DNA from: Microbacteriaceae bacterium PS02066
Lineage (GTDB): Bacteria; Actinomycetota; Actinomycetes; Actinomycetales; Microbacteriaceae
Assembly: GCA_029959545.1 (NCBI GenBank)
Contig: JASCPH010000006.1
Span: 1-64,000, forward strand
Direction: 5' to 3'
DNA: 64,000 nt
In this document: positions 1-64,000 of the stretch, in pieces
How positions within the stretch are numbered: the stretch's first letter is position 1
Layout of the letters: each line of letters starts with the position of its first letter
The notes under the pieces: generated by a model
The model's input: the letters and a program-made list of their open reading frames with translations, nothing else
The model's database searches: none
What the model was told of the DNA's origin: nothing
Made by a program: the position numbers and the translations under genes

Positions 1-44
1 CGGACGACCTGCTCCGGGGTGTGACGCTTCCTGCTGTTCGTCAT
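1..44 (-). CDS. IS3-family transposase OrfA, N-terminal fragment
   Basis: Only the first 14 codons are inside the window. They start at ATG 44 and read MTNSRKRHTPEQVV, which matches the usual opening of IS3-group OrfA proteins, a helix-turn-helix DNA-binding subunit translated with OrfB by frameshifting. A ribosome site GGAGAC lies at 55-60, ten bases upstream. The rest of the gene lies beyond position 1, so whether it is intact is unknown. The identification rests on a very short match. Confidence 0.55.
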   Translation of the reverse strand, partial: MTNSRKRHTPEQVV

Positions 45-122
45 GATCTGACCAGTCTCCCTGCCCGCGACCGCGGACAACAGGACGACTCTCATAACGA
101 CTGGACCTACGAAACGGGGTCA
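1..122 (-). mobile_element. IS3-family insertion sequence, one end only
   Basis: The left edge of the window holds the upstream end of an insertion sequence that continues out of view. On the minus strand the terminus reads TGACCCCGTTTCGTAGGTCC (122 downward), in the style of IS3-family ends, and about 80 nt further in a transposase OrfA reading frame begins. Only one end is visible, so neither the partner inverted repeat nor a target duplication can be checked. Confidence 0.6.
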
Positions 123-378
123 GCCCAACTCCACCCATCCGTAGACCACGAGTCCCGATGCTGGGTGTCCCGAGTCATCGATGTAGATCATTCGGTCGAG
201 AGAGTTCGGCACACGCTCACGTTATTGCGAGACTGACCAACGAGCTTGCAGGGGTAGCGGCGGGTAGCGAACGCATCGATTGCGTCGTGCTCGATTAAGA
301 GGCCATGAAGGGCATCGACAGCGGTCTGCCGACCCTGTTCTGAGTCGCCCCTGCCCGGCGCACGATAGCGTGGGAGTC

Positions 379-1059
379 ATGTCCGTCGGATCCCCGTTCT
401 CCTGCGTCCTCTGGGACGTCGACGGCACGCTCGTCGACGCATCCGACGGGATTCTGCGTCGCCTGACGATCACGCTCGAGCACTTCGGACTTCCGGCGCC
501 GACGCGCGCCGAGCTGGTGCACTGGATCGGACCTCCCCTGTACGAGTCCTTCCAGCACCACGCCGGGATGACGTCGGAGGGTGCCACGGATGCGGTCAGC
601 TTCTACCGCGCACTGGGCAAGGCCGACGGCTACACGACAGACGTCAAGCTGTACCCCGGCGTGAAGCAGATCGTCGACGATCTCGCCGCCGCGGGCGTTC
701 CTCAGGGCACGGCGAGCTCGAAGCCCGAGAACCAGGTGCAGGCGCTCATGCTGCACTTCGACCTCGCGGAGCACATGACGGCCATCACGGGGGCGACCCT
801 CGATGAGAAGACGCTCGCGACGAAGGCCGACATCGTCGCCGAGGCCCTCCGCCGGATGCGGGCCGCCGGCGTCGACACCTCGCGCCCCGTACTCATCGGC
901 GATCGGCACCACGATGTGGACGGCGCGACGGCCAACGGCGTGCCCGTGATCTTCGTACGGTGGGGTTTCAGCTGGCCGCACGAGGCCGAGGGCGCCCAGG
1001 CCGTCGTCGACAACGCGGACGAGCTCCACGCGCTGCTGCTGGTCGACTCCGACGCCTGA
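379..1059 (+). CDS. HAD-superfamily hydrolase, phosphoglycolate-phosphatase-like
   Basis: This 226-aa protein is a haloacid-dehalogenase-type phosphatase. Motif I DVDGT (residues 13-17) supplies the nucleophile and acid/base aspartates. A central TASSK stretch gives the motif II Thr/Ser region, and IGDRHHDVDGA near the C-terminus is the metal-binding motif IV. The alpha-helical cap sits between motifs I and II, as in the Gph/PGP branch. The substrate cannot be told from sequence. I chose ATG 379 because TAGCGT (366-371) ends 7 nt upstream, giving a leaderless start; a longer frame from 280 lacks this support. The 250 bases to its left hold no gene. Confidence 0.85.
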   Translation: MSVGSPFSCVLWDVDGTLVDASDGILRRLTITLEHFGLPAPTRAELVHWIGPPLYESFQHHAGMTSEGATDAVSFYRALGKADGYTTDVKLYPGVKQIVDDLAAAGVPQGTASSKPENQVQALMLHFDLAEHMTAITGATLDEKTLATKADIVAEALRRMRAAGVDTSRPVLIGDRHHDVDGATANGVPVIFVRWGFSWPHEAEGAQAVVDNADELHALLLVDSDA

Positions 1060-1085
1060 GCCCTCCGCGTCGCTATCGTGAGCGC

Positions 1086-3167
1086 ATGACGACGGACGAC
1101 GCCGCCAGCCGACCACGACCCCGCGCGGCGATGCGCATCGTTCGTCGCGTGCCCGCGACTCTCGTCCTGGTCGCCGCGCTGCTCGTCATCGGGGTCGTCA
1201 CCGGCGCCCTCTGGCATCCCTTCCACCGGAACGACGGCATGGAGCTGTGGGCCTACGGCTGGCCCGCCCTCGAGGCCGGCCGCTGGTGGACACCGTTCAC
1301 CGGCACGTTCATCGTCGGACACCCCGGCCTCTACCTGTTCGCGGTGGCGAGCTTCGCGGGGATGGCCTACCTCGAGTTCCGACGCGGCACCCGCGTGGCG
1401 CTCGCTTACTTCGCGATCGGCCAACTGTTCGCGGTGCTGGCGGCGGCCCTTCTCGTCTGGGCGCTCTCGCTCACCGGCTGGCAGTGGGCACTCACTCAGG
1501 CGGGCGCACTGGATGTCGGCCCGTCCGGCGGCGCGTTCGCCGCCATCGCCGCCGCCGTGGGGCTGCTTCGCGCGCCGTGGCGGATGCGGATCTGGCTGCT
1601 CCTGCTCGGATACGTCTACGTCACGATGCTGTTCTGGGGGAATCTCGACGACATCGAGCACCTGCTGGCGGTGGTCCTCGTGCTCTTCGTGGACCGCTCA
1701 TTGCGCCCACAGCGCACCACAGTGAGAGAGCAGCGGCTCGTCGCCTTCCTCGGGCTCGCCATCCTCGCGGTCCTCGAGATCATCGTCTTCGTGGTCCCGA
1801 CCAACGGGCCCTTCGGATCGACAACGCCCGGATCGGGGTCGATCTGGGATGTGGTGGTCGACGTCGCGGTCGTCGCCCTCATCGCCGACGGGCTCCGGCG
1901 CGGTCGCCGATGGGCCTGGGTCCTCGGGCTCGTGCTGACGGGCCTGAACCTTCTGTCCTTCGCTCTTCTCGTCGTCGTGATCGCTCTGGCGGGGTGGAGC
2001 GAAGCAGCCGACGTCGTCTCCGGAGATCCGTCGTTGTCGCTGGCGACCGGCGTGCTCTGGCTGCTCGTTCTCATCTACCTCGTCTGGGTGCGCGGCGCCT
2101 TCCGCGCCCGCCGGCGCACCCGCATCGGGCAACCGCCCGCGCCGGATCAGACCGCGCTGCGCGAACAGTTGCACCGTTTCGGCGGGGGGACGCTGTCGTG
2201 GATGACGACCTGGGAGGGCAACCACTACGCACGGGTGTCGGAGAGCATCGTCGCGTTCCAGAGCCGCGCTTCCGTCGCGCTCGTGCTGGCCGATCCCATC
2301 GGTCCGGAGGCCGACGCTGGTCCCGCCGTATCGACGTTCATCGACTCGGCGGAGCGTGCCGGCCTCATCCCCTGCTTCTTCAGCGCGAGCGAACGAACCC
2401 GTGACGCGGTGCCCGAGAGCTGGCGCAGCCTCGTGGTGGCCGACGACACGATCGTGGATCTTCCCGGGTTGGAGTTCACCGGCAAGGCGTGGAACGCCGT
2501 CCGCACCTCGTTCAACCGCGCCGGCCGCGAGGAGATGACGTTCCGACTCACGCGGCTCGCCGACGAACCGTGGGGAATCCGCGCCCAACTGCACGCGATC
2601 TCCGAGAGCTGGGTGGGCGACAAGGGCCTGCCGGAGATGAGCTTCACCCTCGGCACCCTGGCCGAGGCCGCCGACCCGGAGGTGCGGCTCGCACTCGCGA
2701 TCTCGCCCGCGGGGGATGTCGACGGGTTCCTGTCGTGGCTGCCCGTCTACGCGCCGGGTGGCGCCATCCACGGGTGGACGCTGGATCTCATGCGTCGACG
2801 CGAGGGCGGCTTCGGTCCTGTGATGGAGTTCCTCATCGGCTCGTCCGCCAAGGCCTTCTCCGAGGAGGGGGCGCAGATCATGTCGCTGTCGGGAGCGCCG
2901 CTCGCGCACGACTATCCACCGGATGCGGGGCTCATCGCCGAGCTGAGCGGCAAGCTCGCCGAGGCGCTGGAGCCCGTCTACGGCTTCCAGTCACTGCACC
3001 GGTTCAAAGAGAAGTTCCACCCGCGGTACGAGACCATGTACCTGCTCTACCGCGACGAGAGCGACCTCACCCGCATCGGCCTCGGGCTCACGAGAGCCTT
3101 CCTACCGACGGCGACGCTGCGTCAGTTCGCCGGAGCCGGTCTCGAACTCGTCCGCGGAACCTCCTGA
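1086..3167 (+). CDS. Rhomboid-like membrane domain fused to DUF2156 (MprF-type transferase) domain
   Basis: This 693-aa membrane protein has two parts. Residues about 1-345 are a polytopic region. Its first six segments resemble a rhomboid fold: GRWWTPFTGTF, GPSGGAF with a candidate serine at 147, and IEHLLA with a candidate histidine at 192. Residues about 360-690 form a DUF2156 domain, the GNAT-like fold of the catalytic part of lysyl-phosphatidylglycerol synthases (MprF/LpgS). Aminoacylation of membrane lipid is therefore a reasonable inference, not shown here. The start at ATG 1086 follows a TATCGT box (1074-1079) and looks leaderless. It ends just before a bidirectional terminator shared with the cold-shock gene. 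Confidence 0.75.
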   Translation: MTTDDAASRPRPRAAMRIVRRVPATLVLVAALLVIGVVTGALWHPFHRNDGMELWAYGWPALEAGRWWTPFTGTFIVGHPGLYLFAVASFAGMAYLEFRRGTRVALAYFAIGQLFAVLAAALLVWALSLTGWQWALTQAGALDVGPSGGAFAAIAAAVGLLRAPWRMRIWLLLLGYVYVTMLFWGNLDDIEHLLAVVLVLFVDRSLRPQRTTVREQRLVAFLGLAILAVLEIIVFVVPTNGPFGSTTPGSGSIWDVVVDVAVVALIADGLRRGRRWAWVLGLVLTGLNLLSFALLVVVIALAGWSEAADVVSGDPSLSLATGVLWLLVLIYLVWVRGAFRARRRTRIGQPPAPDQTALREQLHRFGGGTLSWMTTWEGNHYARVSESIVAFQSRASVALVLADPIGPEADAGPAVSTFIDSAERAGLIPCFFSASERTRDAVPESWRSLVVADDTIVDLPGLEFTGKAWNAVRTSFNRAGREEMTFRLTRLADEPWGIRAQLHAISESWVGDKGLPEMSFTLGTLAEAADPEVRLALAISPAGDVDGFLSWLPVYAPGGAIHGWTLDLMRRREGGFGPVMEFLIGSSAKAFSEEGAQIMSLSGAPLAHDYPPDAGLIAELSGKLAEALEPVYGFQSLHRFKEKFHPRYETMYLLYRDESDLTRIGLGLTRAFLPTATLRQFAGAGLELVRGTS

Positions 3168-3175
3168 CGCGAACG

Positions 3176-3212
3176 CAAGAGGGACGGGATGCCAGGCATC
3201 CCGTCCCTCTTG
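3176..3212. terminator. Bidirectional terminator between the DUF2156 gene and the cold-shock gene
   Basis: A near-perfect inverted repeat pairs 3176-3193 with 3195-3212 and is flanked by short A and T runs. It lies between two converging genes and can end transcription from both sides. Confidence 0.85.
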
Positions 3213-3224
3213 TCGATTCGCGCC

Positions 3225-3431
3225 TCAGAGAGCGCGGATCTTCGCTGCCTGCAGACCCTTGGGGCCCTGCTCGACCTCGAACTCGACCCGCTGGTTCTCC
3301 TCGAGCGAGCGGTATCCGTTGCCGTCGATCGCGCTGAAGTGAGCGAAGACGTCCGCGCCCCCCTCATCGGGAGCGATGAACCCGAAACCCTTCTCGGAGT
3401 TGAACCACTTGACCGTACCCGTCGTGCTCAT
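3225..3431 (-). CDS. Cold-shock domain protein (CspA family)
   Basis: This is a 68-aa single-domain nucleic-acid chaperone with the OB-fold RNP motifs KGFGFI and VFAHF in the expected places. It begins [11 protein letters not shown], the standard Csp N-terminus. Such proteins bind single-stranded RNA and DNA and melt mRNA structure in the cytoplasm. ATG 3431 is the only sensible start; the longer open frame to 3539 is its 5' leader. A TACGGT -10-like box (3479-3484, minus strand) would give a leader of about 40 nt. It converges on the gene to its left through a shared terminator. Confidence 0.95.
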
Positions 3432-3743
3432 GCCTTGCCTTCTTGTGCGTCCGGCACCCTCTGCGCCAGTGACCTCCCACCGTAGCGGCGCGGAGTGGTC
3501 AGTGGGGAAGAGTTGCAGATGGTGACGAAATCGTTGCACGCGCGACGCGGGCCGTTAACCATTCGACGCCCGGGCCGAGCAGAGCTCATAGGCCCGGGCG
3601 TCGACGGATCCCCCCGGATACGTCGCGCGGAGCACGACAGCGATCACTCTACTGTGTCGCTGCCGGATCGCCGCAGAGATTCCCCGGCGACAGGGCAAAA
3701 CTCCGCGGTCGCTCGGCGGGCGTCGCCGTAGACTGGTCGCGCC
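3432..3743. other. Divergent intergenic region between csp and gntR, with a hairpin
   Basis: This stretch holds no convincing gene. The csp promoter probably lies at its left end and a TAGACT -10 box for the GntR gene at 3729-3734. In between, a 13-bp inverted repeat pairs 3564-3576 with 3591-3603 around a 14-nt loop. Its role is unclear; it lacks a T-run, so it could be a regulatory structure or a decayed terminator. Confidence 0.5.
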
Positions 3744-4385
3744 ATGGCCGACCACCCGACATCGCGGCCGCCGCGCCGTCGCCGGATGCTCGGAGACGAG
3801 GTCTTCGAGCTGCTCGGTCGCGCCATCCGCGACGGGAAGCTCGCCCCCGGGCAGTCCTTGCGCGACGTCGAACTGGCCGAGCGCTTCGGCATCTCGCGCA
3901 CACCGGTGCGCGAGGCGCTGCAACGGCTGGAGCGCATCGGTCTCGTGGAGATCTCGGCGAACAGGTTCACCCGCGTCACCGTGCCGACCGAGCGCCTCAT
4001 CGCGGATACCCGCGCCTTCATCGTCGGTTTCACGGCGGAGGCCCTGCGCGCCGCACTGCCCTCCTGCTCGGACGAACAGCTGGGCATCCTCGTCGCCGCA
4101 TACGACCGCATGCTCGCGACTCCCCTCGGAACAGGCAGCCACACCGAGGCGTCGACCGCTTTCTTCCGGACACTGTCGATGGCCACCGGCAACATCGTGC
4201 TCGGCCGTTTCATCCGCGAGACGTCGCTCACACTCGAGCGCAATCTGCAGGGCTGGGCGTTCATCGACGCCGCATCCGACGCGGGACGCCGCGCCGGTGA
4301 TGCTCTGCGCCGCGCCCTTCTCAGTCGCAACGCCGCGCGTGGCGACGCCATCCTGCGCGCATACCAGCGCGAGCGCGGGGAATGA
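3744..4385 (+). CDS. GntR-family transcriptional regulator (FadR-like)
   Basis: This 213-aa protein starts with a GntR winged helix-turn-helix at about residues 14-80; ELAERFGISRTPVREALQRL is the recognition-helix signature. The remainder is an all-helical effector domain of the FCD/FadR type, more divergent than usual. It should act as a ligand-responsive DNA-binding regulator, with an unknown ligand. The neighbours (csp on the left, an aldo/keto reductase converging from the right) do not reveal the target. The start at 3744 lies nine bases after a TAGACT box. Confidence 0.85.
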   Translation: MADHPTSRPPRRRRMLGDEVFELLGRAIRDGKLAPGQSLRDVELAERFGISRTPVREALQRLERIGLVEISANRFTRVTVPTERLIADTRAFIVGFTAEALRAALPSCSDEQLGILVAAYDRMLATPLGTGSHTEASTAFFRTLSMATGNIVLGRFIRETSLTLERNLQGWAFIDAASDAGRRAGDALRRALLSRNAARGDAILRAYQRERGE

Positions 4386-4389
4386 GAAA

Positions 4390-4456
4390 GGCCCCCTCCT
4401 GCTGGGGGGAGCGGAGGGGGCCGAGGAGCCCTTCGATTGGGGGAGGTGAAGGGCTC
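4390..4456 (+). terminator. Tandem hairpin terminators after the GntR gene
   Basis: Two stem-loops follow the stop codon closely. The first pairs 4390-4399 with 4413-4422; the second pairs 4426-4434 with 4448-4456. Both are GC-rich and lie where the regulator and the converging reductase gene need to be insulated. Confidence 0.7.
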
Positions 4457-4474
4457 GTGCACCTAGAGTACCCC

Positions 4475-4494
4475 TGTCCCCCATATGGGGGACA
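4475..4494. promoter_or_regulatory. Perfect 20-bp palindrome, possible operator
   Basis: The sequence TGTCCCCCATATGGGGGACA is a perfect palindrome in the gap between the converging GntR and aldo/keto reductase genes. Its C-run/G-run arms around an AT core resemble metal-sensor operators such as CsoR sites in shape only. No promoter is evident beside it, so it may also be part of the terminator complex. Confidence 0.4.
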
Positions 4495-4542
4495 AATCGA
4501 TGTCATCGCATAAGCAACACTCAGGTTCTCCCGCGACGACCG

Positions 4543-5484
4543 TCACGCCCAGTCGAGCGCGGATCTCCTCTGCCAGTAGGTCTCCGGATCGATGGCGAAC
4601 ACCGGCATGTGCAGGGGATCGGCCGGATCACTGCGCTCCGCACCGCGACGCAGCTGGTCGTCGGTGGCGGCACCGCTGAGCACGATGTCGGCCCACTCCT
4701 GCCGACGGGCCGCCGCGAACGCGTACTCGTCGACCGTGAGGGATGCGGTGCGCGCCGCATCCCTCACCACCGTCGGCGCATGGGCGTCGGTGAGCCAGCC
4801 GTTGGCCAGCACCTCCTTCAGCACCACGGTCCAGCCCGCATCGTGCGCCCGCGCGAGCGCCGGTCCCGCCGAGGGCTCGAAGAGGTTCCACGTGGACTGC
4901 ACGACGGAGAAGAGGTCGCCGTGCTCGTTCCGCGCCCGGTCGACGACCTCCGCCTGGCGGGGTCCGCTCGTGGAGATCCCCACCCGCACCCCGGTGTCGC
5001 GGATCTCGCCGATCCGCTCCAGTAGCGCCACGTCGGCGAGCGCCGGTGATTCGGGGGTGACCGAGTGGATGAGATAGAAGTCCGGTGGCCCGCCCAGCGC
5101 GGCGAGCGTCTGGGGCCACTGCCGGTCGAGCATCGCGAGCGTGTGCTCTTTGCGCTCATGGAGCGCTGCGCCGGGGTCCCAGCCACCGACGTACTCGTAA
5201 CCCCACTTGGAGCCGATCGTCAGCGACGCGCGGCGATCGGGGTGCGCCGCGAGCCAGGAGCCGAGGAACTCCTCGGCCAGGCCGTATGAGCGCGCCGCAT
5301 CCAGGTAGCGAATGCCGAGCGCCCACGCCGTGTCCAAGAGCACGTGGACCCGGCTCTCCATCGCCGCGACCGAGCGCGCGGCGGGGGTTCCGAGATCGTG
5401 TTCGCGATCGCTCGTGATGTAGGCGGGGCGTCCCACGGCCGCGAGACCGAGACCGAGTTCCGCTGTGTGCGCTGACTCCTGCAT
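4543..5484 (-). CDS. Aldo/keto reductase family protein
   Basis: This is a 313-aa TIM-barrel NAD(P)H oxidoreductase. The tetrad aspartate and tyrosine sit in RYLDAARSYG, the lysine in GSKWGY, and the histidine in FYLIHS. The length is typical. The substrate is unknown. The protein is closest in style to the AKR branch acting on sugars or aldehydes. ATG 5484 is preferred over the longer frame to 5763 because GGAGG lies about 10 nt upstream on the minus strand and the family begins with this short region. It appears to be a single-gene unit. Confidence 0.88.
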   Translation of the reverse strand: MQESAHTAELGLGLAAVGRPAYITSDREHDLGTPAARSVAAMESRVHVLLDTAWALGIRYLDAARSYGLAEEFLGSWLAAHPDRRASLTIGSKWGYEYVGGWDPGAALHERKEHTLAMLDRQWPQTLAALGGPPDFYLIHSVTPESPALADVALLERIGEIRDTGVRVGISTSGPRQAEVVDRARNEHGDLFSVVQSTWNLFEPSAGPALARAHDAGWTVVLKEVLANGWLTDAHAPTVVRDAARTASLTVDEYAFAAARRQEWADIVLSGAATDDQLRRGAERSDPADPLHMPVFAIDPETYWQRRSALDWA

Positions 5485-5887
5485 GTGCCCATCCTCCGCG
5501 TCGCTGCCTCCAGTATCGGATGCGGCGCGGGCGAGGTGGTGGGCGCCGCCACCCGAGCGGCGCCCACCGAGGCCGCGGGCAGCGGTGTCAGCGATCCCGT
5601 CATGACCGCCCGACGCGGCCTGATCACGGGCTCTCCCCCCAAGGGACACCGCCGCATCCGCGGCAACGGTTCCAGACAACCGGATCGGATGCGCGCGGTC
5701 ATCATCCGTTCGGATGAATTGCCCTCGTCCCGCAGTCGGATCCGCCCCCTCCCTCCGCCACACGAGCGAAGCGAGACGAAAGAAGCCCGGACACCCAGCG
5801 CACTGCCAGGTACTGCGGCCGCTGCGCGAAACGTCGGCAGTGTAGGAAGGAGAGAGGAAGGCACTCTCACGACATCAGGGGGACATC
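5485..5887. other. Non-coding stretch upstream of the aldo/keto reductase
   Basis: No gene is supported in these 400 bases; the open frames here have a shadow-like composition. Visible features are a 10-bp stem pairing 5539-5548 with 5558-5567 and, at about 5764-5781, GAGCGAAGCGAGACGAAA, a core copy of the repeat family that is expanded after parB. The reductase promoter presumably lies near 5500. Confidence 0.5.
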
Positions 5888-6169
5888 GTGGAGGACACCG
5901 GCTACATCCGTGCGCGCCTGAGCGCACCATCTCACGCGGGCGCCGCCTGGCGGGCGACGCTCCGCTTCATCAACGGCGACGGCGATGCCGTTGCTCGTCG
6001 CGAGGTCGAACTCGCGGCGAGCCGCGCCGAGGACGTACCCGCCGCCCTCGCCGCAGCGATCGCCGCGCTCGTCGGCGACGAGATCGAAATGGCTGAAGGC
6101 CTTCCGCCGCTGACCGGTGACGTCGTCGAGCTCGAGGTCCCGCTGCGCTGCCGTCAGAGCGCATCCTGA
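5888..6169 (+). CDS. Small conserved-style hypothetical protein
   Basis: A 93-aa acidic protein starts at GTG 5888 behind an AGGGGG ribosome site. It has strong third-position GC, like the surrounding core genes. It has no signal peptide or membrane segment, and I do not recognise a family. It contains two amphipathic stretches rich in Ala and Glu. It is the last native-looking gene before the lower-GC reverse transcriptase unit and runs in the same direction, but a different base composition separates them. Confidence 0.55.
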   Translation: MEDTGYIRARLSAPSHAGAAWRATLRFINGDGDAVARREVELAASRAEDVPAALAAAIAALVGDEIEMAEGLPPLTGDVVELEVPLRCRQSAS

Positions 6170-6262
6170 GCGAGGCTCCGACCTCTCAGCGCCGGGATAC
6201 ACGTGAGCCGCAGATCGTGGGATGGTCGCACGCGTCATCGGTGTTCCTGCAAGACTCAGCCC

Positions 6263-7849
6263 GTGAACCTGGACCCAGAACTCATTCTTCGCTTGGACTT
6301 CAGGGAAGCGCTTGAGGCCGAGCTCCGATCTGCGAACCGACTCTTCCCCACGAGATGGGATCAGCGTGTCCTACTCGCGCGTGCAGATGAGGTTGCTAAG
6401 AACATCCGAAACCGACTCAGCAAGCGCGTGACGCCTACACCAGCCCAGACGGTCTATGTAGACAAGAAGCGACGCGGGTCGCGACCGATCAGTCAGATGT
6501 CGCTCCTGGATCGCACCCTCTACCGTGCGCTCGTCGATCTGATCGCGTCGTCAATGCCGAGTCGTTTCTCGAATCGCCCGTCACACCCTGACTTCATTGC
6601 GGCACCTTTGCAGGTAGACGGCGCCGAGTTCATTAGCACTAGTGATGTGACTGCGTTCTATGAGTATGTTGACCATGACGTGCTGGCGATGGAACTTGAG
6701 GCGCAATCCGGCGAAGCTCTAGCGATTGACGCGCTAGCGGGGCTTCTGTACGAGTTGATGGGTCGCCGCGTCGGGATACCTCAGATACACGCATCGAGCG
6801 ACGTACTCGGAGACACCTACATTGATGTCGTGCGGAGACGATTGCACCGAGCGGGCCACGCCGTCTTCAGCTACTCGGATGATTTCCGTATAGCGACGCG
6901 AACACTCGCCGCAGCTAAGTCATCACTCGAGATGACTGCTCGAGAGGCGAGGTCCCTCGGGCTAGTCCTCAATGAGAGCAAGACATTTACCTACGGCCGC
7001 GCGAGGTATGCAGAGTCCTTGGAGGCGTTCACGAGAGCGGAGGCCGAGCTCTTTGAAGAAGAAGACATCGAAGAGTTCGTTCTGATTCGGTCGGGGCACT
7101 ACGACCTCATCGACGAAGCCGTCTCGGATGCCGCTGAGGACTCGAAGACGTTCGGAACGGTCCCTGAGGATGATGCGATCGCGGCCGTCGGCGAGCCGGC
7201 GACCACCCATTCCCTATCTGGGCCGACCGCAGCTCAAATGCGCGCAGCGAATCGAGCTCTGCAGAAGTGGCTCGAGGAACATGAGACGTCGGGTGACTCC
7301 AACTCGCAACAGATCGCGATCACGGAGTCGCTGCTGGCTGTGTCGCTCCCTACTCTTGGAGCAGCGGGCGACGTGAGTGGGCTGCCGCACCTTTCAGCCG
7401 TACTTAGGCAAGCGCCCGCCCTCACGCCCAACGTAGTTGCCTACCTAACCCGCCTCAGTCGACATGGACTGGAGGAACGGCGCAAGATTCGATTGGCCCT
7501 GGACGAACTTGTGTCCGAAGACAGTTTCAGCACGTGGCAGCAGATCTGGCTCGCCGAGGCAGCTGGGAGTATCCGCCGAGCAAAGCGGGAGTATGCGCAC
7601 TACGGGTGGCTCCGTGGATGCCTAAAGCACGCGGACCCGGCACTTCGAGCAGCAGCAGCCTCCGCCGTCGCCCGCCTTCGGCTCGCCAAAGCAGCAGAGT
7701 TGCGGCCGCTCCTGGATGGCATTGGCCCCGCCTGGCGAACACTTCTTCTGTGGGCCATCGCGGTCATGGATACGGATGCGGCGGAAGCCGCTGCGGACGA
7801 CAAGATCGAACGGATACTCGTAGAGGAAGTTCGCAATGCCGCAGGCTGA
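6263..7849 (+). CDS. Reverse transcriptase of the Abi/unknown-group (defence) type
   Basis: This is a 528-aa RNA-directed DNA polymerase. Motif A is TSDVTAFYEYVDH (126-138, catalytic Asp128). The motif B equivalent is RRVGIPQIHASSDVLGD (168-184). Motif C is YSDDF (204-208, Asp206-Asp207). GLVLNESKTF follows as motifs D/E. After the palm there is a charged linker, and from about residue 350 a helical repeat-like region with LRAAAASAVARLR, recalling the alpha-repeat C-termini of AbiA/AbiK-type enzymes. It has no maturase, HNH or integrase domain. GTG 6263 is preferred because a -10-like AAGACT ends 6 nt upstream; a 20-codon extension to 6203 is possible. Lower GC and less biased codons than its neighbours indicate acquisition. 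The next gene overlaps it by 14 nt. Confidence 0.88.
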   Translation: MNLDPELILRLDFREALEAELRSANRLFPTRWDQRVLLARADEVAKNIRNRLSKRVTPTPAQTVYVDKKRRGSRPISQMSLLDRTLYRALVDLIASSMPSRFSNRPSHPDFIAAPLQVDGAEFISTSDVTAFYEYVDHDVLAMELEAQSGEALAIDALAGLLYELMGRRVGIPQIHASSDVLGDTYIDVVRRRLHRAGHAVFSYSDDFRIATRTLAAAKSSLEMTAREARSLGLVLNESKTFTYGRARYAESLEAFTRAEAELFEEEDIEEFVLIRSGHYDLIDEAVSDAAEDSKTFGTVPEDDAIAAVGEPATTHSLSGPTAAQMRAANRALQKWLEEHETSGDSNSQQIAITESLLAVSLPTLGAAGDVSGLPHLSAVLRQAPALTPNVVAYLTRLSRHGLEERRKIRLALDELVSEDSFSTWQQIWLAEAAGSIRRAKREYAHYGWLRGCLKHADPALRAAAASAVARLRLAKAAELRPLLDGIGPAWRTLLLWAIAVMDTDAAEAAADDKIERILVEEVRNAAG

Positions 7850-8435
7850 CGTGATGAGCGCGCGGGGGGAATCGGCTTGCGCACTGCTTAAGCAAACGAT
7901 TGCCCAGCATCAGCGTCAATCTACTGCGCTGACGAGACGGTCCCATCGTTCTCGCCTCGGACTCTCCGTCCACGATGCTCACAACACCCACCGACAGGCC
8001 ACGATTCTCCGGCTTGTCGCTGTCACCGAGGCGTTTTGTGTCGACCGATTGGAGACTCTGTCAGCCGCCGCTTCCAGGCCGGCAGCGAGTAGCGCGCGTC
8101 AGGCACTGTTTGACGATGCCATCCGCGGCGCGACCGGAACATGGCAAGGAATCCGCGATGCCTTGAAGAACTGGCATCAAGTTGCCCCCAACTGGCGTCA
8201 GAGCGAAGGAGTGGAGGAAGTAAGAAACACGATCGCACATGGCTTAGGTCAACTGACCTACCGCCAGCGGACATCTCGAACGCGAACAGACGAACGAATC
8301 TCTCGCGTCGGAGTCGCGCTTGGACCGAACGATGAGTTGCGGCTCGAGGAAGAAGACATACTCAATGTTGAGAAGATTTGCCGCGAACTCATTGCAGAAA
8401 TCGACCGCCAATCGCAAGCTAGACTCGCCGGCTAA
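7836..8435 (+). CDS. HEPN-domain protein paired with the reverse transcriptase
   Basis: This 199-aa helical protein starts inside the last codons of the reverse transcriptase, behind AGAGGAAG at 7821-7828, so the two are translationally linked. Residues 130-135, RNTIAH, form the R-x4-H motif of HEPN ribonucleases. The long helices before and after fit the RiboL-PSP-HEPN/MAE_28990-like group used as toxins or effectors in abortive infection. In AbiA a HEPN domain is fused to the C-terminus of the polymerase; here it is a separate protein. RNase activity is an inference from the motif. The base composition matches that of the upstream gene, not the core. Confidence 0.78.
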   Translation: MPQADVMSARGESACALLKQTIAQHQRQSTALTRRSHRSRLGLSVHDAHNTHRQATILRLVAVTEAFCVDRLETLSAAASRPAASSARQALFDDAIRGATGTWQGIRDALKNWHQVAPNWRQSEGVEEVRNTIAHGLGQLTYRQRTSRTRTDERISRVGVALGPNDELRLEEEDILNVEKICRELIAEIDRQSQARLAG

Positions 8436-8436
8436 T

Positions 8437-8460
8437 CCTCCACGCCTTGAAAGGCGGAGG
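8437..8460 (+). terminator. Hairpin closing the RT-HEPN unit
   Basis: Immediately after the HEPN stop codon, 8437-8446 pairs with 8453-8460 with a one-base bulge around a short AT-rich loop. It lacks a clear T-run but is well placed as the transcription end of the two-gene unit. Confidence 0.55.
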
Positions 8461-8490
8461 GTGAGCCGATCCGTAGCCCGCAGAACGCGA

Positions 8491-8520
8491 GAACCGGCCG
8501 GGATGAATCCCGACCGGTTC
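8491..8520 (-). terminator. Terminator of tRNA-Leu
   Basis: An imperfect 13-bp inverted repeat (GAACCGG arms, one mismatch) lies directly downstream of the 3' end of the tRNA-Leu gene on the minus strand, separating it from the RT-HEPN unit. Confidence 0.6.
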
Positions 8521-8526
8521 TGTCTG

Positions 8527-8610
8527 TGCGCGAGGGGGGAGTTGAACCCCCACGCCCTTTCGGGCACTGGCACCTGAAGCCAGCGCGTCTGCCTATTCCG
8601 CCACTCGCGC
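8527..8610 (-). tRNA. tRNA-Leu (anticodon CAG)
   Basis: The minus strand folds as an 84-nt class II tRNA. It has the acceptor stem GCGCGAG/CTCGCGC, the D-arm GGCGGAATAGGCAGACGC, the anticodon loop with CAG, a long variable arm and the T-loop GTTCAACTC. CCA is not encoded. Its 3' end faces the RT-HEPN unit. In actinobacteria a tRNA-Leu commonly sits next to fhaA, so the position is ancestral. Confidence 0.95.
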
Positions 8611-8771
8611 GAGTCGCGCATCCGGGATGTGCGAACTCAACCTGCCGATCGTATCACGCCCGATCGTGCCCCGAGAAGTCGGCTGCGCACCCCTCCTGCG
8701 GAAGTCCTGCATGGCCTGTTCAGCCCGTACAACTACGATGGTGCCACCCGTCCAGCCGCCTGAGGAGTCGC

Positions 8772-9518
8772 GTGGGACTACTTGACAGCTTCGAGAGAGG
8801 TCTCGAGCGCGCCGTGAACGGCGCGTTCGCCAAGACCTTCCGCAGCGGCGTCCAGCCGGTCGACATCGCCTCGGCCCTGCGCAGCGAGCTCGACACGAAG
8901 GCCGCCGTCGTCTCGCGCGAGCGCATCCTGGCACCTAACACCCTCACGGTGCAGCTGGCGCCGACGGACTTCGAGCGGATGCGGGCACTCGGCCCATCAC
9001 TGACCGACGAGCTCGACGCGCTGGTGAACAAGCACGCCCGCGCGCAGGGCTACACCTTCGCCGGGCCCCTGTCGATCTCGCTGGCCAACAACGCGAGCCT
9101 GTCGACCGGGCAGGTCCGCGTGGAGTCGTCGACCGCGGCGGGCCGGGTCGCGTGGAGCGCCGTGCTCGACATCGCCGGCAAGCGACATCCGCTCACCGCC
9201 TCCCGCACCGTCATCGGCCGCGGGAGCGATGCCGACATCACGATCGCCGACTCGGGCACGAGCCGCAAGCACGTCGAGATCCTCTGGGACGGCGAGCGGG
9301 CGATGGTGCGCGACCTCGGATCGACCAACGGCACGAAGCTCAACGGCCGCAAGATCGACGAGGCGCCGCTGCCTCCCGACGCGACCGTCTCCATCGGACG
9401 CACCGACATCGTCTTCCGCATCGTCGCCCAGGCGACCGGGGGTCGTGCGGCACGCGTCGACGACGATGCGACGCGTGCCTTCTCGCTCGACGACATCGAC
9501 CGCTGGGGGAAGGCCTGA
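8772..9518 (+). CDS. FHA-domain protein FhaA
   Basis: This 248-aa protein has an N-terminal DUF3662 domain (about 1-115, from LLDSFERGLERAVNGAFAK) and a C-terminal FHA domain (about 150-225) with the phosphothreonine-binding GRGSDADI, SRKHVEI and STNGTKLNG motifs. FhaA is a substrate and partner of PknB and in mycobacteria modulates the lipid II flippase MurJ. GTG 8772 is chosen for its GAGGAG ribosome site and family start; the open frame upstream runs into tRNA-Leu. A TACGAT box (8734-8739) probably drives the whole fhaA-pknA operon. Confidence 0.93.
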   Translation: MGLLDSFERGLERAVNGAFAKTFRSGVQPVDIASALRSELDTKAAVVSRERILAPNTLTVQLAPTDFERMRALGPSLTDELDALVNKHARAQGYTFAGPLSISLANNASLSTGQVRVESSTAAGRVAWSAVLDIAGKRHPLTASRTVIGRGSDADITIADSGTSRKHVEILWDGERAMVRDLGSTNGTKLNGRKIDEAPLPPDATVSIGRTDIVFRIVAQATGGRAARVDDDATRAFSLDDIDRWGKA

Positions 9519-10039
9519 TGAACGAGCTCCCGCTTCTGCTGCTGCAGATCGGCTTCCTGCTGCTGCTGTGGTTCTTCGTCTTCGCCGTCGTGTACTCGCT
9601 GCGCGCCGACCTCTTCGGTGTGCGCGTGCGCAAGATGCCCGAACAGGCTTCTGCCGCGGCTCCGGCACCCGCCGCGGCAGCCACCACGCCGGTCGCGCCG
9701 AAGGCCTCGCCGCGCAAGTCGTCCAAGGGGCAGAAAGCGACGACGGATGCGGTCTCGCGCATCGTCATCACGAGCGGGCCGAAGGCAGGCCTCGAACTGC
9801 CGCTGGGCACCGAGCCCCTCACGATCGGTCGATCGAGCGAATCGGGTCTCGTCATCCGCGACGACTACACCTCCAGCCACCACGCGCGCCTCATGCTCTG
9901 GGGCGATCAGTGGATGATCCAGGACCTCGACTCCACCAACGGCACCTGGCACAACGGCGAGCGCGTCGCGAGCCCCGTCCCGGTGCTGGTCGGCGCCCCG
10001 ATCAAGGTCGGCGCGACGACCTTCGAGCTCCAGGGCTGA
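9518..10039 (+). CDS. FHA-domain membrane protein FhaB (FipA)
   Basis: This 173-aa protein has one N-terminal transmembrane helix (about 4-28), an Ala/Pro-rich linker, and a C-terminal FHA domain (about 98-165) with IGRSSESG, SSHHARL and STNGTWHNG. It reads phosphothreonines made by PknA/PknB and is linked to FtsZ/FtsQ-level control of division in mycobacteria. Its ATG overlaps the fhaA stop by one base, showing translational coupling. Confidence 0.93.
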   Translation: MNELPLLLLQIGFLLLLWFFVFAVVYSLRADLFGVRVRKMPEQASAAAPAPAAAATTPVAPKASPRKSSKGQKATTDAVSRIVITSGPKAGLELPLGTEPLTIGRSSESGLVIRDDYTSSHHARLMLWGDQWMIQDLDSTNGTWHNGERVASPVPVLVGAPIKVGATTFELQG

Positions 10040-10048
10040 TCCGTCGAG

Positions 10049-11281
10049 ATGGTCTTCCAGGGCTCGAGCGCCGCACTCTCGCACACCGGAAAGGTGCGCT
10101 CGAACAATCAGGACTCCGGGTACGCCGGCTCCAACCTGTTCGTCGTGGCGGACGGCATGGGCGGCCATGCCGGCGGTGACGTGGCCTCCAGCCTCGCGAT
10201 CGCCCGCATCGCCCAGCTCGACCGCCCGTTCGCCTCGACGGTGGATGCCGAGCGCGCCCTGCAGCAGGCGGTGACCGACACCGCCGGCGACATCATCGAC
10301 ACGGTCCGCGTGCGTCCTGCCCTCGCCGGCATGGGAACGACGGTCAGTGCACTGCTGATGGTCGACGACTATGCCGTCATCGCCCACATCGGCGACTCCC
10401 GCATCTACCTGTTCCGCGACGGCGCGATGACGCAGATCACGACGGACCACACGTTCGTCCAGCGCCTGGTCGACTCCGGTCGCATCACGCCGGAAGAGGC
10501 GCGCTACCACCCGCGACGCTCGGTGCTCATGCGCGTGCTCGGCGACATGGATCCCGATCCCGAGATCGACACGTTCATCATGCCCACGCGCCCGGGAGAC
10601 CGGTGGCTGCTGTGCTCCGACGGTCTGTCGGGCGTCGTCGACGACGCCCACACGCAGAAGGCCCTCGCCGCGGGACAGGCGCCCGCGCGCACCGCGGATC
10701 TGCTGCTGAAGCAGGCGTTGGATGCGGGGGCTCCCGACAACGTGACGGTCGTGATCGTCGATGTCGGTGGCCATCATCCGGTCTTCTCGGGAACGCCCAC
10801 CATCGTCGGCTCGGCCTCGAACCCCACCGGGGTCGTCGTGCCTGCCGCTCGCCCCGGGCGCTCGTCGTGGCTGCACCCCGGCCGACAGGCGGCGAACGAA
10901 CCCACCCACTTCGAGCCGGCCCCGGAGTTCCTCGAGGAGCTCATCGAGGAGGACCGCCGCCGCGCCCGCCGGCGCCGCATCGGCTGGCTCGTCGGGCTCC
11001 TGCTCGTTCTCGCCGCCCTCGCCGGCGCCGCGTTCGCGGGCTACAGCTGGACGCAGACCCGCTACTACATCGGTGCCGACGACGACTCCGTCGTCATCTA
11101 CCAAGGCGTGCAGCAGGGCATCGGACCGATCTCGCTGTCCAGCGTCTACGAAGACACCGACATCGCGCTGGCGGATCTCAGCCCGTTCGACCGGCAGAGC
11201 GTGGAGTCCACGATCTCCGCCCGCTCCCTCGCCGACGCCCAGTTGATCGTCGACCGACTCCGACCGGAAGAGGGGCAGTGA
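10049..11281 (+). CDS. PP2C-type Ser/Thr phosphatase PstP
   Basis: This 410-aa protein has a cytoplasmic PPM phosphatase domain (about 1-245) and one transmembrane helix near residue 320. Metal-binding aspartates lie in VADGMGGHAGGD, HIGDSR, LCSDGLSG and APDNVTVV. It removes phosphate from PknA, PknB and their substrates, including penicillin-binding and FHA proteins. The extracytoplasmic tail of about 80 residues is short. It overlaps rodA by one base. Confidence 0.95.
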   Translation: MVFQGSSAALSHTGKVRSNNQDSGYAGSNLFVVADGMGGHAGGDVASSLAIARIAQLDRPFASTVDAERALQQAVTDTAGDIIDTVRVRPALAGMGTTVSALLMVDDYAVIAHIGDSRIYLFRDGAMTQITTDHTFVQRLVDSGRITPEEARYHPRRSVLMRVLGDMDPDPEIDTFIMPTRPGDRWLLCSDGLSGVVDDAHTQKALAAGQAPARTADLLLKQALDAGAPDNVTVVIVDVGGHHPVFSGTPTIVGSASNPTGVVVPAARPGRSSWLHPGRQAANEPTHFEPAPEFLEELIEEDRRRARRRRIGWLVGLLLVLAALAGAAFAGYSWTQTRYYIGADDDSVVIYQGVQQGIGPISLSSVYEDTDIALADLSPFDRQSVESTISARSLADAQLIVDRLRPEEGQ

Positions 11282-12663
11282 TGACCGCCGAAGCCCCCGC
11301 GACCGACACGTCCGTCATGCGGGCACTGCGCCGCATCCGGATGCCGCAGAAGCAGCGCAACCGCGAGCTCGGGCTGCTGCTGTTCGCCCTGGCGATCAAC
11401 GGCGCCGCCGTCGCACTCGTGCAGCTGGGCGCGAAGGGCGCGATCGACCCGAGCTTCCTCTACTACTCCGGCGGGCTCGGCCTGCTCGCCCTCGCCCTGC
11501 ACATCGTGCTGCGCTTCGTCGCGCACGACGCCGATCCGTTCGTGGTTCCGATCGCGACCGTGTTGACCGGACTCGGTCTCGCGATGATCTACCGCATCGA
11601 CATCGAGATCGACAGCGAAGGATGGGCCGCCGCGTCCACGCGTCAGATCGTGTGGGCGGCCATCGCTATCGCCGCGGCGATCGCCGTCGTGCTGTTCTTG
11701 CGGAACTACCGCGTGCTGTTCCGCTACACGTACGTCTCGGGCTTCATCGGCGTCGCCCTCCTGCTCCTGCCCTTCGTGCCGGGCCTCGGCACGAACCAGA
11801 ACGCCGACGTCTGGGTCAGGCTCGGCTTCTTCTCGTTCCAGCCGGGTGAGCTGGCGAAGCTCGCGCTGGCCATCTTCTTCGCCGGCTACCTCGTGCGCAC
11901 GCGCGAGAGCCTGACCTCCGTCGGCAAGAAGTTCCTCGGTATCACGTGGCCCCGCGCCCGCGACCTAGGTCCGATCCTGGTCGTCTGGCTCGTCTCGCTC
12001 GGCATCATCGTGCTCCAGCGCGACCTCGGCACGGGACTGCTGATCTTCGGCATGTTCGTCGCGATGCTCTACGTCGCGACCGGAAAGACCGGGTGGGTAC
12101 TGCTCGGCGTGGGTCTCGCCGTCGCGGGCGCCGTCGCCGCGTCCCAGGTGCTCACCTACGTCGGCTGGCGCTTCGCGAACTGGCTCGACGCGTTCAACCC
12201 GGACATCATCGACCGCACGGGCGGCAGCTACCAGCTCGTGCAGGGGATCTTCGGTCTGGCGCACGGCGGTCTGCTCGGCACGGGCCTCGGACAGGGTCGC
12301 CCCTCGATCACCCCGCTGGCGCAGAGCGACTACATCTTCCCGAGCCTGGGCGAAGAGATCGGGCTGATCGGCGTCTTCGCGATCCTCTGTCTCTACATGG
12401 TCTTCACGAGCCGCGGACTCCGCGTCGGGGTGGCGGGCCAGGACGACTTCGGCAAACTGCTCGCGACCGGGCTCTCGTTCACGATCTCCCTGCAGGTGTT
12501 CATCATGGTCGGCGGCGTGACGCGCGTCATCCCGCTCACCGGCCTGACGACGCCCTTCCTCGCCGCCGGTGGCTCCTCCCTCGTGGCGAACTGGATCATC
12601 GTCGCGCTCATCCTGCGCATCTCGGATGCGGTGCGCAATCAGCCCCGGGTGGTGATCGGATGA
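11281..12663 (+). CDS. SEDS peptidoglycan glycosyltransferase RodA/FtsW
   Basis: This 460-aa polytopic protein has roughly ten or more membrane helices. The family signatures are QPGELAKLAL, the aspartate in LQRDLGTGLL, and the C-terminal AAGGSSLVANW. SEDS proteins polymerise lipid II into glycan strands and work with a cognate class B PBP, here the next gene. The position after pstP and before pbpA matches mycobacterial rodA. The start overlaps the pstP stop and the end overlaps pbpA (ATGA). Confidence 0.93.
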   Translation: MTAEAPATDTSVMRALRRIRMPQKQRNRELGLLLFALAINGAAVALVQLGAKGAIDPSFLYYSGGLGLLALALHIVLRFVAHDADPFVVPIATVLTGLGLAMIYRIDIEIDSEGWAAASTRQIVWAAIAIAAAIAVVLFLRNYRVLFRYTYVSGFIGVALLLLPFVPGLGTNQNADVWVRLGFFSFQPGELAKLALAIFFAGYLVRTRESLTSVGKKFLGITWPRARDLGPILVVWLVSLGIIVLQRDLGTGLLIFGMFVAMLYVATGKTGWVLLGVGLAVAGAVAASQVLTYVGWRFANWLDAFNPDIIDRTGGSYQLVQGIFGLAHGGLLGTGLGQGRPSITPLAQSDYIFPSLGEEIGLIGVFAILCLYMVFTSRGLRVGVAGQDDFGKLLATGLSFTISLQVFIMVGGVTRVIPLTGLTTPFLAAGGSSLVANWIIVALILRISDAVRNQPRVVIG

Positions 12664-14120
12664 CCCGCGAAGTCCGCCGGCTCAGCTTCGTGATGCTGGC
12701 CATGTTCTTGGTGCTGTTCGGTTCGACCAGCGTCATCCAGGTGTTCCAGGCGTCGGCGCTGGCCGAGAACGGTGAGAACCGGCGCGCGCTGTACGACTCG
12801 TATGAGATCCAGCGCGGTTCGATCATCGCCAGCGGGGCGGCGATCGCCTCCTCCAGTCCCAGCGATGACGTCTACAGCTGGCAGCGCAGCTATACGGATG
12901 CCGTCATGTGGTCGCCCGTGACCGGGTACATCAATGCGGCGCTGGGGTCGGCGACCGGCATCGAGCAGGCCATGAACCGCGAGCTCTCCGGCACCGGGGG
13001 TGGCCAGTTCTTCTCCCGCGTCGAGCAGATCTTCACCGGCCAGCCCCCGCAGGGCTCCAATGTGGTCCTCTCTCTCGATGCGAACGTCCAGAAGGCGGCG
13101 TACGACGCGCTCGGCGACCTGCAGGGTGCCGTGGTGGCGATCGAGCCGAAGACCGGCCGCATCCTGGCCATGGTCTCCAAGCCCGGCTACGACACCAACC
13201 TGCTCGCCTCGCACGACCTGAAGGCGGTGCAGGCGTCGTACAACGACCTCGTCAACAACGCCCTGCAGCCGATGTCGAACCGCGCCATCTCCGGCAGGAT
13301 GAACCCGCCCGGATCCACGTTCAAGCTGGTCGTCGCCTCCGCGGCGCTCGCCTCGGGCGACTGGACCCTCCAGTCGACACTGCCGAATGTCGCCAGCTAC
13401 ACGCTTCCGGGCACGTCGACCTCCATCAGCAACGCCGGCGGCGGCGCGTGCGGCGCGGGCGAGACGGTGACCGTCGCCGACGCACTGCGCCTGAGCTGCA
13501 ACATCCCGATGGCGGAGCTCGCCGTGCAACTCGGCGACGATGCGATCCGCGCCGAGGCGGAGAAGTACGGGTTCAACACGTCGTTCGCGACGCCCGTGGA
13601 CTCCGCGCCGTCGGTCTACCCCACCGCCGCGCTCAGCGACGACAAGACGGCCCTCACCGGGTTCGGCCAAGGCGATGTGCGGGCGACGCCGCTGCAGATG
13701 GCCATGGTCTCGGCCGGGATCGCGAACGGGGGAATGGTCATGAACCCGCAGATGGTCGACCAGGTCATCGGGCCGGATCTCTCGGTGCAGCAGAAGTTCG
13801 AACCGACCGAGTTCGGTCGGGCGCTGGATGAGGATCTCGCGAACCAGCTGGCGAGCGCCATGGTCGCCAATGTCAGTGACGGCGTGGCGTCGAATGCAAG
13901 AATAGACGGAGTCGATGTGGGCGGTAAGACGGGTACGGCGGAGAACGGCGGGACCAACCCGTACACGCTCTGGTTCACCGGATTCGCGCCCGCTGAAGAC
14001 CCCGAGGTCGCGGTCGCAGTGGTCGTCGAGAACGGCGGCGGGCAAGGTCAGTCGGGCAGCGGTAACTCCATCGCAGCGCCCATTGCAAAGAAGGTCATGG
14101 AGGCGGTGCTGGGACGATGA
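12660..14120 (+). CDS. Class B penicillin-binding protein PbpA
   Basis: This 486-aa transpeptidase has a single N-terminal signal anchor (about 9-30), a dimerisation region and a transpeptidase domain. The catalytic motifs are STFK (219-222), SCN (279-281) and KTG (423-425). It cross-links peptidoglycan outside the membrane and pairs with the SEDS polymerase encoded just upstream. In mycobacteria PbpA is a PknB substrate needed for septation. It shares 4-bp overlaps with both neighbours. Confidence 0.95.
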   Translation: MTREVRRLSFVMLAMFLVLFGSTSVIQVFQASALAENGENRRALYDSYEIQRGSIIASGAAIASSSPSDDVYSWQRSYTDAVMWSPVTGYINAALGSATGIEQAMNRELSGTGGGQFFSRVEQIFTGQPPQGSNVVLSLDANVQKAAYDALGDLQGAVVAIEPKTGRILAMVSKPGYDTNLLASHDLKAVQASYNDLVNNALQPMSNRAISGRMNPPGSTFKLVVASAALASGDWTLQSTLPNVASYTLPGTSTSISNAGGGACGAGETVTVADALRLSCNIPMAELAVQLGDDAIRAEAEKYGFNTSFATPVDSAPSVYPTAALSDDKTALTGFGQGDVRATPLQMAMVSAGIANGGMVMNPQMVDQVIGPDLSVQQKFEPTEFGRALDEDLANQLASAMVANVSDGVASNARIDGVDVGGKTGTAENGGTNPYTLWFTGFAPAEDPEVAVAVVVENGGGQGQSGSGNSIAAPIAKKVMEAVLGR

Positions 14121-15862
14121 GGCCGACACAGGGAGCGACGTTCGGTGGGCGTTACGAGCTGGATTCGCGCATCGCCATCGGCGGTATGGGCGAGGTCTGG
14201 GAAGCCACTGACCACGTCATCGGGCGCACGGTGGCGATCAAGATCCTCAAGGACGAGTACATGGGGGACCCCGGGTTCCTCGAGCGGTTCCGCGCGGAGG
14301 CGCGCCACGCCGCACTCGTGAACCACGAGGGGATCGCGAGCGTCTTCGACTACGGCGAGGAGAACGGATCCGCGTTCCTCGTCATGGAGCTCGTGCCCGG
14401 TGAGGCTCTCTCCACGATTCTGGAGCGCGAGGGGTCGCTGTCCACGGACAAGACGCTCGACATCGTGGCGCAGACCGCATCCGCCCTACAGGCTGCGCAC
14501 GCCGCCGGCCTCGTGCACCGAGACATCAAGCCGGGAAACCTGCTCATCACTCCCGACGGCCGTGTGAAGATCACCGACTTCGGGATCGCGCGCATCGCCG
14601 ACCAGGTCCCGCTGACGGCGACCGGTCAGGTCATGGGCACGGTGCAGTACCTCTCGCCCGAGCAGGCGTCGGGGCACCCCGCATCCCCTGCGACCGACAT
14701 CTACTCGCTGGGTATCGTCGCGTACGAGTGCCTCGCCGGCAAGCGCCCCTTCACGGGCGAGTCGCAGGTCGCCATCGCGATGGCGCAGATCAACGAGCAG
14801 CCGCCGCCCCTGCCGCCCACCGTGGCGGTTCCGGTGCAGAACCTCGTCATGGCGATGATCGCCAAGAAGCCCGAGGAGCGTCCGGCATCCGCTGCGGCCG
14901 TCGCCCGCGCCGCCAGCGCGCTGCGCCGCGGCGACGTGACGGCCGCGACGGTTGCGGTGCCCGCCATCGGTGGCGCCGCGGGGGCGGACGACGCGACACA
15001 GCTGCTCGGGGTCGGTGAGACACAGGCGGCTACGCAGCTGCTGAGCGCGTCGACCGCTGCGTCTCCTGTGGCCGAGCCGGCAGCGCGCAAGCGGAGCCCG
15101 TGGACGTGGCCGCTCGTCGCCCTGATCGTGCTGCTGCTGATCGTGCTGGGCGGAACTCTCTGGGCCATTTTCGGCAACCAGAGTTCCGACCCGGGCCCGA
15201 CCGGATCGAACACGCGCTCGACCGCCTCGAGTCCGTCGTCCACTCCCTCTCCGACCACGTCGACGGTGGATGTCGCCTCGCTCGAGCTGGTGGGCAAGAC
15301 GTGTGAGGACGCGACGGGCATCGCGCAGCAGGCCGGACTCGAGGCTTCCTGCACCCCCGGCAACCCCGCCCCGAGCCCCGACCAGGTCGGGCTGGTCTAC
15401 AGCGTGAGCCCGACGGGCAACGCTCCCGAGGGTTCGCAGCTCACCCTGACCGTCTACGCGGACCAGACTCCGATCGGTGCGCCGACCGAGCCCCGCATCG
15501 AGGTCAACGGCCAGAAGGCATCCACCGTGACCGCCGGCTCCACGGTGCAGATCAACTGGGACGGCTTCACCTGCCCGTCGGGCACGGGGTCCGTCGTCAG
15601 CTACAACTTCACCGCGGTCAACGGCATCTTCACCTCGACGGGTCAGTCCACGGCCGCCGCAGGCCCGAACCAGCGTCCGATCCCCCTCGAGGTCGGAACG
15701 AACACCGGACAGGCGCTCATCGTCAGCTACACCGTGACCTGCTCCGGCTCGGGCGACGGCACGACGCGCAACTCGGAGACGTCGCCGCAGGCCCAGGCCA
15801 ACGTGCAGTCGCCGTCGCCGTCGCCGTCGGCCACCACCAATCCCCTCCTGGGCGGGAACTGA
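14117..15862 (+). CDS. Ser/Thr protein kinase PknA-like
   Basis: This 581-aa membrane kinase has its kinase domain at about 12-270, with Lys42, HRD catalytic loop 134-136 and DFG 154-156. A variable linker, one transmembrane helix near 335-358 and an extracytoplasmic region follow. That region has one PASTA-like repeat (about 380-445) and a C-terminal Thr/Ser-rich Ig-like segment. Mycobacterial PknA lacks PASTA repeats, so this tail is a lineage difference. It is the last gene in the overlapping chain; a 78-bp gap separates it from pknB. Confidence 0.92.
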   Translation: MRPTQGATFGGRYELDSRIAIGGMGEVWEATDHVIGRTVAIKILKDEYMGDPGFLERFRAEARHAALVNHEGIASVFDYGEENGSAFLVMELVPGEALSTILEREGSLSTDKTLDIVAQTASALQAAHAAGLVHRDIKPGNLLITPDGRVKITDFGIARIADQVPLTATGQVMGTVQYLSPEQASGHPASPATDIYSLGIVAYECLAGKRPFTGESQVAIAMAQINEQPPPLPPTVAVPVQNLVMAMIAKKPEERPASAAAVARAASALRRGDVTAATVAVPAIGGAAGADDATQLLGVGETQAATQLLSASTAASPVAEPAARKRSPWTWPLVALIVLLLIVLGGTLWAIFGNQSSDPGPTGSNTRSTASSPSSTPSPTTSTVDVASLELVGKTCEDATGIAQQAGLEASCTPGNPAPSPDQVGLVYSVSPTGNAPEGSQLTLTVYADQTPIGAPTEPRIEVNGQKASTVTAGSTVQINWDGFTCPSGTGSVVSYNFTAVNGIFTSTGQSTAAAGPNQRPIPLEVGTNTGQALIVSYTVTCSGSGDGTTRNSETSPQAQANVQSPSPSPSATTNPLLGGN

Positions 15863-15940
15863 GCGCACGCCGCCGACTCGCCCCGGATTCTGCCAGGGCG
15901 GGTCGGTTAGGCTTTCATCTGTTGCACCCAGGGAGTCGCC

Positions 15941-17650
15941 GTGTCAGATGATCCACGCGTACTCGCCGGTCGCTACCGCATCGATGAGCTCATCGGTCGC
16001 GGCGGCATGGCGAGTGTGTACCGAGGCTACGACCTGACCCTCGACCGCGAGGTCGCTCTCAAGGTGCTCCGCCGCGAACTCGCTGACGACGCCGCTTTCC
16101 GTACGCGCTTCCGGCTGGAGGCACAGGCCGCCTCCCGCATGTCGCACCCGACGATCGTGCGGGTGTTCGATGCCGGCGAAGACACCGAGACGACTCCCGA
16201 CGGCGTGGTGCACCCCGTGCCGTTCATCGTCATGGAGCTCGTCAACGGGGATCTGCTGAAGGACATCATCGCCGGCGGCGACGTGCCCGTGACCGATGCG
16301 GTGCGCTACGTCGATGGCATCCTCGAGGCGCTCGAGTACTCCCACCGCGCCGGCGTGGTGCACCGCGACATCAAGCCGGGCAACGTCATGGTCACCGCCG
16401 CGGGCCAGGTCAAGGTGATGGACTTCGGAATCGCGCGCGCGGTCTCGGACTCCTCCTCGACGGTCGCCGAGACGACCGCCATCATCGGCACGGCCGCGTA
16501 CTTCTCCCCCGAGCAGGCCAAGGGCGAGCCGGTGGACGCGCGCGCCGACCTCTACTCGACCGGCGTCGTTCTCTACGAGCTGCTCACCGGTCGGCCTCCC
16601 TTCCGGGGCGAGACTCCCGTCGCCGTCGCCTACCAGCACGTCAGCGAGACTCCGGTTCCGCCCAGCGAGCACACGGAGAGCATCCCCCGCGGGCTCGATG
16701 CCCTCGTGATGAGGGCGCTCGCGAAGGATCCCTTCCAGAGGTTCCAGGATGCGGCCTCGTTCCGCTCCGCCCTGTCCGCAGCCGTGGGCGGCACGGCACC
16801 CAGCAAGCGTCAGCTCGGGGCGCTCACGAGCGAGCTGTACGGCGCGAATCCGCGTCAGGCAGCCGAGACCGCGCGATCCCTGCGACAGCTGTCGACCGAC
16901 ACGACGATGCGTCGCACCCAGGCGGGGCCGCCGGTCGCGTGGATCTGGTCCGGCGTCGCCGTGCTCGCCGTGCTGCTGGTCTCGGTGCTGTTCTGGGTCG
17001 TCACCATCCGTCCCGGCGACGCCGTACCCGAGAGCGCGCGCATCGTGCCGGATCTGACGACGATGACGTACGACCAGGCGGTCGACGTCCTCGAGGAGAA
17101 CGATCTGCTCTCGGACCGCGTCCCCGTGGCGGACGATCAGGTCGCCGAAGGCAGCGTCGTGCGCAGCGAACCTGCCGCCGGCGACTCGGTGCAGGTCGGT
17201 CAGACCATCAAGCTCTACGTCTCGACGGGCAAGGAGAGCGTCGCCGCGCCGACGATCGTTGGTCTCAACGAGACCGATGCACGCCATGCGCTGACGACGG
17301 CGGGCCTCGCCGTGGGCACCATCACACCGGTCAACGATGCCAAGGCACCCGCCGGCGAGGTGCTCAGCGCGAGCACCTCGGCGGGCGACGTGACCGCGGG
17401 CAGCGAGATCCCGGTCGGAACGACCGTGAACCTGCGCGTCGCAAGCGGTCGCGTCGTCCTGAACGACGTGACCGGCTACACGATCGAGGCCGCGACACGC
17501 GACCTCGAGGCGCTGGGCCTGACCGTCGTGCCGAGCGCCGATCCCGGCTGCAAGGCGACGGGGACGACCCCGACCGTCCGGGTGATGTCGCTCGCGCCGG
17601 GTGAAGTGCCGATCCGCTCCGAGATCACCCTCACCTACTGCGCGGGCTGA
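15941..17650 (+). CDS. PASTA-domain Ser/Thr protein kinase PknB
   Basis: This 569-aa kinase has a kinase domain at about 11-280 (Lys41, HRD 141-143, DFG 161-163), a transmembrane helix near 330-350, and three PASTA repeats in the extracytoplasmic part, each with the VPDL/APTI-type opening and a closing strand before the next. PASTA repeats sense muropeptide or lipid II, and the kinase controls growth and division. The GTG start follows a GGGAG ribosome site, and TAGGCT at 15908-15913 suggests its own promoter. Its 3' end overlaps the converging amidotransferase gene by 16 bases. Confidence 0.95.
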   Translation: MSDDPRVLAGRYRIDELIGRGGMASVYRGYDLTLDREVALKVLRRELADDAAFRTRFRLEAQAASRMSHPTIVRVFDAGEDTETTPDGVVHPVPFIVMELVNGDLLKDIIAGGDVPVTDAVRYVDGILEALEYSHRAGVVHRDIKPGNVMVTAAGQVKVMDFGIARAVSDSSSTVAETTAIIGTAAYFSPEQAKGEPVDARADLYSTGVVLYELLTGRPPFRGETPVAVAYQHVSETPVPPSEHTESIPRGLDALVMRALAKDPFQRFQDAASFRSALSAAVGGTAPSKRQLGALTSELYGANPRQAAETARSLRQLSTDTTMRRTQAGPPVAWIWSGVAVLAVLLVSVLFWVVTIRPGDAVPESARIVPDLTTMTYDQAVDVLEENDLLSDRVPVADDQVAEGSVVRSEPAAGDSVQVGQTIKLYVSTGKESVAAPTIVGLNETDARHALTTAGLAVGTITPVNDAKAPAGEVLSASTSAGDVTAGSEIPVGTTVNLRVASGRVVLNDVTGYTIEAATRDLEALGLTVVPSADPGCKATGTTPTVRVMSLAPGEVPIRSEITLTYCAG

Positions 17651-18294
17651 GCGCTCGTTCCGCGATGGGGCGTGAGGGTCAGTGCGCGCGCTGGAGCGTC
17701 CTTCGCGCCGAGTGAGGCCAGCCAGGTGGCCAGCATCCGATAGCCGTACTCGGTCAGGACGCTCTCGGGATGGAACTGGACCCCCCTGAGCGGCAGCCGG
17801 CGGTGTTCGAGCGCCATGACCGTTCCCTCGGGCGTGCGGGCGGTGACACGCAGCACGTCGGGAATCGTCTCCGCCGCCACGGCGAGCGAGTGATACCGGG
17901 CGGCCGAGAAGGGAGAGGGAAGTCCCCGGAGAATGCCGCTCCCGTCGTGAATGATCGGCGACGTCATCCCGTGCATGAGCTCGGGCGCCTGCGCCACGCG
18001 GGCACCGAAGGCCACCGCCAGCGCCTGGTGTCCGAGACAGACTCCCAGAAGCGGGGTGCGTGACTCGGCGGCCGCCGCCACCACGGCGAGCGACGATCCG
18101 GCACCCTCGGGCGCACCGGGGCCGGGTGAGACGAGGACTCCGTCGAATCCCGCGAGAGCCGCCGGTACCGCATCCGCGTCGATCTCGTCCGACTCGCGCA
18201 TCACGGCGTCGGCCCCGAGCTCACGCAGGTAGCCCACGAGCGTGTGGACGAAACTGTCGTGGTTGTCGACGACCAGCACGCGTGCCGCGGTCAC
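17635..18294 (-). CDS. Anthranilate/aminodeoxychorismate synthase glutamine amidotransferase subunit (TrpG/PabA)
   Basis: This is a 219-aa class I glutamine amidotransferase. The nucleophile motif is GVCLGHQALA, the His-Glu pair is in HPESVLTEYG, and VSPGPGAPE is typical of TrpG/PabA. It supplies ammonia to a chorismate-using partner for tryptophan or folate synthesis; the partner is not in the window, so TrpG and PabA cannot be separated. In mycobacteria the gene at this place is called trpG. GTG 18294 is chosen for its GTGA overlap with the small gene upstream. Confidence 0.9.
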   Translation of the reverse strand: MTAARVLVVDNHDSFVHTLVGYLRELGADAVMRESDEIDADAVPAALAGFDGVLVSPGPGAPEGAGSSLAVVAAAAESRTPLLGVCLGHQALAVAFGARVAQAPELMHGMTSPIIHDGSGILRGLPSPFSAARYHSLAVAAETIPDVLRVTARTPEGTVMALEHRRLPLRGVQFHPESVLTEYGYRMLATWLASLGAKDAPARALTLTPHRGTSAQPAQ

Positions 18295-18446
18295 TGAACG
18301 GTCGACTCCTGCGGGTCGACGATCGACGAGATCCACGGGAAGACGTACCAGAACAGACCGTAGAGGACGGCCGCTGCAACGACGAGCACGATGAGCAGTC
18401 GCACCCACCAAGGGCCGGGAAGGATGCGCCAGAACGCCGCGTACAT
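18291..18446 (-). CDS. 51-aa single-span membrane protein between sortase and amidotransferase
   Basis: This short gene is held between two others by overlapping codons. Its ATG (18446) shares a base with the sortase stop, and its TGA overlaps the GTG of the next gene. The product begins MYAAFWRILPGPWWVR and has one strong hydrophobic helix (about 17-36) followed by a short charged tail. Small proteins of this kind appear at the same place in related genomes as far as I recall. Function unknown; the coupling suggests a link to the sortase. Confidence 0.72.
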   Translation of the reverse strand: MYAAFWRILPGPWWVRLLIVLVVAAAVLYGLFWYVFPWISSIVDPQESTVQ

Positions 18447-19252
18447 CAGGTCACCGCCTCGCTCAGGGATGCCGGCGCGCCCTCGGCTCCCGGCGTGAAG
18501 GACTCGAACACGGCGTAGGCCACGAGACGCTCCGAGAACCCGTAGCGCGGGCTGCAGGTCGTCATGGTCAGATAGCGGCCGTTGGCTTCGATGCCCTGTT
18601 CGCGCGGGACGGGAAGCAGCACGTCGACCGAATCCGGGGTCACGTACTCCATGTTCCGGTAGCGGTACGTGTACCAGCCGTCCTGCGTCTGGATCACGAT
18701 GGCATCCCCGACGTGGAGGTCGGGCAGATTCATGAAGGGCGCACCGTGGCTGCCACGGTGCGCTGCGACGGCGAAGTTACCGACAGCGCCCGGCATCTGC
18801 GTGCTGGAGTAGTGGCCGATGGCTCCGAGGTCCAAGCTCTCCGAGCGACCGACGCCGCCCGCGATCTGCACGGCGTAGTCGGGACCGAAGCGCGGGATGT
18901 GCATGATGCCGAAGACCTCGCCGCTACCGGCATCCGGGCGCACGACCGGCTCTGCGGTGCTCACCGTCGGCGCTTCCGCCTCGGGGGTGCTCGACGCGCT
19001 CGTCGAAGGAGAGGGTGACGACGAACCGTAGTCCTGCGCCCACTGCTCAGCGATCGCCTGGCCCGCGGCATTGTTCTGCTGGCCCTGGATCCAGTCACCG
19101 ATCCACAGCTGCCAACCGACGTACAAGAAGGCGAGCACACCGACGGTGATGAAGATCTCTCCGATGACCCCGAGCGCGCTGATGCGCCTGCGCGGGCGCG
19201 TGGCGGCGCTCCGGCGCGAACGCCGCGTCGCGGCGGGCGGGGTGTCGGTCAC
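18446..19252 (-). CDS. Class E sortase
   Basis: This 268-aa transpeptidase has a basic N-terminus, one membrane anchor (about 29-52), a Ser/Thr-rich linker and a sortase barrel from about residue 115. The catalytic residues are His in AVAAHRGSHG, Cys in TMTTCSPRYG, and Arg in the following FSERL. Class E enzymes are the housekeeping sortases of many actinobacteria and recognise LAxTG-type signals. The start is GTG 19252, 6 nt after a TAGACT -10 box (19259-19264, minus strand), so the mRNA is probably leaderless. Confidence 0.92.
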   Translation of the reverse strand: MTDTPPAATRRSRRSAATRPRRRISALGVIGEIFITVGVLAFLYVGWQLWIGDWIQGQQNNAAGQAIAEQWAQDYGSSSPSPSTSASSTPEAEAPTVSTAEPVVRPDAGSGEVFGIMHIPRFGPDYAVQIAGGVGRSESLDLGAIGHYSSTQMPGAVGNFAVAAHRGSHGAPFMNLPDLHVGDAIVIQTQDGWYTYRYRNMEYVTPDSVDVLLPVPREQGIEANGRYLTMTTCSPRYGFSERLVAYAVFESFTPGAEGAPASLSEAVT

Positions 19253-19258
19253 AAGGGG

Positions 19259-19301
19259 AGTCTAACCGTCGCAGGTGACGCAAAAGCCTGACCCCTAGAA
19301 T
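19259..19301. promoter_or_regulatory. Back-to-back leaderless promoters of sortase and crgA
   Basis: Two -10 boxes face away from each other in a 55-bp gap. TAGACT (19264 to 19259, minus strand) serves the sortase gene, and TAGAAT (19296-19301, plus strand) serves crgA. Each ends 6 nt before a start codon, so neither transcript is expected to have a 5' leader. Confidence 0.65.
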
Positions 19302-19307
19302 GTGCAC

Positions 19308-19544
19308 ATGGCACGCTCCGACAACGACGAGGACCTCACCCCCGCTGGCGCCGGTGAGCCCGCTCCCAACCCCGTGTGGTTCAAGCCCATCATGATCGGT
19401 CTCATGCTCGTGGGACTCGTGTGGGTTCTGGTGTTCTACCTCAGCGGAATGCAGTTCCCCATTCCGGGCATCGAGGCATGGAACCTCGTGATCGGGTTCG
19501 GAATCGCCTTCGTCGGCTTCCTCATGACCACTCGGTGGCGCTGA
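19308..19544 (+). CDS. Cell division regulator CrgA
   Basis: This 78-aa membrane protein has a hydrophilic N-terminus and two transmembrane helices (about 23-42 and 53-72), the CrgA layout. In mycobacteria CrgA bridges FtsZ, FtsQ, FtsI and Wag31 at the septum. A GTG six bases upstream (19302) is open, but ATG 19308 lies exactly 6 nt after TAGAAT and matches the family start MARSDND. Its neighbourhood with sortase and pknB is conserved in actinobacteria. Confidence 0.9.
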   Translation: MARSDNDEDLTPAGAGEPAPNPVWFKPIMIGLMLVGLVWVLVFYLSGMQFPIPGIEAWNLVIGFGIAFVGFLMTTRWR

Positions 19545-19588
19545 CGGCTCGAAGCCGAAGAATTACATCCGTGTGATTCATCCCCACA

Positions 19589-19609
19589 TGTGGATGAGTC
19601 TGTGGATAA
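19589..19609. promoter_or_regulatory. DnaA box pair outside oriC
   Basis: In the gap between the converging crgA and rhomboid genes there is a perfect DnaA box TGTGGATAA (19601-19609) and, 3 bases before it, an 8/9 match TGTGGATGA (19589-19597). The spot is about 18 kb from oriC. It could titrate DnaA or be a chance occurrence. Confidence 0.5.
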
Positions 19610-19621
19610 CTCTCCCGCTCG

Positions 19622-20491
19622 TCACCAGATCGCGGGCGCCAGAGCGAGCAGCCCGATGAGAACGACCGACCATCCGGTCAACAACGCGATCTGCAGCGCG
19701 CGCCGTCGACGCTCGCGCGTCATGACGTAGATCAGGCCGACGACGGCGCCGGCAACGAGGCCACCGACGTGCGCCTGCCACGAGATGTTGAAGCCGGGCA
19801 CGAATCCGATCACGAGATTGATCGCCAGCACGATGATGATGCCGGTGATGTCGTTTCCCATTCGGCGCGCGATGACCATGAGGGCTCCAAACAGCCCGAA
19901 GATCGCACCCGACGCGCCCACGACGAAGGTGCTCGGCGCGATGAGATCGACCAGCACCGACCCGCCGAGCGCGCTGATCAGATACAGCGTCAGGAAGCGG
20001 GCGCTTCCGAGCACCGGCTCGAGGATGCGTCCGATCATCCACAAGGTCAGCATGTTCAGGCCGACGTGCCAGAAGCCGGAGTGCACGAGGCTGGCTGTGA
20101 GCAGTCGCCACGGCTGGAACTCGCCCGTGAACTGGGGATAGAGGTACCCGGCGCTGAAGCCGAGCCACTGGGTGAGCGGGAGTCCGAACGAGAGGACGAA
20201 CACCGCGGCGCAGAGGGCGATGATCGTGTATGTCACGATCGGCCGACCGCCGCCCGCGGCGAGGGCCACGGGGGTAGACCGGCCCCACCGACGCTGCGCC
20301 TTCTTCTGTGCGGGCGTCGCGGCACGTCGCTGCTCGGCCATGCACTCCGGACAGATCACCCCGACCGGCGCCTGCGTCTGACACTCGGGGCAGATGGTTC
20401 GCAGGCACCGCTGGCAGAGCACGAAGCTCTGACGGTCGGGATGCCGGTAGCAGAAGTTCTCGCGGTTGTTCGCGAAGCTCTCGCTCGTCAC
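19622..20491 (-). CDS. Rhomboid-family intramembrane serine protease with N-terminal zinc-ribbon-like region
   Basis: This 289-aa protein has a cysteine-rich N-terminus (CYRHP, CQRCLRTICPECQ, CPEC), likely a B-box-type zinc-binding segment, at about residues 13-52. A six-helix rhomboid core follows. The catalytic serine is in GASGAIFG and the histidine in HVGGLVAG. It cleaves membrane proteins within the bilayer. It lies just downstream of the cyclophilin gene on the same strand (13-bp gap), an arrangement seen in other actinobacteria. Confidence 0.93.
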   Translation of the reverse strand: MTSESFANNRENFCYRHPDRQSFVLCQRCLRTICPECQTQAPVGVICPECMAEQRRAATPAQKKAQRRWGRSTPVALAAGGGRPIVTYTIIALCAAVFVLSFGLPLTQWLGFSAGYLYPQFTGEFQPWRLLTASLVHSGFWHVGLNMLTLWMIGRILEPVLGSARFLTLYLISALGGSVLVDLIAPSTFVVGASGAIFGLFGALMVIARRMGNDITGIIIVLAINLVIGFVPGFNISWQAHVGGLVAGAVVGLIYVMTRERRRRALQIALLTGWSVVLIGLLALAPAIW

Positions 20492-20504
20492 GGGATGCGG
20501 GTGG

Positions 20505-21062
20505 TCAGACCTGCGCGACGTCGATCGACTCGATCACGACGGGCTCGACCGGCCGGTCGCCGGCTCCGGTGGGAACCTGGGCGATGGCGTCGACGACCTG
20601 ACGCGACGCGTCGTCCGCAACCTCGCCGAAGATCGAGTGCTTGCCCTGGAGCCACGGGGTCGGGTCGGTCGTGATGAAGAACTGCGATCCGTTCGTGCCC
20701 TCCACGGCTCCCGTGATGGCGTTGCGGCGCTGACCGGCGTTGGCCATGGCCAGCAGGTAGGGCTTCTGGAAGGTGAGCTCCGGGTGGATCTCATCGTTGA
20801 ACGTGTAGCCGGGGCCGCCCACGCCCTGACCGAGCGGGTCGCCGCCCTGGATCATGAAACCGGGGATGATGCGGTGGAAGATGACCCCGTTGTACAGGGG
20901 GCCGGAACCGGGCTGACCGGTCGACGGGTCGGTCCACTCTCCGGTGCCGTCGGCGAGACCGACGAAGTTCTGAACCGTGCGAGGTGCGTGATCCCCGAAC
21001 AGGTTGACGACGATGTCGCCGTGGTTGGTGTGGATGGTGGCGACGGCGGTGTGCTGAGGCAT
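20505..21062 (-). CDS. Cyclophilin-type peptidyl-prolyl cis-trans isomerase
   Basis: This 185-aa cyclophilin has no signal peptide. The active-site arginine and phenylalanine are in VIFHRIIPGFMIQGGD, and NGSQFFITT is the second family signature. It catalyses proline isomerisation in the cytoplasm. Mycobacterial ppiA holds the same place between gyrA and the pknB cluster. It is probably co-transcribed with the rhomboid gene. Confidence 0.94.
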   Translation of the reverse strand: MPQHTAVATIHTNHGDIVVNLFGDHAPRTVQNFVGLADGTGEWTDPSTGQPGSGPLYNGVIFHRIIPGFMIQGGDPLGQGVGGPGYTFNDEIHPELTFQKPYLLAMANAGQRRNAITGAVEGTNGSQFFITTDPTPWLQGKHSIFGEVADDASRQVVDAIAQVPTGAGDRPVEPVVIESIDVAQV

Positions 21063-21161
21063 GTTGTCATTGTCTCAGAGTTCGCTGCAAGCCCTGCCGT
21101 TCGGGGCCGATCCCTCTGGCAAGATGGGCTCACGACTACCCACGGATTAGGGGGATCTCGC

Positions 21162-21743
21162 ATGAGCCTCAGCCGCAAGCGTAAGAAGGAGCTCCGGAAG
21201 CTCCAGGGCCACGCCAACAAGGTGTGGGAATCGCAGCAGGTGCTGGTCGGTGAAGCGGCGGACATCGCTCGCGAAGCCGGCCGCCAGCTCGGCAACTACA
21301 ACCGCGAGCACGTGGTGCCCGCGGTGCGCGAAGGGTACGACCGCTACGCGGCTCCGTACGTGGACCGCGGCGTCAACATCTCGAAGCACGTGCTCAGCGA
21401 CAAGGTCGTTCCGGCCGCCGGTGCGCTCGTGGGCGGCGCCCTTTCGGTATGGGATGCGGCGGGCGACACCCGTGCGCGCATCGCCGCCGGACGCGGCATC
21501 GACCTCGACCTCGCCACGTACAAGAAGAAGGCGGCCAAGTACGGCGCCAAGGCTTCGAAGAAGCTGGCCAAGCGACTGGCGGTCGAGTCGCCGAAGAAGC
21601 GGGGCATGGGCGCCGGTGGCGTCATCGCGCTCGTCTTCGGTGTCGCCGCGGCAGCTGGCGTGCTCTACGCCGCCTGGCAGACTCTGCGGGCCGACGACGA
21701 GCTGTGGGTCGCGGACGACCCGCTGAGCGCGCCTGACGCGTGA
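21162..21743 (+). CDS. Conserved-style membrane-anchored basic protein of unknown function
   Basis: This 193-aa protein has a very basic, helical N-terminal 145 residues (RKRKKELRKL, AKYGAKASKKLAKRLA) and a single transmembrane helix at about 149-167, ending in a short acidic tail. ATG 21162 follows an AGGGGG ribosome site at the usual distance. Amphipathic helices with YDRYAAPYVDRGV-type repeats suggest a coiled or membrane-associated role. I do not recognise a named family. It is translationally coupled to the deacylase gene by a 4-bp overlap. Confidence 0.72.
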   Translation: MSLSRKRKKELRKLQGHANKVWESQQVLVGEAADIAREAGRQLGNYNREHVVPAVREGYDRYAAPYVDRGVNISKHVLSDKVVPAAGALVGGALSVWDAAGDTRARIAAGRGIDLDLATYKKKAAKYGAKASKKLAKRLAVESPKKRGMGAGGVIALVFGVAAAAGVLYAAWQTLRADDELWVADDPLSAPDA

Positions 21744-22213
21744 ACGAGGATCCGACGAGGCGGGTGCGGGAAGCCGCATCCGCCCTCGGTCTTTCTGTGG
21801 AGGTGCGCGAGCGCCCCGAAGCACGGAGCCTCCCCGAGGCGGCCGAGCTCCTGGGGATCTCGCCGGTCGACATCGTCAAGACGCTGGTCGTCAAACGCAG
21901 TGACGACACGTTCCTCTTCGCCCTGATCCCGGGGGATCGGGCCATCGCCTGGCCCAAACTGCGTCAACTCGTGGGTGTCAACAAGCTGAAGCTGCCGGAC
22001 GCGGATGTCGCTCTCGCTGCGACCGGTTACGAGCGCGGCACGATCGTTCCCCTCGGCAGTACGACCGCCTGGCCGGTCTTCGCCGACGAGTCGATCCGCG
22101 GACGCCGCATCGCGCTCGGCGCGGGTGCCCACGGGTTCAGTCTTTTCGTGGATGCCGATGCCCTGTTGCAGGCGCTCAACGCGACCGTGGCGGACATCTC
22201 CCAGCCCCTCTGA
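21740..22213 (+). CDS. YbaK/EbsC-type aminoacyl-tRNA deacylase
   Basis: This 157-aa single-domain protein has the YbaK/ProX fold. DIVKTLVVKRSD contains the conserved lysine, and PLGSTTAWPVFAD and ALGAGAHGFSL form the substrate pocket. It is expected to hydrolyse mischarged tRNA such as Cys-tRNA(Pro) or related species. It starts with GTG inside the stop region of the preceding gene. It converges on the PIG-L lipoprotein gene with a 15-bp gap. Confidence 0.88.
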   Translation: MNEDPTRRVREAASALGLSVEVRERPEARSLPEAAELLGISPVDIVKTLVVKRSDDTFLFALIPGDRAIAWPKLRQLVGVNKLKLPDADVALAATGYERGTIVPLGSTTAWPVFADESIRGRRIALGAGAHGFSLFVDADALLQALNATVADISQPL

Positions 22214-22228
22214 GCGATCGCGCCCGAT

Positions 22229-23398
22229 TCAGCCGAGCGCGGGGTCTCCCTTCGGGACCAGGTACTCCCGCCGCAGCCAGTCTCCGAAGTGCGCCCGCGC
22301 GAGACAGGTCTGGGCCGAAGAACAACCGATCACGGGGTCGTGTGCGGCGTACACCGCGAACAGCGAGGCCTTGCGCTCCAGTTGTGCTCCGGTGATGTTG
22401 GCCGCTCGCTCGGCCGACGGATAGCCGACGGCGTACTCGACCTGCGCGCTGGGGGCAGCGCCCGCATCCACGGCGCGAGAGACGAGCGTTCCGACGGACG
22501 AGTGGTCGGGGTGATCGCCTGCCGAGTCCGGCGCCTGTTTGGGCAGGTGTGTGAGCACACGATCCGGCGCATAGCCGGCGAGGATCTCGGCGATCGACTT
22601 CTCCAGCGTCGCGACCGACACGGATCGTCCCGCATCGATCGTGCGCAGCGACGGGAGCGCACCGCTGAGCAGCTTCTCGAGCGTCTGCTGACCGGTGTAG
22701 ATGAACGTCGCTCCGCTGAGTCCGCCATCCGGAAGCCGCAGGAAGAGGAGCGACACGCGGTCGTCGTCACTCGGCCTGGTCATCGTGACCGTCATGCCGC
22801 TGACCAGCGTCACCGAGCGGTCGATCCATTCCCCGCTGCGCCCGAGCATGGCGTCGTAGGCCGCACGGATACCCTTCTCGCGTTCGCTGGCGTAGGTGGA
22901 TTCACCCTCTCCCGCATCCGAGTAGGTGAAGAAGAAGGTGCGCACACAGGCGCCGCTGCCCAGTTCATCGTCGATGACCGGATTACCGAAGATCAGGTCG
23001 TCGTCGTAGTGAGCCCAGAAGGACACGACCGTACGGCTCGCGCACGGCTGCTCGATGAAACTCAGCGGCGAGGTGAAGGAGGTCACATCCGTCCGCCCCA
23101 GAGCCGACGGGATGTCTGCGCACTGATCCGACGACGCGAAGAAGAGCGCCGCCTCCGCCGCCGGCTGGGGCGCCGCCGCGATCTGAGCGCCCAGGGCGGT
23201 CGCGTCGATCCCGAGTCCCGCGGAACAGCGATCGACGATGATCTGGACATCGTCTGCGGCGAGTGTGTTCGGCGGTGCGGCGGGGGACGTGTTCTCGCTC
23301 GTCGGAGCGGGAGGCTGCTGCCCACTCGCCGTACATCCACCGATCCCGAGAGCCGCGACCATCACGGCCGCAGCGCACAGAACACGCCATCGCACCAC
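22229..23398 (-). CDS. PIG-L family deacetylase lipoprotein
   Basis: This 389-aa exported protein has a lipoprotein signal peptide ending LGIGGC, so it should be anchored outside the membrane. The zinc-binding signatures of the LmbE/PIG-L family are AHYDDDLIFGNP near residue 128 and GDHPDHSSVG later. Known relatives deacetylate GlcNAc-containing molecules; MshB and GlcNAc-PI deacetylase are intracellular, so an exported version probably acts on cell-surface sugars. It lies 42 bp after the Nudix gene and is probably co-transcribed. Confidence 0.85.
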   Translation of the reverse strand: MVRWRVLCAAAVMVAALGIGGCTASGQQPPAPTSENTSPAAPPNTLAADDVQIIVDRCSAGLGIDATALGAQIAAAPQPAAEAALFFASSDQCADIPSALGRTDVTSFTSPLSFIEQPCASRTVVSFWAHYDDDLIFGNPVIDDELGSGACVRTFFFTYSDAGEGESTYASEREKGIRAAYDAMLGRSGEWIDRSVTLVSGMTVTMTRPSDDDRVSLLFLRLPDGGLSGATFIYTGQQTLEKLLSGALPSLRTIDAGRSVSVATLEKSIAEILAGYAPDRVLTHLPKQAPDSAGDHPDHSSVGTLVSRAVDAGAAPSAQVEYAVGYPSAERAANITGAQLERKASLFAVYAAHDPVIGCSSAQTCLARAHFGDWLRREYLVPKGDPALG

Positions 23399-23440
23399 TG
23401 GTCATCCTCACTGCACGTCCGGCGATCATACGTGCGAAGG

Positions 23441-23881
23441 TCACGGATGCGTGGCCGCCGTGTCCCTTTCGGCCATCCGGCGTCCGATGTCGACCAGCCG
23501 TACGCGGCGGAGAGCGTCGGCCTCCTCCGGGGTGAACCACTCGGCGCGGTCGGTGGATCCCCCCACCTCGTTGCGCAGGCGCCCGCCTGTGATGCGCGCG
23601 CGATACACGATGCGCAACGTGTGCAGCGCGGATGCGGTCTCCGCGAGGCGCTTGGTGGCGGGGATCACACGGGAGTCGATACCGAGCAGCTCGTCGACGA
23701 CCACTCCGTAGCCGGTCTCCTCACGCACCTCGCGTCGCACCGCCCGCTCGGGATCCTCACCCTCCTCGAGCCCGCCGCCCGGCAGCGTCCAGGCACTCCG
23801 ACGACCTGCGTTCCAGTGGGCCAACAGGATGCGTCCGGCGTCGTCGGTGATGATCGCGTAAGCGGCGACACGCATATCCAT
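23441..23881 (-). CDS. Nudix hydrolase
   Basis: This 146-aa protein has a complete Nudix box that starts GGGLEEGEDPERAVRREV and continues REETGYG (about residues 35-57). The substrate is not predictable. It begins MDMRVAAYAI at ATG 23881, 6 nt after a TAAAGT box (23893-23888), so it is likely leaderless. A perfect DnaA box sits just upstream of that -10 element. It probably forms an operon with the PIG-L lipoprotein. Confidence 0.9.
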   Translation of the reverse strand: MDMRVAAYAIITDDAGRILLAHWNAGRRSAWTLPGGGLEEGEDPERAVRREVREETGYGVVVDELLGIDSRVIPATKRLAETASALHTLRIVYRARITGGRLRNEVGGSTDRAEWFTPEEADALRRVRLVDIGRRMAERDTAATHP

Positions 23882-23887
23882 GACGAG

Positions 23888-23941
23888 ACTTTACCGGGGT
23901 GTGGATAACTCGCGCTGCCGTTCACGATGCTTCGCTAGCGT
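23888..23941. promoter_or_regulatory. Divergent leaderless promoters with an internal DnaA box
   Basis: Between the Nudix gene and the rightward gene at 23948 lie two outward -10 boxes, TAAAGT (minus, 23893-23888) and TAGCGT (plus, 23936-23941). Each is 6 nt from its start codon. A perfect DnaA box TGTGGATAA (23900-23908) occupies the spacer region of the leftward promoter, where a bound protein could interfere with transcription. Confidence 0.55.
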
Positions 23942-23947
23942 GACCGC

Positions 23948-24301
23948 GTGCCTCTGGACCCCGAAGAATCCCTCGCGCAGATCGAGCGCGACGTCCGGCA
24001 GAGCGCTGACCGCGCCGCCAAGATGCCCGCATTCGAAGCCACCGTCTCCGCGATTCGCGGCGCCGCCTGGTCGTCCGCACGCGACGTCTACGTCCAGGTC
24101 GACTCCACCGGACGCGTGCAGACCCTCCGCCTCGGCGAGACGGCGCTCGCCCGGGGCGCACAACGACTCGCCTCCGACATCCTCGCCACGATCGTCTCCG
24201 CGGAGAAGAACGCTCACGCGGCGACGATCGACGCCGTCTCCGAGCTCCTCGGCGAAGGCGACCCCATCACGGAACAGCTTCGCTCCACCGACACCCCCTG
24301 A
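23948..24301 (+). CDS. YbaB/EbfC-like small protein heading a secretion-substrate module
   Basis: This 117-aa protein is largely helical with a central strand pair (VYVQVDSTGRVQTLRL), the pattern of YbaB/EbfC DNA-binding proteins. In actinobacteria these often accompany type VII secretion genes. The GTG start at 23948 lies 6 nt after TAGCGT and is probably leaderless. It is followed within 20 bp by an ESX-like small protein and then by a PPE-like protein, so the three likely act together. The family match is from pattern only. Confidence 0.65.
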   Translation: MPLDPEESLAQIERDVRQSADRAAKMPAFEATVSAIRGAAWSSARDVYVQVDSTGRVQTLRLGETALARGAQRLASDILATIVSAEKNAHAATIDAVSELLGEGDPITEQLRSTDTP

Positions 24302-24321
24302 TACGTCCGAAAGAGCCTCGA

Positions 24322-24642
24322 ATGACCGAGAACATCGCCCTTGATTTCGATCGGCTCCGGCAGCATGCCGCGCTGGTCACCTCGCTTGCCGATGACGTCA
24401 CTGGCGCCATCTCGATGCTGAAGGCAGGCGATCTCGCCTCCAACGCCTTCGGCATCCTGTGCGCCTTCCTCGTTCCCCCCTCGATGGCGATGTCCGCGGC
24501 GGCGACCGGCCTCTTCAGTGCGGACCAGTCTCTGCTGCTTCGCACCGCGGGCGAGTTGCGCAGTACCGCCGCGCAATGGGAGCAGTTCGAGGACGACACG
24601 GTGACCACCCTTCGCGACCTCGAGAGCGCGCTGGGCCTGTGA
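24322..24642 (+). CDS. Type VII secretion-associated small helical protein (EspC/WXG100-like)
   Basis: This 106-aa protein lacks a signal peptide and is predicted as two long helices around a hydrophobic turn (NAFGILCAFLVPP), with a WEQF near the C-terminus. The size and layout fit ESX-type secreted helical-hairpin proteins (the EspC/DUF2580 or WXG100 groups). It overlaps the next gene by one base (TGATG), the usual pairing of such a partner with a larger substrate. No ESX ATPase lies in the window. Confidence 0.62.
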   Translation: MTENIALDFDRLRQHAALVTSLADDVTGAISMLKAGDLASNAFGILCAFLVPPSMAMSAAATGLFSADQSLLLRTAGELRSTAAQWEQFEDDTVTTLRDLESALGL

Positions 24643-25940
24643 TGACCACTCCCGCCGCCCTCGCCGCATCCGGCTCCTCCTTCGCTTCGCCCTACTCCGG
24701 CAGCAAACTCCTCGACTCCGGCCACGCGCTCTCCCAGGCCGTGCGCAACGGCGATTGGCTCGAGGGCGGACTCGCCTTCCTCGACACGCTGGGCAACGCC
24801 GCGGCCGCGCTCGCGGATCCGATCGGGACGCTCGCGAGCATCGGGCTCGGCTGGGTGATGAAGTACCTCAAGCCGCTGAGCACCTGGCTCGACCAACTGG
24901 CCGGCAGTGAGGCCAACGTGGCCGCCGTCGCGCAGCAGTGGACCAACGCCGGCAGCGCACTGCGCGACACGGGCAACACCCTCGTGACGCGCCTGTCCGA
25001 TCTCGACGGCCTCAGCGGTGACACGGTGCGCACCTACGTGCGCTTCGCGCAGGACACCGCAAAGCACATCGCCGCGACCGGTGACTGGGCCGATGCCGCG
25101 GCCGGCGGTCTGCGCAGCGCCTCGTCACTCGTCGCCAAGATGCAGGGTGTCGTGAAGAACGCCATCTCGCAGGTGGTCGCTACAGCGATCGAAGCCATGG
25201 CGGTCGTCGCCGCATCCTTCGGCCTCGGCATCGGCTACGCGATCGCCCGTGTCGTGACCAAGGTCAACCAGCTGGTGAACAAGGTCGTGCGTCCCCTCAC
25301 GCAGGTCGTGCGCTCGGTGAAGTCCCTCGTGGGCTTCGTGCAGCAGCTCGGCTCGCTGTTCAAGAGCACCGAGCGCCTCAGCTCGACCCTGCTGGGCGGC
25401 GGCGCGAAGTCCGCCACCGTCAACGCGGGCGTCGTCGTGGACGCGTCGGGAGCCACGAGGCTCGGCAACACCGCGCAGGCGAATCTGATCAGCGCCGGGC
25501 AGAAGGCCGACGACTGGCACTTCACGCCGACCGCGGTGGTCTCCACGGGCATCGGAGCGGAAGGAACGCTCACCGCCGACGGATCGACGATCGGCGCCGC
25601 GGGCGTCGGGAGTGTGCACGGGTCGGCGGACAGCGGCGGCATCGGGGCGGGCGGGGCATACGCCTCCGGCGCCACGGCCTCCACCTCCGGTACCGGAACG
25701 AGTACCCCGTCGTCGATCATGGGCACGGGTGCCGCAGCATCCGCGGCCACGGCGGCGAGCGTCGGCAGCTCTCACGCCGCGGCCGCGGGTTCCCGCATGA
25801 TGACACCGGGCGGCATGATGGGCGGCGCCAGCCGCGACGGCGGGCAGCGCAGCGGTCTCGGCATCCGTCAGGTGGTCCGCGAGATCGTCATCGAGGCGGA
25901 TGCGGGCGAGAAAGAACTCGCCACCGCAGAGCGCGACTGA
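24642..25940 (+). CDS. Large PPE/LXG-like putative type VII secretion substrate
   Basis: This 432-aa protein has a helical N-terminal half (about 1-240) with WLDQLAGSEANVAAVAQQW and a long amphipathic/hydrophobic helix near 185-205. The C-terminal half is low-complexity, rich in Gly, Ala, Ser and Thr, then a charged end. This resembles PPE- or WXG-domain proteins rather than an enzyme. The ATG is shared with the previous stop. It has no recognisable toxin domain. A terminator hairpin follows ten bases after the stop. Confidence 0.6.
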   Translation: MTTPAALAASGSSFASPYSGSKLLDSGHALSQAVRNGDWLEGGLAFLDTLGNAAAALADPIGTLASIGLGWVMKYLKPLSTWLDQLAGSEANVAAVAQQWTNAGSALRDTGNTLVTRLSDLDGLSGDTVRTYVRFAQDTAKHIAATGDWADAAAGGLRSASSLVAKMQGVVKNAISQVVATAIEAMAVVAASFGLGIGYAIARVVTKVNQLVNKVVRPLTQVVRSVKSLVGFVQQLGSLFKSTERLSSTLLGGGAKSATVNAGVVVDASGATRLGNTAQANLISAGQKADDWHFTPTAVVSTGIGAEGTLTADGSTIGAAGVGSVHGSADSGGIGAGGAYASGATASTSGTGTSTPSSIMGTGAAASAATAASVGSSHAAAAGSRMMTPGGMMGGASRDGGQRSGLGIRQVVREIVIEADAGEKELATAERD

Positions 25941-25950
25941 GTCGTACCTC

Positions 25951-25984
25951 GAACGCCCCTCTGCCTGTCGGTGCGGGGGCGTTC
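25951..25984 (+). terminator. Terminator after the secretion-substrate module
   Basis: A 9-bp GC-rich stem pairs 25951-25959 with 25976-25984 around a 16-nt loop, directly after the stop of the large substrate gene. Confidence 0.65.
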
Positions 25985-26172
25985 ACCGTTGCTTAAGTCC
26001 GCCCTCTCCGCGGCGTAGAGTCGGGCGCAGAGATCCCGTCGTCACATTGCGCGCCCGCGCTCCGATCGATGCGGGCTTGCGCCGAGTCCGATAGCTTCCT
26101 TTACCAGGGGGATCGGTTTCCGCAGCGTGGCCGAACTGACTCGACCACAGCGCTATGAACTCGGGGGTACAC

Positions 26173-26613
26173 ATGACGAGATCGACGAACGCAGACCGTG
26201 TGCGTTGCAAGAACATCATGGGAGCCCTCGGAGCTATCTGTTTCGGCATGGTTGCCGGCTGGGGGATCGCCTTCTGCTGGCCGAGCGCGGCCCTCGTCGC
26301 TGTCTCCGCAACTGGGGCGGTGCTGCTGCTCGTCGGTGCAGTCGTGTTCATGCTGATCACGGGCGGGCAAGGAACGTCGTACTCGCGCGCCGACTACTGG
26401 GCCCGCCTGATCACCCTCGCAGGGGCGTTCACCGTCGGCCTCGGAGCCCTTGCCGCTCTCGACCAGAAGGTGCTGAGCATCCTCGCGATGTTCGGCGCCA
26501 TCGCACTGGTCGTCGTGGTCTCTTGGGCCATCCGAAAGCTCGGGAAGCACCTCGAGAAGAAGCTCGATGGGAACGATGAGAGGAAGACTCCGGCGCAGAC
26601 CGCCGGGGAATGA
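26173..26613 (+). CDS. Small polytopic membrane protein, unknown function
   Basis: This 146-aa protein has four predicted membrane helices (about 15-35, 37-60, 75-97, 98-118) and a charged C-terminal tail. ATG 26173 is preferred over 26155 because GGGGG sits 6 bases upstream of it. I do not recognise a family. It is the last native-looking gene before the tRNA-Ala island boundary at 26702. Confidence 0.62.
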   Translation: MTRSTNADRVRCKNIMGALGAICFGMVAGWGIAFCWPSAALVAVSATGAVLLLVGAVVFMLITGGQGTSYSRADYWARLITLAGAFTVGLGALAALDQKVLSILAMFGAIALVVVVSWAIRKLGKHLEKKLDGNDERKTPAQTAGE

Positions 26614-26701
26614 GCGGCTCAGCACGCTGGCTCTCGTGCTCAGCCGGCATCGATAGCGCCCGCTCAGCGAAACGCTGGATGATCGGATGATTCGAAATTG
26701 C

Positions 26702-26745
26702 GGAGCCTAGGCGATTCGAACTCTTGACATCCTGATTGCGAAGCA
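26702..26745. repeat. Displaced copy of the tRNA-Ala 3' half (attachment-site repeat)
   Basis: These 44 bases match 29009-29052, the 3' half of the tRNA-Ala gene, at 40 positions and in the same orientation. The mismatches are scattered, and the copy cannot fold into a tRNA. This is what remains at the far end of an element integrated into the tRNA 3' end. It marks the left boundary of the island. Confidence 0.85.
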
Positions 26746-26810
26746 CGAGGCGTAGGCCCGGAGTTCCGCGTAACGGCGGGGTTCCGGGCCTCTCTCGCGG
26801 GGTCGAGTTA

Positions 26811-26848
26811 GGGCACGTGGTGGGCCTTAGGGGCACGGGGAGGGCACG
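26811..26848. repeat. Three GGGCACG repeats inside the island end
   Basis: GGGCACG occurs at 26811-26817, 26831-26837 and 26842-26848, about 65-100 bases inside the left attachment copy. Short clustered repeats like these next to an att core resemble arm-type integrase binding sites. That reading is inference. Confidence 0.4.
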
Positions 26849-26908
26849 AAGGAGAGACCTCACGAGCAGACTGCCGTGGGGGGATGCCTCGGGACCAGAG
26901 GTCCCGTT

Positions 26909-27742
26909 TCAGAACCGATGAACCCAGGGGTTGAGGCGCTCGTCGAGTTGTTCGAGGGTGAGGACCTCGACTTGCTCTCGCTCCCACGCTTCGAGCACCG
27001 CTTCGTAGAGGTCGCGGCCCTCTCCATGCGAATCGGCCGGAGCATCTACGACCGCGGTCACCACGGCATCGGTCGGTACGGGTGTGCTCACACCCCCGTG
27101 GACGAAAGTCGCACCATCGTCCCGAAGCCTCGTAATCCCGTAGTTCCAGGCATTGATGTCTCGTTGGAGAGATTCAATCCCGACCATGTCGAATGCCCAC
27201 GCGCTCCGCAGGATTGGCGTCGCTTCGTTCGTCTGGATGAAGTCGAACTCACCGGACATATGCCCAAGTCGGATAGACGGCGATGCGAAGAAGTCCAGGC
27301 CCTCGCGCAGGTCGCTCGTCTGGTAGACGCCGCGTATTGCCGTGCGCACTGAGCGACGCGTCATGCGATGGCGGCGGGCGGGACGGTCGTGGTGGACAAG
27401 GAGCGGGTAGAGAATCTCTGCGGCGGCGCGGGCGTTCACGGCAGCGGTCGGCTGGGGTGCCGAGAGTTGGATGGCGTTCGCCTGCCGTTGGCGAATGCCC
27501 TCGACCCAGGCGCGAGTGAACTCGTGGTCGGTGGCGAGCCGGTCGTGTGAGTTGACCTCCCGCGCTAGCCAGTGCGCCCACTCACGCACGTCACGAGGGA
27601 TGGAGCGCCGTTCGAGGTATCCCCAGTCGAGCCCAACAACCCAATCCCCGTCATCAGAACCGCAGATGATGCCGATGTTCTGGAACTCTCCACGGGCGAC
27701 ATCGGGCACGTACCGGATCAACCAGTAGGTGATTGCCGTCAT
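26909..27742 (-). CDS. DUF3037-domain protein partnered with HipA-like kinase
   Basis: This 277-aa protein begins YWLIRYVPDVARGEFQNIGI, the DUF3037 signature (about 5-110). The N-terminal part continues with a charged helical segment, and a C-terminal 150 residues extend beyond the usual short DUF3037 protein. It starts 9 bp after the HipA-like gene on the same strand. The pair co-occurs in many bacteria, but no biochemical function is established to my knowledge. Base composition is that of the island. Confidence 0.78.
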   Translation of the reverse strand: MTAITYWLIRYVPDVARGEFQNIGIICGSDDGDWVVGLDWGYLERRSIPRDVREWAHWLAREVNSHDRLATDHEFTRAWVEGIRQRQANAIQLSAPQPTAAVNARAAAEILYPLLVHHDRPARRHRMTRRSVRTAIRGVYQTSDLREGLDFFASPSIRLGHMSGEFDFIQTNEATPILRSAWAFDMVGIESLQRDINAWNYGITRLRDDGATFVHGGVSTPVPTDAVVTAVVDAPADSHGEGRDLYEAVLEAWEREQVEVLTLEQLDERLNPWVHRF

Positions 27743-27751
27743 GTCATTGCC

Positions 27752-28498
27752 TCATGGGTGGATGGTCGATCGGGCGGCTTGCTGGAGTCGCTCAACCACG
27801 CCTGGTACCCGCGCGAAGATGAGGTCGCCGACCGAAGTCAACTCGTTTGCGGTCGTGGACCACTGTAGCGGGACGCTGTGACAGACCTCCTGGATGCCAT
27901 CGGAGGTCAGCGCACTGATCGAGGTCGCGGCACTCAGGAGAGCCTCGCGTGAGGCGGTGTCGAGTCCGTCATGAGCCCATGGGCTAGATCCGATCCGTCG
28001 GAGCGCCTCTACGTCCAGGTCTGCTTCCCCACCCAACCAGAATCCGTGATCGAAGGACCAGATCGCCGCGTCCTCATCGAAGTGACTGAGCCACTGCGGG
28101 TCCGTCCCAAGACACAGGTCCCAAAGGGCCGAGATGAACGCGGCGCGACCGCGATTGCCGTCGCGTGATGCTTTCCCCCGCCAATCGTCAACGAGCATCA
28201 CCGGCGTCAGGTTCAGCGAGCCGTGGGCGACGCCGGGCCGAAGGCTATAACCGGGTTGGTAGACGTAGGTCATGTCCGCTGGGATATCGACCAGGGCGAT
28301 GGGTCGCACGGGCGCGCCTATGAGATGGCCAATGCCCGTAACGATCCGTTCCGGGATGAGCGAGCGCGCACCTTGGGGGTTGTTGGCGGGCTTGACCCAG
28401 TACTGCTGTTCGTCGTCCGCGATCCCGAGGAAGGCGGCGGAGCCAGATTCTCCACGCCGCACCGGTGCGACGAGCGTCACCCGGGTAGCAAGCGTCAT
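27752..28498 (-). CDS. HipA-like kinase domain protein (HipA_2 type)
   Basis: This 248-aa protein has a reduced HipA-type kinase fold. YWVKPANN contains the candidate ATP-binding lysine near residue 34, a catalytic-loop region follows, and IWSFDHGFWLGG is a DHG-type metal motif. Full HipA has an additional N-terminal domain and a HipB partner; both are absent here, and the partner is the DUF3037 protein instead. ATG 28498 is chosen because TATGGT (28510-28505, minus strand) ends 6 nt before it, giving a leaderless start; an upstream TTG at 28504 is open. It may phosphorylate a translation or replication target, which is inference. Confidence 0.78.
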   Translation of the reverse strand: MTLATRVTLVAPVRRGESGSAAFLGIADDEQQYWVKPANNPQGARSLIPERIVTGIGHLIGAPVRPIALVDIPADMTYVYQPGYSLRPGVAHGSLNLTPVMLVDDWRGKASRDGNRGRAAFISALWDLCLGTDPQWLSHFDEDAAIWSFDHGFWLGGEADLDVEALRRIGSSPWAHDGLDTASREALLSAATSISALTSDGIQEVCHSVPLQWSTTANELTSVGDLIFARVPGVVERLQQAARSTIHP

Positions 28499-28612
28499 AG
28501 GCAAACCATATCGGGGCGGTCTGGTCGGTCACAGCAATCGGCGAGTGCGACTCTCTTAGGTGTTTAACCTCAGGCCGGATCCGGTTCCGCCCTTCATGTG
28601 CGTGGTGGTGCG

Positions 28613-28888
28613 TCAGGCGTCCCCGGGCACCCGGTCTAGGCAATCCATGAGCGACTCGATGAGGTTCCCGGACGGGCGCGGCACCGCCACGGCTTCACCA
28701 TCATCCAGGAGCCCGAGCGCGGCGGCATTGGTCTGGTGGAGGAGCACGCGGCCCACGAACGGGATGGCCCCGGTTGTGGCGACGCCCTCCAGGATGGAGC
28801 GCCACGCCCGCGCCGGGATCGTGGCCTCTTCGGCGGCGACGATGGCCTGCGCCACGGAGTCCACCTGTGTGAGCCGATCCCAGATCAT
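28613..28888 (-). CDS. Uncertain 91-aa island protein
   Basis: A frame of 91 codons starts at ATG 28888 with no clear ribosome site. The product is helical and acidic with one mildly hydrophobic stretch. The longer frame to 29065 crosses the tRNA terminator and tRNA-Ala, so only the part left of about 28940 could be a gene. No family is recognised. It might be the remnant of a larger island gene. Confidence 0.35.
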   Translation of the reverse strand: MIWDRLTQVDSVAQAIVAAEEATIPARAWRSILEGVATTGAIPFVGRVLLHQTNAAALGLLDDGEAVAVPRPSGNLIESLMDCLDRVPGDA

Positions 28889-28946
28889 CTCGCGGATCGA
28901 CTCGATGCGGGCATCCGGGTTTGGAGCCTCCAGACCTTCGCGCGTA

Positions 28947-28995
28947 ACAAAAAGATCCCCCGATCGGGTAGCCGGAAACCCGGTCTGATCAGGGG
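28947..28995 (-). terminator. Rho-independent terminator of the tRNA-Ile/tRNA-Ala unit
   Basis: On the minus strand a compound stem (28995-28978 with 28969-28957, including a CCCCTGATC arm) is followed by CTTTTTG. It lies 13 bases past the 3' end of tRNA-Ala and closes the tRNA transcript. Confidence 0.85.
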
Positions 28996-29007
28996 AGTTA
29001 TCGACTG

Positions 29008-29080
29008 TGGAGCCTAGGAGATTCGAACTCCTGACATCCTGCTTGCAAAGCAGGCGCTCTACCAACTGAGCTAAGGCCCC
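29008..29080 (-). tRNA. tRNA-Ala (anticodon TGC)
   Basis: The minus strand gives a 73-nt cloverleaf. It has the acceptor GGGGCCT, the D-arm AGCTCAGTTGGTAGAGC, the anticodon loop TTTGCAA with TGC, and the T-arm AGGAGTTCGAATCTCCT. CCA is not encoded. Its 3' half is duplicated at 26702-26745. With tRNA-Ile it follows the DUF3566 gene, the same order as in mycobacteria (gyrA, DUF3566, ileT, alaT). Confidence 0.97.
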
Positions 29081-29093
29081 GTGAGAAGGGTGG

Positions 29094-29167
29094 TGGGGCT
29101 ACCAGGACTTGAACCTGGGACCTCTTCATTATCAGTGAAGCGCTCTAACCGCCTGAGCTATAGCCCC
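29094..29167 (-). tRNA. tRNA-Ile (anticodon GAT)
   Basis: The minus strand gives a 74-nt cloverleaf. It has the acceptor GGGGCTA, the D-arm AGCTCAGGCGGTTAGAGC, the anticodon loop CTGATAA with GAT, and the T-arm CCAGGTTCAAGTCCTGG. It lies 13 bases upstream of tRNA-Ala on the same transcript. CCA is not encoded. Confidence 0.97.
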
Positions 29168-29233
29168 GTTCGGCACCTCGCGGCGCCAACCTCCAAGACT
29201 TTACCGGATGCGGACCGGTTTGACCAATCGCGG

Positions 29234-29638
29234 TCAGTTGGAGGTGAAGCCGACCAGCAGACCGCCGGTGACCTTGACCGCGAGGTTGTAAATGCCCGCG
29301 ATGACCGCACCGAGAACCGTCACGACGATGAGGTTCAGAATGGCCACGACGGCCGCGAACGCCATCACCTGCGGGAGCCCCACGAACTGGCTGAGCGAGA
29401 GCGAGCCGTCCGAGAACGACTTGAAGAACTCGTCGGCCTGACCGATGAGCCCCGTCGTCTGGACGACCAGGTAGACCAGCAGGAACGACACGACGGTGAC
29501 GATCGCCAGAGCGACAGCCGCCAGGAACGACAGCTTGACCGCCGACCAGAAGTCGACGTAGACGAGGCGGAGACGAACCTGCTTGGCGCTCGTCTTGCTG
29601 CTCGACTTCTTGGCGAGCTTGTCGGCTACCGTGCTCAT
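29234..29638 (-). CDS. DUF3566 membrane protein
   Basis: This 134-aa protein has a basic N-terminus and two transmembrane helices (about 31-60 and 90-120), matching DUF3566. The family is found almost only directly after gyrA in actinobacteria and has no known role. It overlaps the gyrA stop by 4 bp, so the two are translationally coupled. Confidence 0.9.
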
Positions 29639-32193
29639 GCGTCAGTACTCTCCTCGGGAACGGTGGCGGCCGCCTCGGTCTCCTGCGATGCATCGGCGTC
29701 CGCTGCATCCGCGAGGCGCCGCTCGCTGTTGCGGGCGATCGCGATGATCCGGTCGTCATCATCCGGTCGGGCGAAAACGACGCCCATGGTGTCGCGACCC
29801 TTCGCAGGGACCTCGGCCACGGCAGAGCGTACCACCTTGCCACTGGCAAGAACCACAAGGACCTCGTCGTCGTCTCCGACGATCAGAGCGCCCGCCAGAT
29901 CGCCCCGATCCTCGTGCAGTTTGGCCACCTTGATGCCCAGTCCACCGCGGCTCTGGACGCGGTACTGGTCCACATCCGTGCGCTTGGCGTACCCGCCCTC
30001 GGTGACCACGAACACGTCACCGTCGACGGAGGCGACGGATGCCGACAGCAGGCTGTCGTCGCCGCGGAACGACATCCCCTTGACGCCCTCCGTGGAGCGG
30101 CCCATGGGCCGCAGCGACGCATCGGTCGCCGTGAAGCGCAGCGACATTCCGTGACGGCTGACCAGCAGGATGTCGTCGCTCTCGTCGACCAGGAGCGCGC
30201 TGACGAGCTCGTCCTCCTCGCGCAGGCGGATCGCGATGACGCCGCCCTGGCGGTTGGTGTCGTACTCCGACAGGCGCGTCTTCTTCACGAGTCCGCCGCG
30301 GGTGGCGAGCACGAGATACGTCGCGACCGCGTAGTCGCGGATGTCGAGGATCTGCGCGATCTCCTCGTCCGGCTGCAGTGCAAGCAGGTTGGCGACGTGC
30401 TGACCCTTCGCGTCGCGACCGGCCTCGGGGACCTCGTAGGCCTTGGCGCGGTAGACGCGTCCCTTGTTCGTGAAGAACAGGAGCCAGTGATGCGTCGTCG
30501 TGACGAAGAAGTGCTCGACCACGTCGTCGGCGCGCAGTTGGGCGCCCTTGACGCCCTTACCGCCCCGGTGCTGTGAGCGGTAGTTGTCGCTGCGCGTGCG
30601 CTTGATGTAGCCGGCGCGGGTGATGGTGAGCACCATCTCCTCTTCCGGGATGAGGTCTTCCACCGACATGTCGCCGTCGAACCCGTAGAGGATCTGCGTA
30701 CGACGCTCGTCGCCGTACTTCGCGACGATCTCCGTCAGCTCCTCGCGCACGATCGTGCGCTGACGGGCGGGCGTCGCCAGGATGTCCTGGTAGTCCGTGA
30801 TCTGCGCCTGCAGCTCTTCGGCCTCGTCGATGATCTTCTGCCGCTCGAGGGCAGCCAGACGACGCAGCTGCATCTGGAGGATCGCATCGGCCTGGATGTC
30901 GTCGATGTCGAGCAGCCTCTTCAGCCCGCCGCGCGCATCGTCGACGGTCGCGGACGCGCGGATGAGGGCGATGACCTCGTCGAGCGCGTCGAGCGCCTTC
31001 AGGTAGCCGCGCAGGATGTGCATGCGCTCTTCGGCCTTACGCAGGCGGAATGCCGTGCGGCGCACGATCACGTCGATCTGGTGGGTGATCCAGTAGGAGA
31101 CGAAGCCGTCGAGCGAGAGCGTGCGCGGCACGCCGTCGACGATCGCCAGCATGTTGGCACCGAAGTTGTCCTGCAGCTGCGTGTGCTTGTACAGGTTGTT
31201 CAGGACGACCTTGGCGACCGCATCCCGCTTGAGGACGACGACCAGTCGCTGACCGGTGCGGTCGCTCGACTCGTCGCGGATGTCGGCGATCCCGGTGATC
31301 TTGCCGTCGCGGGCGAGGTCGCGGATCTTGACGGCGACGTTGTCGGGGTTCACCTGGTAGGGCAGCTCGGTGATCACGAGGCACGTGCGGCCCTGGATCT
31401 CCTCGATGTTGACCACCGCGCGCATCGTGATCGAGCCGCGACCGGTGCGGTATGCCTCGATGATGCCGCGCGTGCCGAGGATCTGCGCGGAGGTCGGGAA
31501 GTCGGGTCCCTTGATGCGCTGGATCAGTGCCTCGAGCAGCTCCTCCTGCGTGGCCTCGGGGTGATCCAGCGCCCACAGCACGCCGTCGGCGACCTCACGG
31601 AGGTTGTGCGGGGGGATGTTGGTGGCCATACCGACGGCGATACCGACGGAGCCGTTGACGAGGAGGTTCGGGAAGCGCGCCGGGAGCACGACCGGCTCCT
31701 GCGTCTGCCCGTCGTAGTTGTCGACGAAGTCGACGGTGTCTTCCTCGATGTCGCGCACCATCTCGAGCGCGAGCGGAGCCATCTTCGTCTCGGTGTAGCG
31801 GGGGGCCGCCGCGCCCTGGTTGCCGGGCGAGCCGAAGTTCCCCTGACCGAGTGCCAGCGGGTAGCGCAGCGACCACGGCTGAACGAGGCGCACGAGTGCC
31901 TCGTAGATGGGGGAGTCGCCGTGCGGGTGGTACTGACCCATGACCTCGCCGACGACACGGGCGCACTTCGAGAAGGACTTGTCGGGGCGGAAGCCGCCGT
32001 CGTACATGCCGTAGATCACGCGGCGGTGCACGGGCTTGAGGCCGTCTTCCACGCGCGGCAGCGCGCGGCCGACGATCACGCTCATCGCGTAGTCGAGGTA
32101 GCTGCGCTGCATCTCGGACTGCAGGTCGACCTGGTCGATGCGACCGTGGTCGTGCTCGGCGGGCTCCGTCGTCGGACGCTCTTCGTCAGTCAT
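29635..32193 (-). CDS. DNA gyrase subunit A
   Basis: This 852-aa subunit has the breakage-reunion domain with catalytic Tyr133 in [10 protein letters not shown] and a six-bladed C-terminal beta-pinwheel with the GyrA box QRGGKGVKG. The quinolone-resistance region reads [12 protein letters not shown], with Ser94 and Glu98 at the two key positions; this is the susceptible-type serine. It is the A2 part of the A2B2 gyrase that supercoils DNA. It lies 68 bp after gyrB in the dnaA-dnaN-recF-dciA-gyrB-gyrA order. Confidence 0.98.
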
Positions 32194-32261
32194 TCGTCTC
32201 TTCTTCTCTGCGTCGGTGTCGTGTCATCTGACGGATGCGGCTCGCGCCGCATCCGGGGGGA

Positions 32262-34344
<2,083 letters not shown>

Positions 34345-34416
34345 GCGGAGGCTCTTCACGGGGCGTGTACGCCCGTGTGCCGTCGTAAACGGAGGTGAGA
34401 TACGTCCGTAGATGCC

Positions 34417-34908
34417 TTATCCGTAGGTATCTCGGGGACCGCGCCCTGGAACGGCTCTGGGACCCCATTTCCATGAGGGGACGTCCGGGCCGATGAAGCG
34501 GACGTTCTGGACCCCCGCATCCGGGAAGCGTTGCGCGATCGTGGTCACGATGTGCGTGCGCATCAACCGCAACTGCTTCGCCCAGGCTGTGGAGTCGCAC
34601 TGCACGGTGAGCACTCCCGCATCCAGGCCCACCGGGCGCGTATGGCGGGCGGTCTCCTCACCGGCGACGACCTCCCACTGCCGGACGAGGTCCGCGCGCG
34701 CGAGAAGCGGGTCCCATCCGGCCTGCTTCGTCCAGTGCGCGAGCACGTCTCCGACGCCGTGCGGGTCACGGCCGGGCGTGAACGGCGCATCCTCGTCGCC
34801 TGTGCCGCGACGTGTACGCCTCTTCGCCCCGCGACGCGACGTCGGCTCGAGACCGCGGAGACGCAGGTAGGTGCTGAGGGTCTCCGGGACCTCGTCCTCA
34901 TCACTCAT
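34417..34908 (-). CDS. DciA (DUF721) replicative helicase loader
   Basis: This 163-aa protein has the DUF721/DciA domain (about 55-145) with VAHHT-like VGLDAGVLTVQCDSTAWAKQ, a basic N-terminal tail and a short basic C-terminus. DciA helps load DnaB helicase in bacteria that lack DnaC. It overlaps recF by 8 bp and precedes gyrB, the standard actinobacterial arrangement. Confidence 0.9.
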   Translation of the reverse strand: MSDEDEVPETLSTYLRLRGLEPTSRRGAKRRTRRGTGDEDAPFTPGRDPHGVGDVLAHWTKQAGWDPLLARADLVRQWEVVAGEETARHTRPVGLDAGVLTVQCDSTAWAKQLRLMRTHIVTTIAQRFPDAGVQNVRFIGPDVPSWKWGPRAVPGRGPRDTYG

Positions 34909-36055
34909 CGTCGCTGACCTCGAGGATGCGTCCCGCCTCGACGCGCACCGTGCGCCCGCGGAGCTGTGCGGGAACGTCCGCCTCGACGGCGGCGGTCACC
35001 ACGACCTGCTCGAAATCCGCGACGAGGGAGGCGAGCCGCATCCGCCGGTCGGCGTCGAGCTCGGCAAAGACGTCGTCGAGGATGACGATCGGGTCCCCGA
35101 GCAGTGAATCGGCACGCAACAGCTGTGCAGAGGCCAGTCGCAGCGCAAGCGCCACGGACCAGGACTCGCCGTGCGACGCGTATCCCTTCACGGGAAGCGC
35201 GCGGATGCGGAGCATGAGGTCGTCGCGGTGCGGACCCACGAGCGTCACGCCGCGGTCGAACTCCGCGGTGCGCTTCGCCGCGAGGGCTGCGCGGAAGGCC
35301 TCGGCCGTCACGGCCCCCGACGCCACGCGCTGATCATCGCCATCCTCCGGATCGAAGCCGGCGATGGAGTTCGCCCATTCGAGCTCGGGCGAGTGATCGG
35401 CCCCCGCGATGGCTGCGTAGGCGGCAACGAGATGCGGATGCAGGTCGGCGGCGAGCCGCGTGCGAGCCTCGATGATCTCGGTGCCGAGAGCGATGAGCTT
35501 GTCGTCCCAGACGTCGAGGGTCGGGAGTGCGTCGCCGCGCAGCCCGCGGGCTCGCGCGGACTTCAGCAGCGCGGTGCGCTGCTTGAGCACGCGGTCGTAG
35601 TCGGCGATGACGCCGGCGAGGCGAGGGGAGAGCTGTACGAGCAGCTGATCGGCGAACCGCCGGCGGGCGGAAGGATCTCCCCGCACGATCTGCAGATCCT
35701 CCGGGGCGAACAACACGACCTGCGCGTAACGCGGCAGCTCCGCGGAGCGCACCGGTGCCCCGCCGACGCGTGCCTTGTTCGATCCCTGCTTGTTGATCTG
35801 GATCTCGAGCTGGATGTGACGCTCACCGTGACCGAGACGTGCACGGACGAAGGCCGCATCCGCTCCAGAACGCACCAGCGGCGCGTCGGCCGACACGCGA
35901 TGCGAGCCGAGGGTCGCGAGGTAGGTGACGGCCTCGGCCAGGTTGGTTTTGCCCTGACCATTGCGCCCGACGAGCAGGTTCGCCCCGCGGGTGAACTCGA
36001 GGTCGGCGTGTTCGTAGTTTCGGAAGTCGACGAGACTCAGGCGTTCCACGATCAC
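34901..36055 (-). CDS. DNA repair protein RecF
   Basis: This 384-aa SMC-like ATPase has the Walker A motif GRNGQGKTNL (30-39) and the Walker B region VILDDVFAELDADRR, preceded by the ABC signature GESWSVALALRLA. It binds gapped DNA and helps RecOR load RecA. GTG 36055 begins VIVERLSLVDFRNY, the family start; a second GTG two codons later is possible. It lies 31 bp downstream of dnaN. Confidence 0.97.
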   Translation of the reverse strand: MIVERLSLVDFRNYEHADLEFTRGANLLVGRNGQGKTNLAEAVTYLATLGSHRVSADAPLVRSGADAAFVRARLGHGERHIQLEIQINKQGSNKARVGGAPVRSAELPRYAQVVLFAPEDLQIVRGDPSARRRFADQLLVQLSPRLAGVIADYDRVLKQRTALLKSARARGLRGDALPTLDVWDDKLIALGTEIIEARTRLAADLHPHLVAAYAAIAGADHSPELEWANSIAGFDPEDGDDQRVASGAVTAEAFRAALAAKRTAEFDRGVTLVGPHRDDLMLRIRALPVKGYASHGESWSVALALRLASAQLLRADSLLGDPIVILDDVFAELDADRRMRLASLVADFEQVVVTAAVEADVPAQLRGRTVRVEAGRILEVSDDE

Positions 36056-36086
36056 CGGACAACCCTACGGCGACGGTGCGACGCGG

Positions 36087-37235
36087 TCAGCGCAGCAGCA
36101 GGTTCGGCTGCAGCAGGTACTTGAACTCGCCCTCGCCGGCGCGCTCGACCGACGTCTGCGGCGTCACGAGGATGGGGCTGAGCTTGTTCGCGTTGTCGCT
36201 GGAGGTGAAGGTGATGCGCGAGAACTCGCTGCGCACGGCCGAGAGCGACTCGAGCAGGTACTGCGGGTTGAGCCCCAGGGTGACATCGTCGCCGGTCAGC
36301 GTCGCATCGACGGACTCGGAGGCGCGGGCTTGCTCGGTTCCCGACGCCTCCATCGCGACGCCCTCGGCGGTGAACGTGAAACGCAGCGGCGCGGAGCGGT
36401 CGAGCACGAGCGCGACACGGCGCACGGCCTCGGCGAGCTCGGCGGTGTTCACCACGGCGTGATGCGCGGTCTGCTCCGGGAACAGGCGACGCACGGGAGG
36501 GAAGTTGCCCTTGATCAGCAGCGAGGTCACCGTCTTGTTGCCGGACGTGAAGGCGATGATCTCGCGATCGCCCGAGCCGGAGAACGCGATCGAGATGTTC
36601 TCACCGTGTGAGAAGGTCTTGCCGACCTCCTGCAGCGTGCGCGCCGGAACGAGAGCCGTCGTGCTCTCACCGTCGGTCGTGGCCGGACCGTCCCAGGGGA
36701 TCTCGCGCAAGGCGACCCGGTACCGGTCGGTGGCCACGAGGCTGAGCTGTGTGCCACTCACTTCGAGCTGCACACCCGTGAGCACCGGCGTCACATCGTC
36801 GCGCGATGCCGCGAAGGCCACCTGAGCGATCGCCGTCGCGAACTCCTCAGCGGGAACGAGACCGGATTCGCCCGACACTTCGGGAATCGCCGGGTACTCC
36901 TGAACGGGCATCGATGCGAGCGTGAAGCGAGCCGATCCACAGGTGAGCAGGATGCCGTCGTCGTCCACCTCGATCTGAATGGGGGCGTTCGGCAGGCGGC
37001 TGGCGATGTCGGAGAGCAGACGGCCGTGGACGAGGATCGTGCCGGGCGCATCCACCGAAGCCTCGATCGTGGTGCGCGCGGATGCCTCGTAGTCGAATGC
37101 CGAGAGGGACAGCCCCTCAGAACCGGCCTCGATCAGCACGCCCGCCAGGATCGGCTGCGGGTTGCGCTGCGGCAGGAGCTTGACGACGAATGACACGGCT
37201 TCGCTGAAAACGTCGCGATTGACCTGGAACTTCAC
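36087..37235 (-). CDS. DNA polymerase III beta sliding clamp
   Basis: This 382-aa clamp has three topologically equal domains, starting KFQVNRDVFSEAV and ending in the conserved YLLQPNLLLR. It forms the ring that tethers the replicative polymerase. GTG 37235 is selected from its GGAGAGGGAG ribosome site and the family N-terminus; the frame continues open to 37334 into oriC without a better start. Confidence 0.97.
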   Translation of the reverse strand: MKFQVNRDVFSEAVSFVVKLLPQRNPQPILAGVLIEAGSEGLSLSAFDYEASARTTIEASVDAPGTILVHGRLLSDIASRLPNAPIQIEVDDDGILLTCGSARFTLASMPVQEYPAIPEVSGESGLVPAEEFATAIAQVAFAASRDDVTPVLTGVQLEVSGTQLSLVATDRYRVALREIPWDGPATTDGESTTALVPARTLQEVGKTFSHGENISIAFSGSGDREIIAFTSGNKTVTSLLIKGNFPPVRRLFPEQTAHHAVVNTAELAEAVRRVALVLDRSAPLRFTFTAEGVAMEASGTEQARASESVDATLTGDDVTLGLNPQYLLESLSAVRSEFSRITFTSSDNANKLSPILVTPQTSVERAGEGEFKYLLQPNLLLR

Positions 37236-37673
37236 AGTGCTCCCTCTCCGGCGGGCTGGGCTTACCCATGCTAGTGCTGCGAATGGTCCAGGCGAAGAAC
37301 ACGCTTCCCGCCCCCAGAGGTGATCGCACGTCAATGAAGAGTGATTTGAGATTCATCTTGTTAACAACTGTGCAAACTGTGGATAAGTCGGTGGATGACT
37401 CTCGGCGTCTGGGAACTACACACGTGTGAGATGTGGACGCGCTGCGGACGGAGCTGTCGAACACGGATCGTGTCATTCGTCGAGCTCGAGCGTTCTCCAC
37501 ACACGATCGCCGTGTCGTTCACATCGTCCGTCGGCGTTTCGCACAGTTATCCACAAGTTGTCCACATGTGTGAAAGCGCAGGATGAGGCCGCGCGGAACG
37601 ATTGTCAAATGAGAGTCTTCCCGCGCCCCAAAAGACGAACCCCACGGCGCGCGGCCGTGGGGTTCGAGAAGTG
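37236..37673. other. Putative chromosomal replication origin oriC
   Basis: The dnaA-dnaN gap carries DnaA boxes on both strands. Perfect boxes are TGTGGATAA at 37378-37386 and TTATCCACA at 37547-37555. Single-mismatch boxes lie at 37493-37501 and 37558-37566, and looser matches occur elsewhere. An AT-richer stretch at about 37328-37377 (with TGAGATTCATCTTGTTAACA) is a plausible unwinding element. The order rnpA-rpmH-dnaA-oriC-dnaN is the actinobacterial standard. Function is inferred from position and box density. Confidence 0.9.
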
Positions 37674-39086
37674 TCAGCGCCCTGCTCTACCGAGCTGGGT
37701 GGTGATCTCGGAGACCTGGTTGTAGATCGAGCGACGCTCCTTCATGAGGTCGCTGATCTTCTTGTAGGCGTACATGACGGTCGTATGGTCGCGGTTGCCG
37801 AAGAGCTGACCGATCTTCGGCAGCGAGAGGTTCGTGCGCTCCCGGCACAGATACATCGCGATTTGGCGAGCGGTCGCGATTGCCTGCGAACGGCTCGATC
37901 CGTAAAGGTCGTCGACCGACAGCTTGAAGTACTGCGCCGTGGCCGTGATGATGTCCGTCGGCGAGATGACGTTGGTGTCGTCCTGGTCGACGATGTCTCG
38001 TAGCACTTGCTGCGCCAGCGACATGTCGAGCGTCGACCGGTTGAGGCTGGCGAAGGCCGAGACGCGGATGAGGGCGCCCTCGAGCTCGCGGATGTTGCTG
38101 GAGACGACGGTCGCGATGTACTCCATGACCTCCGGCGGGATCTGGAGCCGCTCGTTCTGCGCTTTCTTGCGGAGGATGGCGATGCGGGTTTCGAGGTCCG
38201 GAGCCTGGACGTCGGTGATCAGACCCCACTCGAACCGGCTCCGCATCCGATCCTCGAAGCCGGTGAGGTGCTTGGGCGGGACGTCGCTGGTGATCACGAC
38301 CTGCTTGTCGTGGTCGTGGAGGGTGTTGAAGGTGTGGAAGAAGGCTTCCTGCGTCTCGGCGCGTCCCTGGAGGAACTGGATGTCGTCGATCAGGAGGATG
38401 TCGACGTCGCGGTAGCGCGCCTGGAACGCCGAGCCCCGGTTGTTGGCGATGGAGTTGATGAAGTCGTTCGTGAACTCTTCGCTCGAGACGTAGCGCACGC
38501 GGATGCCGGGATACAGGCTCAGGGCGTAGTCGCCGATGGCGTGCAGCAGGTGCGTCTTTCCGAGTCCCGAGTCGCCGTAGATGAACAGCGGGTTGTATGC
38601 CTTGGCGGGTGCTTCGGCAACGGCGACCGCCGCCGCGTGAGCGAAGCGGTTCGACTGGCCGATGACGAACCGGTCGAAGGTGTACTTCGGGTTCAGACGG
38701 GTGTCTGCGCGAGCGGATGCGGGATCCGCGGCCTCGGCGGCCGGCGCGGGTGCGGCGACGGGCTGCTCGATGACCATGGTCTGCACCGGTACCTCTGCCG
38801 TGAGGTGCGCATCGATCAGCTCCGGATTGACGACGACTCTGAAGCCGGTGATCTCGTTCGCCGATGCCTGCGCGAGGGCTTCGAGGATCATCGGACGAAG
38901 CCGCTTGTTGAGCTGTGCAGCGGTGAGATCATTGGGGACGTCGAGATACAAGAACCCCGACATCACGCCCTGGGCGAGTGCCAGGTTGAGGAAGCCGTGC
39001 ATCTGCGGCGAGACTCGGGCGTCGCTGCCCAGGATCTCGAGAGCCGCCGACCACACCGGGACGTCGGGAGTGTCTTGCGCGGTCAT
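37674..39086 (-). CDS. Chromosomal replication initiator DnaA
   Basis: This 470-aa protein has an N-terminal DnaB/DiaA-binding domain, an acidic/Ala-Pro linker (about 105-128) and an AAA+ domain with Walker [10 protein letters not shown] (171-179) and Walker [10 protein letters not shown]. The C-terminal DNA-binding domain carries the DnaA signature around [14 protein letters not shown]. It binds DnaA boxes and melts oriC. ATG 39086 has AAGAAGGGG upstream; the longer frame to 39179 would cross the promoter and a DnaA box. Confidence 0.98.
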
Positions 39087-39377
39087 GGTCCCCTTCTTGG
39101 CCGGGCGAGAACGCGCCGGTGCGCGACACCTGTGGATAACTGCGCGAGCCACGCTAGTCAGCGAGGCTCCAGAGAGCAAACTCCGGCGTCGTTCCGGGGG
39201 TGTGTCGATTCAGGGTGTCGGGGACGGCGCTGTGGATAATGGCGGGTTGAGCTGCGCGGTTTGAGTTCTGGCGGTTCGCGCCTTAGTCTTAGTCGGTTGA
39301 CTTATGCCCTCGAGGCAGTCCCCGACCACGTCTGAAGGCTTCGCCTTCGGGTGGCAACCGTTTCCCGGAGAGATCCC
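39087..39377. promoter_or_regulatory. Divergent dnaA/rpmH control region with DnaA boxes
   Basis: The rightward rpmH promoter is clear: TTGAGT (39261-39266), 17 bases, TAGTCT (39284-39289), giving an 80-nt leader that contains a small hairpin. Leftward, TAGCGT (39156-39151) is a candidate dnaA -10. Perfect DnaA boxes lie at 39131-39139, just downstream of that element, and at 39231-39239. Autoregulation of dnaA by its product is a reasonable inference. Confidence 0.7.
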
Positions 39378-39515
39378 ATGAGCAAGCGTACGTTCCAGCC
39401 CAACAACCGCCGTCGCGCCAAGAAGCACGGCTTCCGCGCTCGTATGCGCACCCGCGCCGGCCGCGCCATCCTTTCGGCACGCCGCGCCAAGGGCCGCACC
39501 GAGCTCTCGGCCTGA
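39378..39515 (+). CDS. Ribosomal protein L34
   Basis: This 45-aa, highly basic protein begins [20 protein letters not shown], the invariant L34 signature. It is a component of the large ribosomal subunit. The ribosome site CGGAGAG lies 8 bases upstream. It is the first gene of the rpmH-rnpA-yidD-yidC-jag-rsmG cluster. Confidence 0.98.
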
Positions 39516-39523
39516 CCCTTCCG

Positions 39524-39859
39524 TTGCTCTCGCGGCCGAACCGACTGACCGACGGCGCCGAGTACAAGGCTGTCGTCCGTCGCGGCGTGCGATGTTCCGG
39601 TCCCCACACCGTCACGTACGTGGTGGCATCCGGTGACGATCGTGCTGCACGGTTCGGATTCATCGTGAGCAAGAAGGTCGGCACGGCGGTCGCTCGCAAT
39701 CGCGTCCGCCGGCGGCTCAAAGCAATCTGCGCGTCCGCGCTCCCGACAGTGGTCAGGGGCGCGGACGTTGTCGTGCGCGTGCTGCCCGGTGGCGCAGATG
39801 CCTCCTTCGCGGAGCTCGACGCCGAAGTGAAGCGATGCCTTGCCCGGAGGGCGTCGTGA
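39524..39859 (+). CDS. Ribonuclease P protein component
   Basis: This 111-aa protein carries the RnpA signature ARFGFIVSKKVGTAVARNRV RRRL, the RNR motif that contacts the RNase P RNA. With that RNA it removes 5' leaders from pre-tRNAs. The start is the rare TTG 39524, eight bases after the rpmH stop. It overlaps yidD by 4 bp (GTGA). Confidence 0.95.
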   Translation: MLSRPNRLTDGAEYKAVVRRGVRCSGPHTVTYVVASGDDRAARFGFIVSKKVGTAVARNRVRRRLKAICASALPTVVRGADVVVRVLPGGADASFAELDAEVKRCLARRAS

Positions 39860-40212
39860 GCACCTCGACGCTGCCGATGGCGTCCGTCGGCGAGGCGACG
39901 ATGCCGGAGCACAGCTGGGTGCGCGCGATTCCGCTACTGCCGCGCAACCTCGTGCTCGGTCTTCTCCATGGTTACCGTGCGACGATCTCGCATACGTACG
40001 GCGACGTCTGCAAGTACTACCCGTCCTGTTCCGCCTACGCGGTGGGGGCGGTTCAGCAGCATGGTGCGGCGAAGGGCGCGGCGCTGACCGCCGCTCGGAT
40101 CGCGCGGTGCCACCCCTGGGCCGAGGGCGGGATCGATGATCCGCCTGCCCACGCGAACTTCTCCCACGCACTGACCCGGCACGGATTCGTCGTGCCACTG
40201 AGAAAGGACTGA
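39856..40212 (+). CDS. Membrane protein insertion efficiency factor YidD
   Basis: This 118-aa protein has the YidD core YYPSCSAYAVGAVQQHG and RCHPWAEGGIDDPP, with conserved cysteines. It is an amphipathic, membrane-associated protein that assists YidC. GTG 39856 overlaps the rnpA stop. The N-terminal 25 residues are an extension compared with shorter family members. Confidence 0.93.
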   Translation: MSTSTLPMASVGEATMPEHSWVRAIPLLPRNLVLGLLHGYRATISHTYGDVCKYYPSCSAYAVGAVQQHGAAKGAALTAARIARCHPWAEGGIDDPPAHANFSHALTRHGFVVPLRKD

Positions 40213-40217
40213 TCCCC

Positions 40218-41315
40218 GTGGATCTGGTACTTGCGACCGCGACGCAATCATCGGGCGGCTTCGACCTGATCGGGACGATCCTGTGGCCGCTCAAGTGGGT
40301 CGTCGAGCTGGTGCTCGTCGCCTGGCACGCGATCTGGACGTTCATCGGACTGCCGGCGGACTCGGGTCTGGCCTGGGTTCTGTCGATCGTGGGCCTTGTC
40401 ATCGTCGTGCGTGCGGCCCTCATCCCGCTCTTCGTCAAGCAGATCAAGAGCCAGCGCAAGATGATGGAGATCGCTCCGGAACTGCGCAAGGTGCAGGAGA
40501 AGTATCGCGGTAAGCGTGACCAGCTCTCTCGCGAGGCGATGAGCCGCGAGACGATGGCGCTGTACAAGAAGCACGGCACGACGCCGATCTCGGGTTGTCT
40601 GCCGCTGCTCGTGCAGATGCCGATCTTTTTCTCCCTCTACAGCGTGCTGAACGATGTCGCGAAGCACGCGGCGGCCGGTATCGGTGGTGTGGGATTCCTC
40701 GACGCGAACCTCACGTCCGAGTTCTACAACGCCAACCTGTTCGGCGCGTCGCTCCATGACACGCTCGTGGGTGCGTGGGGACGCCCGGATGGCACGGTGA
40801 CCGTCATCATCCTGCTCGTCCTGGTCGTCCTGATGATCGCGTCGCAGTTCTTCACGCAGCTGCAGATCATCTCGAAGAACCTGTCGCCCGAGGCCAAGAC
40901 GGGCCAGGCATACCAGATGCAGCGCATCATGCTCTACATCCTGCCGTTGGCGTTCGTCTTCTCCGGCATCTTCTTCCCGCTCGGCGTGGTCGTCTACTGG
41001 TTCGTCAGCAACATCTGGACGATGGTGCAGCAGTTCCTCGTCATTCGGAACCTGCCGACACCCGGCTCCGAGGCCGCGAAGGCTCGTGAGGAGCGTCTCG
41101 CGCGCCGCGGGAAGGCCATCGACAGCAGCGGCAAGGTCGTTCCCATGGAGAAGTACCAGGCCGAGCAGCAGCGTCTCCTCGAGGAGGCGGAGCGCAAGCG
41201 CGCCGCCGCTCCCAAGCGTCAGCAGCCCGTCGGGAAGCAGCGCGCCAAGAAGCAGGCCAGCAAGCAGCCACCCGCCGCCAAGAGCGGCACCTCCGATTCC
41301 GAACCGTCCAGCTGA
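40218..41315 (+). CDS. Membrane protein insertase YidC/Oxa1
   Basis: This 365-aa insertase has five transmembrane helices, with the hydrophilic-groove arginine region VVRAALIPLFVKQ, the cytoplasmic hairpin RKMMEIAPELRKVQEKY, and the family stretch GCLPLLVQMPIFFSLY. The C-terminal 80 residues are basic and Lys/Ala-rich and may bind ribosomes. It inserts membrane proteins with or without Sec. It starts GTG 40218, five bases after yidD. Confidence 0.96.
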   Translation: MDLVLATATQSSGGFDLIGTILWPLKWVVELVLVAWHAIWTFIGLPADSGLAWVLSIVGLVIVVRAALIPLFVKQIKSQRKMMEIAPELRKVQEKYRGKRDQLSREAMSRETMALYKKHGTTPISGCLPLLVQMPIFFSLYSVLNDVAKHAAAGIGGVGFLDANLTSEFYNANLFGASLHDTLVGAWGRPDGTVTVIILLVLVVLMIASQFFTQLQIISKNLSPEAKTGQAYQMQRIMLYILPLAFVFSGIFFPLGVVVYWFVSNIWTMVQQFLVIRNLPTPGSEAAKAREERLARRGKAIDSSGKVVPMEKYQAEQQRLLEEAERKRAAAPKRQQPVGKQRAKKQASKQPPAAKSGTSDSEPSS

Positions 41316-41325
41316 GGAACCCGCC

Positions 41326-41820
41326 ATGACCTCTGATCTCTCCCCCACCGCGACCGACTCGGTCGAACAGCTCGAGCAGGAAGGCGACGTCGCCGCCGAC
41401 TTCCTGGAGGGTCTGCTCGACATCGCTGACATCGGCGGCGACCTGGCGCTGGATGTTCGTAACGACCGCGCGTACGTGTCCATCGAATCGGATGGTGACG
41501 ACTCGCTTCGCGTGCTGGCGGACCCGGACACGGTCAGCGCTCTTCAGGATCTGACCCGCCTCGCTGTGCAGAACCGCACCGGTCGATTCTCGCGCCTCAT
41601 CCTGGATGTCAGTGGTTCGCGCGACGCGCGACGCCGAGAGCTCGAGGCGCTGGTGGACCGCGCTGCTTCGCGACTGGAAGACGGCGCATCTCAGGCCTCG
41701 CTCCCCGCGATGTCGAGCTACGAGCGCAAGGTGGTGCACGACATCGCGGCCGAGCGCCGCCTGGTGTCCGAGTCCTATGGCGAGGGCGCTCAGCGTCACA
41801 CGGTACTTCGGCGCGCGTGA
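41326..41820 (+). CDS. R3H/KH-domain RNA-binding protein Jag (KhpB)
   Basis: This 164-aa protein has a KH-like domain (about 45-100) and a C-terminal R3H domain with MSSYERKVVHDIAAERR. Jag/KhpB binds RNA and in firmicutes affects cell elongation; its role here is unknown. It lies between yidC and rsmG as in most actinobacteria. The GTG of rsmG overlaps its stop. Confidence 0.93.
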   Translation: MTSDLSPTATDSVEQLEQEGDVAADFLEGLLDIADIGGDLALDVRNDRAYVSIESDGDDSLRVLADPDTVSALQDLTRLAVQNRTGRFSRLILDVSGSRDARRRELEALVDRAASRLEDGASQASLPAMSSYERKVVHDIAAERRLVSESYGEGAQRHTVLRRA

Positions 41821-42473
41821 GTGTTTCACGTGAAACACTGATGGACGGTCTCGAGCAGGAGCCGGATGCTGCGGCCGCGATCTTCGGTGACCGGATCGAT
41901 CTCGCGCGCGCATTCACGCGCAACCTGGCGAAGGAAGGCGAGTTGCGCGGGCTCATCGGTCCGCTGGAACTGCCGCGACTGTGGACGCGCCACATCCTGA
42001 ACAGTGCGGTTATGGCGCCGCTCGTTCCAGGGGGCCGAATCGGAGATGTCGGCTCCGGCGCGGGGTTGCCAGGGATCGTGGGAGCGATCGCCCGACCTGA
42101 TGTCGAGTGGGTGCTGATCGAGCCGATGGAGCGACGCACCCAGTGGCTGCAGGAACAGGTCGATGAGCTCGCGCTCGACAACGTCGAGGTCTTTCGCGGT
42201 CGGTCGCAGGACTGGATGCACGGAGCGGTGCTCGATGCCGCGACCGCTCGTGCGGTGAGTGCCTTGCGCACCCTTCTTCCGATCACGGCGCCACTCGTCC
42301 GTGACGGCGGAGAGCTGATTCTCCTCAAGGGGGCGGCGGCCGACGCAGAGATCGAGAAGTCGGTAAAGCAGGCCCGTTCTCACCGTGTCGTCGATCTGCG
42401 TGTAGAGGTCGTCGGTGAGGGCATCCTGGAAACGCCGACCCGCGTCGTTCGCGGACGGATACAGCGTTCCTGA
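41817..42473 (+). CDS. 16S rRNA (guanine-N7) methyltransferase RsmG
   Basis: This 218-aa SAM-dependent methyltransferase has the cofactor loop GDVGSGAGLPG near residue 80. It makes m7G527 in 16S rRNA, and loss in other bacteria gives low-level streptomycin resistance. GTG 41817 overlaps the jag stop and reads through a perfect parS site, translated as SVSRET. ATG 41841 after the parS is an alternative that would remove 8 residues. Confidence 0.93.
   Translation: MSVSRETLMDGLEQEPDAAAAIFGDRIDLARAFTRNLAKEGELRGLIGPLELPRLWTRHILNSAVMAPLVPGGRIGDVGSGAGLPGIVGAIARPDVEWVLIEPMERRTQWLQEQVDELALDNVEVFRGRSQDWMHGAVLDAATARAVSALRTLLPITAPLVRDGGELILLKGAAADAEIEKSVKQARSHRVVDLRVEVVGEGILETPTRVVRGRIQRS
41822..41837. 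promoter_or_regulatory. parS site 1
   Basis: TGTTTCACGTGAAACA, the exact 16-bp ParB-binding palindrome, overlaps the first codons of rsmG. ParB-CTP clamps load here for chromosome segregation. Confidence 0.95.
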
Positions 42474-42478
42474 CGAGA

Positions 42479-42494
42479 TGTTTCACGTGAAACA
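42479..42494. promoter_or_regulatory. parS site 2
   Basis: A second exact TGTTTCACGTGAAACA lies 5 bases after the rsmG stop, in the gap before parA. Confidence 0.95.
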
Positions 42495-42540
42495 TCGCGG
42501 CGTGGCTGTCGATGCCGACGATTAGAGTGGACAGAGTTCG

Positions 42541-43503
42541 ATGCTGGCGAAAGGCGAAGTGTTTCACGTGAAACAATCCGACGACACCGCGACGGACTTC
42601 GGTGACGACACCCCTCTTGCTCGCGAACTCGCGGATCTGCGCGCGCGACGGCGTGCGCTCGAGGACTCCACCGTGACCCTGCCGACTGGGACGCGCACGC
42701 TGACGGTGTCGAACCAGAAGGGCGGCGTCGGTAAGACGACGACCACCGTCAATTTGGCGGCCGCGCTGGCCAGCGTCGGCGCTCGTGTGCTGGTGATCGA
42801 TCTCGATCCGCAAGGCAACGCATCCACCGCCCTGGGTGTGCCGCATACCGCCGACATCCCGAGCGTCTATGACGTGCTGATCGACGAGTTTCCTCTCGCG
42901 GACATCATCCAGACGAGCCCCGAGTCTCCGCTGCTGACCTGCGCACCGAGCACGATTCACCTCGCGGGCGCAGAGATCGAGCTCGTCTCGCAGGTTGCAC
43001 GCGAACATCGACTGCGTCGGGCACTGGAGGAGTATCTCACCACGGCTGAAGAGCCGCCCCACGTCGTTCTCATCGACTGTCCGCCCTCACTCGGGCTGCT
43101 CACCATCAACGCCTTCACCGCGGCGGACGAGGTTCTCATCCCCATCCAGTGCGAGTACTACGCTCTCGAGGGTCTGAGCCAGTTGCTCGGCAGCGTGCAG
43201 ATGATCCAGAAGCACTTGAATCCGCCGCTTCACGTGTCATCCATCCTGCTGACGATGTACGACGGGCGCACCCGGCTCGCTCAGCAGGTGGCCGAGGAAG
43301 TGCGCGCGCACTTCCCGAAAGAAGTGCTGAAAACGGTGATCCCGCGCTCGGTGCGCGTGTCCGAAGCACCGAGTTTCGGTCAGACCGTCATCGCCTACGA
43401 CGGCCAGTCGGCGGGCGCGGTCGCCTACCGAGAAGCCGCCGTCGAACTGCTGGCACGCGAAGCCGATGAGGCTGCCTCGACCACGAACGAAGGAGAACAC
43501 TGA
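42541..43503 (+). CDS. Chromosome partitioning ATPase ParA (Soj)
   Basis: This 320-aa Walker-type ATPase has the deviant Walker A KGGVGKTTT (60-68), the switch region DLDPQGNAS and a conserved IDCPPSLG. It binds DNA non-specifically and moves ParB-parS complexes to the cell pole. The N-terminal 50 residues precede the ATPase core, and the first of them are encoded across a parS site (translated VFHVKQ). A TAGAGT box (42523-42528) is a possible promoter. It overlaps parB by one base. Confidence 0.95.
   Translation: MLAKGEVFHVKQSDDTATDFGDDTPLARELADLRARRRALEDSTVTLPTGTRTLTVSNQKGGVGKTTTTVNLAAALASVGARVLVIDLDPQGNASTALGVPHTADIPSVYDVLIDEFPLADIIQTSPESPLLTCAPSTIHLAGAEIELVSQVAREHRLRRALEEYLTTAEEPPHVVLIDCPPSLGLLTINAFTAADEVLIPIQCEYYALEGLSQLLGSVQMIQKHLNPPLHVSSILLTMYDGRTRLAQQVAEEVRAHFPKEVLKTVIPRSVRVSEAPSFGQTVIAYDGQSAGAVAYREAAVELLAREADEAASTTNEGEH
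42560..42575. promoter_or_regulatory. parS site 3, within the parA start
   Basis: A third exact TGTTTCACGTGAAACA lies inside the 5' end of parA. If translation starts at 42541 the site is coding. Confidence 0.95.
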
Positions 43504-44465
43504 TGGCCAAGCGAACGGGACTCGGTCGAGGAATCGGCGCTCTCATTCCGACGTCGGAGGCGTCGGAGGCGCGTCCGGTCGACGTGTTCTTCCCCGGTGC
43601 TTCCGCACCGAAGTCGGATGCGACGAAGGAAGAAGCTCCTCAGGAGGAGCTCCTGGCCGTCCCGGGTGCGCGCCTGATCCAGGTGGATCCCCACGCCATC
43701 GTCCCGAACCCTCGTCAGCCCCGGACGAACTTCGACCCCGACGACCTCGCGGAGCTCGTGCACTCCGTGCGTGAGTTCGGCGTTCTCCAGCCGGTCGTCG
43801 TGCGCGATACGGGAGACGGCACGTACGAACTGATCATGGGGGAGCGGCGCACCCGCGCCGCACGCGAAGCAGGCCTGGAGACCATCCCCGCCATCCTCCG
43901 CGAGACGGCGGACGAGGACCTGCTCCGCGATGCGCTGCTCGAGAACCTCCACCGCTCACAGCTGAACCCGCTCGAGGAGGCGTCCGCCTACCAGCAGCTG
44001 CTCGAAGACTTCGGCATCACCCAGGAGCAGCTCGCGACACGCATCGGACGCTCGCGCCCTCAGATCTCCAACACCATCCGGCTGCTGCGCCTGCCGGTGC
44101 CGGTGCAGCAGCGCGTCGCCGCCGGTGTCCTCTCCGCGGGTCATGCTCGCGCGATCCTGTCCGTCGAGGACGGCGAAAGCATGCAGCGCCTCGCGGACAA
44201 GATCGTGAACGAGGATCTCTCCGTCCGTGCGGCTGAGGCCGCGGCCAAGGGTGCCGCCGCGGTGAAGCGGCCGGCACCAAAGGCTGGGGCGCGTCGCGCA
44301 CATCTCGATGAGATCGCGGAGCGCTTGGGTGATCGCCTCAACACCCGCGTGAAGATCTCCATCTCAGCACGAAAAGGCCAGATCGCGATCGATTTCGCGA
44401 CGATTCAGGATTTGAATCGCATTCTCAGCGAGCTCGGCGAAGAAGAGCTCGGAACTTCGCGCTGA
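43503..44465 (+). CDS. ParB/Spo0J chromosome partitioning protein
   Basis: This 320-aa protein has the CTPase domain (about 55-150) with GERRTRAARE and ENLHRSQLNPLEEA, a helix-turn-helix that recognises parS (about 165-235) and a C-terminal dimerisation segment. It loads on the parS sites located 1-1.7 kb upstream and spreads to form the segregation complex. ATG 43503 overlaps the parA stop. Confidence 0.96.
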   Translation: MAKRTGLGRGIGALIPTSEASEARPVDVFFPGASAPKSDATKEEAPQEELLAVPGARLIQVDPHAIVPNPRQPRTNFDPDDLAELVHSVREFGVLQPVVVRDTGDGTYELIMGERRTRAAREAGLETIPAILRETADEDLLRDALLENLHRSQLNPLEEASAYQQLLEDFGITQEQLATRIGRSRPQISNTIRLLRLPVPVQQRVAAGVLSAGHARAILSVEDGESMQRLADKIVNEDLSVRAAEAAAKGAAAVKRPAPKAGARRAHLDEIAERLGDRLNTRVKISISARKGQIAIDFATIQDLNRILSELGEEELGTSR

Positions 44466-44514
44466 TCGAAGCGCAGAATCGCTCCTGACGAACCGAAATC
44501 GGTCGGTTCGGCTC

Positions 44515-44697
44515 GTTTCGACTCTGCGTTTCGACTCTGCGTTTCGACTCGCTTCGCTCGCTCAACGACCAGTGAGGATATCCGGTCGTTGAGCGAGGAG
44601 CGCACGAAACGCTCGTGACCCCGGTCGTTGAGCGAGGAGCGCACGAAACGCTCGTGACCCCGGTCGTTGAGCGAGGAGCGCAGCGACGAGACGAAAC
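44515..44697. repeat. Repeat cluster after parB (39-bp direct repeats plus inverted copy)
   Basis: The gap behind parB contains GTTTCGACTCTGC-type 13-bp tandem units at 44515, 44528 and 44541. A leftward arm GTTTCGACTCGCTTCGCTCG follows at 44541. Three rightward units of 39 bp start at 44582, 44621 and 44660, each beginning CCGGTCGTTGAGCGAGGAGC. The arms are inverse copies and could form cruciforms. A single core copy also lies near 5764-5781. This looks like an interspersed palindromic repeat that has expanded locally. Confidence 0.85.
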
Positions 44698-44750
44698 GGA
44701 AACGACGCGCTCGGGACCCCGACGCGTTGTGCAAAACATAGGCTGGAATC

Positions 44751-45092
44751 ATGACCTCCGAATCCCCACGCCGTCGAGCGAGTCTCGAATTGCTGCGGGC
44801 GGAAGCGGCGGACGAACTGGCGGCGCTCATCCACGAGCGACTTCGCGAGGGGGAGGATCCGTGGGACTTCATGGAAGACCTCCCCACGGTCGATGAACTG
44901 GTCGTGTTCCTCCTGCGCGCAGAGAACATCGCTGAAGCCGGCGGCAGCAAGCCGTCCGAGGCACGTCACTACCGTGTGCTCCGTCAGATCGCCCTGGACT
45001 ATCCGCCGCTGACCCGCGCCGTCTGGCGTCTCCTCGGCGAGACGAACACTTCACGTCGCTGGGACGCCACCGTGCGCCCCGAAGCATCTTGA
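44751..45092 (+). CDS. Conserved-style hypothetical protein next to parB
   Basis: This 113-aa helical protein begins TSESPRRRASLELLRAEAADE. It has no membrane segment or known motif. Its start lies 6 nt after TAGGCT (44739-44744), so it is probably leaderless. A similar-sized gene of unknown role occurs between parB and trxA in other actinobacteria. A strong bidirectional terminator follows. Confidence 0.7.
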   Translation: MTSESPRRRASLELLRAEAADELAALIHERLREGEDPWDFMEDLPTVDELVVFLLRAENIAEAGGSKPSEARHYRVLRQIALDYPPLTRAVWRLLGETNTSRRWDATVRPEAS

Positions 45093-45096
45093 ACAG

Positions 45097-45141
45097 CACA
45101 GAGAAAGGCCCCCGGAGAATCTCCGGGGGCCTTTCTCTGTG
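45097..45141. terminator. Strong bidirectional terminator
   Basis: A perfect 21-bp inverted repeat (45097-45117 with 45121-45141, 3-nt loop) contains A and T runs on both sides and separates the rightward hypothetical gene from the leftward trxA. Confidence 0.93.
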
Positions 45142-45150
45142 AGGGGAGGG

Positions 45151-45474
45151 TCAGCCGATGAACGCGGCCAGATCCTGCTCGAGCGCGAACTTCGGCTTCG
45201 CGCCGATGATCGTGGTCTTTACCTCGCCGCCCTGGAACACCTTCATCGCCGGGATGGAGGTGATCTGGTACTTCATCGCGAGGTCGGGGTTCTCGTCCAC
45301 GTTGAGCTTGAGGACCGTGATCTTCTCGGGGTTCTCCGCCTGGATCTCATCGAGAACCGGGGCCACCATGCGACACGGGCCGCACCACTCCGCCCAGAAA
45401 TCCACCAGGACAGGACCGTCTGCTTCGAGGACGTCCTGGTTCCAGGTGCTCGAGCTGGTCGCCTTCGCGCTCAT
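45151..45474 (-). CDS. Thioredoxin
   Basis: This 107-aa thioredoxin has the active site WCGPC (30-34) and the cis-proline in TSIPAMKVF. It reduces protein disulfides and is recycled by the neighbouring TrxB. Of two nearby ATGs, 45474 is preferred because GAAGGGAA sits at the proper distance; 45480 is too close to it. Confidence 0.96.
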   Translation of the reverse strand: MSAKATSSSTWNQDVLEADGPVLVDFWAEWCGPCRMVAPVLDEIQAENPEKITVLKLNVDENPDLAMKYQITSIPAMKVFQGGEVKTTIIGAKPKFALEQDLAAFIG

Positions 45475-45534
45475 TGTCATTTCCCTTCGTAAGTCTTACT
45501 CGTACCGAACACCCGACGGGGTTCGGATGTTCCC

Positions 45535-46512
45535 TCAGACGACCGGCAGACCCTCGATCTGGTCGGCGTTCGGCTCCGGTGCGCCCGCTTCGTCCAGCGC
45601 CGCGAGGAAGTGCTCCGCGTCGAGGGCTGCGATCGTTCCGGATGCGGCGGCGGTCACCGCCTGACGGTAGGTCGGGTCGATCACGTCGCCGGCGGCGAAG
45701 ACACCGGGCACCGACGTGCGCGAGGACCGGCCGTCGACCCAGATGGTGCCCTCGGGGGTCAGGTCGAGCTGGCCGTGGACGAGCTTCGTGCGCGGGTCGT
45801 TGCCGATCGCGACGAACACACCCTGCAGGTCGAGCTCGCGCGTCGAACCGTCGACCGTGTCCTTCAGGACGACACCGGTCACCGCCTCGTCACCGAGGAT
45901 GTCGACGACCTCGCTGTTCCACACGAACTCGATCTTCTCGTTCGCCATCGCGCGCTCCTGCATGATCTTGGAGGCGCGCAGCTCGTCGCGACGGTGGATG
46001 ACGTAGACCTTCGTCGCGAAGCGCGTGAGGAAGGTGGCCTCCTCCATCGCGGAGTCGCCGCCGCCGACGACGGCGATCGTGCGCTCACGGAAGAAGAAGC
46101 CGTCACAGGTTGCGCACCACGACACACCGCGGCCGGAGAGGTGCTCTTCCTTCGGGAGGCCGATCTTGCGGTACGCGGAGCCCGTCGCGAAGATCACGGC
46201 CGCGGCCTCCTCGACCGCGCCGGAGCCCAGCTGAACACGCTTCACGGGGCCGGAGAGGTCGAGCTCGGTGACGTCCTGGTAGAGGATCTCGGCGCCGAAC
46301 TTGCGCGCCTGCTCCTCCATCTTCGTCATGAGCTCGGGGCCCTGGATGCCCTCAGGGAAGCCGGGGAAGTTCTCCACCTCGGTGGTGTTCATGAGCTCAC
46401 CGCCGACCTCGACGGAGCTGGCGATGACCAGCGGCTTGAGGTTGGCCCGGGCCGCGTAGATGGCGGCGGTGTAGCCCGCGGGGCCGGAGCCGATGATGAT
46501 GAGCTGACGCAC
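45535..46512 (-). CDS. Thioredoxin reductase
   Basis: This 325-aa flavoprotein has the FAD-binding GSGPAGYTAAIYAAR, redox-active CATC (Cys133, Cys136), the NADPH-binding GGGDSAMEEA and the C-terminal FAD motif GVFAAGDV. It transfers electrons from NADPH to thioredoxin. GTG 46512 has GGGAGA upstream. The order murJ-trxB-trxA is ancestral, but no sigM gene lies between murJ and trxB here. Confidence 0.96.
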   Translation of the reverse strand: MRQLIIIGSGPAGYTAAIYAARANLKPLVIASSVEVGGELMNTTEVENFPGFPEGIQGPELMTKMEEQARKFGAEILYQDVTELDLSGPVKRVQLGSGAVEEAAAVIFATGSAYRKIGLPKEEHLSGRGVSWCATCDGFFFRERTIAVVGGGDSAMEEATFLTRFATKVYVIHRRDELRASKIMQERAMANEKIEFVWNSEVVDILGDEAVTGVVLKDTVDGSTRELDLQGVFVAIGNDPRTKLVHGQLDLTPEGTIWVDGRSSRTSVPGVFAAGDVIDPTYRQAVTAAASGTIAALDAEHFLAALDEAGAPEPNADQIEGLPVV

Positions 46513-46581
46513 GTGCGTTCTCCCTCGTGGTTTCAAAGTGCTCAACATATGGTATCGCGGGACATTCCCGCGGTCCGTTTG

Positions 46582-48183
46582 TCAGCGTCTGGAAAGGATG
46601 CGGCGAAGCGGTCGCAGCGCCGGGGCGAGCTCAGGGGTGCGCAGCGCCGCGAGCACGCCCAGGTAGACGACGAGGGTGGCCGCCCCGATGATGCCGGTGC
46701 CGATGGCGCCGTAGACCTTGTCGGAAGTCGTCCAGCCGGTGTCGCCGCCGAGGAGGAGGTAGACCCCCCATCCGGCCGCGGCAGCGGGGATCGCGGCGAT
46801 CGTGTACCGCCCGATCGCCGCGAACCACGATCGGATCCCGAGCGAACCGATGCGTCGGCGCAGCAGGACGGCGGCGAGTACGGCCTGCACGGTGATGGCG
46901 ATCGACTGCCCAAGAGCCACCGCGGCCGCGAGCCAGGGGGTGGGTGCGAGCCACGCGGCCGCCAATGCGGTGACGATGACGAGGACGGCCTGGACCGTCG
47001 TGAACACGAACGGGGTGCGCGTGTCGTCGTACGCGTAGAACGTGCGCTGCAGCACGAAGAGCACCGACAGCGGCAGCAGGCTCACGAGGTAGGCGATGAG
47101 CACAGGGGCGAGTTCGGCCGCATCCGCCGCGTTGTTCACGATGATGCGGGATGCCGGGACGGACGCCACCACGAGAGCAGCCGTCGCCACGACGATCAGC
47201 AGGCTGATGATGCGGATGCTGCGCGAGACGTCACCGCGCACCTCGTCGTCGCGCCCGGCCGAGGCGTGCTCGCTGATCTGCGTGAAGTACGGCGTTCCGA
47301 TCGAGAGGACGATCACCGAGTAGGGGAGCATGAAGATGAGCCACGCGGTTTGGGTGGCGAGCGTCGAGGCACCGTCGCCGGTCGCCTCGGAGATCACTCG
47401 ACTCTGGATGAGGCCGGCGATCTGGCCGACGACGACCATTGCCGCGGTCCAGCCGGCGAGACGGCCCATGTTCCGAAATCCGAGCCCGCGCCAGTGGAAG
47501 TCGGGGCGTAGTCGGAGCCCCGTGCGTCGCCACGAGACGAGCAGGATCAGCGCCTGCACGGCGATGCCGAAGGTGGCGGTGCCCCCCAGGGCGGCGATGG
47601 AGGCGGCGTTCCAGTCCGAGACCGCGGAGCGATCACCACCGATGACGAGCATCAGAAGCAGGAACCCGGCGATGGAGATGACGTTGTTGAGCACCGGTGC
47701 CCAGGTGAACGGCCCGAAGATGCGTCGGGCATTGAGCGTCTCTCCCAGGAGGGAGTATAGACCGTAGAAGAAGATTTGCGGCAGGCACCAGTAGGCGAAC
47801 GCGGTCGCCAGGGCGTGCTGCTCGGGGCTGTAGGCGGGCGCGTAGAGCGTGATCAGCACCGGTGCGAGCAGCATCGCGACGGCCGTCACGGCGAGCAGGA
47901 CGACGATCCCCGCGGTGAACAGCGCGGAGATGAAGCGCTGGCCGCGATCCTCCCTCGCGCTTGCGCGCACGATCTGCGGAACGATGACCGCCGTGAGCAC
48001 ACCCGCCGAGATGATCGCGTAGACGTTGTTCGGCAGCTGGTTGGCCTGCGCGAAAGCATCCCCCGCCCGGGATGACATCGTGCCCAGGACGGCGACCAGC
48101 ACGATGGTGCGGATGAGTCCGGTGACGCGGGAGACGAGCGTTCCCGCTCCCAGCAGCACGCTCGCCCGGCCCAGACCGCTCAC
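46582..48183 (-). CDS. Lipid II flippase MurJ (MviN)
   Basis: This 533-aa protein has about 14 transmembrane helices and the MVF-family opening TLVSRVTGLIRT with AFAQANQLPNNVYAI. It flips lipid II for peptidoglycan synthesis. There is no C-terminal pseudokinase extension as in mycobacterial MurJ, the part FhaA binds there. It overlaps the DUF6049 gene by 4 bp. Confidence 0.94.
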   Translation of the reverse strand: MSGLGRASVLLGAGTLVSRVTGLIRTIVLVAVLGTMSSRAGDAFAQANQLPNNVYAIISAGVLTAVIVPQIVRASAREDRGQRFISALFTAGIVVLLAVTAVAMLLAPVLITLYAPAYSPEQHALATAFAYWCLPQIFFYGLYSLLGETLNARRIFGPFTWAPVLNNVISIAGFLLLMLVIGGDRSAVSDWNAASIAALGGTATFGIAVQALILLVSWRRTGLRLRPDFHWRGLGFRNMGRLAGWTAAMVVVGQIAGLIQSRVISEATGDGASTLATQTAWLIFMLPYSVIVLSIGTPYFTQISEHASAGRDDEVRGDVSRSIRIISLLIVVATAALVVASVPASRIIVNNAADAAELAPVLIAYLVSLLPLSVLFVLQRTFYAYDDTRTPFVFTTVQAVLVIVTALAAAWLAPTPWLAAAVALGQSIAITVQAVLAAVLLRRRIGSLGIRSWFAAIGRYTIAAIPAAAAGWGVYLLLGGDTGWTTSDKVYGAIGTGIIGAATLVVYLGVLAALRTPELAPALRPLRRILSRR

Positions 48184-50249
48184 GCGTTCTCCTCGATGTC
48201 GTCGTCGGTGCGCGCCGCATCCGCCTTGTCTCGTTTGCGGCGACGGATGGTGCGGATGACGCCGATCGTGACAAAGCCCGTGGCCAGCACGACCAGCACC
48301 ACCAGACCTATGCCCTCCCAGTCCGCGCGCACGTTGACGTCGACCGTCTGCGTCTGTCCGATGGGCACGTACGTGGGGCTGCGCAGGCTGAGATCGATCT
48401 TGACGTCGCCGTTGCCGATCCGCGCGTTCACGGGGACCTCGACGAGCGTGTTGGCGGCGGCCGCGGCCACCACGGCGTTCTCACGCTCAACGTCGACGCG
48501 CAGATCGTCCGGGGCGGCGACGAGTACGACGTTCACCGGATAGGGCAGATCGTTGCGCACCCAGAAGCGCAGGTTGGTTCCCGCCGTCAGCAGGTTCAGC
48601 GCGGTCGATGGCACGATCGACACCGAGTCGAGCGTCGTGGTGGTGGCCTCCGCGTGCGCGTCGACGGCGCTCTGCCACCCCGACGGATCGCCGAGCCATG
48701 CGCCGCCCAACACCTGGAGGATGGCGGCGCGCTCGCGTCCGGTGAGCAAGGACGGGTCGTCGAGGATCGTGGCGAAGCTGTCGATCTGTGCCGCACCGGC
48801 GAGCATGCTCGTCAGCGCTGCCGGGCGCGCCGGGTCGACCGCGCCCGCCGAGACCTCAATGTCGGTCGGGGAGGCGCCGAGCACGCTCGACAGCCCCACC
48901 GCAGTCATGCCCGTGGTCGCCGCGGAGATCGCTCCGCGTAGGCCCTGCGGGTCGCGCGTGGCCGATCGTCCCAGGGTGACGAGAACGGGGGAGCCCTGTG
49001 CCGCCGCCGACGCGAACGTCAGATGCGCGGCCGCGGCAGCCGCATCCGCACGCGTCGTGAGTTCGGTGGAGGTGGATGCGGCCTGCAGTGCCGCGGACGC
49101 GCCGGCCGACGCGACGAGCAGCTCTCCGCCACCGGTGCGCGCGTGCGACGGGGATGCTGCCGACACCTGCGTGCTGTCGACGATCGTGAGCGCGCCGGGA
49201 GTGGCCGCAGTGAGCCATCCGACGAGTTCCGGTGAGGCTGTGCCCGACGGCGGCCAGTAGATCGTCGGCTCAGCGCCTGCGCCCACGTCAAGGAGCGCCT
49301 CGAGTGTCGGGGTCGTGGACGCGGACTGCTGCTGGTCCGTCGGCGCCGGTGTGGGAGCGGCTGGCTGCGCCTTCAGATCCACGTAAGCGTTCAACGACGT
49401 CGGCGCGAGCGGTGCGCCCAGCCCCGCGGCGAACTGCGTGCTCACGTCGGCGTCGCCGTACTGCAGCGCGAACCGAGAGTTCGGCAGGTCCATGAGCCGC
49501 TGCAGCCATGCCCGCGCGGACTCCGGAGCGGACGTGCCGCGCGCCCGGATCGAGGCCACGATCGCGGGGTCGACCGCGAGGATCGCCGAGGTGCCGGTGA
49601 CGGCATCGAGCTGGGCCGTCAGAGCGCCGTCGGATGCGGTGAGCGAGCTCAACTGATCGGTCGACAGCATCCCCGCCGTCAGCGCGGGAGCCGTGATCGG
49701 CACGATCACCGCGACGGTACCTGAGGGGCCGGTACCGATCGTGACCACAGAGCGCGCCGTCTTGCCCGCGAGGCTGACCCACAGGGGATAGACCCCCGCG
49801 CCGCGACCCGCGAGTGCGGGGTCGTCGGCCGCGACGATCACGCTCGCCGAGCTCGATTGCCCGGGTGGGGTCTCCTCGACCGCGCTGGATCCGACGACAC
49901 GCCCCGCCGGGGCATCGGCTGACTCCGAAAGCCAGGCGTCGAGAGCGGCGGAACCGTCCAGCGGTGCATCTCCGAGCATGAGCTCCGCCGTTGACGCCGG
50001 AGTTCGTGAAGCCGTGCTGTTCTCGAGCCAGACGAGGGCCGTGAGCGCCTCGCCCGCCGCCAGCACCCCACCGGACAGCGGTGCCACGGAGACGTCGACG
50101 GTCCCTGTCGAAGAGGGCGACGGCGTCGGGGTGGCGGCCGCTGCGGGAGCGGCGATCCCCAGGACGATCGCGACGGCGATGAGCGGCGCGAGCAGAAGTC
50201 GTCGCCGCCGGGATGCGGGGGTGCCCGTGCGGGCCGAAGTCGGAATCAT
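48180..50249 (-). CDS. DUF6049-family exported, membrane-anchored protein
   Basis: This 689-aa protein has an Arg-rich N-terminus and a signal peptide (about 16-39, ending PAAAA). A large Ala/Thr-rich extracytoplasmic part follows, then one transmembrane helix near residue 655 and a short basic cytoplasmic tail. The place directly upstream of murJ is conserved in actinobacteria (compare Rv3909). Its role is unknown, though the location suggests cell-wall synthesis. Confidence 0.85.
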   Translation of the reverse strand: MIPTSARTGTPASRRRRLLLAPLIAVAIVLGIAAPAAAATPTPSPSSTGTVDVSVAPLSGGVLAAGEALTALVWLENSTASRTPASTAELMLGDAPLDGSAALDAWLSESADAPAGRVVGSSAVEETPPGQSSSASVIVAADDPALAGRGAGVYPLWVSLAGKTARSVVTIGTGPSGTVAVIVPITAPALTAGMLSTDQLSSLTASDGALTAQLDAVTGTSAILAVDPAIVASIRARGTSAPESARAWLQRLMDLPNSRFALQYGDADVSTQFAAGLGAPLAPTSLNAYVDLKAQPAAPTPAPTDQQQSASTTPTLEALLDVGAGAEPTIYWPPSGTASPELVGWLTAATPGALTIVDSTQVSAASPSHARTGGGELLVASAGASAALQAASTSTELTTRADAAAAAAHLTFASAAAQGSPVLVTLGRSATRDPQGLRGAISAATTGMTAVGLSSVLGASPTDIEVSAGAVDPARPAALTSMLAGAAQIDSFATILDDPSLLTGRERAAILQVLGGAWLGDPSGWQSAVDAHAEATTTTLDSVSIVPSTALNLLTAGTNLRFWVRNDLPYPVNVVLVAAPDDLRVDVERENAVVAAAAANTLVEVPVNARIGNGDVKIDLSLRSPTYVPIGQTQTVDVNVRADWEGIGLVVLVVLATGFVTIGVIRTIRRRKRDKADAARTDDDIEENA

Positions 50250-50353
50250 TCGTAGCTGAGCAGGCTCCTGTGCGGAGAGTCCGCAGGGTCGGGAGCGAGT
50301 CTACGGGCCCCGGCCTGGGATTCACCGAGCGCACGCCCGGGTTGAATGGACTC

Positions 50354-51847
50354 ATGCACACCGCCATCGCCCACCGCCTCGCCGATGATCTGCGCGCCGC
50401 TGGCTTCACGACCGAGGCTCTTCGCTCGCTCATCGGCGAGGACGCGGAGTCGGCGCTCATTCGGGCTGTCGCCGTGCCGGCCCGACGGGCCCTCACGCGG
50501 CATCCGCACGATGCCGTCGCCGTGCTCGCGCGCCTGTTCGTGCTGGGGGATGTGGTCGACGCCGCATCCGTCGCTGCGACACTGCCCGGCACCGGACTCG
50601 AGGATGCGGAACGGCTCGGCGTGATCGAGCGGCGCGGTCAGGCTGTGGCGCCCACGGTGGCGGTGCGCCCGCACGTCTTCGCCGACGGCGGCGAGGGGTG
50701 GATCGCGAGCGATCTGGACGAGCTGGCAGGCGTCTTCCCGTTGCGTCCGGACCATGTGCTCGGCGTCGGGGGTGCGGGCCGGACGCTCGTCTCTCTGCTG
50801 CCCGCATCCGGAAGCGGGCGCGCCCTCGACCTCGGATGCGGCTGCGGCCTGGTGGCGTTCGAGCTGCGTCGGAGGGGTTTCGACGTCGTCGCGACCGACA
50901 TCTCGCCGCGCGCGCTGTGGTTCACGAAGCTGGGCGCGGCGCTCAACCACCTGGAGGGCATCGACGTCCGCGAGGGCAGTCTGTACGAGCCCGTCGGCGA
51001 CGAGAGCTTCGAGCTGGTCGCTTCGAACCCGCCGTTCGTCATCACCCCGCGGGCCGACGGTGTGCCCGCCTACGAGTACCGCGACGGCGGCCGGGCAGGG
51101 GACGAACTCATGCGCGAGGTCGTGACCGGCGCCGCATCCCATCTCGTCGACGGCGGCCGGGCGATCATGCTGGGCAACTGGGAGGAGCGCGATGGTGTGT
51201 CCGGGCTGGAGCGGGTGCGCGCGTGGACCGAGGGCGTCGGCGCGTGGGTGATCGAGCGTGAGCAGCTCGACCCGGCCCGCTACGCGGAGCACTGGGTGCG
51301 CGATGGCGGAACGAGGCCTGGCAGCGACGAGCATGAGGCGCTGATGGGCGCCTGGCTCGACGACTTCGAGACCCGCGGCGTCGAGGGCGTGGGGCTGGGG
51401 TGGGTGCAGCTCATGCGCGGCTCGAGGCTGCGCCGCTTCGAGAGGGTGGCGCAGGCGGTCGATCCCGCCGTGCTCGCCGCGCACACCGCCGCTGTGTGGC
51501 GGGCGGCGGCGTGGCTGGATCGCACCGACGACATGGTGCTCGCCGCATCCGTGCTGCGGGTCGCGGCCGATGTGACCGAGGCGCGGCATCATCTTCCCGG
51601 TGCGGAGGCGCCGAGCGTGATCGAGCTGCGACAGGGAGGCGGCCTTGCGCGCACGGTGTCCGCCGATTCGGCGCTCGCCGCACTCGTGGGAGCGAGCGAC
51701 GGGGAACTGCCCGTGGGCGTGCTCATCGACGCGATCGCCGATCTGCTCGAGGTCGATGCCGCAGCGCTGCGTGCGGACCTGCTTCCGCGGGTTCGCGAGC
51801 TCGTGCTGACCGGGATGCTGGAAGTGCCGCACGACGTGGCCGATTAG
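50354..51847 (+). CDS. Class I SAM-dependent methyltransferase with N- and C-terminal extensions
   Basis: This 497-aa protein has an N-terminal helical domain (about 1-125) and a central methyltransferase domain, with the SAM loop DLGCGCGLVAFEL near 155 and the catalytic SNPPFVITP near 225. The NPPF motif indicates amine (N6-adenine or N-glutamine/rRNA) methylation, of the RsmC/RlmG/PrmC style. The extra C-terminal 150 residues are unusual. The start is ATG 50354, 6 nt after TTGAAT, so leaderless. The target is unknown. Confidence 0.82.
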   Translation: MHTAIAHRLADDLRAAGFTTEALRSLIGEDAESALIRAVAVPARRALTRHPHDAVAVLARLFVLGDVVDAASVAATLPGTGLEDAERLGVIERRGQAVAPTVAVRPHVFADGGEGWIASDLDELAGVFPLRPDHVLGVGGAGRTLVSLLPASGSGRALDLGCGCGLVAFELRRRGFDVVATDISPRALWFTKLGAALNHLEGIDVREGSLYEPVGDESFELVASNPPFVITPRADGVPAYEYRDGGRAGDELMREVVTGAASHLVDGGRAIMLGNWEERDGVSGLERVRAWTEGVGAWVIEREQLDPARYAEHWVRDGGTRPGSDEHEALMGAWLDDFETRGVEGVGLGWVQLMRGSRLRRFERVAQAVDPAVLAAHTAAVWRAAAWLDRTDDMVLAASVLRVAADVTEARHHLPGAEAPSVIELRQGGGLARTVSADSALAALVGASDGELPVGVLIDAIADLLEVDAAALRADLLPRVRELVLTGMLEVPHDVAD

Positions 51848-51856
51848 GCTCTTTGC

Positions 51857-53284
51857 ATGCTCAACATGGCCGAGGGTCTCGCGCGGCTGGGCACTCTCGC
51901 CTCCTCACCCGTCGTCGTCGTGCTCGCCGACGCCTTCGCCGCTGCGGGGCGCGAGCTCGCCGTCGTCGGCGGCCCGGTGCGCGATGCGCTGCTGGGTCGC
52001 ACGACACACGACCTGGACTTCACGACGGATGCGGACCCCGACGAGATCCTGCGCATCGTCACGCCGATCTCGACCGCACAGTGGGACATCGGCCGGGCGT
52101 TCGGCACGATCGGCGCCCGCATCCGCGGCGAGCAGGTGGAGATCACCACCTACCGCGCTGACGCCTACGACGGCGAGACCCGCAAGCCGGTCGTCGCGTT
52201 CGGCGACTCGCTCGAGTCCGATCTCGTCCGCCGCGACTTCACCGTCAACGCGATGGCGCTGCGGGTGCCCGGACCGCAGCTGGTCGACCCGCACGGCGGC
52301 ATCGAGGACCTCGTCGCGGGTGTGCTGCGCACCCCCACCGATGCGCGGATCAGCTTCGGCGACGACCCCCTGCGGATGCTTCGTGCGGCGCGCTTCTCGT
52401 CGCAGCTCGGTTTCACGGTCGACGCCGACGCGGTCGCAGCGATCACCGAGCTGCGTGAGACGCTCGGGATCGTGAGCCCGGAGCGCATCCAGAGCGAGCT
52501 CGTGCGTCTCCTGCAGACCGACGATCCGGTGCGCGGCCTGCGGCTGCTGGTGGAGACGGGGCTGATCGACCAGTTCCTCCCGGAGGTGCCCGCGCTGCGT
52601 CTCGAGGTCGACGAGCACCACCACCACAAGGACGTCTACGAGCACTCGCTCACCGTGCTGCGGCAGGCGATCGAACTCGAGCGCACCCGACACCCGGACT
52701 CCGCGCCTGACGTTCCCCTGCGGCTCGCGGCGCTACTGCACGACATCGGCAAGCCCGCGACGCGCCGGCTCGAGCCGGGCGGTGCGGTCACCTTCCACCA
52801 CCACGATGTGAAGGGGTCGCGGATGGCGCGCAAGCGCCTGCGCGAGTTGCGGTTCGATTCGGCGACGATCGACTCCGTCGCCCTGCTGATCGAGCTGCAT
52901 CTGCGCTTCTTCGGCTACGCCGAGGGCGCATGGACGGATGCGGCGGTGCGCCGCTACGTGCGCGACGCCGGCGACGAGTTGGAGCGCCTGCACATCCTGA
53001 CCCGCGCCGACGTGACCACGCGCAACAAGCGCAAGGCGACGCGACTGCGTCTGGCGTACGACGACATCGAGCGGCGCATCGACGAGCTGCGGGCCCAGGA
53101 GGAGCTGGACGCCATCCGTCCGGAGCTCGACGGCAACGAGATCCAGCGCATCCTCGGCATCTCACCCGGCCGAGAGGTGGGCGAGGCGTACCGATTCCTG
53201 CTCGACCTGCGGCTGGATGAGGGCGTGCTGGGGGCCGAGGAGAGCGAGCGCCGTCTGCGCGACTGGTGGGCTGCGCGCGGTTGA
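51857..53284 (+). CDS. CCA tRNA nucleotidyltransferase / PcnA-type polymerase with HD domain
   Basis: This 475-aa protein has the class II nucleotidyltransferase motif GGPVRDALLGR and DLDF with the metal aspartates, the RNA-binding RRDFTVNAMA, and an HD domain with LLHDIGKPATR. It adds or repairs the CCA tail of tRNAs, necessary here because none of the three tRNA genes in the window encodes CCA. TAGGCT (51846-51851) overlaps the previous stop and lies 5 nt before ATG 51857. Confidence 0.93.
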   Translation: MLNMAEGLARLGTLASSPVVVVLADAFAAAGRELAVVGGPVRDALLGRTTHDLDFTTDADPDEILRIVTPISTAQWDIGRAFGTIGARIRGEQVEITTYRADAYDGETRKPVVAFGDSLESDLVRRDFTVNAMALRVPGPQLVDPHGGIEDLVAGVLRTPTDARISFGDDPLRMLRAARFSSQLGFTVDADAVAAITELRETLGIVSPERIQSELVRLLQTDDPVRGLRLLVETGLIDQFLPEVPALRLEVDEHHHHKDVYEHSLTVLRQAIELERTRHPDSAPDVPLRLAALLHDIGKPATRRLEPGGAVTFHHHDVKGSRMARKRLRELRFDSATIDSVALLIELHLRFFGYAEGAWTDAAVRRYVRDAGDELERLHILTRADVTTRNKRKATRLRLAYDDIERRIDELRAQEELDAIRPELDGNEIQRILGISPGREVGEAYRFLLDLRLDEGVLGAEESERRLRDWWAARG

Positions 53285-53301
53285 CCCGCCGTGGCGGGTG
53301 C

Positions 53302-53355
53302 GTGGCCGCATGCGCTGACGTGGCCGCATCCGCTGACGTGGCCGCATCCGCTGAA
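53302..53355. repeat. Three-copy 18-bp tandem repeat
   Basis: GTGGCCGCATCCGCTGAC or a one-base variant occurs three times head-to-tail (53302, 53320, 53338) just after the pcnA stop. It contains the over-represented CCGCATCC octamer. Confidence 0.85.
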
Positions 53356-53363
53356 CAGGAAAG

Positions 53364-53410
53364 ATCCGCCCATCAGGACGATCTGACGTGGATCGTCCTG
53401 ATGGGCGGAT
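53364..53410. terminator. Bidirectional terminator between pcnA and azoR
   Basis: A perfect 19-bp inverted repeat pairs 53364-53382 with 53392-53410 around a 9-nt loop between converging genes. Confidence 0.85.
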
Positions 53411-53439
53411 ATCTCCTGCGGGAGGGATGCGGCGCCGGC

Positions 53440-54093
53440 TCAGACCGTGGCGGACGCGGCCTCCGCGATGGCACGACCGCCCTCGCGCGCGGCCTCCTCG
53501 GCGGCGGACTTGATGTCGGCGGCGACCTCGGAGAACTGATCGAGCGCGGGGTTCACTCCCACGAGGGTGAAGGAGCGCTGCACGACCCGCAGATCGAGGC
53601 CCCAGACGTCCTCGAGCACGCGACGCAGCCACGCGGTGGAGTGATCCCAGCCCTCCTTGGGCGTGCCGGCGTCGTAGTTGCCGCCGAGCACCGTGACCAA
53701 CACGGCGGGCTTGCCGCGCAGCGCCGTGCCCTGCGGGTCGATGCGCGGGTCGGTGTAGGCCAGGTCGAACCAGGTCTTCGCGTGCTGCGAGACGCCGTAG
53801 TTGTAGAGAGGGATCGTCAGCAGGAGGGCGTCGGCGTCGATGAGCTCGTCGGCGAGGCGCGTCGCAAGGGCGAGGGCCTCGCGCTGCTCGGCGGTGCGGT
53901 CGGCTTCGGGGACGTTCCTGCCGGTGACCGCTGCCGCCCATGCCGTGGCGGGGATCGGTTCGGCAGACAGGTCGCGCCGGACGACGGTCTGGTCTGTGTG
54001 CGTGGCGAGCCACTCGGTCTCGACGATGTCGCCGAGGGCGCGGCTGGCGGAGGTGGGGGGAAGGATGCTCGCATCCAGACGGAAGAGGGACAT
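53440..54093 (-). CDS. FMN-dependent NADH-azoreductase / NAD(P)H oxidoreductase
   Basis: This 217-aa flavodoxin-fold enzyme has FMN-binding residues in the N-terminal SILPPTSASRAL and in IPLYNYGVSQHAKTWFD, as in AzoR-type quinone reductases. It reduces quinones or azo compounds with NAD(P)H. It is divergent from an HxlR regulator with a shared 75-bp control region, a common quinone/electrophile-response pair. Confidence 0.87.
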   Translation of the reverse strand: MSLFRLDASILPPTSASRALGDIVETEWLATHTDQTVVRRDLSAEPIPATAWAAAVTGRNVPEADRTAEQREALALATRLADELIDADALLLTIPLYNYGVSQHAKTWFDLAYTDPRIDPQGTALRGKPAVLVTVLGGNYDAGTPKEGWDHSTAWLRRVLEDVWGLDLRVVQRSFTLVGVNPALDQFSEVAADIKSAAEEAAREGGRAIAEAASATV

Positions 54094-54106
54094 AATGCTC
54101 CAATCG

Positions 54107-54139
54107 ACCTAGCGGCTATGAAAAAGAGAGTGGCTAGGT
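54107..54139. promoter_or_regulatory. Candidate HxlR operator
   Basis: The half-sites ACCTAGC (54107-54113) and GCTAGGT (54133-54139) form an inverted repeat with a 19-base spacer. Further CTAG cores lie at 54144-54160. They cover both divergent promoters. Confidence 0.55.
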
Positions 54140-54167
54140 GAACGCTAGCACGGCTAGACTGAGGGGC

Positions 54168-54503
54168 GTGGCCGGAGACCAGCACGATGAGCGTCAGTGC
54201 GACGCCGCTGTCTCGCGCGCCTTCTCGGTTCTCGGCAAGCGCTGGAACGGCATGATCCTCGACGTTCTGGGCGAGGGGGCATTGTCGTTCGTGGGATTGC
54301 GCCGGGCCGTCACCGGCATCAGCGACGCCGTGCTCTCGGATCGTCTCGTCGAGCTCGCCGATGCCGGCCTGGTCGTCCGTGAGGTGGATGCGGGTCCGCC
54401 GGTTGCGGTCTCCTACACGCTGACGGATGCCGGGGCTCGCCTCGTGCCGATCCTCGCCCAGCTGGGTGCCTGGGCCGACGGCAACCTCTCCGCCTCCCGC
54501 TGA
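54168..54503 (+). CDS. HxlR-family transcriptional regulator
   Basis: This 111-aa winged helix-turn-helix protein has Cys near the N-terminus (ERQCDAAVSRAF), where HxlR/QorR-type redox sensors keep a conserved cysteine, and GISDAVLSDRLVELADAGLV as the recognition region. It probably controls the divergent azoreductase in response to quinones. GTG 54168 is 7 nt after TAGACT (54155-54160) and also has GAGGGG before it; GTG 54138 is a longer alternative that would extend into the operator. Confidence 0.88.
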   Translation: MAGDQHDERQCDAAVSRAFSVLGKRWNGMILDVLGEGALSFVGLRRAVTGISDAVLSDRLVELADAGLVVREVDAGPPVAVSYTLTDAGARLVPILAQLGAWADGNLSASR

Positions 54504-54572
54504 CCCCGCCCTACGCACCCGCTCCTGCCCGTGCGCCTCCCCCCGGCACCCTCCGGGTGCGCCTGCCCGTCG

Positions 54573-54649
54573 GCATGTCCGCCTTCCCGCAGGGCATGTC
54601 CCACTTCCCGCAGGAATCGGGGCTCGAAACCGCGGAAAGTGGGACATGG
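54573..54649. repeat. TGTCCCACTT hairpin repeat, copy A
   Basis: Two forward half-sites GCATGTCC(G/C)(C/A)CTTCCCGCAGG (54573 and 54594) and one inverse half-site ending AAGTGGGACATGG (to 54649) surround a core GAATCGGGGCTCGAAAC. The same arrangement recurs at 59550-59656. It lies in the 285-bp gap after the HxlR gene. Confidence 0.8.
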
Positions 54650-54675
54650 TCGTCGACGACCCCGCACACACCAAC

Positions 54676-54725
54676 GTTCCCCTGTCATAGATCGACGGGA
54701 AGACGTCGATCTATGACAGGGGAAC
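54676..54725. terminator. 21-bp perfect stem-loop
   Basis: GTTCCCCTGTCATAGATCGAC (54676-54696) pairs perfectly with 54705-54725 around an 8-nt loop. It may terminate both neighbouring transcripts, though the long stem containing ATAGAT and no T-run is also like a mobile palindromic repeat. Confidence 0.6.
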
Positions 54726-54788
54726 AGGGGTGGTGGGACCCGCGAGGGAGGCCCTCGGCGCCGGAAGGGACCTCGGGCGGGAGGGTTC

Positions 54789-54941
54789 TCAGTCGCGGGG
54801 CGAGGAGTCGAGGGCCTCGCGCACGAGATGACTGATGTCGATGCTCACGATCCGCGAGGGTCCGGCGGGTGCCGGCGGCGGAGCGGCGGGCGCGTCGCCG
54901 TTGGCGGACGCATCCGGGCGACCCTGACCGATCATGCTCAC
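54789..54941 (-). CDS. 50-aa small protein coupled to the membrane protein gene
   Basis: The frame starts at GTG 54941, overlapping the upstream stop (GTGA) and preceded by GGAGGTGA; an ATG at 54935 is also possible. The product is Pro/Ala-rich with a C-terminal amphipathic segment IVSIDISHLVREALDS. It has no signal peptide and no recognised family. Tight coupling supports it being real. Confidence 0.6.
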   Translation of the reverse strand: MSMIGQGRPDASANGDAPAAPPPAPAGPSRIVSIDISHLVREALDSSPRD

Positions 54942-56047
54942 GGCGTCACCTCCGTCTCGGGAGCGGGCTCGGGAACCGGTGCCGTGTCCGTCCCGGTGCT
55001 GGCCCCGAGCGTCGGACTCGGCTCCGGGGTCGAGGCGTCGTGCGACTCCGGCTGTGCCGGCACCGCGGGAACCTGGGCGAACGGCTCCTTCGGCTCGATC
55101 GGGATCGCCGAGTTCACATCCCACGAGCTGACTCCGACCGACTCGCGCAGCGGGAACACGTTCCACAGCGGGGCGCGCCCGGTGCCCTGGTAGGCGGATG
55201 TGACCGGCCCGCCGCCGCCGAGGAAGTACTCGTCCCACCACCATCCGTTCGCGAGCCCTTCGCTGCCCACGGTCGTCAACGGTGTGCCCTGATCGGTGTA
55301 CAGCTGGACGTCCGTGATCGGGTCGCCCGCGGCGTCGTACGCGAAGATGTTGCGCACACGCTGGCCGTCGAGCACGAGACCGGGCTGGCTCGTATCGGCC
55401 GGGTACGCGTAGGCGTACGCCGCCTGTGCGGCGAAGTACTGCGGCAGGACGGTCGGTGCCGCGATGAGAGCGATCGCCGCCACAATGCTCGCCACGACGT
55501 TGAGCGCCCCGCGGAGACCCCGCACCCAGCGATGCGGCAGCCACATCCCGCGACCCCACTGGATGCTGACGAGCACCAGGGCGGCGAGGACCACCCACGC
55601 CACGACGTTCGCGGGGACGTAGTCCACGCCGCCGGTGAACGGCACGGTCAAGAACACCAGCAAGAGGTAGAACGCCGCCCCGCGTGCGATCCACCAGACT
55701 GGACGCAGCGACACGAGCAGATCCAGCGTCGCCGATCCGAACCGAGAGGCGCGGATGCGGGTCGCCGCCGCCCGCCGGGTTCGTTCGAGACGTTCGCGCA
55801 CCGGCACCTTCGCTGCCTGACCGGCGCTGCGCTCGGGAAGTCCCGCGGCCGCACGGAGCTCCGCGGCGTAGGTCGCCGCATCCGGCAGGGAGAAGGCCTC
55901 GCCGCTGTCCTCGGCCTGCTCGGACAGGTCTGCCTCGAGACCGTCCATCAGGTCGTCGACCTCGTCGGCGGGTAGATCGTTCAGCTCCGCACGCACGGCG
56001 GCGGCGAAGGCCGGGATGTCGACCCGGGGCTCAGTCGTGGCGTTCAT
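54938..56047 (-). CDS. Polytopic membrane protein under PadR control
   Basis: This 369-aa protein has a cytoplasmic N-terminus resembling the HAAS-type signalling region often paired with PadR regulators (VRAELNDLPADEVDDLMDGL, about 15-70). Four membrane helices lie at about 115-215. An extracytoplasmic domain and a Pro/Thr-rich C-terminal tail follow. It overlaps padR by 4 bp. Such padR-HAAS operons affect envelope stress or transport; the exact role is unknown. Confidence 0.78.
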   Translation of the reverse strand: MNATTEPRVDIPAFAAAVRAELNDLPADEVDDLMDGLEADLSEQAEDSGEAFSLPDAATYAAELRAAAGLPERSAGQAAKVPVRERLERTRRAAATRIRASRFGSATLDLLVSLRPVWWIARGAAFYLLLVFLTVPFTGGVDYVPANVVAWVVLAALVLVSIQWGRGMWLPHRWVRGLRGALNVVASIVAAIALIAAPTVLPQYFAAQAAYAYAYPADTSQPGLVLDGQRVRNIFAYDAAGDPITDVQLYTDQGTPLTTVGSEGLANGWWWDEYFLGGGGPVTSAYQGTGRAPLWNVFPLRESVGVSSWDVNSAIPIEPKEPFAQVPAVPAQPESHDASTPEPSPTLGASTGTDTAPVPEPAPETEVTP

Positions 56048-56403
56048 CGTCCTTCTCCGATCGTGCGCAGCGCGGCGGGTTTACGAGAGGCGTCGAGCAG
56101 CGTGCTGAGCGCGAGCGAGAACGAGGCCCAGTCCTCGCGCTGCGCATCGAGGGCCGCGCGCCCCTGCGGGTTGATGGCGTAGTACTTGCGGTGCGGACCG
56201 CCGTCAGAGGGCACCACGTAGCTCGAGAGCGACCCGGCGCTGTAGAGCCGGCGAAGCGTGCCGTAGACGGATGCGTCTCCCACCTCTCCGAGGCCGGCGT
56301 CGCGCAGGCGCCGCACGATGTCGTACCCGTAAGCGTCCTCGTGCTGGACGACCGCGAGCACGGCGGCATCCAGCACCCCCTTCAACAGCTGCGTGGTGTC
56401 CAT
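56044..56403 (-). CDS. PadR-family transcriptional regulator
   Basis: This 119-aa protein has the PadR winged-helix signature YGYDIVRRLRDAGL and SVYGTLRRLYSAGSL, followed by the conserved RKYYAINPQGR. It should repress its own operon. ATG 56403 lies behind GAGAGAGGGG. The longer frame to 56535 would cross the palindromes at 56432-56473. Confidence 0.9.
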   Translation of the reverse strand: MDTTQLLKGVLDAAVLAVVQHEDAYGYDIVRRLRDAGLGEVGDASVYGTLRRLYSAGSLSSYVVPSDGGPHRKYYAINPQGRAALDAQREDWASFSLALSTLLDASRKPAALRTIGEGR

Positions 56404-56431
56404 CCGCGCCCCTCTCTCGTCTGCGAAGCAA

Positions 56432-56473
56432 GGTACCACGCACTGCACAGTAGTGCGAGCAGTACGGTACCGT
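56432..56473. promoter_or_regulatory. Nested palindromes upstream of padR, candidate operator
   Basis: GGTACC occurs at 56432-56437 and 56466-56471. CGCACT...AGTGCG forms an inverted repeat (56439-56444 and 56452-56457), and ACGGTACCGT is a 10-bp palindrome (56464-56473). Their place 30-70 bases before padR fits an autoregulatory site. Confidence 0.5.
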
Positions 56474-56552
56474 GTGTCGCACAACCGCCCTGTCGTCTCC
56501 TGTGTGGCGTGCCTACACTGAAGCCACCTGATCACCGTCGATCGGAGTCGTT

Positions 56553-57878
56553 GTGCCCTCGCCCTGGTCCCTGCGTCGCGAGGCGTCGGCCGAGAGCTCG
56601 CGCCTGCTCATCGAGCGTGCGCACGAGGAGTTCGTCGGCGGCAATGCGCAGGATCCACGGGTCACGGCCGTGCGCGGTCTGGTCCGTGAGAGCTGGCAAC
56701 GCTCGGCCCGGAGCCTGGTCGGCGTGGAGGCGGTGCCTCCCCTGGATCTCATCTCGGACGAACTCGACGAGTACCGGCGCACGCATCCCCTCGCGAGCGT
56801 CATGGACATGATCCGTCAGCTGCTGCTGCCGGGCGACGAGGACGAGTCGGGCGTCGTCGTCGCGGTGGGGGATGCGGCGGGCCGCCTGCTGTGGGTCGAG
56901 GGAGATCGCCGCATCCGCGATCTCACCGGCGATATGGGCTTCATCGCGGGGGCGAACTGGTCGGAGGACGCCGTGGGCACCTCGGCGCCGGGCACGGCCC
57001 TCGCGCTCGAGCGCTCCGTGCAGATCCGCGGAGCCGAGCACTTCAACCGGCTCGTCCAGCCGTGGTCGTGCACGGCGGCGCCGGTGCGCGACCCCGAGAG
57101 CCGGCGCGTGCTCGGTGTCATCGATGTGACCGGCGGCGCCGAGGCCACGACGCCGCAGGCGCAGCTGCTGGTCGACGCGACGGCGCGGGCGATCGAGGGG
57201 GAGCTGCTGGTGGCCAGGCTGCGGGCTCGCGCCGAGCCGGCTGCGAAGAGCCCCTCGGCACGGCGCACGCGCGGGGCGGCCGAACACGCCACGCTCCGCG
57301 TCCTGGGGCGTGACCTCGCCGTTCTCGACGTCGTGGACGACCGGGGTGCCACCGTGACCGAGTTGAGCGCGCGGCACGCGGAGATCCTGCTCATGCTGGC
57401 GGTGCACCAGCAGGGACTCTCCGCGGAGCGACTGGCCGCCCTGGTGTACGGCGAGAGCGCGCCGGTGGAGACCCTGCGCCCGGAGATGGTGCGCCTGCGC
57501 CGGGTACTCGACGCGGTGGCCCCCGCGCTGATCCCCGCATCCCGGCCCTACCGGCTCACGAGTCCCCTCCAGACCGACGCCGACCACGTCGTGTCGCTGC
57601 TCGATCGCGGCGCGCACCGTGTGGCCCTCACGGCGTATCGCGGCCCCGTTCTGCCGGACTCCCGCGCGCCGGGGGTGGAGGAGCTGCGGCAGAGCGTGCA
57701 GGCCGCCTTGCGCGAATCGCTCCTCGCCGGGGCGGGGCTCGACGTGCTGTTGGCCTATGTCGACACCGACGAGGGACGAGAGGACGCGGATGCGCTGCGG
57801 CTCTGCCTCGAGATGCTCGCCCCGCGCTCGCCGCGGCGCGCGCCGATCGTCGCGCGCCTGGAGCAGCTCGGCGCGTAG
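56553..57878 (+). CDS. GAF-domain transcriptional regulator adjacent to aldehyde dehydrogenase
   Basis: This 441-aa protein has an N-terminal helical region and a GAF domain (about 90-215) with RIRDLTGDMGF and FNRLVQPWSC. The C-terminal part contains a DNA-binding winged-helix-like segment (about 270-340). GAF regulators of this AcoR-like kind lack the sigma-54 AAA+ domain in actinobacteria and sit next to exaC-type aldehyde dehydrogenases. It probably senses an alcohol or aldehyde and activates the next gene. Confidence 0.8.
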   Translation: MPSPWSLRREASAESSRLLIERAHEEFVGGNAQDPRVTAVRGLVRESWQRSARSLVGVEAVPPLDLISDELDEYRRTHPLASVMDMIRQLLLPGDEDESGVVVAVGDAAGRLLWVEGDRRIRDLTGDMGFIAGANWSEDAVGTSAPGTALALERSVQIRGAEHFNRLVQPWSCTAAPVRDPESRRVLGVIDVTGGAEATTPQAQLLVDATARAIEGELLVARLRARAEPAAKSPSARRTRGAAEHATLRVLGRDLAVLDVVDDRGATVTELSARHAEILLMLAVHQQGLSAERLAALVYGESAPVETLRPEMVRLRRVLDAVAPALIPASRPYRLTSPLQTDADHVVSLLDRGAHRVALTAYRGPVLPDSRAPGVEELRQSVQAALRESLLAGAGLDVLLAYVDTDEGREDADALRLCLEMLAPRSPRRAPIVARLEQLGA

Positions 57879-57980
57879 TCGTCCCGACGCGCAACCCGAT
57901 GCAACCCGGGCGCGCTTACGGTGTCGGGCAACGAGCGCGGCGTGGATGCCGCCTCCGTCCTGATCGTCGAAGGAGATGAC

Positions 57981-59528
57981 ATGACCATCGTTGAAGACGG
58001 CGTCTCGAGCGTCTACGCCGCCCCCGGATCCCGCGGATCGGTCGCCGAGTATCGCAGCCGCTACGGCCACTACATCGGCGGCGAGTTCGTCGAGCCGATC
58101 AAGGGCCAGTACTTCGAGAACATCACCCCCGTCACCGGCAAGCCGTTCTGCGAGGTCGGCCGCGGCACGAGCGAGGACATCGACCGCGCCGTGGATGTGG
58201 CGTGGCAGGCGTTCGAGAGCTGGAAGAGGACGACACCCGCCGAGCGCGCCGTCATCCTCAACAAGATCGCCGACCGCATCGAGGCGAACCTCGAGAAGAT
58301 CGCGGTCGCTGAGACGTGGGAGAACGGCAAGCCGGTGCGCGAGACGCTCGCCGCCGACATCCCGCTCGCCGTGGACCACTTCCGCTACTTCGCGGGGGTC
58401 CTGCGGGCCCAGGAGGGCTCGCTCAGCCAGATCGACGAGGACACCGTCGCCTACCACTTCCACGAGCCGCTGGGCGTGGTCGGTCAGATCATTCCGTGGA
58501 ACTTCCCGATCCTCATGGCCACCTGGAAGCTCGCCCCCGCGCTCGCCGCCGGCAACTGCGTCGTACTCAAGCCCGCCGAGCAGACGCCGGCATCCATCCT
58601 CTTCCTCTTCGATCTCATCGGCGATCTGCTGCCGGCCGGCGTCGTGAACATCGTCAACGGCTTCGGCATCGAGGCGGGAGCGCCGCTGGCGCAGCACAAG
58701 CGCATCCGCAAGGTCGCCTTCACCGGCGAGACCACGACGGGGCGGCTGATCATGCAGTACGCCTCGCAGAACCTCATCCCGGTGACGCTGGAGCTCGGCG
58801 GCAAGAGCGCGAACATCTTCTTCGAGGATGTGGCCCGCGACCGCGACGCCTACTACGACAAGGCGCTGGAGGGCTTCACGTTCTTCGCGCTCAACCAGGG
58901 TGAGGTCTGCACGTGTCCGAGCCGTGCCCTCATCCAGCGTTCGATCTACGAGGAGTTCCTCGGCGACGGCCTGGAGCGCGTCGGCAAGATCGTGCAGGGC
59001 AATCCGCTGGATCCGGCGACCATGATCGGCGCGCAGGCCTCGAACGACCAGCTCGAGAAGATCCTGTCGTACATCGAGATCGGCAAGGCGGAGGGCGCGA
59101 AGCTGTTGGCGGGAGGAGAGCGCGTCGACCTCGGCGGCGATCTGTCGGAGGGCTACTACGTGGCGCCCACGGTGTTCGAGGGGCAGAACAGCATGCGCAT
59201 CTTCCAGGAGGAGATCTTCGGCCCTGTCGTCTCGGTCACCAGCTTCGAGAACTTCGACGACGCCATCCACACCGCCAACGACACCCTCTACGGGCTCGGC
59301 GCCGGGGTCTGGAGCCGTTCGGCCGACACGATGTACCGCGCCGGGCGCGGCATCGAGGCCGGGCGCGTGTGGACGAACACGTACCACCAGTACCCGGCGC
59401 ACGCAGCCTTCGGCGGCTACAAGCAGTCGGGCATCGGACGCGAGAACCACCTGAAGATGCTCGATCACTACCAGCAGACGAAGAACCTGCTCGTCTCCTA
59501 CGCCGACGGGCCGATGGGCTTCTTCTGA
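57981..59528 (+). CDS. NAD-dependent aldehyde dehydrogenase (ExaC/acetaldehyde type)
   Basis: This 515-aa enzyme has the oxyanion Asn in PWNFP, the general-base Glu in [10 protein letters not shown], and the nucleophile Cys in [11 protein letters not shown]; the CxC arrangement is typical of the ExaC/AldA group. It oxidises acetaldehyde or similar aldehydes. ATG 57981 has AGGAGATGAC just before it. It works with the DUF779 protein downstream and the GAF regulator upstream. Confidence 0.95.
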
Positions 59529-59549
59529 ATCTGGCCCAGCCGCGCGGAT

Positions 59550-59656
59550 GCATGTCCCGCTTCGCGCAGGCTGGCCGCATCCGTGTCCCACTTTCTGCAG
59601 AAATCAGGGGTGAAACCTGCGGGAAGTGGGACATGGGGTGCGGGAAGTGGGACATG
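59550..59656. repeat. TGTCCCACTT hairpin repeat, copy B
   Basis: This copy has forward half-sites at 59551 and 59584 (TGTCCCACTTTCTGCAG) and inverse half-sites at 59617-59633 and 59639-59656 (GCGGGAAGTGGGACATG). The core AAATCAGGGGTGAAAC aligns with that of copy A. It occupies the gap between the aldehyde dehydrogenase and DUF779 genes, so it would sit inside their shared transcript. Confidence 0.8.
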
Positions 59657-59673
59657 CAGGGAAGGGGAGAGGG

Positions 59674-60078
59674 ATGGATGGGACGCCCATCGAGCCGGTG
59701 GCGGAGCGCGTCGCGGTGACGGATGCGGCCGCATCCCTGCTGATGGAGCTGACCGCGCAGCACGGACCGCTCATGTTCCACCAGTCCGGCGGATGCTGCG
59801 ACGGCTCCGCACCCATGTGCTACCCCGTCGGCATGTTCCTGACCGGACCGAGCGACGTGCGACTCGGCGCGTTGCGCGTCGCCGGCCTCGCGCCGATCGA
59901 GGTCTTCATGTCCGAGTCGCAGTTCGAGTACTGGAAGTACACGCATCTGACGATCGACGCGGTGCCGGGGCGCGGTGCCGGATTCAGCGTGGAGGCGCCG
60001 ACGGGCATGCGGTTTCTCATCCGCTCCCGGATGCTGGATCCCGCCGAACTCGAAGCCTTCGGCCTCGCGGCGAGGTGA
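59674..60078 (+). CDS. DUF779 protein, aldehyde dehydrogenase partner
   Basis: This 134-aa protein has the Cys-rich DUF779 signature SGGCCDGSAPMCYP near residue 35. Members are encoded next to acetaldehyde dehydrogenases of the ExaC group and may help in cofactor or metal handling; the function is not established. ATG 59674 follows GAAGGGGAGAGGG. A 145-bp repeat-bearing gap separates it from its partner. Confidence 0.88.
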   Translation: MDGTPIEPVAERVAVTDAAASLLMELTAQHGPLMFHQSGGCCDGSAPMCYPVGMFLTGPSDVRLGALRVAGLAPIEVFMSESQFEYWKYTHLTIDAVPGRGAGFSVEAPTGMRFLIRSRMLDPAELEAFGLAAR

Positions 60079-60702
60079 TCAGACGCCGACGCGCTCGCGC
60101 ACGGGCGCGGGCGCGACGACGATCTCGGGGTCGGGATCGCGGCGGAAGATGATCTTGAAGATCGGGAAGAACACGGCGCACGAGATGAGGGCGTTGATGA
60201 GCATCGTGACGACGTCGGCCAGGGTCTCGCCGGTCGCGCCCATCGCCCACACGGTGATGAACAGGTCGTAGACCGGCGCCTTGTAGAAGCCCTGCAGCGC
60301 GGCGGCGCCGAAGGTGATCACGACGTAGGCCAGCGTGTACCAGAGCGCCGCCCACCACGGGTTGCTGTTGGACTTGAAGGTGATGTTGCGCTGAGCGAAG
60401 AAGTTCACGACCTGCGCGATCGCGAGGGTGAGCTGGACGGCGAGGAAGTAGGCGAGCCCGCCCCCGCCCGCCGGAAGCGCGCCGGCGGCGTAGTCGAAGA
60501 TGAAGTAGTCCGAGCCGACGGGCAGTGCCTGGAAGCCGGTGTCGACGAGCGGCGTGAGTGCGAAGACAGCCTTGAACACCGGCATCAGCACGAGCTGGAG
60601 CACCGTCATCCCGACGTTGAGCAGCGAGAACACGATCAGCTGCGCCCACGTGGGGCGGGCGTCGGCGAAACGGGTCCATCCCCGTCGGATTCCTGCGAAC
60701 AT
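60079..60702 (-). CDS. GtrA-like polytopic membrane protein
   Basis: This 207-aa protein has four membrane helices and the NFFAQRNITF motif characteristic of GtrA-family flippases for polyprenyl-linked sugars. Between helices 1 and 2 there is an unusual insert of about 30 residues. ATG 60702 has GGAAGGAG upstream; the longer frame to 60849 is less typical. It converges on the DUF779 gene with no gap. Confidence 0.75.
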   Translation of the reverse strand: MFAGIRRGWTRFADARPTWAQLIVFSLLNVGMTVLQLVLMPVFKAVFALTPLVDTGFQALPVGSDYFIFDYAAGALPAGGGGLAYFLAVQLTLAIAQVVNFFAQRNITFKSNSNPWWAALWYTLAYVVITFGAAALQGFYKAPVYDLFITVWAMGATGETLADVVTMLINALISCAVFFPIFKIIFRRDPDPEIVVAPAPVRERVGV

Positions 60703-60844
60703 CCGTGGCTCCTTCCGAGGGCTCCGCCGCGCACCTGCATCCCGGTCTCGCGCGACGAAGCCGCAGCGAGTCCACCAGACGGGGGAGCCTTCGACGTCCG
60801 CGGGCGCAGAATCTGTCGGTTCCGCCGCACGAACGGTCACCGAC

Positions 60845-60896
60845 GACAACGACGAAGGGATGCGACCCCAGTGGGCCGCATCCCTTCGTCGTTGTC
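60845..60896 (-). terminator. Terminator of the lipoprotein gene
   Basis: A perfect 20-bp inverted repeat pairs 60845-60864 with 60877-60896 just after the stop of the leftward lipoprotein gene. Its arms contain CCGCATCC/GGATGCG. Confidence 0.85.
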
Positions 60897-60907
60897 GAGC
60901 GCGAGAC

Positions 60908-61372
60908 TCAGGCGCAGAGCTTCGTGAGCTCGTCGGACGCCGTCTTGAGGCGCTCGCTCGAGGCCTGCACGTCGTCGTTGATCTTGGTGAGCTCGTCGAG
61001 CTTGGAGGGGTCGGAGCCCGCGGCGGCGAGAGCCGACATCGACTCCCCGATGGTCTTGTACTCGTCCGACACGGCCTGCAGCGGCTTCTTCACGTCGGCG
61101 TTCGTGATCTCGGCGAGGGCATCGTCGAGCCCCTTCTGCACGGTCTCGAACAGGTCGGTCGTGGCCCCGCTGTCACCGGAGGCTGCAGCCGACATCGACT
61201 CGCTGAGCTTGCTCTGGGCGTCGCTGAGCTTGTCCTGGGCGATGGAGCACGCCTCCTGGACGGACTGCGACGAGGCGCCGGCATCTCCGCCGCCGCCGTT
61301 GCCGCCGCCCGCGCAACCGGCGAGGGCGAGAAGGGCGATGGCCGAAAGGGCGATGGGTGCGAGTTTGCGCAT
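60908..61372 (-). CDS. Small helical lipoprotein
   Basis: This 154-aa exported protein has a signal peptide ending LLALAGC, then a Gly-rich spacer and a long predicted helical bundle without hydrophobic segments. A second cysteine near residue 43 and one at the penultimate position could form a disulfide. I recognise no family with assurance. It forms a single-gene unit with its own terminator. Confidence 0.75.
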   Translation of the reverse strand: MRKLAPIALSAIALLALAGCAGGGNGGGGDAGASSQSVQEACSIAQDKLSDAQSKLSESMSAAASGDSGATTDLFETVQKGLDDALAEITNADVKKPLQAVSDEYKTIGESMSALAAAGSDPSKLDELTKINDDVQASSERLKTASDELTKLCA

Positions 61373-61522
61373 GAGGATCCTCCGAGTGCTGCGTGTGCGG
61401 ACGTGGGTCCGCCTCCATCACGGAAGACGCCCCCGCTCTTCACGCTAGAGGGGCGCCCCTGCCCGACGTCCCCCCGTGAGAGGGATCTCATTCTGCGCTA
61501 AGGATCGACGTAGGCTATGGCG

Positions 61523-62947
61523 GTGGATACGACGCGCATCGCGGAGGCGATCGTGCGTCGCTTCGCCCGCCGCACGAATCTCATGATCGCCTCGCGCACC
61601 GCACGGGTCGACGCCTCGCCCGCACATCGCGCCGTCGCCGAGCGACTCACGGCTCTGCTGCACGATCTGGGTGCGGTCCTCACGACGGGTTCGGCCTCGG
61701 ATGCGGGGATGCTGCGGTTCGACTTCACGGCTCTTCCCGCCGACGCGGATCCCACGGACGTGCCCGTGCTCCTGGGCGGTGCGTCGCTGCCCGAACGCCC
61801 CGATGCCGCCGCACGCATCGCCTTCGCCGCGGCCCACATGCCGGTCTCCGCCGCCCTCGCCGATCAGATCGACCTCACCGGCCTCCGCATCGGCGTGTGC
61901 ATGGTGCTCGAGCCGAAGACCGCCCAGCTGGCGCTTCTGCTGCGCTCTCGCGGAGCCGACGTCGCGGTCTACGGGCACCCCGACGAGACGGATGCGGCCG
62001 TCGCCGCGGCGCTCGCGTCGATGGGCATCCCGGTCGACGGCGGCGCCGATCTCTCGGGTCTCGAGGAGCGCTCGGCGGCCGAGGGCTTCCTGCGCCGCGG
62101 CTTCGACATTCTCATCGACGACGGCTCGCACCTCATCCGCCTCGCCCACGAGATCGACCCCGCGATCGCCGCATCCTGGATCGGCGCGAACGAGGAGACG
62201 ACCTCCGGGCTCACTCCGCTGCGGCGCATGGATGCGGCGGGGCTGCTGCGCACCCCGGTCCTGGCGGTCAACGACGCCGCCGCCAAGACCCGGTTCGACA
62301 ACCGCTACGGCACCGGGTTCTCCTGCGTTCTGGCGATCACGGATCTTCTCGAGCAGCGCGGGCTGACGGTTCGCGATCAACCGGCTCTCGTCATCGGCTA
62401 CGGCCCCGTCGGCGAGGGCGTCGCGGCATACCTGCGCGCCCTGGGCGCGACCGTCGCGGTGGCCGAGGTCGACCCGGTGCGGGCCCTCACCGCGCGCCAC
62501 GACGGCTATGCGGTCGGCCCCGCATCCGAGCTGGCGGACGGCGCGCTCGTCGTGTCGGCCACGGGCGTCGCGGGCACGATCGATGCGGCGATCGCCGAGC
62601 GTGCGGTGGCGGTCGCCGTCGCGGGTGGAGTCCCGGGGGAGGTGACGGCGGCCGCCGCCGCATCCGCCGCGCTCGTGCTCGGCGGTGGCGGAGCGGTGAA
62701 CATCACCGCCGCCGAGGGCAACCCGATCGAGATCATGGACCTGTCGTTCGCGGTGCAGCTCGCCGCCCTCGACCACCTGCTGCGCACCCGCCCGGGCATC
62801 GGTGTGCACGCCCTCCCACGTGAGATCGACGAGCGTGTGGGCCTGGCGGCGCTCGCCGCGCGCGGCGTGCGGATCGACGAGTCCGCCGCGACCGCGGGTA
62901 CGGAGGCGGACTGGCGCTCGGCCCGCTACGAGGGGACCCGCGGATGA
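61523..62947 (+). CDS. S-adenosylhomocysteinase-like NAD-binding protein
   Basis: This protein of about 474 aa follows the adenosylhomocysteinase plan: EETTSGL, NDAAAKTRFDNRYGTG with the substrate lysine and aspartate, and the Rossmann motif GYGPVGEGVAAYLRALGA with EVDP. It diverges in the N-terminal substrate domain, so it may act on a different nucleoside. GTG 61523 is 6 nt after TAGGCT (61511-61516); an ATG at 61517 abuts the box and is less likely. Its stop overlaps the amidohydrolase start (ATGA). Confidence 0.82.
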   Translation: MDTTRIAEAIVRRFARRTNLMIASRTARVDASPAHRAVAERLTALLHDLGAVLTTGSASDAGMLRFDFTALPADADPTDVPVLLGGASLPERPDAAARIAFAAAHMPVSAALADQIDLTGLRIGVCMVLEPKTAQLALLLRSRGADVAVYGHPDETDAAVAAALASMGIPVDGGADLSGLEERSAAEGFLRRGFDILIDDGSHLIRLAHEIDPAIAASWIGANEETTSGLTPLRRMDAAGLLRTPVLAVNDAAAKTRFDNRYGTGFSCVLAITDLLEQRGLTVRDQPALVIGYGPVGEGVAAYLRALGATVAVAEVDPVRALTARHDGYAVGPASELADGALVVSATGVAGTIDAAIAERAVAVAVAGGVPGEVTAAAAASAALVLGGGGAVNITAAEGNPIEIMDLSFAVQLAALDHLLRTRPGIGVHALPREIDERVGLAALAARGVRIDESAATAGTEADWRSARYEGTRG

Positions 62948-64000
62948 GCGTGGTGCTGTACTCGGCCGATCTGGTGCTGCCCATCACTGCGCCGCCGATC
63001 CCGCAGGGGGCGATCGCCGTCAGCGGCGGCCGCATCCGCCACGTCGGCGACCGCGACTGGGTGCGTCGCGAGCTCACCGCCCGCGGCGCCTCCTTCACCG
63101 AGGTGCACTGGCCGGGCGTGCTCCTGCCGGGACTCGTCAACGCCCACTCGCACCTGCAGTACACGGGAATGGCCGAGGTCGGCCGCGGCAGCTACCGCGG
63201 CTTCGAAGACTGGGCGGCGGCCTTCGACCCGGTCTACGAGCGCGGGCACGACTGGAAGGCGGATGCGGACGCCGGAGCGCGACAGGTGATCGAGGCGGGC
63301 ACGACGGCGGTCGCCGACATCGTGACCGACGCGCCCGCCGCCGGTGTGCTGCACGACGCCGGCCTTCACGGCATCACCTACTGGGAGGTGATGAGCTGGA
63401 CGAACGCCGACTGGGCGGCGACCGGCAGAGCTCAGGTCGAGGCGGCGCTCGACGCGCTCCCCTCGCCACCCGGCACCGGGCTCTCACCCCATGCGCCGTA
63501 CTCGCTCGACGTCGAGCCGCTGCTGGAGATCCCCGACATCGTGCGTGAGCGCGGCGGCCGCATCCATCTGCACCTCGGTGAGGCCGCGTTCGAGCGCGAG
63601 TCGGGCGCTCCGCATCCGATGCCGTGGCAGGAGCGTCGCGCCGGCAGCTTCCGCGAGCTGCGCGGCGACGGCTTCGGCACGGGCGCCACGGAGTTCGTCG
63701 ACCAGCTGGGTGTGCTCGGGCCGGACTGTCACATCGCGCACGGCGTCTACATGACCGCGCGAGACCGCGCGCTGCTGCGCGCACGCGGCACCTCGGTGGC
63801 GCTGTGCCCCCGCTCCAACGCGGTCATCGGCCTCGACGAGCCTCCCGTGGCGGCCTACCTCGCCGAGGGCAACGGCATCGCCGTCGGCACCGACTCGCTC
63901 TCCTCGAGTCCCTCGCTCGACCTGCTGGCGGATGTGGCGGCGCTGCACCGCATCGCCCGGGCGCAGGGCTACTCCGACCGCGGACTCGCGGCGCAACTGC
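62944..64000 (+). CDS. Amidohydrolase, nucleoside/SAH-deaminase-like, cut by the window end
   Basis: The first 352 residues are visible and the C-terminus is missing. It is a metal-dependent TIM-barrel hydrolase with NAHSHLQ (His68, His70), HLHLGE, a later histidine in IAHGVYM and the aspartate in GTDSLSSSP. The pattern matches the MTA/SAH deaminase and aminofutalosine deaminase branch. Translational coupling to an S-adenosylhomocysteinase-like gene supports action on the same nucleoside. The exact substrate is open. Confidence 0.85.
   Translation, partial: MSVVLYSADLVLPITAPPIPQGAIAVSGGRIRHVGDRDWVRRELTARGASFTEVHWPGVLLPGLVNAHSHLQYTGMAEVGRGSYRGFEDWAAAFDPVYERGHDWKADADAGARQVIEAGTTAVADIVTDAPAAGVLHDAGLHGITYWEVMSWTNADWAATGRAQVEAALDALPSPPGTGLSPHAPYSLDVEPLLEIPDIVRERGGRIHLHLGEAAFERESGAPHPMPWQERRAGSFRELRGDGFGTGATEFVDQLGVLGPDCHIAHGVYMTARDRALLRARGTSVALCPRSNAVIGLDEPPVAAYLAEGNGIAVGTDSLSSSPSLDLLADVAALHRIARAQGYSDRGLAAQL

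Follow-up and report, generated by a model that had tools for sequence, protein, structure and literature searches.

PICI-type phage satellites have a characteristic layout, in which a small element integrated in a tRNA gene carries integrase, HTH/regulatory, replication and terminase-small-subunit genes and is induced and packaged by a helper phage. Satellite families are catalogued in PMC11389934, and satellites of the Mulch and Flayer systems are described from Streptomyces in PMC10690885. A cis-mobilizable element (CIME), as the term is used in PMC5704250, retains attL and attR but has lost its integration and transfer genes, and can be mobilised in cis once it has undergone accretion with a related element. 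With respect to cargo, a HipA-like kinase paired with a DUF3037 protein is reported to act in anti-phage defence; deletion of the kinase abolished defence while deletion of the DUF3037 gene was toxic, according to PMC12548924, and mutation of the kinase led to loss of defence in the system given the name HipAD in PMC13092281.

Here we analysed a 64,000-nucleotide stretch of the genome of Microbacteriaceae bacterium PS02066, a member of the genus Microbacterium (the stretch is here called the window), in which an island beside a tRNA-Ala(TGC) gene holds such a pair. The island is very probably the remnant, produced by internal deletion, of a PICI-like phage satellite that had been integrated at the 3' part of the tRNA gene by a tyrosine integrase. 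After insertion of the satellite, internal deletion in one or more steps would have removed the genes for the excisionase-like and replication-like proteins and the terminase small subunit, together with most of the integrase gene and the first half of a gene here called orf230, while sparing the cargo slot with the kinase/DUF3037 pair, and the remnant would now probably be fixed. Such a history would account for a defence island that lacks an integrase and defies assignment by annotation, and would mean that gutting of the carrier can leave an anti-phage gene pair stranded in its tRNA gene. It also points to a satellite-like family in Microbacterium, of which limited literature searches, mostly of titles and abstracts, found no description.

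A direct repeat of the 3' portion of tRNA-Ala bounds the island

The original prediction was of a clean integrated element, delimited by a 44-nt direct repeat with four mismatches that corresponds to the 3' portion of tRNA-Ala and whose left copy is not itself a tRNA. The description of the repeat proved accurate. Positions 26702-26745 and 29009-29052 agree at 40 of 44 nucleotides in equal orientation, the four mismatches, as placed by eye, being divided equally between the anticodon arm and the T arm, and the slightly longer copies listed as attR and attL in Table 1 agree at 42 of 47. Chance can be excluded as the origin of the repeat, as the next best match to the 44-mer on either strand of the window is 24/44. 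ARAGORN places the right copy inside tRNA-Ala and calls no tRNA at the left copy, which identifies the repeat as the 3' portion of the tRNA. The island extends beyond the 3' end of the gene, on its downstream side, which is the classical attachment geometry. The reading of the island as an integrated element, with att repeats that derive from the tRNA, is supported.

Table 1. Features of the island and its target gene, in window coordinates.
Feature	Position	Strand	Remarks
attR, displaced 3' part of tRNA-Ala	26699..26745	.	Agrees with the tRNA copy at 42/47
Hairpin (GGCCCGGA...TCCGGGCC) just inside attR	26755..26790	.	Same place in the G191 element (L076 alignment)
Site array GGCACG-N14-GGCACG-N5-GGCACG	26812..26848	plus	Putative integrase arm sites
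DUF3037 protein, 277 aa	26909..27742	minus	Putative antitoxin or partner of the kinase
HipA_2 kinase-like protein, 250 aa	27752..28504	minus	PF20613 E 4.2e-8, residues 19-99; phrog_3162 E 7e-13
orf230 remnant, C-terminal ~105 codons, N-terminal half missing	28613..28942	minus	
Integrase 3'-end scar, last 13 codons and stop	28947..28988	plus	L076, L093 alignments
attL, 3' part of tRNA-Ala	29006..29052	.	
tRNA-Ala(TGC), integration target	29007..29080	minus	ARAGORN

It could be proposed that the left repeat is a decayed duplicate of the tRNA-Ala gene that arose with no insertion, and one Microbacterium genome (G043, locus L094) does contain a second, near-complete tRNA-Ala copy nearby (74 nt, 94.6% identity). 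The window repeat, however, terminates in the anticodon arm, as do those of four intact elements (whose repeats are 49-53 nt), and beyond it lie the hairpin and site array that these elements also have. As the ends of the island match those of intact elements, a decayed tRNA duplication was rejected, its probability being vanishingly small.

Relatives without the insert had also been predicted. The two closest relatives among 198 Microbacterium genomes, G035 and G136, indeed contain the same locus without the island, with a left flank ~90% identical to that of the window (falling to 85% in the last 275 bp in G035) and a right flank that is 95-96% identical. The exact empty-site join expected between 26701 and 29053 is, however, unreadable at the base level because the flank from 25984 to 26698 is missing from both genomes. 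A protein search (E 0.001) with the 152-aa ORF of this flank found nothing in the other 197 genomes of the genus.

Intact elements in the same tRNA gene resemble phage satellites

The 44-mer, with up to three mismatches, was found in 182 of the 198 Microbacterium genomes, and more than once in five of them. Four of the five contain integrase-bearing elements at the repeat (G065, locus L091; G184, L092; G191, L076; G196, L093), with 6.4 to 10.5 kb from repeat to repeat. The four share a gene order. Closest to the tRNA, with its 3' end beside it, is a tyrosine integrase gene. A small HTH gene and a replication-like gene come next, followed in three of the four by a 130-aa ORF, and then by an HTH protein of 168 or 149 aa, the conserved orf230 (encoding ~230 aa), variable cargo and attR. 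In the fifth genome, G043, the contents between the repeats are different, with no match to the element family.

A search of 366 genomes of the genus with the inner signature of attR matched seven, in one of which (G308) the match consists of the letters of the tRNA itself. The other six are the four genomes above together with G212 (L155), in which the integrase is intact, and G261; the pattern misses the drifted attR of the window, and would miss other drifted copies too. The tRNA-Ala copies recognised comprise five with an integrase and two that are deleted, namely the window island and G261. Relatives of the element also occupy tRNA-Gly genes, and 36 of the 366 genomes contain a relative of orf230.

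Several proteins connect these elements with phages, the searches against protein families having covered the proteins of L091, L092, L093 and L109. Eleven phage records (10 from Microbacterium phages and one from a Thermobifida phage, one phage appearing twice) match the 168-aa protein of L092 over 57-76% of its length and at <60% identity, the best match being to Phonegingi (E 5e-24, 50.8%). The phage genes concerned are annotated as terminase small subunit in seven cases, as hypothetical in three and as Rnase E in one; PHROGs likewise labels the terminase-like family 'Rnase E' (E 2.3e-25), the terminase label being weak and confined to the 149-aa relative (E 0.006). The parent integrase resembles 252 phage records, nearly all from mycobacteriophages and all at <60% identity; five pattern matches to an integrase in viral contigs were obtained, none of which was confirmed. 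L091 contains both integrase and HTH_17 matches, and the HTH gene of the element gave a weak excisionase hit (E 0.0011). A 268-aa protein of L093 matches replication-initiation families (best E 8e-10), and its replication-like counterpart in L091 (304 aa) gave no PHROG hit. No match to orf230 was found in the phage collection. The cargo includes an Eco29kI-type restriction endonuclease and a cytosine methylase in G184, a RelA/SpoT-domain protein and a HIRAN protein in G065, and, in G191, a type II restriction enzyme-like protein (E 1.4e-12) beside one judged by eye to be methylase-like.

Judged by gene content, the parent elements appear to have the layout of a PICI-type satellite, although the satellite label is weak in places. 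The likeness lies in their small size, the location in a tRNA gene with the tyrosine integrase terminal, the HTH and replication-like genes, the terminase-small-subunit homologue and the defence-type cargo. They differ in being actinobacterial and in carrying orf230, which is unmatched in phages, and the window copy itself keeps no complete core gene. The Streptomyces satellites of the Mulch and Flayer systems likewise belong to Actinobacteria (PMC10690885).

The window island retains both ends of such an element

Three reading frames, all on the minus strand, lie between the window repeats. Two had been recognised previously as encoding a HipA-like kinase and a DUF3037 protein, in agreement with the PF20613 and PF11236 matches, but the third, which ends at 28613, had been overlooked. 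This frame, which stays open up to 29065, holds the C-terminal part of orf230. Its first ATG within the homologous stretch lies at 28886-28888, and 28625-28942 matches residues 119-224 of the 225-residue homologue in G092 (E 3.2e-26). The remnant is 48.6% identical over 105 aa to orf230 of L093 (E 1e-29, in a small set) and only weakly similar to the G065/G184/G191 group (E 0.1 to 1.5). Identities with L093 at the three codon positions are 0.68/0.70/0.47, values that cannot separate selection before the deletion from selection after it.

The island had also been described as containing no integrase. This is correct for an integrase gene, tblastn with three integrases of the element family giving nothing in the window at E 1e-3, but overlooks the last 13 integrase codons, which are present. 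The scar is 21 bp from the repeat core, as is the integrase end in L091, and over 28946-29008 the window can be aligned with G191 and G196, where this segment comprises the 3' end of the integrase and the spacer. Scar and orf230 remnant abut within about 4 bp (28942/28946). When 28 tRNA-adjacent rows from 27 loci were compared with the 75 bp beside the window tRNA, five loci, comprising the four integrase elements and the G261 derivative, gave z values of 10.3-18.1, while the remaining 23 rows gave z <=4.8. At the other end of the island the 125 bp inside attR gave z values of 10.3-13.7 against four of seven copies (G191, G184, G065 and G261), and 2.3 and 0.6 against G196 and G043. The ends of the seventh copy, that of G212, are unlike those of the window (z -1.1 on the tRNA side and -0.2 inside attR), and it has no three-site array, although it is in the same tRNA and its integrase is 87% identical to that of L091.

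The array inside attR consists of three GGCACG sites starting at 26812, 26832 and 26843, and the 20/11-bp spacing is identical in L091, L092, L093, L076 and L143. Of 37 loci, 17 form the tRNA-Ala/tRNA-Gly integrase group, and 14 of these, including the window, contain the array, which is missing from L148, L155 and L165. In 75 genomes of the bacterial family it occurs once, in the window's own genome, the 74 from other genera having none; exact matches in the locus set (3.56 Mb, both strands counted) all fall within element loci, many of which are overlapping copies. The pattern is not perfectly specific, as it is also present in three viral contigs, one of which has an integrase of 31% identity by tblastn; the same search found no terminase-like or orf230 proteins in the three contigs. 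From their position and repetition we infer that the GGCACG sites are integrase arm sites.

Both element ends, the integrase tail and the C-terminal part of orf230 are thus kept by sequence in the window, and arithmetic on the coordinates of L091 and L093 suggests that about 3.9-4.5 kb was lost. What had been taken for a clean integrated element is indeed integrated, but is an internally deleted remnant that is not self-standing. The combination of three-site array, tRNA-side site pair (see below), hairpin, integrase tail and orf230 tail provides an end signature by which further remnants may be spotted.

The island is of a known kind, that of a CIME-like remnant. Both attL and attR are kept, though drifted, the integrase is reduced to its tail, and there is no match in the window to the terminase-like proteins of the element family, so that the island mostly fits the CIME definition as worded in PMC5704250. 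It differs in that its parent resembles a phage satellite and not an ICE or IME, and in the loss of one site array. Like the MITE- and CALIN-type derivatives mentioned in PMC11389934 it is derived from a fuller element by deletion of genes; unlike them it reached its place, a tRNA gene, by site-specific recombination, and there is no evidence of movement in trans.

Other deleted copies and the question of mobility

The genes that meet at the deletion in the window are also fused in two other genomes. In G261 (L143), at tRNA-Ala, integrase residues 366-406 lie beside orf230 from residue 86, between repeats that are 44/44 identical and 3.96 kb apart. Against L091 the orf230-integrase part aligns without interruption other than a 3.73-kb gap, with 3 bp common at the join; the cargo is partly unlike that of L091, resembling that of G212, making L091 a relative and not the parent. 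In G122 (L112), at tRNA-Gly, integrase residues 340-422 are about 10 bp from orf230 residues 93-212, the repeats are 40/40 identical and 2.66 kb apart, and an extra ORF lies between the tRNA and the integrase remnant. Because the fusion endpoints differ in the window, G261 and G122, and the window orf230 belongs to another group than that of G261, the three deletions are taken as independent events.

A second set of sites bears on whether such copies can move. A GGCACG-N5-GGCACG pair is present on the tRNA side in 15 of the 17 loci, including the G261 and G122 derivatives. Its distance from the tRNA is 90-93 bp in 14 loci and 136 bp in L155, and elements of the tRNA-Ala group have it within the 3' coding end of the integrase. 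The pair is missing from the window and from L110, which bears an integrase. It could be envisaged that the window island is non-autonomous yet mobile, being excised and integrated with an integrase supplied in trans by an intact satellite in the same cell, as both core repeats and the attR-side array are kept, the G261 and G122 derivatives have perfect repeats and both arrays, and the example of L110 indicates that loss of the tRNA-side pair need not be fatal. Such mobility is nevertheless highly improbable for the window copy. In addition to the missing pair and the four core mismatches, its own genome contains no close relative of the parent integrase; the L093 integrase found eight matches there at E up to 1, the best at 27% identity (E 9.1e-10) and one with an internal stop. 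With these three deficits the window copy is predicted to be unable to excise, and the island, as read from its sequence, is probably immobile; even mobilisation in cis is doubtful, the tRNA-side pair having been lost.

The G261 and G122 derivatives, which keep perfect repeats and both site arrays, might be excisable if an integrase were supplied. A more general proposal, which we offer tentatively and consider rather unlikely, is that internally deleted, cargo-only satellites form a recurrent class in Microbacterium, in which deletions running from within the integrase to within orf230 would repeatedly generate minimal att-cargo-att units, the satellite counterpart of MITEs. Copies with both arrays (G261, G122) would move in trans with the help of intact satellites, and others, such as the window island, would become fixed defence islands. 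If so, the trans-mobilised copies would be satellites of satellites. With the integrase and orf230 genes fused in three different ways, trans movement of deleted satellites becomes testable.

The cargo is a divergent HipA_2-DUF3037 pair

In the window the HipA_2 gene directly precedes the DUF3037 gene, with a gap of 9 bp. The putatively catalytic K38, D135 and D152-H153-G154 are invariant between the window kinase and five aligned homologues that are 36-41% identical to it (L098, with the same tblastn match percentages as L097, was omitted from the alignment). The DUF3037 protein matches PF11236 (E 6.2e-6) over residues 6-27 only, and the PADLOC model PDC-M66B (E 5.7e-6) over residues 1-31 only; PADLOC gave no hit for the window kinase or for two of its relatives. 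The arrangement is that of the HipAD, DS-6 and PDC-M66 systems as described in PMC13092281 and PMC12548924, in which a HipA-like kinase gene is beside a DUF3037 gene. The window pair differs in being divergent, with partial Pfam and PADLOC matches, and no DUF1829, which DS-6B bears according to these sources, was found in it. By homology, the only basis on which function is assigned here, the pair most likely constitutes a toxin-antitoxin-type anti-phage defence system.

The distribution of the pair raises the issue of when it joined the element. In a two-step history, the satellite would have inserted and decayed, and the HipA_2-DUF3037 genes would have entered the remnant later by another route. 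Consistent with this, no intact satellite with such cargo was found, and the six other genomes with HipA_2 homologues contain no orf230 relative, the neighbours of HipA_2 there including, by eye, type I restriction-like genes, a different integrase or relaxase-like genes. Against it, the pair, flanked by orf230 and the site array, occupies the cargo slot, which is filled by other genes in intact elements, and no second repeat pair was found around the two genes. Later entry is thus clearly unlikely, and we favour a satellite that already carried the pair when it was deleted. The homologues in those six genomes, among the 198 of the genus, are 38-41% identical to the window kinase. DUF3037 adjoins HipA_2 in all six of these loci and in all eight loci from named genomes (the two sets overlap), three of the latter being from Kribbella.

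Related elements and flanking genes

In each of the three deletion derivatives (the window island and the elements in G261 and G122), the reading frame for the C-terminal part of orf230, a conserved protein of the PICI-like satellite family, remains open. In the tRNA-Gly element of G078 (locus L165) the integrase match is near-complete and the similarity to orf230 is restricted to the N-terminal part; the three-site array GGCACG-N14-GGCACG-N5-GGCACG is absent from this locus, and a second tRNA repeat was not found within the 19.5 kb examined. G043 (L094:13912-17865) carries a second, near-complete tRNA-Ala copy plus an additional 47-nt repeat, and comparison of the segments between these repeats with the satellite family gave no matches.

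A protein search with the 152-aa ORF returned no matches in 197 other genomes of the genus; the segment containing it (25984-26698) directly adjoins the outer side of attR, the left repeat of the island. The type VII secretion-like genes, among which the YbaB-like assignment scored below the cut-off, are flanked by the island on one side and by a gene conserved in the genus on the other. They have counterparts in G035 and G136, the two closest relatives, which lack the island, and a partial counterpart in G054.

Positions of the features discussed
Feature	Position	Strand	Remark
YbaB-like, EspC-family and 493-aa genes	window 23948-25940	+	type VII secretion-like
152-aa ORF	window 26155-26613	+	membrane-like, judged by eye
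orf230 C-terminal part, window island	window 28613-28942		open frame
orf230 C-terminal part, G261	L143:4824-5165		open frame
orf230 C-terminal part, G122	L112:9259-9894		open frame
717-aa gene	L093:6794-8947	+	tail tape measure-like; within G196 element
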